In this document: piece by piece, positions 1 to 45,660 of the stretch
How positions within the stretch are numbered: the first letter of the stretch is position 1
Layout of the letters: every line of letters begins with the position of its first letter
DNA from: Crossiella sp. SN42
GTDB lineage: Bacteria > Actinomycetota > Actinomycetes > Mycobacteriales > Pseudonocardiaceae
Reading direction: 5' to 3'
DNA: 45,660 nucleotides
Assembly (NCBI RefSeq): GCF_023897065.1
Contig: NZ_JAMHIV010000054.1
Span: 1-45,660 of the forward strand
Position numbers and translations under genes: made by a program
Notes under the pieces: generated by a model
Told to the model about the DNA's origin: nothing
Databases searched by the model: none
What the model saw: only the letters and a program-made list of their open reading frames with translations

Positions 1-26
1 CCGGTCCCGGGGGCGTTGTCGTGGGA

Positions 27-971
27 TCAGACCGGAACGCCGTCCCAGCGGATGGCGAAGGTGCCGGGGCCGACGTCCTGGGCGGTGGCGTGCACCGAGC
101 CGGCAGGCGAGACGGTGAGGGCCCGGCGGCGGGTGCCGGTCGGCGAGCTGAGCGGGCTGGTGACCTGGTAGGCGCGTTGCGGCAGGGCGTCCGGGTGGAA
201 GCGGATCTCGGCCAGGTAGTCGCGGACCGGGCGGCGGAACTTGCGGCAGAACATCTCGCCCTGGCGGGGCGGCGAGCCCGCCGGGCTGAGGATCTCGAAC
301 TCCATCATCACCGTCTCGCCCCTGGCCAGCGGGATGTCGAAGAGCAGCTCGGCGGCCATCAGCCCGCTCTCCGGATCGACCGCGACCGTGCCCAACCGGC
401 AGTGCCGCAAGGGGACCAGGTCGGCGGCCAGGCCGCGCGGGTGCCGGGGGTCGAAGACCACCAGCCAGCGGTCCGCGCCGTCGGCGTCGGCGCGCAGCAC
501 CTGCTTGACCCGCAGGCTTCGCTGCCGCCCGTCCCGGCCGACCTCGACCAGGTCGTGCTGGCTCAGCCTGGTCAGCAGGCCGTCCGAGCTGGTGTCCACA
601 GTGGACAGCAGAGCGCCGAGGCGGTCCGGGCGGGACCAGAGCTGTTCCACCGGCGGCGCGGGGACCGGGGTCATGGCGTGCCTGCCGCGCGGGCGGGGCG
701 GGCCGACCAGGATGCGCAGCGCGGCCTCCGGCAGCCCGAGCACGGACTCCAGGTGCGCCAGCACCAGGAAGGAGTCCTCGCGTTCGGGCTGGCGGCGGCC
801 GGACTGCCAGTTGCTCAGGGTCGCCACGCTCACCGCGGCGCCGCGGGTGCGTAATCGGTGCCGCACCCGGTCCAGGCTCAGGCCGCTGGCCTGGATCGCG
901 GCGCGCAGCGCGGCCGGGAACGGTCCGGTGCGGAGCAGGGTGGGCAGGTCGGGGGAAACGGCCAGTGTCAT
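27..971 (-). CDS. XRE-type helix-turn-helix transcriptional regulator
   Basis: The 314-aa protein has an N-terminal helix-turn-helix at about residues 25-65, with the motif SVATLSNWQSGRRQPERE typical of XRE/Cro-like DNA-binding domains. After it comes a roughly 200-residue region of mostly beta character that I do not recognise and that may sense a ligand or partner. No signal peptide or membrane segment is visible. The ATG start at 971 is followed directly by a plausible N-terminus. It is transcribed away from the neighbouring glycosidase genes' 3' end, with a 343-bp gap upstream that holds three copies of a GTGGC-rich repeat, possibly its own binding sites (inference). The target genes are unknown. 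I am confident of the regulator class and unsure of its role. Confidence 0.75.
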   Translation of the reverse strand: MTLAVSPDLPTLLRTGPFPAALRAAIQASGLSLDRVRHRLRTRGAAVSVATLSNWQSGRRQPEREDSFLVLAHLESVLGLPEAALRILVGPPRPRGRHAMTPVPAPPVEQLWSRPDRLGALLSTVDTSSDGLLTRLSQHDLVEVGRDGRQRSLRVKQVLRADADGADRWLVVFDPRHPRGLAADLVPLRHCRLGTVAVDPESGLMAAELLFDIPLARGETVMMEFEILSPAGSPPRQGEMFCRKFRRPVRDYLAEIRFHPDALPQRAYQVTSPLSSPTGTRRRALTVSPAGSVHATAQDVGPGTFAIRWDGVPV

Positions 972-1314
972 GGAGTTGTCCCGTGGGTCTCTGGTGGCAG
1001 GGGAGACTTGCGCTACGGGATCAGCGACAGGCCGCGGAAGCCACCCGGACGAGGTCGATGTGACCCCGGGTGGTCAGGAATGCCTGCGGTGCCATGGGTT
1101 TGACGCTAGGGGCGATCGTTTTGTGGTGTCAACGGGCTCTCAGCCCCTGGACGCCTGGCCGCGTTCCTGGTGGCCAGGTACGCAGCCAGGCTCGCCAGAC
1201 GGCCCAGTGGCGGCGGGAATGCGTTCTCCCGTGGCGGCGGGAGACTTGCAATCCTGGGCCAGCACACCGCCGATCGATGCGGGCCATCCGAGTGATGTGG
1301 TTACGCCATCAGCA
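972..1314. promoter_or_regulatory. Intergenic region with three GTGGC(G/A)G-type direct repeats
   Basis: This 343-bp gap lies between the regulator start and the remnant NPCBM domain. It contains GTGGCAGGGGAGACTTGC (994-1011), GTGGCGGCGGGAATGCG (1207-1223) and GTGGCGGCGGGAGACTTGC (1231-1249). The first and third share GGGAGACTTGC. They could be sites for the helix-turn-helix protein encoded next door (inference). A small hairpin, CCTGGCC/GGCCAGG at about 1153-1178, could end the glycosidase operon. No gene is supported here. Confidence 0.35.
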
Positions 1315-1551
1315 TCAGCCGCAGGTCAGCTTGGCCTCCGCCCAGTCCGCGTGGTCGTGGTTGATGTTGTCCCCGCCGTCGGTGACCACCAGCCGGAGTT
1401 GTTCCGCGCCACCGACATCCGCGGTGACCGTGGTCGGTCCGCCGGCCCCGGTGAGCACGCCGGTGGCCGCCTTCCGGACCCCGTCCGCGTGCACCTCGAA
1501 GACCACCGAGCTGGTGCCGCCGATGGTCAGCGGCTTGCCGTCACCGGCGGC
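1315..1551 (-). pseudogene. Remnant of an NPCBM carbohydrate-binding domain downstream of the alpha-galactosidase
   Basis: In the minus frame shifted by one from the GH27 gene, the translation reads AAGDGKPLTIGG, then VVFEVHADG, then LRLVVTDGGDNINHDHADWA and a final LTCG. These are the start and end blocks of an NPCBM (novel putative carbohydrate-binding module) domain. The usual middle block with the KGLGxHA motif is missing, so IGGT runs straight into SSVVFEV. The domain is out of frame with the GH27 coding sequence, which stops at 1527. At least one frameshift or deletion at the junction and one internal deletion of about 35-40 codons are needed to explain this. It is most likely a decayed C-terminal module, although an assembly error in a GC-rich tract is possible. 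Confidence 0.6.
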
Positions 1552-2756
1552 GGGGTCTGCGCGCCGGCCCGGCTGACCCGGTACATCACCGTGCCGTGCG
1601 CGGGCACGGAGGCGCTGATCGCGCCGGTGCTGGTGCCGGTGGCCTTGGACCACAGGTCCTTGAGCCGGAAGTTGTTGCCGGACAGGCCGATCTCCGCGGC
1701 GGTGGTGCTGATGGTCCGGGCCGAGGAGTTCTCGTTGAACAGCGCCACCGCGACATCGCCGCCGGCCAGCGGCTTGGCGATCACATACGTGCCGCCGGAT
1801 GCCTTGACCTGCCTGCCCTGCACGCCCTTGACGTCCTGGTCCACGTCGATGACGTCCTTGTTCAGCAGGGTGGCGAAGTTCTCCTGGCTGACCTTGCGCA
1901 GGTCCGCGCCGATCAGCAGCGGCGCGGCCATGATCGCCCACAGGCTGAAGTGCGAGCGGTACTCCGTCGGGGTCATGCCGCCGTTGCCGACCTCCAGCAT
2001 GTCCGGGTCGTTCCACGCGCCGGGCTTGGCGTACTGGGCCAGTGGCAGGTTCTTCTTGAAGATCTGCACCATCTTGGCCCAGGTGTCGTTGATGTCACCG
2101 GTGGTGCGCCACAGGTTGCCGACGTCCTGCGCCCACTCCCAGGGCTTGTTCTGGCCCCACTCGCAGATGGAGAACACGATCGGGCGGCCGGTGGCCTTCA
2201 GCGCGTCGCGCATCTTGCGGTAGCGCTGTTTGGCGTCCACGCCCTGGTTGTTGCAGTTGTCATATTTGAGGTAGTCCACGCCCCAGGAGGCGAACAGCCT
2301 GGCGTCCTGCTCCTCGTGGCCGAGGCCGCCGGGGAAGCCGAGCGTGTTGCAGGTCTTGGTGCCCGCGCTGGTGTAGATGCCGAACTTCAGGCCCTTGCCG
2401 TGCACGTAGTCGGCGACGAACTTGATGCCGCGCGGGAACCGCTTCGGGTCGGGTTCCAGGTCGCCCTGGGCGTTGCGGGAGGTCTTGGCCCAGCAGTCGT
2501 CGATGTTGACGTACTGATAGCCCACGTCCTTGAGGCCCTTGCTGACGAAGATGTCGGCCATGTCCATGACCATCTTCTCGTTGAACTCCGCGCGGCAGTG
2601 CGTGGTGTTCCAGTTGTTGAAGCCCATCGGGGGTGTGCGGGCCAGTCCGTTCTCCAGCGCCTCGGCCTGCGGTGCGGCCACGGTGGTCAGCACGAGCCCG
2701 GTCGCGGCGACCACGGTGGACGCCGCGGCCAGCACGGCCGTCAGTCTTCTGCGCAC
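1527..2756 (-). CDS. Secreted alpha-galactosidase, glycoside hydrolase family 27
   Basis: The 409-aa protein hydrolyses terminal alpha-galactosides outside the cell (family knowledge). A signal peptide covers about residues 1-34 and ends near AAPQAEA. The GH27 barrel starts at TPPMGFNNWN, has the substrate-binding YQYVNIDDCW, the nucleophile in YLKYDNCN (about D166) and the acid/base in WNDPDML (about D252). A C-terminal beta domain ends at GTVMYRVS. I chose the GTG at 2756 because a strong GGAGGAAGGAG ribosome site lies just upstream and a signal peptide follows. It sits 44 nt downstream of the GH95-like gene and is surely cotranscribed. The reading frame runs off into ASR-stop, and an out-of-frame NPCBM remnant follows, so the enzyme probably lost its binding module. 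Melibiase activity is likely; the natural substrate is unknown. Confidence 0.85.
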   Translation of the reverse strand: MRRRLTAVLAAASTVVAATGLVLTTVAAPQAEALENGLARTPPMGFNNWNTTHCRAEFNEKMVMDMADIFVSKGLKDVGYQYVNIDDCWAKTSRNAQGDLEPDPKRFPRGIKFVADYVHGKGLKFGIYTSAGTKTCNTLGFPGGLGHEEQDARLFASWGVDYLKYDNCNNQGVDAKQRYRKMRDALKATGRPIVFSICEWGQNKPWEWAQDVGNLWRTTGDINDTWAKMVQIFKKNLPLAQYAKPGAWNDPDMLEVGNGGMTPTEYRSHFSLWAIMAAPLLIGADLRKVSQENFATLLNKDVIDVDQDVKGVQGRQVKASGGTYVIAKPLAGGDVAVALFNENSSARTISTTAAEIGLSGNNFRLKDLWSKATGTSTGAISASVPAHGTVMYRVSRAGAQTPPPVTASR

Positions 2757-2800
2757 GACAACTCCTTCCTCCGGCAACGGGTTTCGTGGCGGCGAGGTGA

Positions 2801-5092
2801 CTAGGGCAGGCCCCAGGGCTGGCCGGGGCCGGAAATTTTGACCGGTGCGATGGTCAGGTCCGGCAGCGCGCCCTGCGGGTGCACCACCGCGGTGCCGCCG
2901 CGCGGCAGGTCGATCTCGACCACGCCGCCGGGCCGCTCGCCGAACCGGACCGGCGAGCCGTCCGGGCGGCTGACCTGGATCGGCCGCAGGATCCCGTGCC
3001 GCACCCGGCACGGCGAACCCGCCTTGCTGTGCAACACAATCCACCGCGTCCGCCCGCCCTTGCGGACCGCGCTGACCTCGAACGCACCCTCGGTGAGGAA
3101 CTTGTCCACGGTGACCTCGGCCCAGCCGCGCGGCACCGCCGGGAAGATCCGGATGAGCTCGCCCCAGCTCTGCACCAGCATGTCGTGCAGGGACTGCGCA
3201 GCCGACAGCGGCGTCTCCACCACCGGGCTGCCCTCGCGGTACATGGTGTTCTCGGTGACCGGGTACCTGGTGCTGGGGTCGAAGAACTTCAGCAGGTAGG
3301 CCAGCGCCTCGTCGCCGCGGCCGAGCCCAGCCAGCATCGAGGCGGCCCCGGTGTAGCTGTAGCCGCGATGCGCGCCCTGCAAGGCGTGCCAGTGCTTGAT
3401 GGAGGTCTCGATCAGCGCGCGCTGGGCCGGGTCCTCGCCGGTGATCTCGTAGAGCGGGTACACCATCAGCAGGTGCGAGTAGTGCCGGTGCGACTTCTCG
3501 TACGGCACCCCCGCGCCGATCATGAACCCGTTCGCGTCCTTCGGGTACGGCACCAGCTCGCGCAGCACCTGCCGCCACTTCGTCGCCAGCGGATCGTTGA
3601 TGCCGAGCTTCTCGTTGGCGTACAACAAGGTTCGGCAGCCCCAGCGGATCAGCGCCAGGTCGTAGTTGCAGTCCGGCGCGTTGCCGTACTCGGGGGAGTG
3701 GGTCTCCGGCAGGTGCAGCTTGCCGTCGGTACCGGGCTTGAGGAAGTGCAGGTAGTAGTTGATGGCCCGGCGCAGGATCGGGAAGATCGTCTCCCGCAGG
3801 ATCGAGACGTCCATGGTGTGCCGGTAGGTCAGCCACACGTTGTGCAGCGCCCAGGTCAGGTTGCCGACCTCGGGGCTGCCGCCGCCGTCGCCGGGCCGGG
3901 CTACGTAGCTGCCCTTGAGCGTGGTGCGGTCCGTGCTGCGGCCGACCCCGGCCGAATCATGTTGGTACTCCGGCCGAACGTTCTTGATCAGCTGCGCCTG
4001 GTTGTCCCGCAGCGTGCTGGTGATCGCGTCCAGCTCGACGTGGTTGCTGCCGTGGATGAGCCAGTACTCCAGCTGCACGTTGAGGTTCCACCACACCGCC
4101 GGCCAGCCGGTCGGCTCGAACCACGGCCCGCAGGTGGCCATCACGGTGCCGCCGGCCCTGGTGCCGGCGGCGGTCTTGTACAGCTGGATCCACCAGAAGC
4201 TCTGCAACCGCTGGTCCGGCAGCGAGACAAAGCTCCTGCGGTAGAAGGCATGCCACCACTCCCGGTGGCTGGCGACCAGTCCGGCGACCCCGGTCGAGGC
4301 CGCCTCGCGGACCAGCTTGAGCGCCTCGGCCTCGGCGGTGCGCGCCGGGAAGCTGTGCGCCACCGCGAGCAGCAGGGTGTGCTCGCCGGAGGTCCAGGCC
4401 GGGTTCCGGTAGGCGGTCGCGGTCTGCCCACCGGCCAGCATCTCCTGCCGCACCACGCTTTCCGCGCCGCTGGTGTCCAGCACCGGGTCCGGGTTGGGGG
4501 TGTAGCCCGACGGCGGGTCGGGCCGGGTGCTGACCGCGGGTTCGGGGTGGAAGACCCAGCGCACCCGCTCACCACCGCTGGGCGTCACCTGGGCCAGCAG
4601 CACCGAGCGGGTGGTGTGCACAAACGCGCGCAGCCTCAGCGTGCCCGCGGAGGTGGTCACGGTGCCGGTGAACTCGCCGTGCCACAGGTCCAGCCGCCAG
4701 TCCACGCCGGTGATCGTGCCCGCCGGTTCCAGGGTCAGGTGGCCCACCGGCAGGCGGCACACGCCGTGCCCGCTGCCGAACCGCGGCCGGTGGTCCTGCA
4801 CCTCGGCGTGCTGCACGCTGAACCGGATCGCGTTGCGGCCCGGCTCCTTGCGGATGATCGAGCCCAGCCTGCCGTCGCCGAGGAACGGCCCCTGCCACCA
4901 CTCGGCGGGCATCCTCCGCCACACCGGGTCCTGCGCCGCCAGGAACTTCGCCCAGTCCACTTCGGACAGTCCGGTGATCCCGGTGCGGTCGGCTGCCGCC
5001 GCGACTCCCGGCACGGCCGCACCAGCCACTCCGGCCGCGGCGGTGGCCACCAGGAAGGTCCGCCGAGAAAGATCCCATCTCTGCTCATCCAT
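2801..5092 (-). CDS. Tat-exported glycoside hydrolase, GH95-like (alpha-L-fucosidase/galactosidase clan)
   Basis: The 763-aa protein begins with a twin-arginine signal (LSRRTFLVATAAAGVAG, ending near AVPGVAAAA), so it is exported folded. An N-terminal beta-sandwich region (WWQGPFLGDGRLGSII) is followed by an alpha-helical barrel. The motif LPETHSPEYG near residue 465 matches the catalytic glutamate block of GH95-type enzymes (E468). A C-terminal beta domain ends the protein. A TTG six bases upstream is in frame, but the ATG at 5092 has AAGAGG at the proper distance and is preferred. It is the first gene of a two-gene operon with the GH27 enzyme, which suggests attack on a galactose- or fucose-containing plant or fungal polysaccharide (inference). 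Exact specificity cannot be read from sequence; another GH65/GH95-clan activity is possible. Confidence 0.7.
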   Translation of the reverse strand: MDEQRWDLSRRTFLVATAAAGVAGAAVPGVAAAADRTGITGLSEVDWAKFLAAQDPVWRRMPAEWWQGPFLGDGRLGSIIRKEPGRNAIRFSVQHAEVQDHRPRFGSGHGVCRLPVGHLTLEPAGTITGVDWRLDLWHGEFTGTVTTSAGTLRLRAFVHTTRSVLLAQVTPSGGERVRWVFHPEPAVSTRPDPPSGYTPNPDPVLDTSGAESVVRQEMLAGGQTATAYRNPAWTSGEHTLLLAVAHSFPARTAEAEALKLVREAASTGVAGLVASHREWWHAFYRRSFVSLPDQRLQSFWWIQLYKTAAGTRAGGTVMATCGPWFEPTGWPAVWWNLNVQLEYWLIHGSNHVELDAITSTLRDNQAQLIKNVRPEYQHDSAGVGRSTDRTTLKGSYVARPGDGGGSPEVGNLTWALHNVWLTYRHTMDVSILRETIFPILRRAINYYLHFLKPGTDGKLHLPETHSPEYGNAPDCNYDLALIRWGCRTLLYANEKLGINDPLATKWRQVLRELVPYPKDANGFMIGAGVPYEKSHRHYSHLLMVYPLYEITGEDPAQRALIETSIKHWHALQGAHRGYSYTGAASMLAGLGRGDEALAYLLKFFDPSTRYPVTENTMYREGSPVVETPLSAAQSLHDMLVQSWGELIRIFPAVPRGWAEVTVDKFLTEGAFEVSAVRKGGRTRWIVLHSKAGSPCRVRHGILRPIQVSRPDGSPVRFGERPGGVVEIDLPRGGTAVVHPQGALPDLTIAPVKISGPGQPWGLP

Positions 5093-5155
5093 CGACAAGC
5101 CTCTTCCGCTGACGTGGATGGGACGATGGCGGCTTCGACCCCGTTGTCGTGCACG

Positions 5156-5215
5156 AAGTTAGGAGTGGCGGCCCCGGCGAGTCAATGCGCCGACCAGGTA
5201 AGAGATCGGATGTAT
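5156..5215 (-). promoter_or_regulatory. Promoter of the glycoside hydrolase operon with upstream ATCGGATGTAT site
   Basis: Read on the minus strand, TTGACT (5180-5185) and TAACTT (5156-5161) are separated by 18 nt, a good housekeeping-type promoter. The leader to the ATG at 5092 would be about 57 nt. About 20 nt upstream of the -35 box lies ATCGGATGTAT (5205-5215, plus strand), which resembles half of a GntR- or LacI-type operator and may mediate sugar control (inference). Confidence 0.5.
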
Positions 5216-5242
5216 AGGTTTTCGAAGCGGGCTTTGGCAGAC

Positions 5243-5278
5243 AAAAAAGACCCCCGGTCCGCAGTGGACCGGGGGTCT
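5243..5278 (-). terminator. Rho-independent terminator of the DUF349 gene
   Basis: A perfect 13-bp stem, AGACCCCCGGTCC (5248-5260) with GGACCGGGGGTCT (5266-5278), has a 5-nt loop and is followed on the minus strand by six T residues (5243-5248). It lies just after the stop codon of the minus-strand DUF349 gene and is a textbook intrinsic terminator. Confidence 0.93.
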
Positions 5279-5290
5279 AGCTGTCGCTGG

Positions 5291-6610
5291 TCAGCGGCTC
5301 GCGAGGGAGTCCTCGGCGGCGGCCAGCCACTCGCGCCACTGCGCGGCCTGGGCCTCGGCCTCCTTGGCCTTGCGGTCGTTGCCCGCCGAGCGCGCCTTGG
5401 CCGCCTGGGACTCGAACTGCTCGACCCGCTCGCGGAACTGGGCGACCCTGGCCTCGGCCTCCGGGTCGGAGCGGCGCCACTGCGCGTCCACCGCGCCGCG
5501 CACCTTCTCCTCGACCGCGCGCAGCCGGCCCTCCAGCTCGCGGACCCGCTCCCTGGGCACCTTGCCGATCTCGTCCCAGCGCTCCTGCAGCTTGTACAGC
5601 TGGGCGCGCGCGGCCTCCAGCCCACCGGGACCGGCCGGGTCGATCTGCTCGGCCTCGGCCAGCAGCTCTTCCTTGCGCCGGGCGTTCTCGCCGAACTCGG
5701 CGTCCCGCTCGGAGAAGGCCTCGGAGCGGCGGGCGAAGAACCGGTCCTGCGCGCCGCGGAAACGCTGCCAGAGCGCGTCATCGGCGTCCTTCGGAGCCCG
5801 GCCCGCGGCCTTCCACTCCGTCATCAGGTCCTTGTAGCGGGTGGCCGTGTCGCCCCAGTCGTCGGAGTCGGCGATCCGCTCGGCCTCCTCCACGATCTCC
5901 TGCTTGCGCTGCTTCGCGGTGGCCCGCTGCCGGTCCAGGTCCGCGAAGTGCGAGCCGCGCCGCCGGTTGAAGGCGTCGCGGGCCTTGGCGAAGCGCCGCC
6001 ACAGCTGCTCGTCGGTCTTGCGGTCGACCCCGCGCACGGCCTTCCACTCGTCCAGCATCTGGCGCAGCCGGTCCCCGGCCACCTTCCACTGGGTGGAGTC
6101 CTCGGCGATCTGCTCGGCCTCGTCGACCAGCGCCTGCTTCTTGGCCACCGCCTCGATCCGGGCGGCCTCCTTGGCGGCCTTGCCCGCCTCGACCGCGGCC
6201 TCGGCCTTGACGATCAGCGTCTCCAGCTTCGCGGCCAGCGAGGCCAGGTCGCCGACCACGTGCGCCTCGGCCAGGCTGTCCTTGATCGTGCGCACGCTGG
6301 CCAGCGCCTGCTTCGGGTCACCGGCGCCGGAGGTCAGCCGGGTGTCCAGCAGCTCGACCTCGGTGCGCACGTCGTCGAAGCGGCGCGCGAAGTGCGCCAG
6401 CCCCTCGGCGGGCTCGCCCGCCTGCCACGACCCGACCGAACGCTCGCCCTCTTCGGTGCGCACGTACACGGTGCCATCGGCATCGACCCTGCCCCAGCGG
6501 CCTGGATCGTCGGACGCGACCGGCACCGATGGTGCCGGGCCCGCGCCGCCTGGGTGCTGCGCCGGTGTGGCCGCAGCTACAGTCGCCAGGTTCGTGTCCT
6601 GGTCCGTCAT
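5291..6610 (-). CDS. DUF349 domain coiled-coil protein
   Basis: The 439-aa protein is highly charged and helical. It contains tandem DUF349 units recognisable by repeated W-[K/R]-x-[A/V] and LW.RF blocks (QWKVAGDRLRQMLDEWKAV, DEQLWRRFAKARDAF, TRYKDLMTEWKAAG, DALWQRFRGAQDRFFARR). The N-terminal 60 residues are low in complexity, and the C-terminus is a long coiled coil. The start at 6610 is set by AAGGAGGAG six bases upstream. The codons reaching further upstream lack a ribosome site. The family is widespread in actinobacteria next to miaB/miaA (Rv2731 type in mycobacteria), and its function is not established. It has its own leader with two hairpins and a strong terminator, so it is monocistronic. 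Confidence 0.85.
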   Translation of the reverse strand: MTDQDTNLATVAAATPAQHPGGAGPAPSVPVASDDPGRWGRVDADGTVYVRTEEGERSVGSWQAGEPAEGLAHFARRFDDVRTEVELLDTRLTSGAGDPKQALASVRTIKDSLAEAHVVGDLASLAAKLETLIVKAEAAVEAGKAAKEAARIEAVAKKQALVDEAEQIAEDSTQWKVAGDRLRQMLDEWKAVRGVDRKTDEQLWRRFAKARDAFNRRRGSHFADLDRQRATAKQRKQEIVEEAERIADSDDWGDTATRYKDLMTEWKAAGRAPKDADDALWQRFRGAQDRFFARRSEAFSERDAEFGENARRKEELLAEAEQIDPAGPGGLEAARAQLYKLQERWDEIGKVPRERVRELEGRLRAVEEKVRGAVDAQWRRSDPEAEARVAQFRERVEQFESQAAKARSAGNDRKAKEAEAQAAQWREWLAAAEDSLASR

Positions 6611-6826
6611 CGCCGGCTCCTCCTTGACTGCCCGCCTCGCTCGCCCGCGTCTGATCGCGGGCGCCCCGCAGCAGCGGGGCCAGTGCACGTCGCCGAGGAC
6701 CGGCACTCGCGGTCCTCGACGCCGCATTCAAACAGGTCAGGGCCGCTCGTGGTACTCCTGGGCCAGGTTGTGACCTTGCTTTTGCCTACGGTCGGCCCTC
6801 GCCGAGCCCCACTAGCCTTGATGCTC
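6611..6826. promoter_or_regulatory. Divergent promoter region and hairpin-rich leader of the DUF349 gene
   Basis: This 216-bp gap separates two divergent genes. Two perfect hairpins lie in the DUF349 leader: GCCCCGC/GCGGGGC (6663-6669 and 6674-6680) and CGAGGACCG/CGGTCCTCG (6694-6702 and 6710-6718). A TAGCCT box (6813-6818) serves the plus-strand gene, 8 nt before its GTG. The hairpins may act in mRNA stability or control; no known riboswitch is recognised. Confidence 0.4.
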
Positions 6827-7525
6827 GTGATCGCCCGAGTCGCCTTCGCGCCCCATCCACCCCTGTTGGTACCCGAACTGGTGACCGGCGCCGCCACCGA
6901 GACCGAAGCGTTGCGCCAAGCCTGCCTGCGCGCCGCCCGCACCCTCACCGAAGTGGCCGAGGACTGGCTGGTGATAGCGGTTGACCAGGCCGGACCCGCC
7001 ACCCTCGGACCCGCCTCCAGGGGCACCTTCGCCGGGTTCGGCGTCGAGCTGGAGGTCGACCTGGGCGCGGGGGAGGGCCCGGCCGATCCGCTGCTGCCGG
7101 TCCCGGCGCTGGTCGCGGGCTGGCTGCGCGCGCACGCGGGCGCACGCTCCGCGCAGGTGCGCCTGTTACCGCCGGACCTGTCCCCGGCCGAATGCCACGA
7201 AATGGGGACCCGGCTGGCCGACGGACCGGCCCGGACCGGCCTGTTCGTGCTCGCCGACTCCTCGGCCCGGCTCACCCCGCGCTCCCCGGTCCCGCCGGAT
7301 GAGCGCGCGCCCGCCTTCGACGCGGCCATTTCCGGCGCGCTGGCCGGGGGCGATCCGGCCCCGCTGGCCGCGCTGGACCCGGAGCTGGCCGTCGAGCTGT
7401 GGGCGCACGGCCGGGCCGCCTACCAGGTGGCCGCGGCCGCCACCGCCGGGCGGGACTGGCGGGCCGAGCTGCTCTACTCCGACTGTCCCTACGGCGTCGG
7501 CTACCACGTGGCGACCTGGGTCTAG
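6827..7525 (+). CDS. Conserved actinobacterial protein (Rv2728c-like, LigB/extradiol dioxygenase-like fold)
   Basis: The 232-aa protein starts with [13 protein letters not shown], resembling the metal-site start of class III extradiol dioxygenase (LigB/MEMO-like) proteins, and ends with [18 protein letters not shown]. Orthologues sit just before miaA in many actinobacteria. The biochemical role is not known, and the metal ligands of true dioxygenases are only partly present, so an enzyme activity should not be assumed. The start is uncertain. GTG 6827 is favoured because a TAGCCT box ends 8 nt before it, which suggests a leaderless mRNA. ATG 6821, two codons upstream and in frame, is the alternative. 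It is followed 43 nt later by miaA, which has its own -10 box. Confidence 0.7.
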
Positions 7526-7568
7526 GCGGCTCGCGAACACCCGGCGCAGCGGGAATTACGCTGTCCGG

Positions 7569-8471
7569 GTGCCTCCACTGCGTCCGCTCGCGATCGTCGG
7601 CCCCACCGCCTCCGGCAAGTCCGGGCTGGGCGTGCGGCTGGCTCAGCGACTGGGCGGCGAGGTGGTCAACGCGGACGCTTCCCAGCTCTACCGGGGCATG
7701 GACATCGGCACCGCCAAGCTCACCGAGGCCGAGCGGGAGGGCGTGCCGCACCACCTGCTCGACGTCCTGGAGGTCACCGAGACCGCCGCGGTGGCCGCCT
7801 ACCAGCGCGCGGCCAGAGCCTGTGTGGAGCAGCTGCTGGCGGCGGGCCGGGTGCCGATCCTGGTCGGCGGGTCCGGGCTGTACGTGCAGTCGGTGCTGGA
7901 CGACCTGGAGTTCCCCGGCACCGACCCGGACCTGCGCGCCGAGCTGGAGGCCGAGCTGGCCGAGGTCGGTTCGGCGGTGCTGCACGACCGGCTGGCCGAG
8001 CGGGACCCGGTGGCCGCCGCGGCCATCCTGCCCAGCAACGGGCGCCGGGTGGTGCGCGCGCTGGAGGTCATCCGGCTCACCGGGCAGCCGTTCTCCGCGA
8101 CCCTGCCCACGCCAGGGCCGCCCCGCTACGACACGGTGATCATCGGCTTGGCCCCGGAGTTACCCGCGCTGGACGCCCGGATCGAGCAGCGCACGGCCGG
8201 GATGTTCGCGGGCGGGCTGGTCGAGGAGGTGCGCAAGCTGGAGGCGGCCGGGCTGCGGGACGGACTCACCGCGTCCAGGGCGCTGGGCTACCAGCAGGTG
8301 CTGGCCGCCTTCGACGGTGAGCACGACCTGGCGACCGCGGCCGAGCTCACCACCCGGGCCACCCGGCGGTTCGTCCGGCGGCAGCGTTCCTGGTTCCGCA
8401 GGGACAAGCGCACGCACTGGTTCGACCCGGCGGACCCCGGCCTTGACCGGGCCGTGCTGGACGTAGTCTGA
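7569..8471 (+). CDS. miaA: tRNA dimethylallyltransferase MiaA
   Basis: The 300-aa enzyme transfers a dimethylallyl group to A37 of tRNAs reading UNN codons (i6A37). The P-loop GPTASGKS is at residues 11-18, followed by [17 protein letters not shown] with the catalytic aspartate (D36), [14 protein letters not shown], and the C-terminal [20 protein letters not shown]-binding segment. The length is normal. GTG 7569 is chosen because TACGCT (7557-7562) lies 6 nt upstream, making a leaderless promoter, and because the P-loop is at the expected distance from the N-terminus. dapF follows 4 nt after the stop. Confidence 0.97.
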
Positions 8472-8475
8472 ACTG

Positions 8476-9318
8476 GTGGCTGGTGTGGAGTTCGCCAAGT
8501 GGCACGGCACTGAGAACGACTTCGTGGTCCTGCCCGATGAGGACGGGGAGCTGGCGCTGACCGAGGCGCTGGTGCGCGCGCTGTGTGACCGGCAGCGCGG
8601 GCTGGGCGCGGACGGGGTGCTGCGCGTGGTGCGCACCGCCAAGCTCGCCGACGCCCCGGCCGGGGTCGAGGCCGCCGAGTGGTTCATGGACTACCGCAAC
8701 GCCGACGGCTCCATCGCCGAGATGTGCGGCAACGGCGTCCGGGTCTTCGCCCGCTACCTGGTGGACCAGGGCCTGGCCGAGGCAGGCGAATTCGCGGTGG
8801 GCACCAGGGCCGGGATCCGGCCGGTGCGCACGCACGCCGACGGCACGGTCACCGTGGACATGGGCCCGGTCACCGTGTTCGGCCGCTCCACCGCCACCCT
8901 GGGCGGCCGGGAGTACCCGGGGGTCGCGGTCGACGTGGGCAACCCGCACCTGGTCTGCCCGCTGGACGGCGGGCTGGACGAGCTCGACCTGAGCACCGCG
9001 CCCGGCCACGACCCGGCGGTGTTCCCGCGCGGGGTCAACGTGGAGTTCGTGCGCACCCTGGGTCCTGGCGCGCTGCGCATGCGGGTCTACGAGCGCGGCG
9101 TGGGGGAGACCCGCTCCTGCGGCACCGGCACGGTGGCCACCGCGGCCGCCGCGCTGCACCTGACCGGGCGCGGCACCGGCGAGGTCACCGTGGACATCCC
9201 CGGCGGCCAGGTCAGGGTCGCGGTGCAGGCCCAGCGGGCCACGCTCACCGGCCCCGCGGTCGAGGTCGCCAGGGGTGTGCTGGCTCAGTCCTGGTGGGAC
9301 TCGGTCCGCGCGTCGTAA
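8476..9318 (+). CDS. dapF: Diaminopimelate epimerase DapF
   Basis: The 280-aa enzyme converts LL- to meso-diaminopimelate for peptidoglycan and lysine. The two catalytic cysteines are visible in MCGNGVRVFARYL (C84) and ETRSCGTGTVATAA (C215), and the N-terminal FAKWHGTENDFV block is typical. The GTG start at 8476 is 4 nt after the miaA stop. TAGTCT (8464-8469), which overlaps the end of miaA, lies 6 nt before it, so an internal leaderless promoter is possible besides readthrough. Its last 34 nt overlap the convergent HxlR-type gene. It supplies meso-DAP for the MurE encoded 8 kb downstream. Confidence 0.97.
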   Translation: MAGVEFAKWHGTENDFVVLPDEDGELALTEALVRALCDRQRGLGADGVLRVVRTAKLADAPAGVEAAEWFMDYRNADGSIAEMCGNGVRVFARYLVDQGLAEAGEFAVGTRAGIRPVRTHADGTVTVDMGPVTVFGRSTATLGGREYPGVAVDVGNPHLVCPLDGGLDELDLSTAPGHDPAVFPRGVNVEFVRTLGPGALRMRVYERGVGETRSCGTGTVATAAAALHLTGRGTGEVTVDIPGGQVRVAVQAQRATLTGPAVEVARGVLAQSWWDSVRAS

Positions 9319-9698
9319 CCCGCGCGGGCCAGGTACACCTCGTCCATGTTGGCCTCGGCCCACAGCTTGAGCTGCTGCACGGTGGCGCGCAGGCTCGCGC
9401 CCAGCGGCGTCAGCGCGTAGTCGACCCGCACCGGCACCGACGGGGTCACCTCGCGGGTGACCAGGCCGTCGCGTTCCAGCGTGCGCAGGGTCTGGGTGAG
9501 CATCTTCTGGCTGATCCCGGCCAGTTTGCGGGAGAGCTCGTTGTACCGGCGCGGCCCGTCCTCCAGCGCGCACAGCAGCAGGGTGACCCACTTGTCGCTG
9601 ATCCGGTCCAGCAGGTTCCGGGTCGGGCAGGCCGCCAGGTAGGCGTCGTAGGCCTCGCGCTCGGCTTCTCTGCGCTGGGCCGCGGTCAGCGTGGCCAT
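9285..9698 (-). CDS. HxlR-family winged-helix transcriptional regulator
   Basis: The 137-aa protein has the HxlR hallmark of a conserved cysteine before the first helix (ACPTRNLLDRISDKWVTLLL, C24). It continues with a winged helix (RRYNELSRKLAGISQKMLTQTLRTLERDGLVTRE) and DYALTPLGASL. Members such as YodB and QorR sense quinones or electrophiles through this cysteine and repress a divergent reductase gene (family knowledge). Here the divergent gene is an NADPH:quinone-type oxidoreductase, and the shared 77-bp spacer holds two tandem 14-mers, so that target is very likely. AAGGAG precedes the ATG. The 3' end overlaps dapF by 34 nt. Confidence 0.9.
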   Translation of the reverse strand: MATLTAAQRREAEREAYDAYLAACPTRNLLDRISDKWVTLLLCALEDGPRRYNELSRKLAGISQKMLTQTLRTLERDGLVTREVTPSVPVRVDYALTPLGASLRATVQQLKLWAEANMDEVYLARAGYDARTESHQD

Positions 9699-9714
9699 CG
9701 CTCTCCTTCGGGTT

Positions 9715-9742
9715 AGGTACGCACTTCCAGGTACGTACTTCC
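9715..9742. promoter_or_regulatory. Tandem 14-bp operator of the HxlR-type regulator
   Basis: AGGTACGCACTTCC (9715-9728) and AGGTACGTACTTCC (9729-9742) are adjacent direct repeats, 13 of 14 bases identical. The second contains the self-complementary GTACGTAC. They lie between the divergent starts, near the regulator's promoter and upstream of the oxidoreductase -10 box. Sites built from spaced GTAC half-sites are usual for HxlR dimers. Assignment to this regulator is inference. Confidence 0.7.
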
Positions 9743-9762
9743 CGATGGAGAGTAGCTCACTC

Positions 9763-9768
9763 TAGGTT
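9763..9768 (+). promoter_or_regulatory. -10 box of leaderless oxidoreductase transcript
   Basis: TAGGTT lies 7 nt before the ATG at 9776, and no ribosome site is present, which predicts a transcript starting at or next to the start codon. Confidence 0.5.
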
Positions 9769-9775
9769 TTGGGTC

Positions 9776-10690
9776 ATGCGAGCGATTCTGATCAAGAAGT
9801 TCGGCGGCCCCGAGGTGCTGGAGGTCGCGGAGGTGGCCGTGCCCGAGCCCGGCGCGGGCCAGGTGCGGATCAAGGTGGAGGCGGCCGCCCTCAACCCGGT
9901 GGACCTGCTCAGCGCGAGCGGGTACTTCGTCAAGCTGAACCGGCTGGCGCAGCTGGATGCCTACGGCGTGGGCTGGGACGTGGCCGGTGTGGTGGACGCG
10001 GTCGGCGAGGGCGTCACCGGCTACGCGGCAGGCGACCGGGTGATCGGCCTGTCCGACCAGCTGGACCGGGTGCCGGACGTGCAAGCCGAGTACGCGGTGC
10101 TGCCCGCGACCGACCTGGCCCCGTTCCCGGCGGGCAAGACCGCCGCGGAGGCGGCCAGCCTGCCGCTGAACTCGCTGACCGCGGACCAGGCCATCGACCT
10201 GCTGGAGCTGGCAGAGGGCAGCACGCTGCTGGTCACCGGCGCGGCGGGCGGGGTCGGTGGGTACGCGGTGGAGCTGGGCAAGGCGCGCGGGCTGCGGGTG
10301 ATCGCCACCGCCGGCGCGGCCGACGAGGAGCTGGTGCGCGGTTTCGGCGCGGCCGAGTTCATCCCGCGCGGCGCCTCGCTGACCACGTTCGGGCAGGTGG
10401 ACGGCGTGATCGACGCGGCGAAGGTGGGGGAGGCCGCGCTGGCCGCGGTGCGTGACGGGGGCGGTTTTGTCAGCGTGGACGGCAGCAAGCCGGCGAGCGA
10501 CCGGGACGTGCGGCTGCTCGCGGTGCTGGTCACCGCGGACGGGGCCCGGCTGACCGAGCTGTCCGAGCTGGTGGCCAAGGGCGAGCTGAGCGTGCGGGTG
10601 GCCGAGGTGCTGCCGTTCGAGCAGGTCACCGAGGCCTACACCAAGCTGGCCGCCGGTGGGTACCGCGGCCGGATCGTGCTGGCCCCCTGA
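9776..10690 (+). CDS. NADPH:quinone oxidoreductase, zinc-independent MDR family
   Basis: The 304-aa protein is a medium-chain dehydrogenase/reductase. The N-terminal catalytic domain contains GGPEVLEVAEV, AAALNPVDLLSASG and GWDVAGVVDAVG. The Rossmann fold has GAAGGVGGYAVELGKARG from about residue 155. The structural-zinc cysteines of alcohol dehydrogenases are missing, as in the QOR subgroup. It probably reduces quinones or enones with NADPH and protects against them. Divergent transcription from the HxlR gene supports a quinone-responsive pair. A 13-bp inverted repeat follows the stop as terminator. Confidence 0.88.
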   Translation: MRAILIKKFGGPEVLEVAEVAVPEPGAGQVRIKVEAAALNPVDLLSASGYFVKLNRLAQLDAYGVGWDVAGVVDAVGEGVTGYAAGDRVIGLSDQLDRVPDVQAEYAVLPATDLAPFPAGKTAAEAASLPLNSLTADQAIDLLELAEGSTLLVTGAAGGVGGYAVELGKARGLRVIATAGAADEELVRGFGAAEFIPRGASLTTFGQVDGVIDAAKVGEAALAAVRDGGGFVSVDGSKPASDRDVRLLAVLVTADGARLTELSELVAKGELSVRVAEVLPFEQVTEAYTKLAAGGYRGRIVLAP

Positions 10691-10700
10691 CTCTCACCCG

Positions 10701-10734
10701 TTCGGGTCACCCATCCGGTGGTGGGTGACCCGAA
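10701..10734 (+). terminator. Stem-loop terminator after the oxidoreductase gene
   Basis: TTCGGGTCACCCA (10701-10713) and TGGGTGACCCGAA (10722-10734) form a perfect 13-bp stem with an 8-nt loop. It starts 10 nt after the stop codon. There is no T-tract, as is common for actinobacterial terminators. It separates the oxidoreductase from hflX. Confidence 0.75.
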
Positions 10735-10787
10735 ACCCTCGCTTCGCCCCGGAAATCACTGGCGGAACGTGGGACACTGGGTGGCGT

Positions 10788-12212
10788 ATGACGGACTTCA
10801 TGACACAGGCCGACGAGACGGACATCCTCTCGACCGGCGAGATGGAACTGGCCGACCGTGCCGCACTCCGCAGGGTCGCCGGGCTGTCCACCGAACTCGC
10901 GGACATCAGCGAGGTCGAGTACCGGCAGCTCCGGCTCGAGCGGGTAGTGCTGGTCGGCGTGTGGACCGAGGGCGACGCCGAGGAGGCGGAAGCCTCGCTC
11001 GCGGAGCTGGCCCGGCTGGCCGAGACCGCGGGCGCGGAGGTCCTGGAAGGACTCATCCAGCGCCGCCAGAAACCGGACCCGGCCACCTACATCGGCTCGG
11101 GCAAGGTCCTGGAGCTGCGCGAGTCGGTCATCGCGACCGGCGCCGACACGGTCATCTGCGACGGTGAGCTCTCACCCGGCCAGCTGCGTCAGCTGGAGGA
11201 GAAGCTCAAGGTCAAGGTGGTCGACCGGACCGCGCTGATCCTGGACATCTTCGCCCAGCACGCCAGCTCACGGGCCGGCAAGGTGCAGGTCGAGCTGGCC
11301 CAGTTGCAGTACCTGCTGCCCAGGCTGCGCGGCTGGGGTGAGTCGCTGTCCAGGCAGGCCGGTGGCCGCGCCGGTGGCAACGCCGGTGTGGGTCTGCGTG
11401 GTCCCGGTGAGACCAAGCTGGAGACCGACCGCAGGCGGATCACCAAGCGGATGGCCAAGCTGCGCAAGGAGATCCGTGCGATGGGCACGGTCAGGGAGAC
11501 CAAACGCGGCATGCGGGTGGCCAACCTGGTGCCGAACGTGGCCATCGCCGGGTACACCAACGCGGGCAAGTCCAGCCTGCTCAACGCGCTCACCAACGCC
11601 GGTGTGCTGGTCGAGGACGCGCTGTTCGCGACCCTGGACCCGACCACCCGGCGCGCGGTGACCCCGGACGGCCGCGGCTTCACCCTGACCGACACGGTCG
11701 GCTTCGTGCGGCACCTGCCGCACCAGCTGGTCGAGTCCTTCCGCTCCACCCTGGAGGAGGTTGCCGACGCGGACCTCATCCTGCACGTGGTGGACGGTTC
11801 GGACCCGCTGCCGGAACGTCAGGTCTCCGCGGTGCGCGAGGTCTTCACCGAGATCATCGCCAACCGGGACACGCCGATGCCGCCGGAGATCCTGGTGGTG
11901 AACAAGCTGGACCAGGCCGATGAACTGACCGCGACCCGGCTGCGCCACCTGTTCCCGGACGCGGTGTTCGTCTCCGCGCACACCGGAGCGGGCATCGACT
12001 CCCTGCGCGCCCTGCTCGCCGACCGCATCCCGCGGCCGGAGGTCCTGGTGGAGCTGCTCATCCCGTACAGCAGGGGCGAGCTGGTCTCCCGGGTGCACAC
12101 CGAGGGCGAGGTGCTGACCGAGAAGCACACCGAGGACGGCACCGAGCTGCGCGCCAGGGTCAAGCCGGAACTGGCAGGTCAACTCGGCGAGTTCGCGGAC
12201 CACCGGGCGTGA
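10788..12212 (+). CDS. hflX: GTPase HflX, ribosome-associated
   Basis: The 474-aa protein is a 50S-binding GTPase that splits or rescues stalled ribosomes (family knowledge). The N-terminal HflX domain contains PDPATYIGSGKV and DGELSPGQLRQLEE, followed by the glycine-rich GGRAGGNAGVGLRGPGETKLE linker region. G1 is GYTNAGKSSLLN near residues 254-265, G3 is DTVGF and G4 is NKLDQ. ATG 10788 gives a normal actinobacterial length; an in-frame ATG at 10800 is a minor alternative. The stop overlaps the GTG of the next gene (GTGA), so the two are translationally coupled. The miaA-dapF-hflX order is conserved in actinobacteria. Confidence 0.96.
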   Translation: MTDFMTQADETDILSTGEMELADRAALRRVAGLSTELADISEVEYRQLRLERVVLVGVWTEGDAEEAEASLAELARLAETAGAEVLEGLIQRRQKPDPATYIGSGKVLELRESVIATGADTVICDGELSPGQLRQLEEKLKVKVVDRTALILDIFAQHASSRAGKVQVELAQLQYLLPRLRGWGESLSRQAGGRAGGNAGVGLRGPGETKLETDRRRITKRMAKLRKEIRAMGTVRETKRGMRVANLVPNVAIAGYTNAGKSSLLNALTNAGVLVEDALFATLDPTTRRAVTPDGRGFTLTDTVGFVRHLPHQLVESFRSTLEEVADADLILHVVDGSDPLPERQVSAVREVFTEIIANRDTPMPPEILVVNKLDQADELTATRLRHLFPDAVFVSAHTGAGIDSLRALLADRIPRPEVLVELLIPYSRGELVSRVHTEGEVLTEKHTEDGTELRARVKPELAGQLGEFADHRA

Positions 12213-13270
12213 TCAGAAGGCTGCTGACCCGCACAACAGCGCTGCTGGCAACAACGGCAGCGCTGTTGTGCATGTCGGCGGCCCCCGCACTGGCCGCCGC
12301 CGACCCACCGGCCCCGGTCGAGAAGTGCCGCTACACCGACAAACGCCTCAAGGAGCTCAGCGGCCTGGCCAGCGACGGCAAACGCTGGTACGCCATGGCC
12401 GACGGCGGTTCCCGCCTGCAAGTCCTGGTCCTCACCCCGGACTGCAAGGTCGAACGCACCATCACCAACGCCACCGACCCCTTCGACGTCGAAGACCTGG
12501 CCAGAGCCGCCGACGGCACCCTCTGGCTCGCCGACACCGGCGACAACGGCAAAAAACGCGACAACATCGCCCTGCACGCCCTGACCCCCAACGGCAAGGC
12601 GACCCTCTACCGCCTGACCTACCCAGACGGCCCCCACGACGCCGAAGCCCTGCTGCTGGACCGCAAAGGCACCCCGTACATCGTCACCAAGGAGCCCTTC
12701 GCCCCGGCTGGCATCTACCGCCCCAGCAAGGCACTGACGGCGCCCGGCCCCACGGCGCTGGAGAAGGTCGGCACCATCCGCATCACCACCACCAGCACCC
12801 CCGGCGGCCCAGTAGGCGGCATCGGCTCAGTCCTGGTAACCGGCGGCGCGGTAAACCAAGACGGCACCATGGCCGCCCTGCGCACTTACACCGACGCCCT
12901 CCTGTTCCCAGCCCCCGACGGCGACCTGGCCGAAGCCCTCAAACGCGACCCGGTGCGAATCCCCCTGCCAAACGAGTCCCAGGGCGAAGCCATCGCATTC
13001 GACCCAGACGGCACCCTGTTGTCCGGCTCCGAGGAAATGGACCCCATCAGAGCGGTCCCCGGCGCGGTGAAGTTCGCCAGCGGCAACGCCCCAGCCCCAG
13101 CCCAGAAGTCGGAGACGAAGGCACCGAACGGCACCGGGAACCAGGCAGCGGGCCAACCCACAGACGAAGGCAGCGGAGGCGGCACGTCCTGGGGCGCGAT
13201 CCTGCTGGCCGGAGTTGGCGTAGTCGCAGTGGTTTTCCTCGTCAGCCGCACGCGAAAAGCAAAGCGCTAG
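12209..13270 (+). CDS. Exported membrane-anchored beta-propeller-like protein (esterase-like phytase type)
   Basis: The 353-aa protein has a signal peptide (about residues 1-30, ending AAPALAAAD). An extracellular domain of about 260 residues follows, with repeated blade-like blocks (KELSGLASDGKRWYAMADGG, DPFDVEDLARAADGTLWLAD, GPHDAEALLLDRKGTPYIVT, ESQGEAIAFDPDGTLLSGSE). Then come a Ser/Gly/Pro-rich linker and a C-terminal membrane helix (WGAILLAGVGVVAVVFLV) with a positively charged tail. The repeats resemble phytase/esterase-like propellers, and similar genes follow hflX in related actinomycetes; no activity is proven. The GTG start overlaps the hflX stop by 4 nt. Many A-ended codons distinguish it from hflX. 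Element A lies 3' of it. Confidence 0.75.
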   Translation: MIRRLLTRTTALLATTAALLCMSAAPALAAADPPAPVEKCRYTDKRLKELSGLASDGKRWYAMADGGSRLQVLVLTPDCKVERTITNATDPFDVEDLARAADGTLWLADTGDNGKKRDNIALHALTPNGKATLYRLTYPDGPHDAEALLLDRKGTPYIVTKEPFAPAGIYRPSKALTAPGPTALEKVGTIRITTTSTPGGPVGGIGSVLVTGGAVNQDGTMAALRTYTDALLFPAPDGDLAEALKRDPVRIPLPNESQGEAIAFDPDGTLLSGSEEMDPIRAVPGAVKFASGNAPAPAQKSETKAPNGTGNQAAGQPTDEGSGGGTSWGAILLAGVGVVAVVFLVSRTRKAKR

Positions 13271-13277
13271 CGAGCAA

Positions 13278-13298
13278 CCAGCGACGGGCTGGCTTTTC
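13278..13298 (+). terminator. Weak stem-loop with T-run at the 3' end of the beta-propeller gene
   Basis: CCAGC (13278-13282) pairs with GCTGG (13288-13292) and is followed by CTTTTC. The stem is only 5 bp, so its strength is doubtful. Confidence 0.35.
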
Positions 13299-13312
13299 AA
13301 AACTTGTCCGAA

Positions 13313-13474
13313 GTCTTGAGGTTCCCCATGCCCGTCAACCTGGAGACATCGCACCACATCCCAGCGAGCAGACGCTCACAGCAACCGCCGCCAAAGCCAC
13401 GCCACGTGACGGCGGCTGCTCGCTGGGATGTGGTTCGATTTCGGAAGGTTGACGGGCATGGGGAATCTCAAGAC
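13313..13474. repeat. Element A, hairpin 1
   Basis: The outer arms 13313-13341 and 13446-13474 (29 nt each, starting GTCTTGAGGTTCCCCATGCC) pair at 28 positions plus one G-T. After an 11/11 internal loop, the inner arms 13353-13371 and 13416-13434 (ACCACATCCCAGCGAGCAG) pair perfectly over 19 bp. CCGCCG (13385-13390) pairs with CGGCGG (13410-13415) near the tip. The apical segment 13371-13406 (GACGCTCACAGCAACCGCCG onwards) recurs almost unchanged in element B on a different stem. Confidence 0.9.
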
Positions 13475-13517
13475 CCGCTTGCGTCTCTGCCTGTGACTTT
13501 CCCCCCATGCTTTGATC

Positions 13518-13604
13518 TCTGCCCGTCCGGCGAGGACGCTCTTGACTTTGATCTTCGACTGAAACCCCGAAGATCAAAAGAAGTGTCCTCGCCGGACGGG
13601 CAGA
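13518..13604. repeat. Element A, hairpin 2
   Basis: The arms TCTGCCCGTCCGGCGAGGAC (13518-13537) and its complement (13585-13604) pair perfectly over 20 bp. After a 9/6 internal loop, TTTGATCTTCG (13547-13557) pairs with CGAAGATCAAA (13568-13578) over 11 bp, leaving a 10-nt loop. Both stems are identical in element B, while the loop there is 17 nt. Confidence 0.9.
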
Positions 13605-13690
13605 CCCCCGGAGGGGTTGACAAGTCAAAAGCCGGGACAAGCAGGTTGCGGGGCGGGGTTCGGGTTGCCGGGGCCGATTCCAGCGTGCTC

Positions 13691-13852
13691 GCGAGCCTCT
13701 CGTCTTCTCCGCACGACCTTCCGACAGCAAACCACACCTCCCCACCCGGCCCCCGTCACGTTGCGAAGCTAGGGCGGCGGCAGGTTGCAGGGGCCGGGCG
13801 GGGAGGCGCGGTTAGCGGTCTCCAGGCCGTACGGAGAAGACGAGAGGCTCGC
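13691..13852. repeat. Element A, hairpin 3
   Basis: The outer arms 13691-13711 and 13832-13852 (GCGAGCCTCTCGTCTTCTCC plus G) pair perfectly over 21 bp. The inner arms CTCCCCACCCGGCCCC (13738-13753) and 13790-13805 pair at 15 of 16 positions. Element B has the same outer stem with one A-T pair changed to G-C, and a wholly different but self-complementary inner stem. Confidence 0.9.
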
Positions 13853-13918
13853 TTTGTGGGTTTTCAACCCCGGGCTGCGCCCGAACCCCGGTGCATCAGT
13901 GCTCCTAACATGGCGTCA

Positions 13919-14629
13919 ATGACGACGCGCATGGAGACCGTCACCGTCTCTGACGGCACCTTTGACCTCACCGTCTGGCTTCCGGACGCTCCCGAGACTC
14001 CGCGGCCCGGCATCCTGCTCGTCCAGGAGGTCTTCGGCGTCGGCCCCTACATCCGTGCCGTGGCTGAGGACCTGGCCGCCCTCGGTTACGTGGTCGCCGC
14101 CCCCGACCTCTTCTGGCGGCAGCACCGCAACTGGGCCGCCGACCATGACGACGCCGGTCTGCAAGCCTCCATGGCGCTCGTCGGCCAGTACGACTTCCCC
14201 CGTGGCGTCCTCGACTGCCAGGCCTCCCTCGACGTCCTGCGCGGACTGCCTGAAGTCGCCGGGCAGCCCGTCGGCGCGCTGGGCTTCTGCTTCGGGGGTT
14301 CGATGACCTTCTTCCTTGGTGCGCAAGGAAACCCGGACGCCGTGGTCTCCTTCTACGGCTCGGTTGTGCCGGACAGTGCGGCCCTGCTCGACAAGATCAG
14401 CGTGCCCACCCTGATGCACTTCGGCGGCGACGACCCCTACATCGCCCGTGAGGACATCGCCAAGGTGGAAGCCGCGGCCGAGGGCAAGCCGCATGTCGAG
14501 CTGCACGTCCAGGAGGACGCCGGTCACGCCTTCCACAACCGCATGGCCCCGGCGTTCCACCACCCGGAGGCGGCGGCCAGGGCCTGGCGGTTGACGGAGG
14601 AGTTCCTGGGGCGGGTGTTGCCGGTCTAG
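13919..14629 (+). CDS. Dienelactone hydrolase family protein
   Basis: This alpha/beta hydrolase of about 236 aa has the family's Cys nucleophile in GFCFGGS, the aspartate in FGGDDPYI and the histidine in DAGHAFHN, which form a Cys-Asp-His triad. RPGILLVQEVFGVGPYIRAVAEDLA is the usual N-terminal block. It likely hydrolyses lactones or small esters in the cytoplasm; the substrate is unknown. The start is ambiguous among ATG 13910, 13919 and 13931. I favour 13919 because TAACAT (13906-13911) lies exactly 7 nt before it, typical of a leaderless mRNA, and no ribosome site is seen. The stop overlaps the stop of the convergent ceramidase gene. Confidence 0.88.
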   Translation: MTTRMETVTVSDGTFDLTVWLPDAPETPRPGILLVQEVFGVGPYIRAVAEDLAALGYVVAAPDLFWRQHRNWAADHDDAGLQASMALVGQYDFPRGVLDCQASLDVLRGLPEVAGQPVGALGFCFGGSMTFFLGAQGNPDAVVSFYGSVVPDSAALLDKISVPTLMHFGGDDPYIAREDIAKVEAAAEGKPHVELHVQEDAGHAFHNRMAPAFHHPEAAARAWRLTEEFLGRVLPV

Positions 14630-16653
14630 CTCACGGTGAACTCCGGCGACGTGCCCGTGAACGCGGTGACCTTGGTGGACAAGGCTTTCGCGTCGCCGGA
14701 GTACACGATCCGGTACTTCCCGGGCTGGGCGTTGGCCGGGATGTCCCAGGTCACCGTGACGCGGGAGGCGGCCGCGCCCCAGCGGGCCCAGTGGAACTTG
14801 GTGGACCAGTCGCCGTCGTCGGCGACCCGCTTCCAGGTGCTGCCCTCCTGGCGCTGGACCTCCAGGTAGCTGCCGCCGCGGTGCAGGTTGTTGTTCGGGT
14901 GCGCGCCGGCGAACTCGACCTTCACCTGCTGGCCCTTGGTGTAGGAGGCCGACGGAGGAGTGACCGTGTCGCCGAAGTTGTGGCCGGTGGGCGGGGCGTC
15001 CAGGACCACGCCGGGCTGCACGGTCCACTTCGAGCCGGACAGGTCCGGCACCGCGGGGCCGGGGTTGGTGCCGCGCCCTGCCTTCAGGTCGCCTGCGACC
15101 CTGGCGAACTCCTGCTGGTAGGCGGGCAGCGCCCAGCGGCCGAACATGGTGTGGCCGCCCTCGTAGTCCTGCTGGTCGTACTCCTCCGGCGTGGTCAGGT
15201 AGCCCGAGTAGTCGTTGGTGTAGCCGGAGACCAGCACGTTCTCCAGCGGGGCCCCGGTCGCCGCGGCCACCGTCCTGCGCAGCCGCAGACCGGCCACGAT
15301 GGTGGTCTCCTTGGACATGGTGGCCAGGTAGAACTGGCCGATCTTGAGCACCTGCACCGGCAGGATCTTCGGGGTCAGGCCCAGCGAGCCGGTGTCCAGC
15401 AGGATGTCCTTGGGCGCCTGGCAGGCCCGCAGCTCCGGCGAGGCCTGGTAGCGGGCCTTGGTGACCAGTTCGATCAGCGGGTTGTTGCCGACCCCCTCCT
15501 TGAAGATGTCCGGGCCCGGCCCGTCCTCGGTGCTGCCCGCGGCGAAGGACGCGCCCATGGCCGCGCCACAGGTCTGGTGCGTTGCGCCGTCGCCGGTGAA
15601 CTCCGGGCGCACCGAGACGTTGCTGAAGTCCACGAAGGACATCCGGGAGCCGATGCTGCCGGTGACCGCGGTGCCGCCGCCGTCCAGCAGCCGCTTGGCC
15701 GCGGCGAACTGGCGCTCACCGATGATCTTGGTGTTCGCGATGTGGTCGCCGGTGGGACCGGTGCCCGGCTTCAGCGCCAGGTTCGGGCTCATGTCACCGG
15801 CGCTGGTCTGGGCGAAGGCGGCGACAAAACCGGGCGAGCCGCTGAGGTAGTCCACCCCGCTGACATCGCGCTCCCAGTGGTAGGACGCGTAACCCTTGTT
15901 GTCACCGGAGATCAGCTTGTGGTCCCCGCGCAAGCTGGTGCCGTGGGTGGCGAAGAAGTTCAGCGCGCCCACCGGCTTGCCGCCGCGCTCGAAGCGCAGC
16001 AACGTGGTCTGCGGGTCGATGCCCTGCGGGAAGTACGCCTTGTCCGCGGCCGGGTTCCGGTCGAAGGCCCGCCGCGACCGGTTCACGCTGGCATCCCGCA
16101 GCTCGCCCTTGCCCAGCCGCACCGTGCCCGGCGCCAGGTCCTGGTGCGCCAGCTTCACCGACTGCACGATGCCGTCCACGATCGCCTTGAACGTGTCGTC
16201 GTGGTAGCCGAAAGTCGTGATGTTGTAGAGCGAGTAGTGCGAGTACCCGCCCGGCCCGGAATGGGTGTGCGTGGCCGAGAGCGACAGGTTCGCGTCGGTG
16301 TACTGCCCGCCCAGCTCCTGTCCGAGCCGCTTGAGCACCGCCTGCCGGACGCTGGCGAAGATCTGCCCCACGTCCACCGTGACCAGCGCGACCCGTTGCG
16401 CCCCACCGGAGTCGGCCACCACGAACGCCCTGGACCGCTGCCGCTGGTGGATCCCGGCGGTCTGCTGGTCCAGCTTGGCGTAGCCCATCATGCCGCGCTC
16501 GGCCGGCTCACCCGTCACGTCGGCGATGCCCCGGCCCACCAGGTAGGTGTCCGCGGGCTCCGCCGACGCCGGGTCCAGCTGGGTCAGCACCCCGGCGCCG
16601 AGCAGGGCGGCCAGGACGAGGGTCAGGGCAGGTCTGATGCGGTGCAGGCGCAT
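14626..16653 (-). CDS. Secreted neutral/alkaline ceramidase
   Basis: The 675-aa protein hydrolyses ceramide to sphingosine and fatty acid (family knowledge). A signal peptide covers about residues 1-31 (ending DPASAEP). The N-terminal catalytic domain has GRGIADVTGEPAERGMMGY and the zinc-binding THTHSGPGGY (H129/H131). It also has NFFATHGTSL and the nucleophile serine in SAGDMSPN (S289). A C-terminal Ig-like domain starts near KWTVQPGV and ends at PEFTVS. The length matches bacterial neutral ceramidases. ATG 16653 is preceded by GGAAGGG and by a clear promoter with a dyad operator. Actinomycetes usually lack ceramide, so it may act on host or environmental sphingolipids (inference). Confidence 0.93.
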   Translation of the reverse strand: MRLHRIRPALTLVLAALLGAGVLTQLDPASAEPADTYLVGRGIADVTGEPAERGMMGYAKLDQQTAGIHQRQRSRAFVVADSGGAQRVALVTVDVGQIFASVRQAVLKRLGQELGGQYTDANLSLSATHTHSGPGGYSHYSLYNITTFGYHDDTFKAIVDGIVQSVKLAHQDLAPGTVRLGKGELRDASVNRSRRAFDRNPAADKAYFPQGIDPQTTLLRFERGGKPVGALNFFATHGTSLRGDHKLISGDNKGYASYHWERDVSGVDYLSGSPGFVAAFAQTSAGDMSPNLALKPGTGPTGDHIANTKIIGERQFAAAKRLLDGGGTAVTGSIGSRMSFVDFSNVSVRPEFTGDGATHQTCGAAMGASFAAGSTEDGPGPDIFKEGVGNNPLIELVTKARYQASPELRACQAPKDILLDTGSLGLTPKILPVQVLKIGQFYLATMSKETTIVAGLRLRRTVAAATGAPLENVLVSGYTNDYSGYLTTPEEYDQQDYEGGHTMFGRWALPAYQQEFARVAGDLKAGRGTNPGPAVPDLSGSKWTVQPGVVLDAPPTGHNFGDTVTPPSASYTKGQQVKVEFAGAHPNNNLHRGGSYLEVQRQEGSTWKRVADDGDWSTKFHWARWGAAASRVTVTWDIPANAQPGKYRIVYSGDAKALSTKVTAFTGTSPEFTVS

Positions 16654-16699
16654 GGGAATCAGCCCTTCCGGCCAGTGGTGGCTGTGACCTGGGACACGG

Positions 16700-16742
16700 C
16701 AAGCGTTCGCTTGAAGGTAGCGAGGGTCACGGCGAATGTGAA
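16700..16742 (-). promoter_or_regulatory. Ceramidase promoter with overlapping dyad operator
   Basis: On the minus strand, TTCACA (16737-16742) and TACCTT (16714-16719) are spaced 17 nt apart. Directly after the -10 box lies CAAGCG-TT-CGCTTG (16700-16713, plus strand), covering the probable start of transcription near 16707. GTGACC (16684-16689) and GGTCAC (16725-16730) form a second, nearly concentric inverted repeat. The arrangement suggests repression by a dimeric regulator not encoded adjacent to it. Confidence 0.6.
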
Positions 16743-16776
16743 CCCATCTCACGTATGGCGGCGGTGGATCACGCCG

Positions 16777-16937
16777 GGCGGTGTCTGGTGGATCTCGGTC
16801 GATGAGCGCCGGAGTCCAGGTCGCCCCTGGCGGTGCTGCCGAGGCGGCCTCGTACTGGGCGTACTTGGTCGTCTCGGCAGCGCCGCCAGGGGTGAGCTGG
16901 GCCCGGCGATCGCGGCCGAGATCCACCAGACACCGCC
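16777..16937. repeat. Element C: giant nested hairpin upstream of murE
   Basis: The outer arms GGCGGTGTCTGGTGGATCTC plus GG (16777-16798) and 16916-16937 pair perfectly over 22 bp. CGAT (16800-16803) and CGCCGG (16807-16812) pair with ATCG (16909-16912) and CCGGCG (16903-16908). The inner arms CCCCTGGCGGTGCTGCCGAG (16824-16843) and 16873-16892 pair at 19 of 20 positions, with the twentieth a T-G. A 29-nt tip contains GTAC-TGGGC-GTAC. The plan (two long stems with a small internal loop, about 160 bp) is the same as hairpins 1 and 3 of element A, but the sequence is unrelated. It lies between the divergent ceramidase and murE promoters. Confidence 0.85.
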
Positions 16938-16978
16938 TAGCACAGCAAGGCCGTGCTAGGCCACTCAGCGCACGCCGG

Positions 16979-16984
16979 TAGCCT
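16979..16984 (+). promoter_or_regulatory. -10 box of leaderless murE transcript
   Basis: TAGCCT lies 7 nt before the GTG start of murE, and no ribosome site is visible. This is the likely main promoter of the whole mur-fts block here. Confidence 0.55.
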
Positions 16985-16991
16985 CTCGCGC

Positions 16992-18578
16992 GTGCCATCA
17001 GTGGTCGCTACAGCCCCGCCTCGTCCCTCGCTGACCGAGCCGGTCCGACTGGACGAGCTAGCCGGCATGGTCGGCGCCGTTCTCGCTGGTGACAACGGAC
17101 GCGAGCACGCGGCGGTCCGGGTCACCGGCGCCACCCTGCGCGCCCAGCAGGCCCAGCCAGGAGATCTTTTCGCCGGTCTGCCCGGCGCCCGCGCGCACGG
17201 GGCCGCGTTCACCGCCCAGGCGGTCGAGGGCGGCGCGGTCGCGGTGCTCACCGACGCCGCGGGCGCGGAACTGCCCGAGGTGCGCGAGTCCGGCCTGCCC
17301 GTGCTGGTGCACCCCGATCCGCGGGCGGTGCTGGGCGCGCTGGCCGCGCGGATCTACGGCAACCCCTCCGACCGGCTGTCCATCATCGGCATCACCGGCA
17401 CCTCGGGGAAAACCACCGTCAGCACGCTGATCGAGGCCGGGCTGCGCGCCGCGGGCCGCACCACCGGGCTGATCGGCACCGTCGCCACCGTGATCGCCGG
17501 GCAGCGCCTGGACAGCGCGTTCACCACCCCGGAAGCCCCCGACCTGCAAGCCCTGTTCGCGCTGATGCTGGAGCGCGGGGTCAGCGACGTGGCCATGGAG
17601 GTCTCCAGCCACGCGCTCGCCCTCGGCCGGGTCGCCGGCACCCACTTCGCGGTCGGCGCCTTCACCAACCTGTCCCAGGACCACCTGGACTTCCACGCCG
17701 ACATGGAGGACTACTTCGCCGCCAAGGCCAAGCTGTTCGACGGCCGCGCGGACAAGGCGGTCGTGGTGGTGGACAACGAGTGGGGCCGCAGGCTGGTCAC
17801 CGAGGACACCGTCACCGTCTCCCTCGGCGGCGAGGCGACCTGGCGGGCACTGGAGATCAGCACCGAGACCACCGGCATCCAGCGCTTCCGCGCCCTCGGC
17901 CCGGACGGCATCGAGCTGAAGCTGGCCATCCGGCTGCCCGGCGACTTCAACGTGTCCAACGCGCTGCTGGCCGCCGCCTGCCTGCACGCGGCCGGGGTGC
18001 CGGACGCGGCCATCATCGAGGGCCTCTCCAGCGTGGACGTGCCCGGCCGGATGGAACGGGTGGTGCGCGGCCAGGACTTCACCGCCGTGGTCGACTACTC
18101 GCACAAGCCCGGCGCGGTGGCCGCGGTGCTGGACTCGGTGCGCGAACAGGCCAAGGACAGCCGGATCATCCTGGTGCTGGGCTGCGGCGGCGACCGGGAC
18201 AGCGCCAAGCGCCCGCTGATGGGCGAGGCCGCGGCCCGCCGCGCCGAGCTGACCATCGTCACCGACGACAACCCGCGCACCGAGGACCCGGCCGCGATCA
18301 GGGCCGCCATGCTGGCCGGCGCGCGCGCCGTGCCGGAGAGCGAGCGCGGCGAGGTCGTCGAGGTCGGCGACCGCGGCGCGGCCATCCGCGAGGCGGTCCG
18401 CCGTGCAGGCCCCGGCGACGTGGTGGTGGTCGCGGGCAAGGGCCACGAGACGGGGCAGGAGATCAACGGGGTCGTGCATCCGTTCGACGACCGCCAGGTA
18501 CTGGCCGAGGCCATTGACGCGCGGCTGACTGACAACCCGGGCGCCGCTTCCGGCGTCCACCCCACGGAGGGTTCATGA
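16992..18578 (+). CDS. murE: UDP-MurNAc-L-Ala-D-Glu:meso-diaminopimelate ligase MurE
   Basis: The 528-aa cytoplasmic Mur ligase adds meso-DAP to the peptidoglycan precursor. The P-loop is GTSGKTT at about residues 136-142. Substrate blocks TTPEAPDLQ and MEVSSHAL follow. The DAP-specific motif DNPR is in TDDNPRTED, near residue 427. GTG 16992 is chosen over upstream in-frame codons because of the -10 box 7 nt before it. murF overlaps the stop by 4 nt. The usual upstream neighbours mraZ, rsmH, ftsL and ftsI are not present; a ceramidase gene and element C stand in their place. Confidence 0.97.
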   Translation: MPSVVATAPPRPSLTEPVRLDELAGMVGAVLAGDNGREHAAVRVTGATLRAQQAQPGDLFAGLPGARAHGAAFTAQAVEGGAVAVLTDAAGAELPEVRESGLPVLVHPDPRAVLGALAARIYGNPSDRLSIIGITGTSGKTTVSTLIEAGLRAAGRTTGLIGTVATVIAGQRLDSAFTTPEAPDLQALFALMLERGVSDVAMEVSSHALALGRVAGTHFAVGAFTNLSQDHLDFHADMEDYFAAKAKLFDGRADKAVVVVDNEWGRRLVTEDTVTVSLGGEATWRALEISTETTGIQRFRALGPDGIELKLAIRLPGDFNVSNALLAAACLHAAGVPDAAIIEGLSSVDVPGRMERVVRGQDFTAVVDYSHKPGAVAAVLDSVREQAKDSRIILVLGCGGDRDSAKRPLMGEAAARRAELTIVTDDNPRTEDPAAIRAAMLAGARAVPESERGEVVEVGDRGAAIREAVRRAGPGDVVVVAGKGHETGQEINGVVHPFDDRQVLAEAIDARLTDNPGAASGVHPTEGS

Positions 18579-20050
18579 TTCCGCTCAGTCTCGCCGAGAT
18601 CGCCGAGGCGGTCGGCGGGCGCCTGCACAACACTGACGGCAGCCCGAAGATCACCGGCAGCGTGGAGTTCGACTCCCGCCAGTTGACCGAGGGCGGCCTG
18701 TTCCTGGCGCTGCCCGGTCAGCAGGTGGACGGCCACGACTTCGCCGCCGCCGCGGTCAAGGCCGGCGCGGCCGGGGTGCTGGCGGCCAGGGAGGTGGACG
18801 CGCCCGCGGTGATCGTGCCGCCGGTGGCCGAGGCCAACCACAGCTCCTACGTGCTCACCGGCGACACCGACGGCTCCGGCGCCGCGGTACTTGCCGCGCT
18901 CAGCAAGCTCGCCCGGCTCTCCGTGGACACCCTGGCCCGCGAGGGCCTGGCCGTGGTCGGGGTGACCGGCTCCTCCGGCAAGACCTCGACCAAGGACCTC
19001 ATCGCCCAGGTCCTGGAGCCGATGGGCCCCACGGTCGCGCCGCCCGGCTCGTTCAACAACGAGCTCGGCCACCCGTGGACCGCGCTGCGCGCCGAGGCGG
19101 CCACCCGCTTCCTGGTGCTGGAGCTCTCCGCCCGCGGCGTCGGCCACATCGGCCAGCTGTGCCGGACCGCGCCGCCGCGGATCGGCGTGGTGACCAACGT
19201 GGGCTCCGCGCACCTCGGCGAGTTCGGCTCCCAGGAGGCGGTCGCCCAGACCAAGGGCGAGCTGCCCGAGTCGCTGCCCTCGGCCGAGGAGGGCGGGGTC
19301 GCCGTGCTCAACGCCGACGACCCGCTGGTCGCCGCGATGGCCGGGCGCAGCAAAGCCAAGATCGTCTTCTTCGGGACCGACCCGAAAGCCACCGTGCGCG
19401 CCGAGGACGTCGACCTCGACGAGCAGGCCCGCGCCACCTTCCGCCTGGTCTCCCCGCAGGGGGAGGCGGAGGTCAAGCTCGGCCTGCACGGCGTGCACCA
19501 CGTGTCCAACGCGCTGGCCGCCGCCGCGGTCGCGCTGGAGCTGGGCGCGACACCCGCGGAGGTCGCCGAGCGGCTCTCCGCGGCGCGACGGGTCTCCGCC
19601 CGCCGCATGGAGGTCACCACCCGCGACGACGGCGTCACGGTGGTCAACGATTCGTACAACGCCAACCCGGAGTCGGTGCGCGCCGCGCTCAAGACCCTGG
19701 CCGCCATGAGCCGCACGGAGCCGCGCCGCCGCAGCTGGGCCGTGCTCGGCGTGATGGCCGAACTGGGCGAGGACAGCATCGCCGCGCACGACGCGATCGG
19801 CCGGTACGCGGTCCGGTTGGACGTCAACCGGCTCGTCGTGATCGGCGAGCAGGCGGCCGCGATGCACCAGGGCGCGTACCTCGAAGGGTCATGGGGAGAG
19901 GAGTCCGTACTCGTGCCGGACGTCGACGCCGCCATCGCGCTGCTGCGCGAACAGGTGCGGCCAGGGGACGTCGTGCTGGTGAAGGCGAGCAAGGCGGCCG
20001 CGCTGTGGCGGGTCGCCGACGCGCTGCTCGATGGCGGTGACACCGCGTGA
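18575..20050 (+). CDS. murF: UDP-MurNAc-tripeptide:D-Ala-D-Ala ligase MurF
   Basis: The 491-aa ligase completes the UDP-MurNAc-pentapeptide. It shows the N-terminal [16 protein letters not shown], the P-loop [12 protein letters not shown], the adenine-site [23 protein letters not shown] and [11 protein letters not shown]. It overlaps both murE and mraY by 4 nt (ATGA and GTGA), so the three are translationally coupled. Confidence 0.97.
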
Positions 20051-21141
20051 AGGGCATTCTCGTCGCGGCCGCGATCGCGCTGATGGTCTCCATCCTGCTC
20101 ACCCCCTACCTGATCAAGGTCTTCTCCCGGCAGGGCTTCGGCCAGGAGATCAGGGAAGAGGGTCCCCAGCACCACCAGACCAAGCGCGGCACCCCCACCA
20201 TGGGCGGTATCGCGATCCTGCTGGCCATGTGGGCCGGCTACGGCACCAGCCACCTGTTCGTCTACCTGACCAGGGGAGCGAACGAGCAGGTCGGCCCGAC
20301 CGCCTCCGGCATCCTGGTGCTGTTCCTGACCACCGGCCTCGGCCTGGTCGGCTTCCTGGACGACTTCATCAAGATCCGCAAGGCCCGCAACCTGGGCCTG
20401 TCCGGCACCGCGAAGATCGTCGGCCAGGTGCTCACCGCGACCGTCTTCGGCTACCTCGTCTTGCAGTTCCCGGACGCCAGCGACTACCACCTCACCCCTG
20501 CCTCGGTGAACCTGTCCTTCGTCCGGGACATCTCGATCATCTCCTTCGGCGCCATCGGGTTCATCATCTTCTGCAACCTGCTGGTGGCGGGCTGGTCCAA
20601 CGCGGTCAACCTGACCGACGGCCTGGACGGCCTGGCCGCTGGCACCGCGGCGATGGTGCTGGGCACCTACGTGGTCATCTCGTTCTGGCAGTTCCGGCTG
20701 GACTGCTCCGAGCGCCTCAACCCGGCCTGCTACTACGTCCGCGACCCGCTGGACCTGGCGATCGTGGCCGCCGCGGCGATGGCCGGCTGCGTCGGCTTCC
20801 TCTGGTGGAACGCGGCTCCCGCCAAGATCTTCATGGGCGACACCGGCTCGCTGGCCCTCGGCGGCCTGGTCGCCGGCCTGGCCATCACCACCCGCACCGA
20901 GCTGCTGATGTTCGTCGTCGGCGGCCTGTTCGTGGTCGAGGTGCTCTCGGTCAGCCTGCAGATCATGGTCTTCCGCACCACAAAACGAAGACTGTTCCGG
21001 ATGGCCCCGTTCCACCACCACTTCGAGCTAGCGGGCTGGGCGGAAACCACGGTGATCATCAGGTTCTGGCTGATGGGCGGCATCTGCTGCATGATCGGCC
21101 TCGGCCTGTTCTACAGCGAGTGGCTGGCCTCGGGCGGATGA
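20047..21141 (+). CDS. mraY: Phospho-MurNAc-pentapeptide transferase MraY
   Basis: The 364-aa integral membrane enzyme links the muropeptide to undecaprenyl phosphate (lipid I). It has about ten membrane helices. Active-site blocks are [46 protein letters not shown] and the cytoplasmic [10 protein letters not shown]. It starts at a GTG overlapping the murF stop. Confidence 0.97.
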
Positions 21142-22520
21142 GCCCGTCCCAGTTCAGCGGCGCCTCGGTCCTCGTCGCGGGGGCCGGGGTGTCCGGTCTG
21201 TCCGCCGCCCAGGCCCTGGCCGACCTCGGCGCCAAGGTCACCGTCACCGACGGCAACGCCGCCCGGCTGGCCGCCATCACCGAGTTCGCCACCGCGCTTT
21301 CGCTCACCGAGCCGCCGCCGGGCACCGACCTGGTGGTCACCAGCCCCGGCTGGCGGCCGGACACCCCGCTGCTGGCCGCGGCCGCCGACGCGGGCATCGA
21401 GGTCATCGGCGAGGTCGAGCTGGCCTGGCGGCTGGACCAGGAGGCCCCGGACGGCCCGCGCGAGTGGCTGGTGGTCACCGGCACCAACGGCAAGACCACC
21501 ACCGTCGGCATGCTGGAGCACATCCTGCGCGCGGCCGGCGCGGACGCGGTGGCCTGCGGCAACGTCGGGCTGCCGGTGGTGGACGCGGTCCGCGCCGGGC
21601 ACCGGGTGCTCGCCGTGGAGCTGTCCAGCTTCCAGCTGCACTGGTCGCCCTCGGTGCGGCCCAGCGCGGGCGCGCTGCTCAACATCGCCGAGGACCACCT
21701 GGACTGGCACGGCTCCCTGGCGGCCTACGCGGGCGCCAAGGCCGCGGTGCTCACCGGCAAGGTGGCCATCGGCAACCTGGACGACCCGATCGTGGCCGGG
21801 CTGCTGGCCGAGTGCCCGGCCCCGCGCAAGATCGGCGTCACCCTGGGCGAGCCGGAGCCGGGCCAGTTCGGCGTCTCCGGCGGCAACCTGGTGGACCGGG
21901 TCACCGAGCCCACTCCCACCGGGGCCGTGCTCACCGAGGCCGCCGCGATCCGCCCGCCGGGACCGCCCGGCATCGCCGACGCGCTCATCGCCGCCGCGCT
22001 GGCCCGCGCGCACGGCGTCCCCGCCGGGGCCGTGCGCACCGGACTGGCGAACTTCCAGCCGATCGTGCACCGGGCCAGCCCGGTCGCCGAGGTCAACGGC
22101 GTGCGCTACATCGACGACTCCAAGGCCACCAACCCGCACGCGGCCGCCTCCTCCCTGCACGCCCACGACCGGGTGATCTGGGTGGCCGGCGGCCTGCTCA
22201 AGGGCGCCTCGGTGGAGCAGCTGGTGGCCGAGGCCGCGCCCCGGCTGGCCGGGGTGGTGCTGATCGGCCAGGACCGGGAGGTGATCGCCGCCGCGCTGGC
22301 GCGACACGCCCCCGAGGTCCCCGTGCACACGGTGACGGAGGGGGACGATAAGGCCATGGTGTCGGTGGTGAGAGCGGCGAGCGCAATGGCACGACCGGGT
22401 GATGTTGTCCTACTGGCGCCCGCGGCTGCCTCGATGGACATGTTCACCGACTACACCCACCGGGGCCGCGCCTTCGCGCAGGCCGTGCGAGAGGTGCTCC
22501 AAGCTCCTGAGGCGGGGTGA
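21138..22520 (+). CDS. murD: UDP-MurNAc-L-alanine:D-glutamate ligase MurD
   Basis: The 460-aa ligase has an N-terminal Rossmann domain ([15 protein letters not shown]), the P-loop [19 protein letters not shown], and the C-terminal [13 protein letters not shown] and [22 protein letters not shown] 21138 overlaps the mraY stop (ATGA). ftsW follows 7 nt after its stop. Confidence 0.97.
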
Positions 22521-22527
22521 AGCCGGG

Positions 22528-23946
22528 ATGCCCCGACGGACCCGCCGGACCTCCCGGGTCTCCTGGCGCTCGGCGCTGACCGCCTGGCTGAGCAGGCCGC
22601 TGGCCGACTTCCACCTGGTGCTGGCGATCTTCGGCCTGCTCACCATCCTCGGCCTGGTCATGGTGCTGTCGGCCTCGATCCCGGACAGCCTGAACAAGTT
22701 CAACTCCGGCTACGTGATCTTTGCCAAGCAGCTGGCCTACGTGGTGGTCGGCCTTGGCCTGTTCTGGATCGCGCTGCGGCTGCCCGCCAGAACCCTGCGC
22801 CGGCTGAGCATCCCGGCCATGGTGGTCAGCCTGCTGCTGCTGATCCTGGTGCTGGTGCCGGGCATCGGCGCCGAGCTGAACAAGGCGCGCAGCTGGTTCA
22901 AGCTCGGCCCGCTGTCCTTCCAGCCGGTGGAACCGGCCAAGGTCGCGCTGGTGCTCTGGGGCGCGCACGTGCTGGCCACCAAACGCGCCATGCTGCACCA
23001 GTGGCGGCACCTGCTGGTGCCCCTGGTGCCCGCGGCGCTGATGATGTTCGCCCTGCTCATGCTGCAACCCGACCTCGGCTCCACCATCACCCTCGCGGTG
23101 ATCGTGCTGTCCCTGCTGTGGTTCGCCGGCGCGCCGCTGCGGCTGTTCGGCGTGATCGCCCTGGGCGCGGTCACCGGCGCGATCGCGCTGGCCATGTCCG
23201 CGGCCTACCGGCTGGAACGCCTGACCTCCTTCTTCGACCCCACCGCGGACCCGACCGCCTCCTACCAGTCCACGCAGGCGCTCTACGCCCTCGGCGACGG
23301 CGGCATCTTCGGGGTCGGCCTCGGCCAGGGCAAGGCCAAGTGGAGCTACCTGCCCAACGTGCACAACGACTTCATCTACGCGGTGATCGGCGAGGAGCTC
23401 GGCCTGATCGGCGCGCTGCTGGTGCTGGTGCTCTTCGGCCTGCTCGCCTACGTCGGCCTGCGCATCTCCCAGCGCAACACCGACCCGTGGATCCGGCTGG
23501 TCTCGGCCACCCTCACGGTGTGGCTGGTGGCCCAGGCCGCGATCAACATCGGCTATGTGGTCGGCCTGCTCCCGGTCACCGGCCTGACCCTGCCGATGAT
23601 CTCCTCCGGCGGCACCTCGGCCGCGGTGACCATGCTGGTCTTCGGCATCCTGGCCAACAACACCCGGCACGAGCCGGAGGCCGTGGCCGCGCTGCGCACC
23701 CTCGGCCCCGGCCGGGTCGGCAAGCTGCTCCGGCTGCCCGCCCCCGAGCCCTACCGGCCGCCTGCCAAGCGCAAGCCGGTCCGCCCGTCCACCCCGCCCC
23801 GCCAGGCAGGCCGCCCGGTGCGCGCGGCCGCCCACCAGGCCGCCACGGCCCAGGACGACCGCCGGCGCACCAGGCGCAACACCGGCAGCCCGGATCCACG
23901 GCGCAGAGCGGGATACCCGAACAGCAGAGAAGGCCGCATCCGCTGA
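22528..23946 (+). CDS. ftsW: FtsW, SEDS-family septal peptidoglycan glycosyltransferase
   Basis: This 472-aa polytopic protein polymerises lipid II at the septum with a partner class B PBP. SEDS signatures are [61 protein letters not shown] and [12 protein letters not shown]. The C-terminal 75 residues form a basic, Pro/Arg-rich cytoplasmic tail ([17 protein letters not shown]) typical of actinobacteria. ATG 22528 was taken since membrane segments begin 30 codons later. The expected partner FtsI is not encoded in this window. Confidence 0.95.
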
Positions 23947-24073
23947 TCGGCACCGGCCATGGCACTGCGTAGCGCCCCGGGCGCACGCAGTGTCACAGGC
24001 CGATTTTGTTACCCTCGCGGCCATCCGCATCCCCATGTCGACGCCTGGGATACCGGGCTGGAGGACTTCCGCA
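23947..24073 (+). promoter_or_regulatory. 127-bp gap before murG, the largest break in the mur block
   Basis: The dense overlap of the mur genes is interrupted here. GTTACCCT around 24007-24014 could hold a -10 box, and GGAGGAC lies before the murG GTG. An internal promoter is possible but unproven. Confidence 0.3.
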
Positions 24074-25177
24074 GTGTCTGGTGAAACCGTCCGAAGTGGA
24101 CCCTGTGTCGTCGTCGCCGGAGGCGGCACCGCCGGGCACATCGAGCCCGCGCTGGCCCTGGCCGACGCGGTGCGCCGGATCCGGCCCGATGCCAGGGTGA
24201 TCGCACTGGGCACCGAGCGGGGCCTGGAGACCAAGATCGTGCCGGCCCGCGGCTACCAGCTGGAGCTGATCCCCCCGGTGCCGATGCCGCGCAAGCCCAC
24301 CCCCGAGCTGCTCCGGCTGCCGCTGAAGGTCAGGGACGCGGTCCGCCGCACCCGCGAGGTCCTCGACCGGCACGGCGCGGACGTGGTGGTCGGCTTCGGC
24401 GGCTACGTGGCGCTGCCCGCCTACCTGGCCGCCCGCGGCCGGGTGCCGATCGTGGTGCACGAGGCCAACGCGCGCACCGGCCTGGCCAACAAGGTCGGTG
24501 CCCGCTTCGCCGCCGCGGTGGCCGCCGCGGTGCCCGGCAGCGGCCTGCCCGGCGCCAAGGTCATCGGCATCCCGCTGCGCCAGTCCATCACCACCCTGGA
24601 CCGGGCCGCGCTGCGCGACGAGGCCCGCCGGTTCTTCGGCCTGCACCCCACCGCCCCCTGCCTGCTGGTGGTCGGCGGCTCCCAGGGCGCGCGCTCGATC
24701 AACACCGCGGTCTCCGCCTCGGCCAGCCAGTTCGCCGCGGCCGGCATCGGCGTGCTGCACGCGCACGGGCCCAAGAACACCGTGGCCGTGCAGCAGGTGC
24801 CGCACGCGCCCGCCTACGTGCCGGTGCCCTACCTGGAGCGGATGGACCTGGCCTACGCCGCCGCGGACGCGGTGCTCTGCCGCTCCGGCGCGATGACCGT
24901 GGCCGAGGTCTCCGCGCTCGGCCTGCCCGCGGTGTTCGTGCCGCTGCCGATCGGCAACGGCGAGCAGGCGCTCAACGCCAACCCGGTGGTGGACAACGGC
25001 GGCGGCCTGCTCATCCCGGACAGCGAGCTGACCGCCCAGCGGATCTCCGAGCAGGTCATCCCGATGCTGCGGGACCCGGAGCGGCTGGCCAAGATGGGCG
25101 CGGCGGCCCAGTCCGGCGGACACCGCGAGGCCGACATGGTGCTGGCCCGCATGGTGCTGGACCAGGTGCGCCGGTGA
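24074..25177 (+). CDS. murG: UDP-GlcNAc:lipid I GlcNAc transferase MurG
   Basis: The 367-aa GT-B enzyme makes lipid II at the inner membrane face. It has the N-terminal loop [33 protein letters not shown], the uridine-binding [12 protein letters not shown], and [17 protein letters not shown] with [16 protein letters not shown] 24074 is preferred to the in-frame start at 23990 because GGAGGAC sits 8 nt upstream and the glycine-rich loop is then at the usual position near residue 15. murC overlaps its stop (GTGA). Confidence 0.96.
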
Positions 25178-26607
25178 GCGCCCCCGAGGTCGGCCCGCTG
25201 GACGAGCGCCTGGCCCGCACCCACCTGGTGGGCATCGGCGGCGCCGGGATGAGCGGCATCGCCCGGATCCTGCTGGCCCGCGGCGCGCGGGTGTCCGGCT
25301 CCGACGCCAAGGACTCGCCCACCGTGCTGGCCCTGCGCGCGCAGGGCGCGGAGATCAGCACCGGGCACCTGGCGGAGAACCTGGACCAGCTCGACGGCGG
25401 GCCGACCGCGGTGGTCGTCTCCACCGCGATCCGGCCGAGCAACCCGGAGCTGGCCGCGGCCCAGGAGCGCGGCATCACCGTGCTGCGCAGGGCGGAGGCG
25501 CTGGGCGCGCTGATGGCCGGGCACCGGGTGGCCTGCATCGCGGGCACGCACGGCAAGACCTCGACCACCTCGATGCTCACCGTGGCCCTGCAGCACTGCC
25601 GGCTGGACCCCTCCTTCGCCATCGGCGGCGACCTCAACGAGTCCGGCGCCAACGCCCACCACGGCAGCGGCGGCGCGTTCGTGGCCGAGGCCGATGAGTC
25701 CGACGGCTCGTTCCTGGTGTTCAGCCCCTCGGTCGCGGTGGTCACCAACGTGGAGGCCGACCACCTGGACCACCACGGCACGGTCGAGGCCTACGTGGCG
25801 GTCTTCGACGAGTTCGTCACCCGGATCGAGCCCGGCGGCGTGCTGATCGCCAACATCGACGACCCGGGCTCGGCCGCGCTGGCCGAGCGCGCCACCGCCC
25901 AGGGCGTGCGGGTGCTGCGCTACGGCCGCGCTGAGGGCGCGGACGCCCGCATCCTGGTGCACCGGCCCACCGCGGCCGGTGGCGAGGTGGACATCGAGCT
26001 GGGCGGCGAGCAGGTCACCGTCACGGTGGCCGTGCCAGGCGAGCACATGGCGGGCAACGCGGTCGCCGCGCTGCTGGCCGGGCTGGAGCTGGGCGCGCCG
26101 CTGGACGGCCTGCTGGACGGCCTGGCCGCCTTCGGTGGCGTCCGGCGGCGGTTCGAGTTCAAGGGCCAAGCCGCCGGAGTTCGGGTCTACGACGACTACG
26201 CCCACCACCCCACCGAGGTGGACGCCCAGCTGCGCGCCGCCCGGCCGGTGGTCGGCGGCACGGGCAGGCTGGTGGTGGTCTTCCAGCCGCACCTGTACTC
26301 GCGCACCAAGGCCTTCTGCGCCGAGTTCGCCCAGGCGCTGGCGCTGGCCGACGAGGTGGTGGTGCTCGACGTCTACGGCGCTCGCGAGGAGCCCGAGCCC
26401 GGCGTGACCGGCGAGCTGGTGGCCGAGAGCGTGCCGCTGCCGCAGGGCAGGGTGCACTACGAGTCCTCGATCAGCCACGCGCCCAAGCTGGTGGCCAGCC
26501 TGGTCCGCGCCGGTGACCTGGTGATCACCATGGGCGCGGGCGATGTCACCATGCTCGGCCCGGAGATCCTCGGCGAGCTGGCCGGCGGCGAGGACGCCGG
26601 ACGATGA
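25174..26607 (+). CDS. murC: UDP-N-acetylmuramate:L-alanine ligase MurC
   Basis: The 477-aa ligase adds the first amino acid of the stem peptide. It has the N-terminal [14 protein letters not shown], the P-loop [24 protein letters not shown], the substrate-binding [11 protein letters not shown] and [11 protein letters not shown]. It overlaps murG and ftsQ by 4 nt each, so ligase and divisome genes are coupled. Confidence 0.97.
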
Positions 26608-27383
26608 GCGCGACGCCGCAGCGCGGCAAGCGGTACAGCGACCCCCGCAGGGCCGCCCGGCCGCGCCCGGCGTCCGTGCGGGGCCGCCGTCCGGCCGGGC
26701 GGCGGCGGGTGGCCAAGCTGCGCAGGCTGCTGCGGCCCTGGGTGCTGATGTCGGTGGTGACCGTGCTGGTCGGCCTCGGCTACCTGCTCTACTACACCGG
26801 GCTGTTCGCGGTCAGGGAGGTGCGGATCGACGGCCTCAAGGCGCTCAGCGCCGAGGAGATCCGCACCGCGGCCAACGTGCCGGAAGGCACCCCGCTGCTC
26901 CAGGTGGACACCGCCGAGGTGGCCGCCAGGATCGGCGCCGTGCCCAGGGTGTTCACGGTGAACGTGGAGCGCTCCTTCCCGGGCAGCCTGGTGGTCACCG
27001 TGGACGAGCGCACCCCGGTCGGGGTGTTCAACGGCGCCGAGGGCCCGCAGCTGGTGGACGGCACCGGCCGGGCCTACGCCACCGTGCCCAAGCCGCCGGA
27101 CGGCCTGCCGGTGGTCAAGGTGCGCAGCGCCGCGCCGGACGACCCGGCGGCCAAGGCCGCGGTGGACGTGCTGGCCGCGGTGCCGGACAAGCTCAAGCCG
27201 GAGGTGCTGGAGGTCGCCGCCGAGGTGCCCGGCGACGTCCGGCTACAGCTGATCGGCGGCCGGGAGGTGCGCTGGGGCAGCACCGCCGACTCCGGCCGCA
27301 AGGCGCAGGTGCTGGAGCCGTTGCTGGGCCGGCCTGGGAAAATCTTTAACATCTCCAGCCCGGACCTGCCTACTGTCGTCTGA
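26604..27383 (+). CDS. ftsQ: Cell division protein FtsQ (POTRA domain)
   Basis: The 259-aa bitopic divisome protein has an Arg-rich cytoplasmic tail of about 45 residues, one membrane helix ([19 protein letters not shown], about 46-65) and a POTRA domain starting [19 protein letters not shown]. The FtsQ beta domain follows ([20 protein letters not shown]). ATG 26604 overlaps the murC stop. The stop codon TGA overlaps the ATG of the next gene by one base. Confidence 0.95.
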
Positions 27384-27886
27384 TGACTGACACCCGTCCC
27401 GAACCGCCGCTGATCGCCGACGAGCGCGACACCCTGTGCGGCTTCCTGGACTTCTTGCGCGCCACCGTGGTCATGAAGGCCACCGGACTGTCCGAAGTGG
27501 ACGCTCGGAAACCGCTGATCCCCAGCTCACCGCTGATGACGGTGGTCGGACTGGTCAACCACCTGCGCTGGGTGGAGTGGGCCTGGTTCAGCAACCGGGT
27601 GGACGACCAGCCCGGCGAACCGCCCTGGGCGGGCGACGATCCGGACGCCGAGTTCCGGGTGCCGGCCGAGCAGTCGCTGGCCGATGTGCTGGCCGGGTAC
27701 GAGCGGGAATGCGCGGTCAGCCGGGAGGTCCTGGCCCGAAAGGACCTGTCGGCGACATTCGTTCATCCGCGACTCGGTAACGTAAGCGTGCGCTGGGTGC
27801 TGACCCACATGATCGAGGAGACCGGACGCCATGCCGGTCATCTCGACCTCATTCGCGAGCTGCTCGACGGTGTGACCGGAGAGTGA
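27383..27886 (+). CDS. DinB/DUF664 family protein inserted between ftsQ and ftsZ
   Basis: The 167-aa protein is a four-helix-bundle DinB/YfiT-type protein. The putative metal ligands are the histidine in LVNHLRWVEWAW and the pair in ETGRHAGHLDLIREL. Family members include mycothiol- or bacillithiol-dependent transferases, so a thiol-S-transferase role is possible (inference). It starts at the ATG overlapping the ftsQ stop (TGATG). TACTGT (27371-27376) lies 6 nt upstream, so it may also have a leaderless promoter of its own. Its place between ftsQ and ftsZ is unusual for a division cluster. Confidence 0.85.
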   Translation: MTDTRPEPPLIADERDTLCGFLDFLRATVVMKATGLSEVDARKPLIPSSPLMTVVGLVNHLRWVEWAWFSNRVDDQPGEPPWAGDDPDAEFRVPAEQSLADVLAGYERECAVSREVLARKDLSATFVHPRLGNVSVRWVLTHMIEETGRHAGHLDLIRELLDGVTGE

Positions 27887-28132
27887 CGGAGGGGTGGGGG
27901 CGTGCCTACAAGTTTCCTTCGTGGGTTACGTGTGCGGGTTCACTCGGCGTGGCTGCTGGACGGAGAACACCGACGGTGCATAACGTCCCGTTCGATGGTC
28001 AGGGGTTGACATAACTCTCAACCGACAGTTGAGGCTGAGGGTTTCGAGACGGGGCTGGCGCCGGGTGGCGACGGTCCAGACCCGCGAGCCACAGCACTGG
28101 AACACACAGCCACGATCAGGAAGGCGGACCCG
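27887..28132 (+). promoter_or_regulatory. ftsZ promoter/leader region with CTCAAC-N5-GTTGAG dyad
   Basis: This 246-bp leader contains TTGACA (28006-28011), a good -35 box. It is followed by the inverted repeat CTCAAC (28017-28022) / GTTGAG (28028-28033), which would cover the spacer and -10 region. Such a dyad could be an operator or an mRNA hairpin. AGGAAGG lies 8 nt before the ATG of ftsZ. The exact -10 box is not clear. Confidence 0.45.
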
Positions 28133-29479
28133 ATGACGCCCCCGCACAACTACCTCGCGGTGATCAAGGTCGTCGGAATCGGCGGCGGCGGCGTCAACGC
28201 GGTGAACCGCATGATCGAGGTTGGGCTCAAGGGAGTCGAGTTCATCGCGGTGAACACCGACGCCCAGGCTTTGCTGATGTCAGACGCCGACGTGAAGCTC
28301 GACATCGGCCGCGAGCTGACCCGCGGTCTCGGCGCAGGCGCCAACCCCGAGGTCGGCCAGCGCGCCGCCGAGGACCACCGGGAAGAGATCGAAGAGGTCA
28401 TCAAGGGCGCCGACATGGTCTTCGTGACCGCGGGCGAGGGCGGTGGCACGGGTACCGGCGGCGCGCCGGTGGTCGCCTCGATCGCCCGCAAGCTCGGCGC
28501 GCTGACCATCGGCGTGGTCACCCGCCCGTTCTCCTTCGAGGGCAAGCGGCGGGCCAAGCAGGCCGAGGACGGCATCCAGGCGCTGCGCAACGAGTGCGAC
28601 ACCTTGATCGTCATCCCGAACGACCGGCTGCTGCAGCTGGGCGACATCGGCGTCAGCCTGATGGACGCCTTCCGCTCGGCCGATGAGGTGCTGCTCTCCG
28701 GTGTGCAGGGCATCACCGACCTGATCACCACCCCCGGTCTGATCAACCTGGACTTCGCCGACGTCAAGAGCGTCATGTCCGGCGCGGGCAGCGCGCTGAT
28801 GGGCATCGGCTCGGCCAGGGGCGAGGGCCGCGCGGTGCAGGCCGCGGGCAAGGCGATCAACTCGCCGCTGCTGGAAGCCTCGATGGAGGGCGCGCACGGC
28901 GTGCTGCTGTCCATCGCGGGTGGCTCGGACCTCGGCCTGTTCGAGATCAACGAGGCCGCCTCGCTGGTCCAGGAGGCCGCGCACCCCGAGGCCAACATCA
29001 TCTTCGGTACGGTCATCGACGACTCGCTCGGCGACGAGGTCAGGGTCACCGTGATAGCCGCTGGGTTCGACGGCGGCACGCCGACGCACAAGAAGCTGGA
29101 GCCCGCCCCGGTCACCTCGCGTGCCCCGGTGGCCCCGGCCCAGGCCGGCCAGGTCGGCGGCAACCCCCAGCAGCAGCCCGAGCAACCGCAGCAGGCGGCT
29201 CCCCAGCCGCCGCCTCAGCAGCAGACCTACCAGCCGGCTCCGCAGCCGCAGACCTACCAGCAGCCGCAGGCCCAGCCCGCGCCGCAGCCGGTCGTGCAGC
29301 AGCCCCCGGCCCCGCAGCCGCCGCAGGCCAACCCGATGAACCCGCTGCCGCCGCGCACCTCCTCCGGCCTGCCCCCGGTCAGCTCCGGTCTCGGCGGCAG
29401 CCTGCCGTCCCGCTCGGTCCCGATCACCGACGAGCCGGATGACGACGAGGTCGACGTCCCGCCGTTCATGCGCCGCTGA
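28133..29479 (+). CDS. ftsZ: Cell division GTPase FtsZ
   Basis: The 448-aa tubulin homologue forms the Z ring. It shows [16 protein letters not shown], the tubulin signature [25 protein letters not shown] and the T7 loop [12 protein letters not shown] long Gln/Pro-rich disordered linker (about residues 325-415) leads to the conserved tail [11 protein letters not shown], the usual docking peptide for SepF and FtsW. ATG 28133 has a good ribosome site. It is preceded by its own promoter region and followed 108 nt later by pgeF. Confidence 0.98.
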
Positions 29480-29587
29480 CCAACCCTCGCCAGCACGCCG
29501 TGCCGCCCAGCGACACGGCGTGTTCGCTTTTCCGGGTTCGGCCAACACGGCGGTGGGGGACGGGGTGCGGCGCGCTAACGTTCGGGC

Positions 29588-30295
29588 GTGCGCATTCGTC
29601 GGGTCATCACCACGCGGGCGGGCGGGGCTTCGCTTGCGCCGTACGAGTCCTTCAACCTCGGCGACCACGTCGGGGACGCGCCGGAGGCGGTGAGCGCGAA
29701 CCGGAAGCGGCTGGCCGAGGGGATCGGGCTGTCCGCGGACCGGCTGGTCTGGATGGAGCAGGTGCACGGCCGCACGGTCACCACCGTGGACGGGCCGGGT
29801 GACACCCCCGCCGAGGCCACCGACGCGCTGGTCACCGCGACGCCGGGGCTGGCGCTGGTGGCGCTGACCGCGGACTGCGTGCCGGTGCTGCTCGGCGACG
29901 CCGAGGCCGGGGTGGTCGCCGCGGTGCACGCGGGCCGGGTGGGCGCCAGGGTCGGCGTGCTGCCCGCGGCGCTGCGCGCGATGGACGCGGCAGGCGCCCG
30001 GATCGACCGGGTGGAGGCGTTGCTCGGGCCCTCGGTGTGCGGGGAGTGCTACGAGGTGCCGCAGGCCATGCAGGACGACGTGGCCGCGCACCTGCCCGGC
30101 GCGGCCTGCAAGACGCGCAAGGGCACGCCGGGGCTGGACCTGCGGGCCGGGCTCTGGCAGCAGCTCGCCGACGCCGGGGTGGCCAAGGTCGGGCTGGACC
30201 CGCGCTGCACGGTGGAGGACAAGACCCTGTTCAGCCACCGCCGGGACGGCCAGACCGGTCGGCTGGCCTCGGTGGTCTGGGTGGAGGCGGAATGA
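29588..30295 (+). CDS. pgeF: Laccase-domain purine nucleoside phosphorylase/PG-editing factor (YfiH/PgeF family)
   Basis: The 235-aa protein belongs to the DUF152/YfiH family, whose members show purine nucleoside phosphorylase/adenosine deaminase activity and, in E. coli, remove wrongly linked L-Ser muropeptides. Zinc ligands are visible as the histidine in MEQVHGRTV, the cysteine in LTADCVPVLL and the histidine in AAVHAGRVG. TAACGT (29576-29581) lies 6 nt before the GTG, so the gene can be read from a leaderless mRNA. yggS overlaps the stop by 4 nt. Position between ftsZ and sepF is standard for actinobacteria. Confidence 0.92.
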   Translation: MRIRRVITTRAGGASLAPYESFNLGDHVGDAPEAVSANRKRLAEGIGLSADRLVWMEQVHGRTVTTVDGPGDTPAEATDALVTATPGLALVALTADCVPVLLGDAEAGVVAAVHAGRVGARVGVLPAALRAMDAAGARIDRVEALLGPSVCGECYEVPQAMQDDVAAHLPGAACKTRKGTPGLDLRAGLWQQLADAGVAKVGLDPRCTVEDKTLFSHRRDGQTGRLASVVWVEAE

Positions 30296-31032
30296 GCGGC
30301 GCGCTGAGCAGGGAGGAGCGCAAGGCCGAGCTGGCCGCGGCGCTGGCCGAGATCCAGGAGCGGATCGCCACCGCCTGCGCCAAGGCCGGGCGGGACCCTG
30401 CCGAGGTCCAGCTGCTGCCCATCACCAAGAACTTCCCGGCCTCCGACGTGGCCCTGCTGACCGAGCTGGGCTGCACCGAGTTCGGCGAGTCCAGGGAGCA
30501 GGAGGCCAGCGCCAAGGCCGCCGAGCTGGCCGAGGCCGGCATCCACCCGCGCTGGCACCTGATCGGCAGGCTCCAGCGCAACAAGGCCCGCGCGGTGCTC
30601 CGCTGGGCCGGAGTCATCCAGACGGTGGACAGCGTCCGGCTGGCCGAGGCGCTCGCCAAGGCGGTGGCCAAGGCCCGCGCCGAGGGCGAGCGGGAGGACC
30701 CGCTGGACGTGCTCGTTCAGCTGAGCCTGGACGGTGATCCACAGCGTGGCGGGGTCCCGCAAGATCAACTCGCTGAACTGGTGGCAAAGATCACGCGATC
30801 GGGTGAACTGAACCTGAAAGGTGTGATGGCCGTCGCACCCCTAGGTAGTAATCCCCATGACGCTTTCGGGGAACTCGCTGAGGTGTCCGCGCGTCTAAGG
30901 AACGAGCATGCAGGTGCCGTCGTGGTGTCCGCAGGCATGAGCGGGGACTTGGAAGCGGCGATTGACCACGGCTCGACCTGTGTGCGTGTCGGAACCTCGT
31001 TGCTCGGCGGACGGCGGCTAACCTCGCCATAG
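30292..31032 (+). CDS. Pyridoxal-phosphate homeostasis protein, YggS/PROSC family
   Basis: This 246-aa PLP-binding barrel protein binds the cofactor through the lysine in PITKNFPASDV and has the family blocks GESREQEASAK, WHLIGRLQRNKA, MAVAPLG and VRVGTSLLGGR. It buffers PLP in the cytoplasm. ATG 30292 overlaps the pgeF stop. From about 30740 to the stop, roughly a third of codons end in A or T (CTA, AGT, AAT, AAA, GCA), against very few in the first two-thirds. The protein motifs remain intact. This may mark recombination or an embedded promoter for sepF. Confidence 0.93.
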   Translation: MSGALSREERKAELAAALAEIQERIATACAKAGRDPAEVQLLPITKNFPASDVALLTELGCTEFGESREQEASAKAAELAEAGIHPRWHLIGRLQRNKARAVLRWAGVIQTVDSVRLAEALAKAVAKARAEGEREDPLDVLVQLSLDGDPQRGGVPQDQLAELVAKITRSGELNLKGVMAVAPLGSNPHDAFGELAEVSARLRNEHAGAVVVSAGMSGDLEAAIDHGSTCVRVGTSLLGGRRLTSP

Positions 31033-31088
31033 CCCGTGGAGCGGAGGCCACGGTGGGTGAGGTCGACCAGAAGTAGGAAGGGCTGGCG

Positions 31089-31784
31089 ATGAGCGCGCTC
31101 CAGAAGCTGAAGGCCTACTTCGGAATGGTCCCTGCCGACGAAGTCGACCGGTACGCCACCGAAGAGGACGACCGCTACCACGGCCGCAGCCGGGAGTACG
31201 CGGACGACTACGGCGACCGGGACTACGGAGACCGCCGCTACGCCGAGGCCGACTACGAGTCCTACCCCGAGCGGGGCTCGCGCCGGCGCCGGTTCGGCAC
31301 CTACCGCCCTGAACTGGTCGAAGACGTCGACGACTACGAGCCGGAACCCGAGCCCGCGCGCACGCGCAGGCCGTGGGCGGCCACCACGTCGACGCCGAGC
31401 GTCTCCAGTGTGCCGCCCACCCGCGGCGCGCTGGCCGTCGACCCGCAGACCCAGCACGAGCCGACCCCGCGGACCCGTGCCGTCATCGAGCACCCCTCGC
31501 ACCCGCTCAGCCGGATCACCACCCTGGCCCCGCGCAGCTACCTGGAGGCGCGGACCATCGGCGAGCACTACCGCGAGGGCACCCCGGTGATCATCAACCT
31601 GACCGGCATGGCGGACGCCGACGCACGTCGTCTGGTGGACTTCGCGGCCGGTCTGGCCTTCGCGCTGCGGGGCGACATCGACAAGGTCACCAACAAGGTG
31701 TTCCTTCTCTCACCACCCAACGTCGACGTCACGGCGGAAGATCGCCGGCGGTTGGCGGAGGGTGGCTACTTCAGTCAGAGCTAG
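31089..31784 (+). CDS. sepF: Cell division protein SepF
   Basis: The 231-aa protein anchors FtsZ to the membrane. The N-terminal amphipathic helix MSALQKLKAYFGMV is followed by an acidic Tyr/Asp/Arg-rich linker (DDYGDRDYGDRRYAEADYES). The C-terminal SepF core starts at about residue 140 (TLAPRSYLEARTIGEHYREG, INLTGMADADARRLVDFAAG, VFLLSPPNVDV). AGGAAGGG precedes the ATG. The linker is longer than in Bacillus, as usual in actinobacteria. Confidence 0.96.
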   Translation: MSALQKLKAYFGMVPADEVDRYATEEDDRYHGRSREYADDYGDRDYGDRRYAEADYESYPERGSRRRRFGTYRPELVEDVDDYEPEPEPARTRRPWAATTSTPSVSSVPPTRGALAVDPQTQHEPTPRTRAVIEHPSHPLSRITTLAPRSYLEARTIGEHYREGTPVIINLTGMADADARRLVDFAAGLAFALRGDIDKVTNKVFLLSPPNVDVTAEDRRRLAEGGYFSQS

Positions 31785-31803
31785 AAAGTGGCAGAGTGGA
31801 GGC

Positions 31804-32088
31804 GTGCAACCGGTCTGGGTCATCGCCTATTACCTGCTTTTCGCCTTCTGGCTGCTGCTGACCGCCAGGGTGGTCGTCGAGCTCGTCCGATCGTTCGCCA
31901 GAGAGTGGCGGCCGGCGGGCGGGGTTGCGGTGACGCTGGAGACCATCTACACAGTGACCGACCCCCCGGTCTCCCTGGCTCGTCGGGTGATCCCGATGGT
32001 CCGGATCGGGGGCATCGGACTGGACTTGTCGATTATGGTGCTGCTGCTGGTCGTGTTCATCCTGATGCGGCTGGTGCCGATCTCGTGA
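31804..32088 (+). CDS. YggT family membrane protein
   Basis: The 94-aa protein has two hydrophobic helices (VIAYYLLFAFWLLLTARVV and LSIMVLLLVVFILMRLV) flanking the YggT block SFAREWRPAGG and TVTDPPVSLARRVIPMVRIG. The function is unproven; its fixed place between sepF and divIVA suggests a role in division or turgor control. GTG 31804 has GGAGG very close and also CAGAGT 6 nt upstream, so either a leadered or a leaderless start is possible. Confidence 0.9.
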   Translation: MQPVWVIAYYLLFAFWLLLTARVVVELVRSFAREWRPAGGVAVTLETIYTVTDPPVSLARRVIPMVRIGGIGLDLSIMVLLLVVFILMRLVPIS

Positions 32089-32134
32089 CGGGGAACGAGA
32101 TCAAAAAGCTGCCCCGAGTGCGTGAGGTGATCTG

Positions 32135-32962
32135 ATGGGCTTGACCCCCGCCGACGTTCATAATGTGGCGTTCAGTAAGCCGCCGATAGGCAAGCGGGGC
32201 TACAACGAGGACGAGGTCGATGCCTTCCTCGACCTCATCGAGGCCGAGCTCGCCAGGCTGATCGAGGAGAACAACGACCTGCGCCAGCAGGTCGAACAGC
32301 TCGACAGCCAGCTGAGCAACGCCCGCGTTGAGCTCGAGGACGCGCGGACCAAGACCGTCGCGGGCGGGCACTCCCCGGTCCGCTCGGTCGACGAGCCGCG
32401 TCGCCTCACCCCCGTGCCCCCGCCCAGCGTGATGGAGCAGACCTCCCCTGGAGGCGACCACCACGTGCAGGCAGCCAAGGTCCTCGGCCTGGCTCAGGAG
32501 ATGGCCGACCGGCTCACCGGTGAGGCCAAGGCAGAGTCCGACGGCATGCTGTCGGAAGCCCGGACCAAGTCCGAGCAGCTGCTCTCCGAGGCCCGTGCCA
32601 AGGCCGACAGCATGGTCAACGAGGCCCGTACCAGGGCGGAGACCATGCTCAACGACGCGCGTACCCGTGCCGAGACCCTGGAGCGTCAGGCCAGGGAGAA
32701 GGCTTCGGCCCTCGAACGGGACGCCCAGCGCAAGCACACCGAGGTGATGGGCTCCATCACCCAGGAGAAGAACGCGCTGGAGAAGAAGCTCGACACGCTG
32801 CGCACCTTCGAGCGTGAGTACCGCACCAGGTTGAAGACCTTCCTGGAGTCCCGCCTGCAGGAACTGATCGACCAGGGTTCGGCCGCACCCGCGGCGCCGA
32901 CGGAGAGCCGGGCCAACCAGTCCGGGTACACCTTCGGCACCCGTGCGGCAGAGGCCGGCTGA
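32135..32962 (+). CDS. wag31: Polar growth scaffold DivIVA/Wag31
   Basis: This 275-aa coiled-coil protein marks the poles and directs apical wall growth. The N-terminal DivIVA domain ([20 protein letters not shown], then [19 protein letters not shown]) has the membrane-inserting Phe-Ser-Lys-Pro turn. A Pro/Thr linker ([10 protein letters not shown]) holds possible phosphorylation sites. The second coiled coil contains tandem AR/SEAR repeats ([39 protein letters not shown]). It starts at ATG 32135. It ends the division cluster proper. Confidence 0.97.
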
Positions 32963-32987
32963 TCCCGGGCAGTAGGGAGTAGGTCAG

Positions 32988-33569
32988 GTGCTGTACCTGG
33001 TCCTGCTGCTGGTGCTGGCCGCCTTCGGGCTGCTGGTCACCGCCCTGGTCTCCGGGGTGACCGCCTGGGCGTGGGGTTCGGTCGTCGCGAGCGTGGCAGC
33101 CGCGCTGCTGCTGTTCGCGGACTGGATCCTGCGCCGACGCCGGGCGCTCGCCACGGATCCGGAGCCGGCTGCTGATGGGGAAGTCGGCCGTCCGGATGCT
33201 GGAGAACACGCCGAGGCGGTCAGCACCGCGCGGGAGAAGGTCGCAACCGGGCCTGAGGACGACGTGCACGCCGGGGATGCCGCCGAGAAGGCGGCATCCC
33301 CGGCCAAGCCGTCCACGGGCGCCGCGGCCGAACCTGGCGAGGAGGACACCGACGCGGCCGACCTGCTGGTCGTCAGCTCGCTGGCCGAGGAGGTCAGGGT
33401 GGTCGACGAGCACCCGCGCTACCACCTGGCCGAGTGCACCTGGCTCACCGGCTCGGCCACGCTGCGCCTGCCCGTGCGGGAGGCCCGCGAGCTGGGCTTC
33501 ACCCCCTGCGGGCGCTGCACCCCGGACCGCAGCCTCGCGGCAGCACACCGGGCCGGACGCACCCGCTGA
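32988..33569 (+). CDS. Membrane protein with C-terminal Ada-like His/Cys domain
   Basis: The 193-aa protein begins with two membrane helices (YLVLLLVLAAFGLLVTALV and WGSVVASVAAALLLFADWIL). An acidic, Ala/Glu-rich linker of about 80 residues follows. The C-terminal domain of about 45 residues reads YHLAECTWL and GFTPCGRCTPD. The spacing of one Cys after YH and a CxxC resembles the zinc-binding Ada-type metal domain found as a small module in secreted and nuclease proteins. A metal-binding role is inference. The GTG start follows AGGGAG, 25 nt after wag31, so it is probably cotranscribed. I do not know its function. Confidence 0.75.
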   Translation: MLYLVLLLVLAAFGLLVTALVSGVTAWAWGSVVASVAAALLLFADWILRRRRALATDPEPAADGEVGRPDAGEHAEAVSTAREKVATGPEDDVHAGDAAEKAASPAKPSTGAAAEPGEEDTDAADLLVVSSLAEEVRVVDEHPRYHLAECTWLTGSATLRLPVREARELGFTPCGRCTPDRSLAAAHRAGRTR

Positions 33570-33738
33570 GCCGGCCGCACGGTCCAAGTCGCATCCCGTC
33601 TGATCACTCTCAAGTTGCCTAAGTAGTACCAACTCACCCACAGTGACCCCATTCGGGGGAGCACAACGGGGTCCGCAACCTGTATGGCCTAACGGGCGCT
33701 CAGCCCGGCCAGGGCGGCAACCGATTTGCCTGCCCGGT
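33570..33738 (+). other. Intergenic region ending the division operon, before the ileS leader
   Basis: No gene is visible. GACCCC (33645-33650) / GGGGTC (33668-33673) and CGGGC (33693-33697) / GCCCG (33703-33707) are short hairpins that may end the upstream operon. The T-box promoter follows. Confidence 0.35.
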
Positions 33739-33979
33739 TACTCTTGACAACACAGGCACCGATCCGGCCATCACCGGGGAGCCTCCGGAAGAACAGGCGG
33801 TCCGCCGCCCCAGTAGAACCGGACGGGACGGCCCGTCACAGCCGACAAACGAGTGGCCAGACCCGCGAGGGCCTGGCAAGCGGGGTGGTACCGCGGAGCG
33901 CCGGCCACGGCGCGTCGTCCCCGTGTGGGCGCGAGCCCGTACGACGCCGGACGAACCGCACGCGAGGAGCACCCCTCCC
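33739..33979 (+). promoter_or_regulatory. ileS T-box leader (isoleucine tRNA-sensing, translational type)
   Basis: TACTCT (33739-33744) is a likely -10 box. An ultra-short stem I follows: AGGC (33754-33757) with GCCT (33781-33784), enclosing CCGG (33764-33767) with CCGG (33774-33777). Its loop carries the specifier ATC (33770-33772), an isoleucine codon. The T-box proper, GCGGGGTGGTACCGCGG (33880-33896), contains the tRNA-end-binding bulge TGGT (33886-33889). CCCC at about 33918-33922 can pair with its GGGG. The segment after it can mask GAGGAG before the ileS ATG. This is the pattern of actinobacterial translational T-boxes: uncharged tRNA-Ile frees the ribosome site (established knowledge). 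Confidence 0.92.
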
Positions 33980-36900
33980 ATGGCTTACCCCAAGGTCCAA
34001 CTCGACAGCGCGCCGGGCGTGCCAGCCCAGCCGTCCTTCCCCGTGCTGGAGCAGGACGTGCTGGCCTACTGGGCCGCCGACCGGACCTTCGAGGCGAGCA
34101 TCGACAACCGCCCGGCCGGGGAGAACGGCCGCAACGAGTTCGTCTTCTACGACGGCCCGCCCTTCGCCAACGGCCTGCCGCACTACGGGCACCTGCTCAC
34201 CGGCTACGTCAAGGACGTGGTGCCGCGCTACCAGACCATGCTGGGCCGCCGGGTCGAGCGCCGCTTCGGCTGGGACTGCCACGGCATGCCCGCCGAGGTC
34301 GCGGTGGAGAAGGAACTCGGCATCACGCACAAGTCCGAGATCGAGCAGCTGGGCATCGAGAAGTTCAACGACGCCTGCCGCACCTCGGTGCTGCGCTTCA
34401 CCGGCGACTGGCGGGACTACGTCACCCGGCAGGCCCGCTGGGTGGACTTCGACAACGACTACAAGACCCTGGACCTCCCGTACATGGAGAGCGTCATGTG
34501 GGCCTTCAAGTCGCTGTGGGACAAGGGCCTGGTCTACGAGGGCTTCCGGGTGCTCTGGTACTGCTGGCGCTGCGAGACGCCGCTGTCCAACACCGAGACC
34601 AAGATGGACGACGTCTACCGCGACCGGCAGGACCCCGCGGTCACCGTGGGCATGCGGCTGGAGTCCGGCGAGCTGGCCCTGGTCTGGACGACCACGCCGT
34701 GGACGCTGCCCAGCAACCTGGCCATGGCCGTGCACCCGGACGTGGACTACGTGGTGGTCGAGCACGAGGGCGAGCAGTACCTGCTGGCCGAGGCCAGGCT
34801 GGCCGCCTACGCCCGCGAGCTGGGCGAGGACGCCGCCGAGCACGTGGTGCGCCGCTACACCGGGGCCGAGCTGCTCGGCCGCAAGTACACCCCGGTGTTC
34901 CCGTTCTTCGCCGGGCGGGAGAACGCGCACCAGATCCTCGGCGCGGACTACGTGACCACCGAGGACGGCACCGGCATCGTGCACATCGCGCCCGCCTTCG
35001 GTGAGGACGACAAGGCCGTCACCGACGCCGCGGGCATCGAGGTGGTCGTCCCGGTCGACGCCAGGGGCGAGTTCACCTCCGAGGTGCCGCCGTACGCGGG
35101 CACGCACGTCTTCGAGGCGAACAAGCAGATCATCCGCGACCTCAAGGCCGCGGGCGTGCTGCTGCGCCACGAGACCTACGACCACCCGTACCCGCACTGC
35201 TGGCGCTGCGACAGCCCGCTGATCCAGCGCGCGGTGACCTCCTGGTTCGTCGCGGTCAGCCAGTTCAAGGACCGGATGGTCGAGCTGAACCAGCAGATCA
35301 ACTGGGTGCCCGAGCACATCAAGGACGGGCAGTTCGGCAAGTGGCTGGAGAACGCCCGCGACTGGTCGATCTCGCGCAACCGGTACTGGGGCTCGCCGAT
35401 CCCGGTGTGGGTCTCCGACGACCCGGCCTACCCGAGGATGGACGTCTACGGCTCGCTGGATGAGCTGGAGCGCGACTTCGGCGTGCGCCCGACCGAGCTG
35501 CACCGCCCGGTGGTGGACGACCTGGTGCGGCCGAACCCGGACGACCCGACCGGCAAGTCGATGATGCGCCGGGTGCCGGAGGTGCTGGACTGCTGGTTCG
35601 AGTCCGGCTCGATGTCCTTCGCCCAGGTGCACTACCCGTTCGAGAACCGCGAGTGGTTCGACGACCACTACCCGGGTGACTTCATCGTGGAGTACACCGC
35701 GCAGACCCGCGGCTGGTTCTACACCATGCACGTGCTGGCCACCGCGCTGTTCGACCGGCCTGCCTTCCGCAACTGCCTGGTGCACGGCACCGTGCTGGGC
35801 GACGACGGGCAGAAGATGTCCAAGTCGAAGCAGAACTACCCGGACGTCCGGGAGGTCTTCGACCGGGACGGCTCCGACGCCATGCGCTGGTTCCTGCTGG
35901 CCAGCCCGGTCTCCCGGGGCGGCGACCTGAGCGTGACCGAGCGCGGCATCAGGGACGCGGTGCGCCAGGCCGTGCTGCCGCTGTGGAACTCCTGGTACTT
36001 CCTCTCCCTCTACGCCAACGCGGCCGGGGTGGAAGGGAAGTGGCGGGTCGACAGCGCGCACGTGCTGGACCGGTACGTGCTGGCCAAGACGCACGACCTG
36101 GTCAAGGCGGTGCGCACCTCGCTGGACGGCTACGACCTGTCCACCGCGCACCAGGCGGTCCGGGAGTTCCTGGAGGTGCTGACCAACTGGTACGTGCGCC
36201 GTTCCCGGGAGCGGTTCTGGGCCGGTGAGCAGGACGCGGTGGACACCCTGCACACGGTGCTGGAGGTGGTCTGCCGGACGGTGGCGCCGCTGCTGCCGCT
36301 GACCACCGAGGCGGTCTGGCGCGGGCTGACCGGCGAGCGCTCGGTGCACCTCACCGACTTCCCCGAGGTGGCCGACCTGCCCGCCGATGACAAGCTGGTC
36401 GCGGCCATGGACGAGGTGCGGCAGGTCTGCTCCACCGCGCTGTCGTTGCGCAAGGCGAACAAGCTGCGGGTCCGGCTGCCGCTGGCCAAGCTCGTGGTGG
36501 CCGCGCCGTACGCGGCGGACCTGGCCCCGTTCCTGGAGCTGATCCGGGACGAGGTCAACGTCAAGGACGTGGTGCTGACCACCGACGTGGCCGCGCACGG
36601 CCGGGTCGAGCTGGCGGTCAACGCCCGCGTCTGCGGCCCCCGGCTGGGCAAGGACGTGCAGAAGGTGATCAAGGCGGTCAAGGCCGGGGAGTGGACCACC
36701 AGCGAGACCGGCGCGGTGGTGGCGGCCGGGATCGAGCTGCTGCCCGCGGAGTACGAGCAGCGGCTGGTCTCCTCCGATCCCGGCGCGGCGGCCGCGCTGC
36801 CCGGCGGCTCCGGCCTGGTCGTGCTGGACACCGAGGTGACCGCGGAGCTGGCCGCCGAGGGCCTGGCCCGCGACCTGGTCCGGGTGATCCAGCAGGCCCG

Positions 36901-37108
36901 CAGGGAGGCGGCGCTGGACGTCTCGGACCGGATCGCGCTGACCGTGGAGGTGCCGGATGAGGTGCGTCCCGCGGTGGAGCGCTTCGCCGAGTTCATCGCG
37001 GCGGAGACGCTGGCCGTGGCGCTGACCCACGGTCCGGCCGGGGACGCCGGGTTCGGCGGCTCGGTGGGCGAGGGCACCGCGGTGCGGGTCGCGGTCGCCA
37101 AGTCCTGA
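33980..37108 (+). CDS. ileS: Isoleucyl-tRNA synthetase, eukaryote-like IleS2 type
   Basis: The 1042-aa class I synthetase has the HIGH motif as HYGH (residues 68-71, in [18 protein letters not shown]), the editing domain block [12 protein letters not shown] and [11 protein letters not shown] near K612. A long C-terminal region carries the anticodon-binding domain. The length and the HYGH form fit the eukaryote-like type 2 IleRS, which is less sensitive to mupirocin (family knowledge). The ATG at 33980 is fixed by the T-box leader. It is monocistronic or reads into the TetR gene 39 nt later. Confidence 0.97.
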
Positions 37109-37113
37109 CGGTG

Positions 37114-37159
37114 CTTGGCCGGCACGACCGTACGGTACCGTACGGTCGTGCCAGCCAAG
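37114..37159. promoter_or_regulatory. 46-bp palindromic operator covering promoter and start codon of the TetR gene
   Basis: GGCACGACCGTACGG-TA-CCGTACGGTCGTGCC (37121-37152) is perfectly self-complementary over 32 bp. With one mismatched pair the symmetry extends to CTTGGC (37114-37119) and GCCAAG (37154-37159). TACCGT (37136-37141) lies at its centre, 6 nt before the GTG at 37148, so the -10 box, start point and start codon are all inside. Tight autorepression by the encoded TetR dimer is the simplest reading (inference). Confidence 0.85.
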
Positions 37160-37729
37160 ATCAGGAAGACCCGCGCGGACTGGACCACCGCCGCGCTGGC
37201 CGCACTCGCCGAGGGCGGCCTCGCCGCGGTGGCCATCGAACCGCTGGCCGTCCGGGTCGGCGCCACCAAAGGCAGTGCCTACTGGCATTTCGCCAACCGG
37301 GAGGCGCTGCTGGTGGCCACCCTGGAGCGCTGGGAGCAGGAGCACACCGAGGCCGTGATCGCGCTGGCCGAACAGGAAACCGATCCGGCGCACCGGTTGC
37401 GGCTGCTCTTCGCCAGCGTGCTGGACCGGCCGGAGGGCAACGCGGTCGAGCTGGCCCTGCTGGCCGCGGGCGACGATCCGGTCATCCGTCCGGTGCTGGA
37501 CCGGGTGACCGACCGCCGGATCGCTTACCTGTCAACGCTTTTCGCCCAGTGCGGCTTCGGTAAGGCGGATGCCAGGCGGCGCGCGGTGCTGGCCTACAGC
37601 GCCTACCTCGGGCACGCGCACCTGTTCCGGATGGCCCCGGCCGCGATGCCCCGTTCGCGCGCGCAGCGGCGGGCGCACCTGGACGCCTCGATGGCGGCAT
37701 TGCTCAGCAAGGAGAACGGTTCGGGGTGA
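37148..37729 (+). CDS. TetR/AcrR-family transcriptional regulator
   Basis: The 193-aa protein has an N-terminal TetR helix-turn-helix (ALAALAEGGLAAVAIEPLAV, then VGATKGSAYWHFANREALL, the last a signature of the recognition helix). The C-terminal ligand domain is helical. The start is the GTG inside the palindrome; in-frame codons upstream lie in the operator and lack a ribosome site. The likely regulon is itself and perhaps the antiporter 130 nt downstream; the ligand is unknown. Confidence 0.9.
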   Translation: MPAKIRKTRADWTTAALAALAEGGLAAVAIEPLAVRVGATKGSAYWHFANREALLVATLERWEQEHTEAVIALAEQETDPAHRLRLLFASVLDRPEGNAVELALLAAGDDPVIRPVLDRVTDRRIAYLSTLFAQCGFGKADARRRAVLAYSAYLGHAHLFRMAPAAMPRSRAQRRAHLDASMAALLSKENGSG

Positions 37730-37861
37730 TTCCCCAAGCTTATCCCGGCCAGCGCCTCTGGGTACAGAGTCATGCACGATTCATCGCAATTACCGAAAAA
37801 TGGGTTCTGAGCAGCCACAATGGACACGCCAGAGTTTTAGTCTGATGTCCGGAGGCGCCGT

Positions 37862-39343
37862 ATGACCGACCTGACGACCGTGCTCGGAATCGGCGCCGGG
37901 GTGCTCCTGGTGGCGGTGCTCGCCGTGCGCGTGTCCGTCCGGCTCGGCCTACCGTCTCTGTTGCTGTACCTCGGAATCGGGCTTGTCATCGGCGAGTCCG
38001 GCTTCGGCATCCAGTTCTCCGACGCCGACCTCACCCAGTCCCTCGGCATCGCCGCGCTGGTGCTGATCCTGGCCGAGGGTGGCCTCACCACCCGCTGGTC
38101 TGCGGTGAAACCCGCGCTGGGCCTGGGGATCGCACTGTCCACAGTGGCCGTCGCGGTGAGCATCGCGGTCACCGGCGGGCTGCTGCACCTGATCCTGGAC
38201 CTGGAGTGGCGCACCGCGCTGCTGTGGGGCGCGGTGCTCTCCTCCACCGACGCGGCCGCGGTGTTCAGCGTGCTGCGCGGAGTCGGGGTGAGCAAACGGC
38301 TGGCCGGCGCGCTGGAACTGGAGTCCGGGCTCAACGACGCGCCGGTGTACCTGGCCGTGGTGCTGCTGGCCGGCACCGACCCGTTCACCTGGTGGACACC
38401 GGCGCTGGTGGTCTACGAGCTGGTGATCGGCGCCGCGCTGGGCATCGGGATGGGCTGGCTGGGCGCGGCCGCGTTGCGCCGGGCGGCGCTGCCGGCCACC
38501 GGTCTCTATCCACTCGCGACGGTCGGGGTGTGCGTGCTGGCCTACGCCGCCGCCCAGGGCGTGCACGGCGCGGGCCTGCTCTCGGCCTACGTGGCGGGGC
38601 TGGTGCTGGGCAACGCCCGGCTGCCACACCGCGCGGACACACTGTCCTTCGCCGAGGGCCTCGGCTGGCTGGCCCAGATCGGCCTGTTCGTGCTGCTGGG
38701 CCTGTACGCTTCGCCGTCCCGGCTGTTCGACGTGCTGGTCCCGGCCCTGGTCGCCGGTGGCGTGCTGCTGCTGGTGGCCCGCCCGCTGTCGGTGATGCTC
38801 TCGGCCACCCCGTTCCGCCTGCCCTGGCGGGAACAGACCTTCCTGGCCTGGTCCGGCCTGCGCGGCGCGGTGCCCATCGTGCTGGCGATGATCCCGGTTA
38901 CCCAGGGCGTGGAGGGCGCGCAGACCCTGGTGGACGTGGTGTTCGTGCTGGTGGTGCTGCTGACCCTGATCCAGGGCAGCACGCTGCCGGTGCTGGCCCG
39001 CTGGCTGGGGCTGGTGCGCAGGGGCGAGATGCAGGAGGTCCAGGTGGACGCCGGCCCGCTGGACGAGCTGGGCGCGGAGCTGCTGCAGATCCGCATCCCG
39101 AAGGGCTCCAAGCTGCACGGCGTCTACGTCTCCGAGCTGCGCCTGCCCGGGGGCGCCACGGTGAGCCTGGTGGTCCGCGCGGGCAAGGGCTTCACCCCGC
39201 AGCCGGTGACCCGCCTCCAGTTCGACGACCAGCTGCTGGTGGTCACCACCGAGACCGCGCGGGACGAGGCGGAGAAACGCATCCGCGCCATCGACCGGGC
39301 CGGCCGCTACGCGCACTGGCGCGGCGAGCGCGGCGACGGTTAG
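37862..39343 (+). CDS. K+/H+ (or Na+/H+) antiporter, CPA1 NhaP2 type
   Basis: The 493-aa protein has about 12-13 membrane helices. Conserved transport blocks are ALVLILAEGGLTTRW, LSSTDAAAVFSVLRG, ELESGLNDAPVYLAVVLL (the Asn-Asp pair) and LAWSGLRGAVPIVLAM. A cytoplasmic C-terminal TrkA_C domain (about residues 400-480: LLQIRIPKGSKLHGVYVSEL, FDDQLLVVTT) points to the K+/H+ branch and to possible control by a nucleotide such as c-di-AMP (family knowledge). GGAGG lies 6 nt before ATG 37862. Its stop overlaps the stop of the convergent gene. Confidence 0.9.
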   Translation: MTDLTTVLGIGAGVLLVAVLAVRVSVRLGLPSLLLYLGIGLVIGESGFGIQFSDADLTQSLGIAALVLILAEGGLTTRWSAVKPALGLGIALSTVAVAVSIAVTGGLLHLILDLEWRTALLWGAVLSSTDAAAVFSVLRGVGVSKRLAGALELESGLNDAPVYLAVVLLAGTDPFTWWTPALVVYELVIGAALGIGMGWLGAAALRRAALPATGLYPLATVGVCVLAYAAAQGVHGAGLLSAYVAGLVLGNARLPHRADTLSFAEGLGWLAQIGLFVLLGLYASPSRLFDVLVPALVAGGVLLLVARPLSVMLSATPFRLPWREQTFLAWSGLRGAVPIVLAMIPVTQGVEGAQTLVDVVFVLVVLLTLIQGSTLPVLARWLGLVRRGEMQEVQVDAGPLDELGAELLQIRIPKGSKLHGVYVSELRLPGGATVSLVVRAGKGFTPQPVTRLQFDDQLLVVTTETARDEAEKRIRAIDRAGRYAHWRGERGDG

Positions 39344-39780
39344 CCGGTGCAGTCGGTGGGCACCCACTCCGCGATCACGTCCGCGGCGACCACCACGATG
39401 CTCCCGGTCAGGCAGACGATCTCGTGCCGCACCCCGCGCTCGTGCGGCAGCAGCTCGTCCAGGAACACCTCCCTGGGCAGCTCGCCCGGCGGGTCGAAGG
39501 TGTGCTCGGTGACGCCGGTGTAGCGCAGCACCAGGTCCGCGTCGTGCTTCCAGCAGCTGTGCCGCAGCTCCAGCACGAGCCGGTCACCGTCGGCGCGGAG
39601 CTCGGCGGGCTTGAGGTCCTTCACGCACCGCTTGCCGAAGAAGTCGTAGTGCTCGGCCTCGGTGGCGAAGGCTCGCGCGCCCGGCGGCAGCTGGGGCGCG
39701 AGCGTGGGCAGCAGCTCAAGGTAGGGCTCGGGGTCGCTGTAGGTGGCGTTCTCGTCGAAGCGCACGATCACGTGTTCCAT
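39340..39780 (-). CDS. Conserved hypothetical protein, 146 aa
   Basis: The protein starts MEHVIVRFDENATYSDPEPY and contains FFGKRCVKDLKPAELRADGD and RLVLELRHSCWKHDADLVLR, ending WVPTDCTG. It is acidic, with four cysteines and no signal peptide or membrane helix. The alternating beta strands look like a small beta-rich domain. I do not recognise the family. It is divergent from the SDR gene and tail-to-tail with the antiporter, overlapping its stop by 4 nt. Confidence 0.7.
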   Translation of the reverse strand: MEHVIVRFDENATYSDPEPYLELLPTLAPQLPPGARAFATEAEHYDFFGKRCVKDLKPAELRADGDRLVLELRHSCWKHDADLVLRYTGVTEHTFDPPGELPREVFLDELLPHERGVRHEIVCLTGSIVVVAADVIAEWVPTDCTG

Positions 39781-39883
39781 CGGGGCCGAGTCTGCCACCC
39801 GGGCCAAGCCGTTTCCTGGCCGGTTCCAGCAGGCCGACCGCGGCTGGCCAACGGCTGGCGTCCTGGGTCGGCAGAATGGCGGC

Positions 39884-40558
39884 ATGTCCCGCACCGTGCT
39901 GATCACCGGGGCCAACCGCGGCATCGGCCTGGCCACCGCCCGGCTGCTGGCCGCCGAGGGCGACCGGGTGATCATGACCGCCCGCCGCCCGGAAACCCTG
40001 TCGGCGGACGGCTTCGCCGCTGACACCCGCCGGCTCGACGTCACCGATCCGGTCTCGATCGTCCGCCTGGCCGAGGAGCTGCGCGCGGACTACGGCCACC
40101 TGGACGTCCTGGTCAACAACGCCGCCATCGACTACGACACCGACGCGCTGGCCAGCGCCGCCGACCTGGACCGCGTCCGGAAAGCCTTCGACACCAACCT
40201 CTTCGGCGCTTGGCAGGTCACCCTCGCTCTGCTGCCGCTGTTGCGGGAGAGCGCGCACCCGCGGATCGTGAACGTCTCCAGCGAGGCCGGCTCGATCAGC
40301 CGGCTCGGCGCGGGCACGCCCGGCTACAGCACCAGCAAGGCCGCCCTGAACGCCCTCACCCGGATTTTGGCCGCCGAGCTCGGCCGGCAGAACTTCCTGG
40401 TCAACGCGGTCTGCCCGGGCTGGGTGGCCACCGACATGGGCGGCGCGGGCGGCGGCCCGGTGTCCGAGGGCGCGGCCAGCGTGGCCTGGGCCGTCCGACT
40501 GCCCGATGGTGGTCCCACCGGCGGCTTCTTCCGGCACGGCGAGCCTTTGCCCTGGTAG
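39884..40558 (+). CDS. Short-chain dehydrogenase/reductase (SDR)
   Basis: The 224-aa NADP-type SDR has the cofactor loop TGANRGIGLATA, LVNNAAIDYDTD, the catalytic serine in VNVSSEAGS, and Tyr/Lys in YSTSKAAL (Y148, K152). It closes with VCPGWVATDMGG. It resembles carbonyl reductases; the substrate is unknown. CAGAAT (39872-39877) lies 6 nt before the ATG, indicating a leaderless mRNA. Confidence 0.9.
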   Translation: MSRTVLITGANRGIGLATARLLAAEGDRVIMTARRPETLSADGFAADTRRLDVTDPVSIVRLAEELRADYGHLDVLVNNAAIDYDTDALASAADLDRVRKAFDTNLFGAWQVTLALLPLLRESAHPRIVNVSSEAGSISRLGAGTPGYSTSKAALNALTRILAAELGRQNFLVNAVCPGWVATDMGGAGGGPVSEGAASVAWAVRLPDGGPTGGFFRHGEPLPW

Positions 40559-40597
40559 CGACCCCGGTTAGACCATTTGTCCGACATCGTTTGGGGC

Positions 40598-40626
40598 CTG
40601 ACGGCTCGCGCCCGACTGGCTAACTT
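40598..40626 (+). promoter_or_regulatory. Promoter of the M23 peptidase gene
   Basis: CTGACG (40598-40603) and TAACTT (40621-40626) are spaced 17 nt. The 10-mer GGCTAACTTC (40618-40627) recurs at 42158-42167, before the SAM-IV riboswitch, suggesting that both promoters use the same sigma factor (inference). Confidence 0.5.
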
Positions 40627-40670
40627 CATGGCTCCTTCGCCCGAAAGGGTGCCCCTGTAAGGAGTCCACG

Positions 40671-41321
40671 ATGTCGGGGAACCGCCGTCCCACCTGGCTG
40701 CTCGCCGCCGCCGCGCTGCTCTCCGGCGGCCTGCTGCTCGCACCCACCGCGGTGGCCATGCCGCTCGCGGACCCGGTGCTCGCCCTGCCCTTCGCCACCG
40801 GCCAGCAGACCTACTCGGCCGGGGTGCACTCGGACAACGGGCAGAGCGGGGTCAAGAACGCGATCGACTTCTCGCCCAGCGACGGCGTCGCCCGCTCGGC
40901 GGCCGAGGGCACAGTGCGGATCCAGCGCTGCGCCGGCGGCGACTGGGTCACCGTGGACCACGCGGGCGGCTGGCGCACCGGCTACTACCACCTGGAGGAC
41001 ATCCAGGTCCGCGACGGGCAGTCCGTCTCGGCCGGGACCCCGTTGGGGCGCACCGGGAACGCGCTGCCCTGCGGCGGGTCCAGCAGTGGCGCGCACGTGC
41101 ACTTCACGCTGTGGCAGCTGGGCGCGGCGCCCAGCGCGGACTGGAGTGGACTGTCCTATGCGGACGTGAGCACCAAGGTCGCGGCCGAGGTCGGCGTGCC
41201 GGTGGACGGGAAGGTGCTGGGCGCCTGGCGGTTCCGCGCCGGGGCGCAGCAGTACTCCGGGCGCGCGGAGCGGGTCGGTGACGGGTTCAGCGTGTCGCTG
41301 CCCGGCCGGTTCCAGGTCTGA
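40671..41321 (+). CDS. Secreted M23-family metallopeptidase
   Basis: The 216-aa protein has a signal peptide (about residues 1-29, ending TAVAMP) and an M23/LytM-like domain. The zinc ligands would be the His in GVHSDNG (about H53), Asp in AIDFSP (D66) and the second His of GAHVHF (H142/H144). YYHLEDIQV and GDWVTVDH are usual family blocks. It probably cleaves peptidoglycan cross-links or glycine-rich peptides outside the cell. AAGGAG lies 6 nt before the ATG. A nested terminator follows. Confidence 0.87.
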   Translation: MSGNRRPTWLLAAAALLSGGLLLAPTAVAMPLADPVLALPFATGQQTYSAGVHSDNGQSGVKNAIDFSPSDGVARSAAEGTVRIQRCAGGDWVTVDHAGGWRTGYYHLEDIQVRDGQSVSAGTPLGRTGNALPCGGSSSGAHVHFTLWQLGAAPSADWSGLSYADVSTKVAAEVGVPVDGKVLGAWRFRAGAQQYSGRAERVGDGFSVSLPGRFQV

Positions 41322-41383
41322 GCGCGGCGACGGGACGGCCCGTGGCGGAGCCGTCCCGGTGTTGTGCGTCACTGCGCGCTCAG
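41319..41383. terminator. Bidirectional nested stem-loop whose outer stem holds both stop codons
   Basis: CTGAGCGCG (41319-41327 region) pairs with CGCGCTCAG (41375-41383). The inner CGGGACGGC (41331-41339) pairs with GCCGTCCCG (41350-41358) around a 10-nt loop. It lies exactly between the convergent M23 and CDWG-protein genes, and the TGA of each gene falls inside the outer stem. It can terminate both transcripts. Confidence 0.7.
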
Positions 41384-41964
41384 CCGCGGTGGAACCATTC
41401 CTGCACTTCGTAGTCCGGTCGGTTCGGGTCGACGAAATCAGTTCGCCAGGCAATCCACAGCTGGCCCGGACGGTATTGCGACATCTTCGCCCAGACGTGC
41501 CGCTTGGCGTATCCCTGGTCGTAGAAGGCGTGGATGTGACCGGTGGACTGGCGGAACTCGGAATTGCTCCAGCCCCAGTCGCAGTTGGTCGGTGAGCACT
41601 TCCCGAACAGGCGCATGGTCCAGCCCGCGTCGTGCACGATGCGGCAGATCGAGCCCTCGCAGACGGTGACCGACTGGCAGTCCCGCAGTTCGGCCCTGGC
41701 GATGCCGGTGGCGTTCGGGTCCGCGTTGTTCCAGTTGCCGTGCTCGACCGCGTGGCCACTGCAAAGCAGCGGGGCGGCGACTCCGTTGGGGGCCGCGAGC
41801 TTGGTTGTGACCCCGGCCGGCGCGGTCTCGGCCGGGATCGGCGGTTCGGCGGGTGCGGCCTGGGCCGCGGCCGTCGCGCCCAGGATCGCGCTGCTCATCA
41901 TCATCGTCGCCACGGCTAATCGCACGAAGCCGCGCCGGATTCTGCTCGTGCTGGTTCTCTCCAT
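41380..41964 (-). CDS. Secreted protein with CDWG motif, unknown function
   Basis: The 194-aa protein has a signal peptide (about residues 1-37, ending AAAQAAPAEP). The mature part contains GNWNNADPNATGIARAELR, MRLFGKCSPTNCDWGWSN and AFYDQGYAKRHVWAKMSQ, and ends near RPDYEVQEWF. The G-W-N-x-D-P-N start, the GKCxPTxCDWG centre and the repeated beta strands with aromatic residues are found in a family of small secreted bacterial and fungal proteins of unknown role. Six cysteines suggest disulphides. It is divergent from the SAM-IV-controlled gene. Confidence 0.75.
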   Translation of the reverse strand: MERTSTSRIRRGFVRLAVATMMMSSAILGATAAAQAAPAEPPIPAETAPAGVTTKLAAPNGVAAPLLCSGHAVEHGNWNNADPNATGIARAELRDCQSVTVCEGSICRIVHDAGWTMRLFGKCSPTNCDWGWSNSEFRQSTGHIHAFYDQGYAKRHVWAKMSQYRPGQLWIAWRTDFVDPNRPDYEVQEWFHRG

Positions 41965-42173
41965 GAAAGCCCCCTGGTGCGGAATTCCCGGGTGGATTCA
42001 CCCGTCCGGTCAGGTTAGGGCGAATGGAAATATCAACTCGGCCTCGCCCGGGAATGCGCCCCAACCGGTGCCCGGCCAGCTGCCCGTTCGGCGAAGCCGG
42101 GTGGACCAGCGGCTTCCCGGTATCTGGAAAGGGGACTTCCCAAGTCGCCGGTCCGTCGGCTAACTTCGGGGCC
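41965..42173. promoter_or_regulatory. Divergent promoter region between CDWG protein and SAM-IV leader
   Basis: No gene is seen. TAACTT (42161-42166) lies 7 nt before the predicted riboswitch 5' end and is its likely -10 box. No convincing -35 box is seen. Confidence 0.45.
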
Positions 42174-42290
42174 AAGGTCATGAGTACCAGCGCACAGCCC
42201 CGGCTTGCTGGTCGGCAACCCTCCTACCGCGGTGGGGTGCTCCGGGTGAGGACCTGGTCCGTCGCGAGGTGCGGCGGGCAAGCGCGGACC
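42174..42290 (+). promoter_or_regulatory. SAM-IV riboswitch
   Basis: The stretch from AAGGTCATGAGTACCAGCG through CCCCGGCTTGCTGGTCGGCA, ACCCTCCTACCGCGGTGGGG and TGCTCCGGGTGAGGACCTGG matches the actinobacterial SAM-IV consensus closely, including the GGCAACCCTCC core shared with SAM-I. It binds S-adenosylmethionine and turns the downstream gene off (established for the class). A hairpin GGACCT/AGGTCC at about 42286-42303 carries CCTCC, which can pair with the GGAGG ribosome site at 42316-42320 and suggests translational control (inference). Confidence 0.92.
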
Positions 42291-42325
42291 TCCTGGCAGG
42301 TCCGATCAGGACCCCGGAGGGTTGT

Positions 42326-43690
42326 ATGTCGCTCGCTGTCATCCCCGCGCAGGCCACCGCCACCACCGCGACCACCACTGCCGCCGTGCCCGCCGTTGTC
42401 GGCGCGCACACCGCGGTGCCGCTGGTCACCGGCGAGCGGGTGGCCTACGCCAACCTCGACCACGCGGCCAGCGCGCCGTGCCTGGCCGCGGTGCGCGACG
42501 CGGTGGACGAGCTGCTGCCCTACTACGCCAGCGTGCACCGCGGCGCCGGGTTCGCCTCGCAGGTGTGCACCAAGGTGTACGAGCAGGCCAGGGACGTGGT
42601 GCGGCGGTTCGTCGGGGCGCACGCCAGCGACGTGGTGGTCTTCACCCGCAACAGCACCGACGCGCTGAACCTGCTGGCCCGCAGTGTGCCCAGGGGCACC
42701 AGCGTGGTCACCTTCGACACCGACCACCATGCCGCGCTGCTGCCGTGGCGGGGTCCCAGGGTCACCCGGATCGCCACCCCGGACACCCCGCAGGGCGCCA
42801 TCGGCGCGCTGGCCGAGGCGCTGCGGAACACGCCGGAGGGCGCGCGGCTGGTGGTGCTGACCGGGGCGTCCAACGTGACCGGTGAGCTGTGGCCGGTGCG
42901 CGAGCTGGCCGCGGTGGCCCGCCGCTTCGGCGCGCGGATCGTGCTGGACGCCGCGCAGCTGGCCCCGCACCGCCCGGTGGACATCCAGCAGCTCGACGTG
43001 GACTACGTGGTGCTCTCCGCGCACAAGCTCTACGCCCCCTACGGCAGCGGCGCGCTGGTCGGCCGGGCGGACTGGCTGCACCAGGCCGAGCCGTACCTGG
43101 TCGGCGGCGGCGCCACCAAGCACGTGGTGGACTGGGGCGACCACCTGGGCGTGGGCTGGGCGCCCGCGCCGGAGCGGCACGAGGCCGGTTCACCGAACGT
43201 GGTCGGCGTGCACGCCTTCGCCAGCGCCTGCCAGGCCATCACCCAGCACGGCTGGGACGCGATCATCGCGCACGAGGCCGAGCTGTTCGCCCGGCTGCGC
43301 GCCGGACTCAAGGCCATCCCCGGCCTGCGGGAGCTGTCGATCTTCGGCGCGGGGCAGGACCGGGTCGGTGTGGTGAGCTTCACGGTGGACGGCCAGGACC
43401 CCGGTCTGCTGGCCGCCGCGCTGTCCGCCGAGTACGGGATCGGGGTGCGCGACGGCGCGTTCTGCGCGCACATCGCCACCCGGCGGCTGCTCGGCCAGGC
43501 CGGGTCGGACAGCGACCGCGCGCTGCGGGTCAGCCTGGGTCTGGGCACCACCGCCGAGCACGTGGACCGGGTGCTGCTGGCGCTGCGCGAGCTGGTCGAG
43601 CACGGGCCGGGCTGGAAGTACGAGATCGTGGACGGCCGGTGGGCCCCGGTGAACGACCCGAGGCCGCTGCCGCCGTTCATCAACGCCTGA
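42326..43690 (+). CDS. Class V aminotransferase, SufS/CsdA-like cysteine desulfurase
   Basis: The 454-aa PLP enzyme has YANLDHAASAPCLAAV, TRNSTDALNLLA, DTDHHAALLPWRG, VLDAAQLAPH, the PLP lysine in SAHKLYAPYGSGALVG (K234) and a cysteine in VRDGAFCAHIATRRLL (C380) where cysteine desulfurases keep their nucleophile. It may release sulphur from cysteine or act as a related lyase. The first 35 residues are Ala/Thr-rich and extra. It is the sole gene under the SAM-IV riboswitch, so a link to sulphur/methionine metabolism is strong. GGAGG lies 6 nt before the ATG. Confidence 0.88.
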   Translation: MSLAVIPAQATATTATTTAAVPAVVGAHTAVPLVTGERVAYANLDHAASAPCLAAVRDAVDELLPYYASVHRGAGFASQVCTKVYEQARDVVRRFVGAHASDVVVFTRNSTDALNLLARSVPRGTSVVTFDTDHHAALLPWRGPRVTRIATPDTPQGAIGALAEALRNTPEGARLVVLTGASNVTGELWPVRELAAVARRFGARIVLDAAQLAPHRPVDIQQLDVDYVVLSAHKLYAPYGSGALVGRADWLHQAEPYLVGGGATKHVVDWGDHLGVGWAPAPERHEAGSPNVVGVHAFASACQAITQHGWDAIIAHEAELFARLRAGLKAIPGLRELSIFGAGQDRVGVVSFTVDGQDPGLLAAALSAEYGIGVRDGAFCAHIATRRLLGQAGSDSDRALRVSLGLGTTAEHVDRVLLALRELVEHGPGWKYEIVDGRWAPVNDPRPLPPFINA

Positions 43691-43701
43691 GGTCAGGGGT
43701 C

Positions 43702-43718
43702 GTCCCGGCGTACGGGAC
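43702..43718 (+). promoter_or_regulatory. GTCCCG-N5-CGGGAC dyad before lspA
   Basis: The 6-bp inverted repeat (43702-43707 and 43713-43718) overlaps GACAAT (43716-43721), which lies 6 nt before the lspA GTG. It may be a short terminator for the upstream gene or an operator. Confidence 0.35.
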
Positions 43719-43727
43719 AATGGGGCG

Positions 43728-44291
43728 GTGAGCACCGACGACAAGCCGCCCCGCCGCCTGGTGCCGTTCGCCCTGGTGGCGCTGGCGGCCTTCGCGGCGG
43801 ACCTGATCACCAAGGACCTCGCGGTCGCCGCGCTCGACGGGCAGCCGCCGGTCCGGGTGGCCGGTGGCGCGCTGTACCTGGTGCTGCTGCACAACCCCGG
43901 CGCGGCGTTCTCGCTGTTCCCCGGCCAGACCTGGCTGCTGACGCTGATCACCACGCTGGTCGTGCTGGCCATCCTGATCTTCGCGCCCCGGCTGCGCTCC
44001 ACCGGCTGGGCCGTGGGCATCAGCCTGGTGCTGGGCGGCGCCCTGGGCAACCTGGCCGACCGGCTGACCCGCCCGCCCGGCTTCGCCGAGGGACATGTGG
44101 TGGACTTCCTGTCACTGTTCGCCCCCGACGGCAGCGTGTGGCCGGTGTTCAACATCGCCGACGCGGCCATCGTCAGCGGCGGCGTGCTCCTGGTGCTGCT
44201 GGCCCTCTTCGGCGTCGACTACGACGGCAGACGGGCCGGGCGCGGAGCAGATCAGACGAAGGCTGAGGCCACGGTGGAGGAAAACGCGTGA
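43728..44291 (+). CDS. lspA: Lipoprotein signal peptidase (signal peptidase II) LspA
   Basis: This 187-aa membrane aspartyl protease removes signal peptides from prolipoproteins. It has four membrane helices. Conserved boxes are [41 protein letters not shown] (first catalytic Asp), VVDFL and [12 protein letters not shown] (second Asp). The GTG start lacks a ribosome site but has GACAAT 6 nt upstream. The stop overlaps the next start (GTGA). Confidence 0.96.
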
Positions 44292-45220
44292 GTGACCAGA
44301 GGACCCTGCCGGTGCCGGACGGCCTGGACGGCATGCGAGTGGACGCGGGCCTGTCCAAACTGCTGGGCCTGTCCCGCACGGTCGCGGCCGGCCTGGCCGA
44401 GACCGGCGGAGTCCTGCTCGACGGCCAGCCCGCGGGCAAGTCCGACCGCCTGGTCGCCGGCTCCTGGCTGGAGGTCACCCTCCCCGAACCGGAACACCCC
44501 GCCCCGATGCTCGCCGCCCCGGTGGACGGCCTGGTCGTGCTGCACGAGGACGACGACATCGTGGTCATCGACAAACCGGTAGGCGTCGCCGTGCACCCCA
44601 GCCCCGGCTGGACCGGCCCCACGGTCGTCGCGGGCCTGGCCGCCGCGGGCATCCAGATCGCCACCTCCGGCGCGGCCGAGCGCCAGGGCGTGGTGCACCG
44701 GCTGGACGTGGGCACCACCGGCGTGATGGTGGTGGCCAAGAGCGAACACGCGTACTCGGTGCTGAAGCGGGCGTTCAAGGAACGGACCGTGGAGAAGCGG
44801 TACCACGCGTTGGTGCAAGGACATCCGGATCCCAGCCGGGGCACCATCGACGCCCCGATCGACCGGCACCCGCGACAGGACTACAAGTTCGCGGTGGTCG
44901 CCAGCGGCAAGCCGAGCGTCACGCACTACGAGGTGATGGAGGCGTTCCGGGCGGCGTCGCTGGTGGACGTGCGGCTGGAGACCGGCCGGACCCACCAGAT
45001 CCGGGTGCACTTCTCGGCATTGCGGCATCCCTGCGTGGGGGATTTGACGTATGGCGCGGATCCGGTGCTGGCGAAGAAGCTCAACTTGACGCGGCAGTGG
45101 TTGCAGGCGCGGTCATTGGGCTTCCACCACCCGGCGCATGAGGGATGGGTGGAGTTCACCAGCGAGTACCCGGCGGACTTGCAGACGGCTTTGGACTCAC
45201 TGCGCGCGGACAGCTGGTAA
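44288..45220 (+). CDS. rluD: 23S rRNA pseudouridine synthase, RluA/RluD family
   Basis: The 310-aa enzyme has an N-terminal S4 RNA-binding domain ([20 protein letters not shown]) and a catalytic domain with [18 protein letters not shown] (catalytic D140), [12 protein letters not shown] and [19 protein letters not shown]. The lspA-rluD pairing with 4-nt overlap is conserved in actinobacteria. Assignment to RluD rather than another RluA-family member rests on this context. Element B starts about 30 nt after its stop. Confidence 0.93.
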
Positions 45221-45660
45221 GCGAAAAGCCTTTGCCGAGGGGTGACAACCCACAAAGCGGGGCTCTCGTCTTCTCCGTACGGCCTGGAGACTGCTAACCG
45301 CATCCCCACCAGCGGACGCTCACAGCAACCGCCGCCGAGGCCACGCCACGCAACGGTGGCCGTTGGTGGGGATGTGGTTCGCTGTCGGAAGGTCGTGCGG
45401 AGAAGACGAGAGGCCCGCGAGCACGCTGGGTCTTGAGTCGGCAGCCTGCCCCGCCCCGCAACCTGCTCGTCCCGGCTTTTGACTTGTCCCCACCTCCGGG
45501 GGTCTGCCCGTCCGGCGAGGACATTCTTTTGATCTTCGGGGTTTCAGGCGAAGAGCGAAGATCAAAGTCAAGAGCGTCCTCGCCGGACGGGCAGAGATCA
45601 AAGCATGGGGGGAAAGTCAAAGTCAAAGGCCAAGACGCAGGCGGGTCTTGAGGTTCCCCA
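45221..45660. repeat. Element B: inverted, diverged copy of element A, cut by the window end
   Basis: From about 45250 (AACCCACAAAGCG) to 45660 the sequence is homologous to the complement of element A from about 13862 to 13446. The first hairpin has outer arms 45257-45277 and 45388-45408 (21 bp, one mismatch) and a self-complementary inner stem (45293-45315 with 45360-45382) unlike that of element A. The second hairpin (45503-45522 with 45576-45595, inner 45528-45538 with 45556-45566) is identical in its stems to hairpin 2. The last bases repeat an arm of hairpin 1, so the copy continues beyond the window. No protein gene is supported. Confidence 0.85.

Follow-up and report, generated by a model that had tools for sequence, protein, structure and literature searches.

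A family-specific interspersed inverted repeat of Crossiella and its relatives that may act as an RNA module at gene 3′ ends

What is the large set of layered inverted repeats that separates two genes of Crossiella sp. SN42, and is it kept as DNA or as RNA? The window that we analysed is a complete contig (45,660 bases). The gap follows a plus-strand gene (12272–13270) that ends 42 nt before position 13313; the first-pass annotation had called it a beta-propeller gene, and it has a weak Pfam Phytase-like match. It precedes a plus-strand dienelactone hydrolase gene (13919–14629, by Pfam). That annotation had described three nested inverted repeats at 13313–13871 and had offered three readings of them: a non-autonomous mobile element, a structured RNA and a chromosome-organising palindrome. 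The three repeats are indeed present, with arms at 13313–13375/13412–13474 (63 nt, 89% complementary), 13518–13540/13582–13604 (23 nt, 96%) and 13691–13753/13790–13852 (63 nt, 84%), and they fold far better than shuffled sequences. Comparison of copies showed that they are alike from ~13281 to 13871 and unlike outside, placing the start of the element slightly upstream of the 13313 first given. Our own composition-based gene caller placed no gene inside, in agreement with the earlier view that the gap holds no credible ORF, although long open frames do cross it (for example 13304–14629 on the plus and 13335–13745 on the minus strand).

The element (13281–13871) is an inverted dimer, made of unit A on the plus strand and unit C on the minus strand, with their T-rich ends face to face. 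In the sense of the unit, the order of parts is outer stem, internal loop, inner stem, loop, spacer, 19-nt core and T-rich tract. In unit A, the predicted RNA fold pairs a 29-bp outer stem (13313–13341 with 13446–13474), followed by a 3 × 3 internal loop in which GGA (13342–13344) opposes GGA (13443–13445) and by an inner stem (13345–13371 with 13416–13442) delineated by folding and covariation. The spacer and pre-core (13475–13518), in which CCCCATGC of the outer 5′ arm recurs, lead to the core, CTGCCCGTCCGGCGAGGAC (13519–13537), with its small hairpin GTCC-GGCGA-GGAC, and then to a T-rich tract evident from base frequencies (13538–13550). Unit C, read on the minus strand, has a two-storey hairpin at 13691–13852 (outer arms 13824–13852 and 13691–13719) that encloses an inner stem and loop at 13723–13820 (arms 13786–13820 and 13723–13758), a spacer at 13604–13690 with CCGCAACCTGC and CCCCTCCGGGGG ahead of the core, and the core at 13585–13603. 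The middle repeat, B, consists of the two cores facing one another. The A and C hairpins are paralogues in inverted orientation, with different outer stems and exchangeable inner modules. The 29 bp given earlier for the first outer stem hold, while the third outer stem, at 29 bp with G-U pairs, exceeds the earlier figure. The GGA–GGA opposition occurs in the 106 of 115 units that fit our search pattern, a constancy partly due to construction as the pattern itself called for GGA in the 5′ arm and for either GGA or GTA in the 3′ arm. Five hybrid copies (L009, L013, L015, L016 and L020) carry a third hairpin type, A′, with other stems and the same internal-loop plan.

Folding of 13313–13560 as RNA gave an unbroken 29-bp outer stem and a z-score of −11.5 (200 dinucleotide shuffles), and folding of the minus strand of 13570–13871 gave −8.9 (100 shuffles); in neither case did a shuffle match the observed energy.

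The second copy noted earlier, an inverted relative after rluD, lies on the minus strand at 45239–45660, behind a plus-strand pseudouridine synthase gene (44288–45220, by Pfam), and has 84% identity over query positions 147–558. Its cores are at 45504–45522 (plus) and 45576–45594 (minus); its unit A hairpin is lost at the contig end. The copy is incomplete through an assembly break, and its orthologue in the nearest genome, G081, is complete (L136). Several contigs of the SN42 assembly end inside copies of the element.

The two copies are far from the only ones in the genome; the finding of just two, which the first-pass annotation had named among the results that would speak against it, is clearly not borne out. 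Copies or parts of copies were found at 23 fetched loci of the SN42 genome (L001–L023), six of them near full, with at least one more short remnant on contig 32. Among these loci, L007/L021 and L012/L017 are each one element split over two contigs, because each pair maps to a single locus in G081, a genome classed in the same species, yet with a flank identity of ~95%. G081 holds 12 near-full copies and further partial ones (40 of 67 candidates scored), and the congener G002 holds at least 37 full-length and three partial copies (40 of 161 candidates scored). The copies listed for these genomes are clustered: in G081, 16 of the 18 fetched loci at 0.5–3.3 Mb are on the plus strand and no listed locus lies at 3.3–6.0 Mb; among those listed for G002, no full copy lies at 5.1–7.7 Mb.

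Searches with the whole element in 60 genomes, including that of SN42, matched seven, and long matches occurred only in SN42 itself (G000), G001 and G002. The exact core reaches further: it is found in 89 of 297 genomes of the family and in 24 of 46 genera, at least ten times in 18 of the 297 genomes, with no match for a reversed control. In a sample of 296 genomes from across the class, none of the 294 that belong to other families has it. A relaxed core gave 16 matches in 14 genomes of this sample besides SN42; these look like chance matches, as none was exact and the reversed control matched nine genomes. Related loci include those of Amycolatopsis and Solihabitans. Outside the window genus the element occurs as single units (Amycolatopsis) or as back-to-back pairs, and in G182, G195 and G238 two cores are paired in inverted, outward-facing orientation. 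At four loci of other genera (L081, L085, L089 and L091) the internal-loop arms can often be read as mini-hairpins, such as GGC-GAA-GCC and CCC-TCC-GGG, and may form a four-way junction.

The stems are conserved by compensatory change. Among 106 hairpins there are several positions of the inner stem that vary between three or four Watson–Crick pair types while remaining mostly paired. In an alignment of 34 hairpins (32 distinct), hand-chosen from 99 distinct hairpins, mostly of the commonest length, and pre-selected for at least 14 of 22 outer-stem pairs, 99.7% of cells were paired and 16 of 33 pairs were altered on both sides, the pairs having been named after the base-pair profile was seen, with seldom-pairing positions left out. 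Doubly changed cells numbered 153, compared with 47.9 in shuffles (a number reached by none of 500) and no more than 27 with the arms slid; the copies are related, such that these cells, like the mismatches counted below, are not independent events. Of the 16 pairs altered on both sides, 13 belong to the inner stem, which was not selected for pairing.

The mismatches that remain in the stems bear on the nature of the folded molecule. Using a stem finder with an equal penalty for every mismatch, we counted on the unit strand 257 G·T and three A·C oppositions in 111 hairpins of the window genus (four further units had no hairpin), and 172 G·T and 28 A·C in 94 hairpins of other genera (13 further units had none). 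For the latter set the count took only the closest hairpin, at most 230 nt away, since a neighbour in inverted orientation shows up as A·C; without this limit it stood at 176 to 38. Other mismatches, internal loops included, were more numerous than G·T and A·C (607 and 324 cells in the two sets). Hairpin by hairpin, G·T-rich outnumbered A·C-rich by 83 to one in the window genus (27 ties) and by 60 to eight in other genera (26 ties); those eight of 94 hairpins with more A·C than G·T count against an RNA reading.

An exception came from the A-unit outer stems of G002, which at fixed 29 positions gave 27 A·C and 41 G·T; these cells were left outside the stem by the mismatch-penalising finder, which gave no A·C in G002. 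An apparent A·C excess in the A-unit outer stems of G000 (11 to three) and G081 (14 to six) was discarded, since all A·C fell at one position past the 29-bp stem; inside that stem there were zero A·C and three G·T in G000, and zero and six in G081. Counts of G-U pairs over whole folds showed no G-U excess for the unit strand and a certain excess for the opposite strand in A and A′ units, and were set aside because RNA folding permits G-U and not A-C and such counts include flanking pairs. The unpaired spacer has a mild bias (C/T 56/1006, A/G 22/579) that, at just ~1.5-fold, argues against strand-biased mutation as the sole cause of the asymmetry.

These data speak against a chromosome-organising or cruciform-forming DNA palindrome, the third of the original readings. 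Such a palindrome would account for the great length of the stems and for the grouping of the listed copies in certain chromosomal regions. However, in a cruciform both strands fold, so that G·T and A·C should be tolerated alike, which is at odds with 257 and three; divergent gene pairs are also avoided by the element (see below). We regard this explanation as very unlikely. The structured-RNA reading, by contrast, is the best supported of the three, by the covariation and by the excess of G·T over A·C on one strand. Judging from these substitution patterns, what is maintained seems to be a single-stranded structure of one sense, most probably RNA. Tolerance of G·T would also fit single-stranded DNA of one strand, and this is the main rival.

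The region downstream of the large hairpin suggests what an RNA might do. Intrinsic terminators consist of a GC-rich hairpin placed at once before a T-rich tract and often lie behind genes. In the element, the core hairpin stands right before such a tract: T occupies positions +5 and +6 after the core at 92% and 98% of 114 sites in the window genus and at 80% and 74% of 106 sites in other genera. The core stem is only 4 bp, however, which is weak for an intrinsic terminator and counts against a terminator reading; the element also differs from one in its conserved loop and 5′ flank, in the far larger hairpin upstream and in being interspersed. The core stem itself covaries, with T8–A18 replaced by G8–C18 at 19 sites in G002 copies (a form also read in G001) and by C8–G18 at two sites in G003 copies, and eight of nine listed core variants retain all four pairs. 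The CTGCCC and GGCGA letters of the core are conserved. Since a terminator has no need of 19 invariant nucleotides, the core may be read by a sequence-specific factor.

The pre-core tends to repeat part of the 5′ arm. The mean longest word shared by the two was 6.74, compared with 4.85 after shuffling and 5.33 with the pre-cores of other genomes, and the shared word exceeded the shuffled one in 158 of 198 units; the effect was absent in G302, G218 and G139. The repeat makes an alternative pairing possible. Forms without the large hairpin occur in G001 (L222–L224 and L226) and at L118, and the sequence of these forms would fit a deletion between the pre-core and 5′-arm repeats; L231 of G001 retains part of hairpin A. 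In an elaboration that we consider improbable, the whole element would represent a new class of interspersed RNA elements, restricted to one actinobacterial family, that provides genes with a prefabricated message end; some factor would read the CTGCCC...GGCGA core by its sequence, and the outer 3′ arm would pair with either the 5′ arm or the pre-core, making a switchable terminator that a mobile repeat carries between genes.

In the window genus, copies avoid divergent gene pairs and prefer gene 3′ ends. We placed 52 copies from three genomes, some of them orthologous, relative to genes called by our simple caller; all are near full-length except the partial L146. Of these copies, 31 lie between convergent, 20 between codirectional and one between divergent genes; in G002 alone, 21 of 33 copies are convergent and one divergent. 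Fourteen of the 52, the window copy among them, have a (+,+) arrangement in which unit C is antisense to its neighbours, a point against the 3′-end reading. Among 57 loci, mostly of other genera, 13 are convergent, 19 codirectional and four divergent, and 21 lack a called gene on at least one side. Where a called gene edge lies within 400 nt upstream of the core, that gene is in sense in 12 of 13 loci in the set L111–L133. In the sets L081–L110, L033–L035 and L041, a nearby upstream gene is in sense in just six of ten; some of these units belong to back-to-back pairs and some lie in gene-poor stretches. Because the sense preference outside Amycolatopsis is weak, we weighted the RNA 3′-end reading slightly down and the single-stranded-DNA rival up. 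The proximity of many units to the gene they follow, in sense, in turn speaks against a repeated gene for a trans-acting small RNA, which the strong RNA-like structure and the conserved CTGCCC and GGCGA letters would suit; we hold that explanation to be very remote.

How the copies came to be dispersed is a separate matter. At the 13281–13871 locus, both neighbour genes are kept in G001, G002 and G003, which lack the element. It is missing from all three behind rluD as well, where the next gene is that of G081 in G003 and a different one in G001 and G002. The presence of the neighbour genes without the element in congeners indicates that it was gained in the line of the window or lost several times. 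The edges of the element-free sites have diverged and do not align closely, and no target duplication could be read. At two such sites (L205 and L213, in G001 and G003) we observed GGCCAA-type repeats related to a short tandem repeat (~GTTGGCCGTTGTNGTACG) that adjoins many copies in G001 (flanks of L222–L230). Flank-orthologous copies exist in G081 for all 23 SN42 loci, and for five in the G002 set and one in the G003 set; recent movement was not seen, as all 23 loci are common to SN42 and G081. In one copy of SN42 (L023, contig C13, ~192957–194329) an IS30-like transposase gene, identified by eye, interrupts the middle repeat.

A partner enzyme was sought among transposases. The Y1_Tnp domain (PF01797) has no match in the SN42 genome or in G081, so a Y1/RAYT transposase was rejected as the partner in the SN42 genome; the domain matches 61 of 297 family genomes and two of the 18 with at least ten exact cores. 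Inspection by eye of ten loci with called proteins revealed no recurrent transposase. At two Amycolatopsis loci (L117 and L122) the unit lies beside integrase gene remnants, again by eye; a link to integrases was dropped, as no remnants were seen in eight other loci of the same set, and ARAGORN found no whole tRNA in L106. Thus, of the original proposal of a non-autonomous mobile element, dispersal is supported by the many copies, the lack of a called gene and the congeners without the element at both window loci, whereas we saw neither a transposase nor a target duplication nor recent movement.

Two forms of selfish element were weighed against these data. MITEs are short, multicopy, gene-less elements with inverted symmetry, and our element shares these properties; the outward inverted core pairs of G182, G195 and G238 also favour a MITE, mobilised by a double-strand (DDE) transposase that acts on terminal inverted repeats and duplicates its target. 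Yet the cores of the window genus are central rather than terminal, no target duplication could be read at the diverged edges of the element-free sites, no related transposase was found, and a MITE leaves the strand-specific structure, with its asymmetry of mismatches, unexplained. This origin is highly unlikely. A purely selfish REPIN-like element, mobilised in single-stranded DNA form through recognition of one-strand hairpins by an HUH-type enzyme, would account for the inverted dimers, the extragenic position, the strand-specific hairpins, the conserved core, the congeners without the element and the weak sense preference outside Amycolatopsis. Here the RNA would have no role and gene 3′ ends would merely tolerate the insertions. 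The distribution of Y1_Tnp (our HUH search covered Y1 only), the lack of a recurrent transposase and the sharing of every SN42 locus with G081 argue against it, and we consider it possible, though clearly less probable than a role as RNA.

The first-pass annotation recognised no named family, and our searches matched the element to none. Rfam gave no match at the gathering cut-off in ten related loci, and sub-threshold microRNA-like matches in the window were not taken as evidence. Plasmid and phage collections held no match to the window element or to the related L034 unit, and no description of the element was found in the open literature searched. Its closest counterparts are REP, BIME and REPIN sequences, described in PMC3733652 and PMC3116915 as extragenic palindromic units, often in inverted pairs and mostly between convergent or unidirectional genes, with a proposed action through RNA and, for REPIN hairpins, compensatory changes. 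The REPs treated there are 20–40 bp long with a GTAG or CGTC tag, those with GTAG accompanying RAYT transposases (PMC3733652, PMC3116915). A term search of PMC3733652 gave no mention of "actino", "Streptomyces", "Amycolatopsis" or "Mycobacterium". Like these sequences, our element forms inverted pairs (with single units also in other genera) and is extragenic between convergent or unidirectional genes in 51 of 52 copies of the window genus and in 32 of 36 loci, mostly of other genera, with both neighbours called. By contrast, its unit measures ~200–300 nt, with one hairpin alone spanning 162 nt; no GTAG occurs in the 34-hairpin consensus or the core; the CGTC present in the exact core is likewise not fixed, variants having CGGC or CGCC instead; and G000 and G081 lack PF01797. 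The two-storey hairpin, the different conserved core, the T-rich end and the actinobacterial family as host further set it apart. We therefore file it as REP/BIME-like in its working, and not as a REP, given its size, tag and lack of Y1.

Taken together, the sense-specific structure, the position at gene ends and a core made of a hairpin plus a T-tract fit an RNA module at message ends. Our main reading, to which we assign a probability of roughly one half on the strength of sequence comparison, is that the element is an interspersed repeat specific to one family, with no gene of its own, that acts as a non-autonomous, REP/BIME-like 3′-end or terminator module of mRNA. The unit would work as RNA in the 3′ untranslated region of the preceding gene, where the core hairpin and U-rich tract would end transcription and the large hairpin would block 3′-to-5′ decay. 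In the window genus, two units joined with their T-rich ends facing would give each of two convergent genes a unit of its own and could form a two-way barrier to transcription. The copies would have spread as a non-autonomous element by means of some enzyme and been partly homogenised by gene conversion.

Comparing G·T with A·C counts is a cheap test, applicable to palindromic repeats of bacteria in general, for telling maintenance as an RNA-like single strand from maintenance as duplex DNA. If our reading is correct, there are large REP-like systems that fall outside the known GTAG and CGTC types and whose hosts have no Y1 enzyme. If the element indeed defines message ends, a single repeat family would shape the 3′ ends of many genes.
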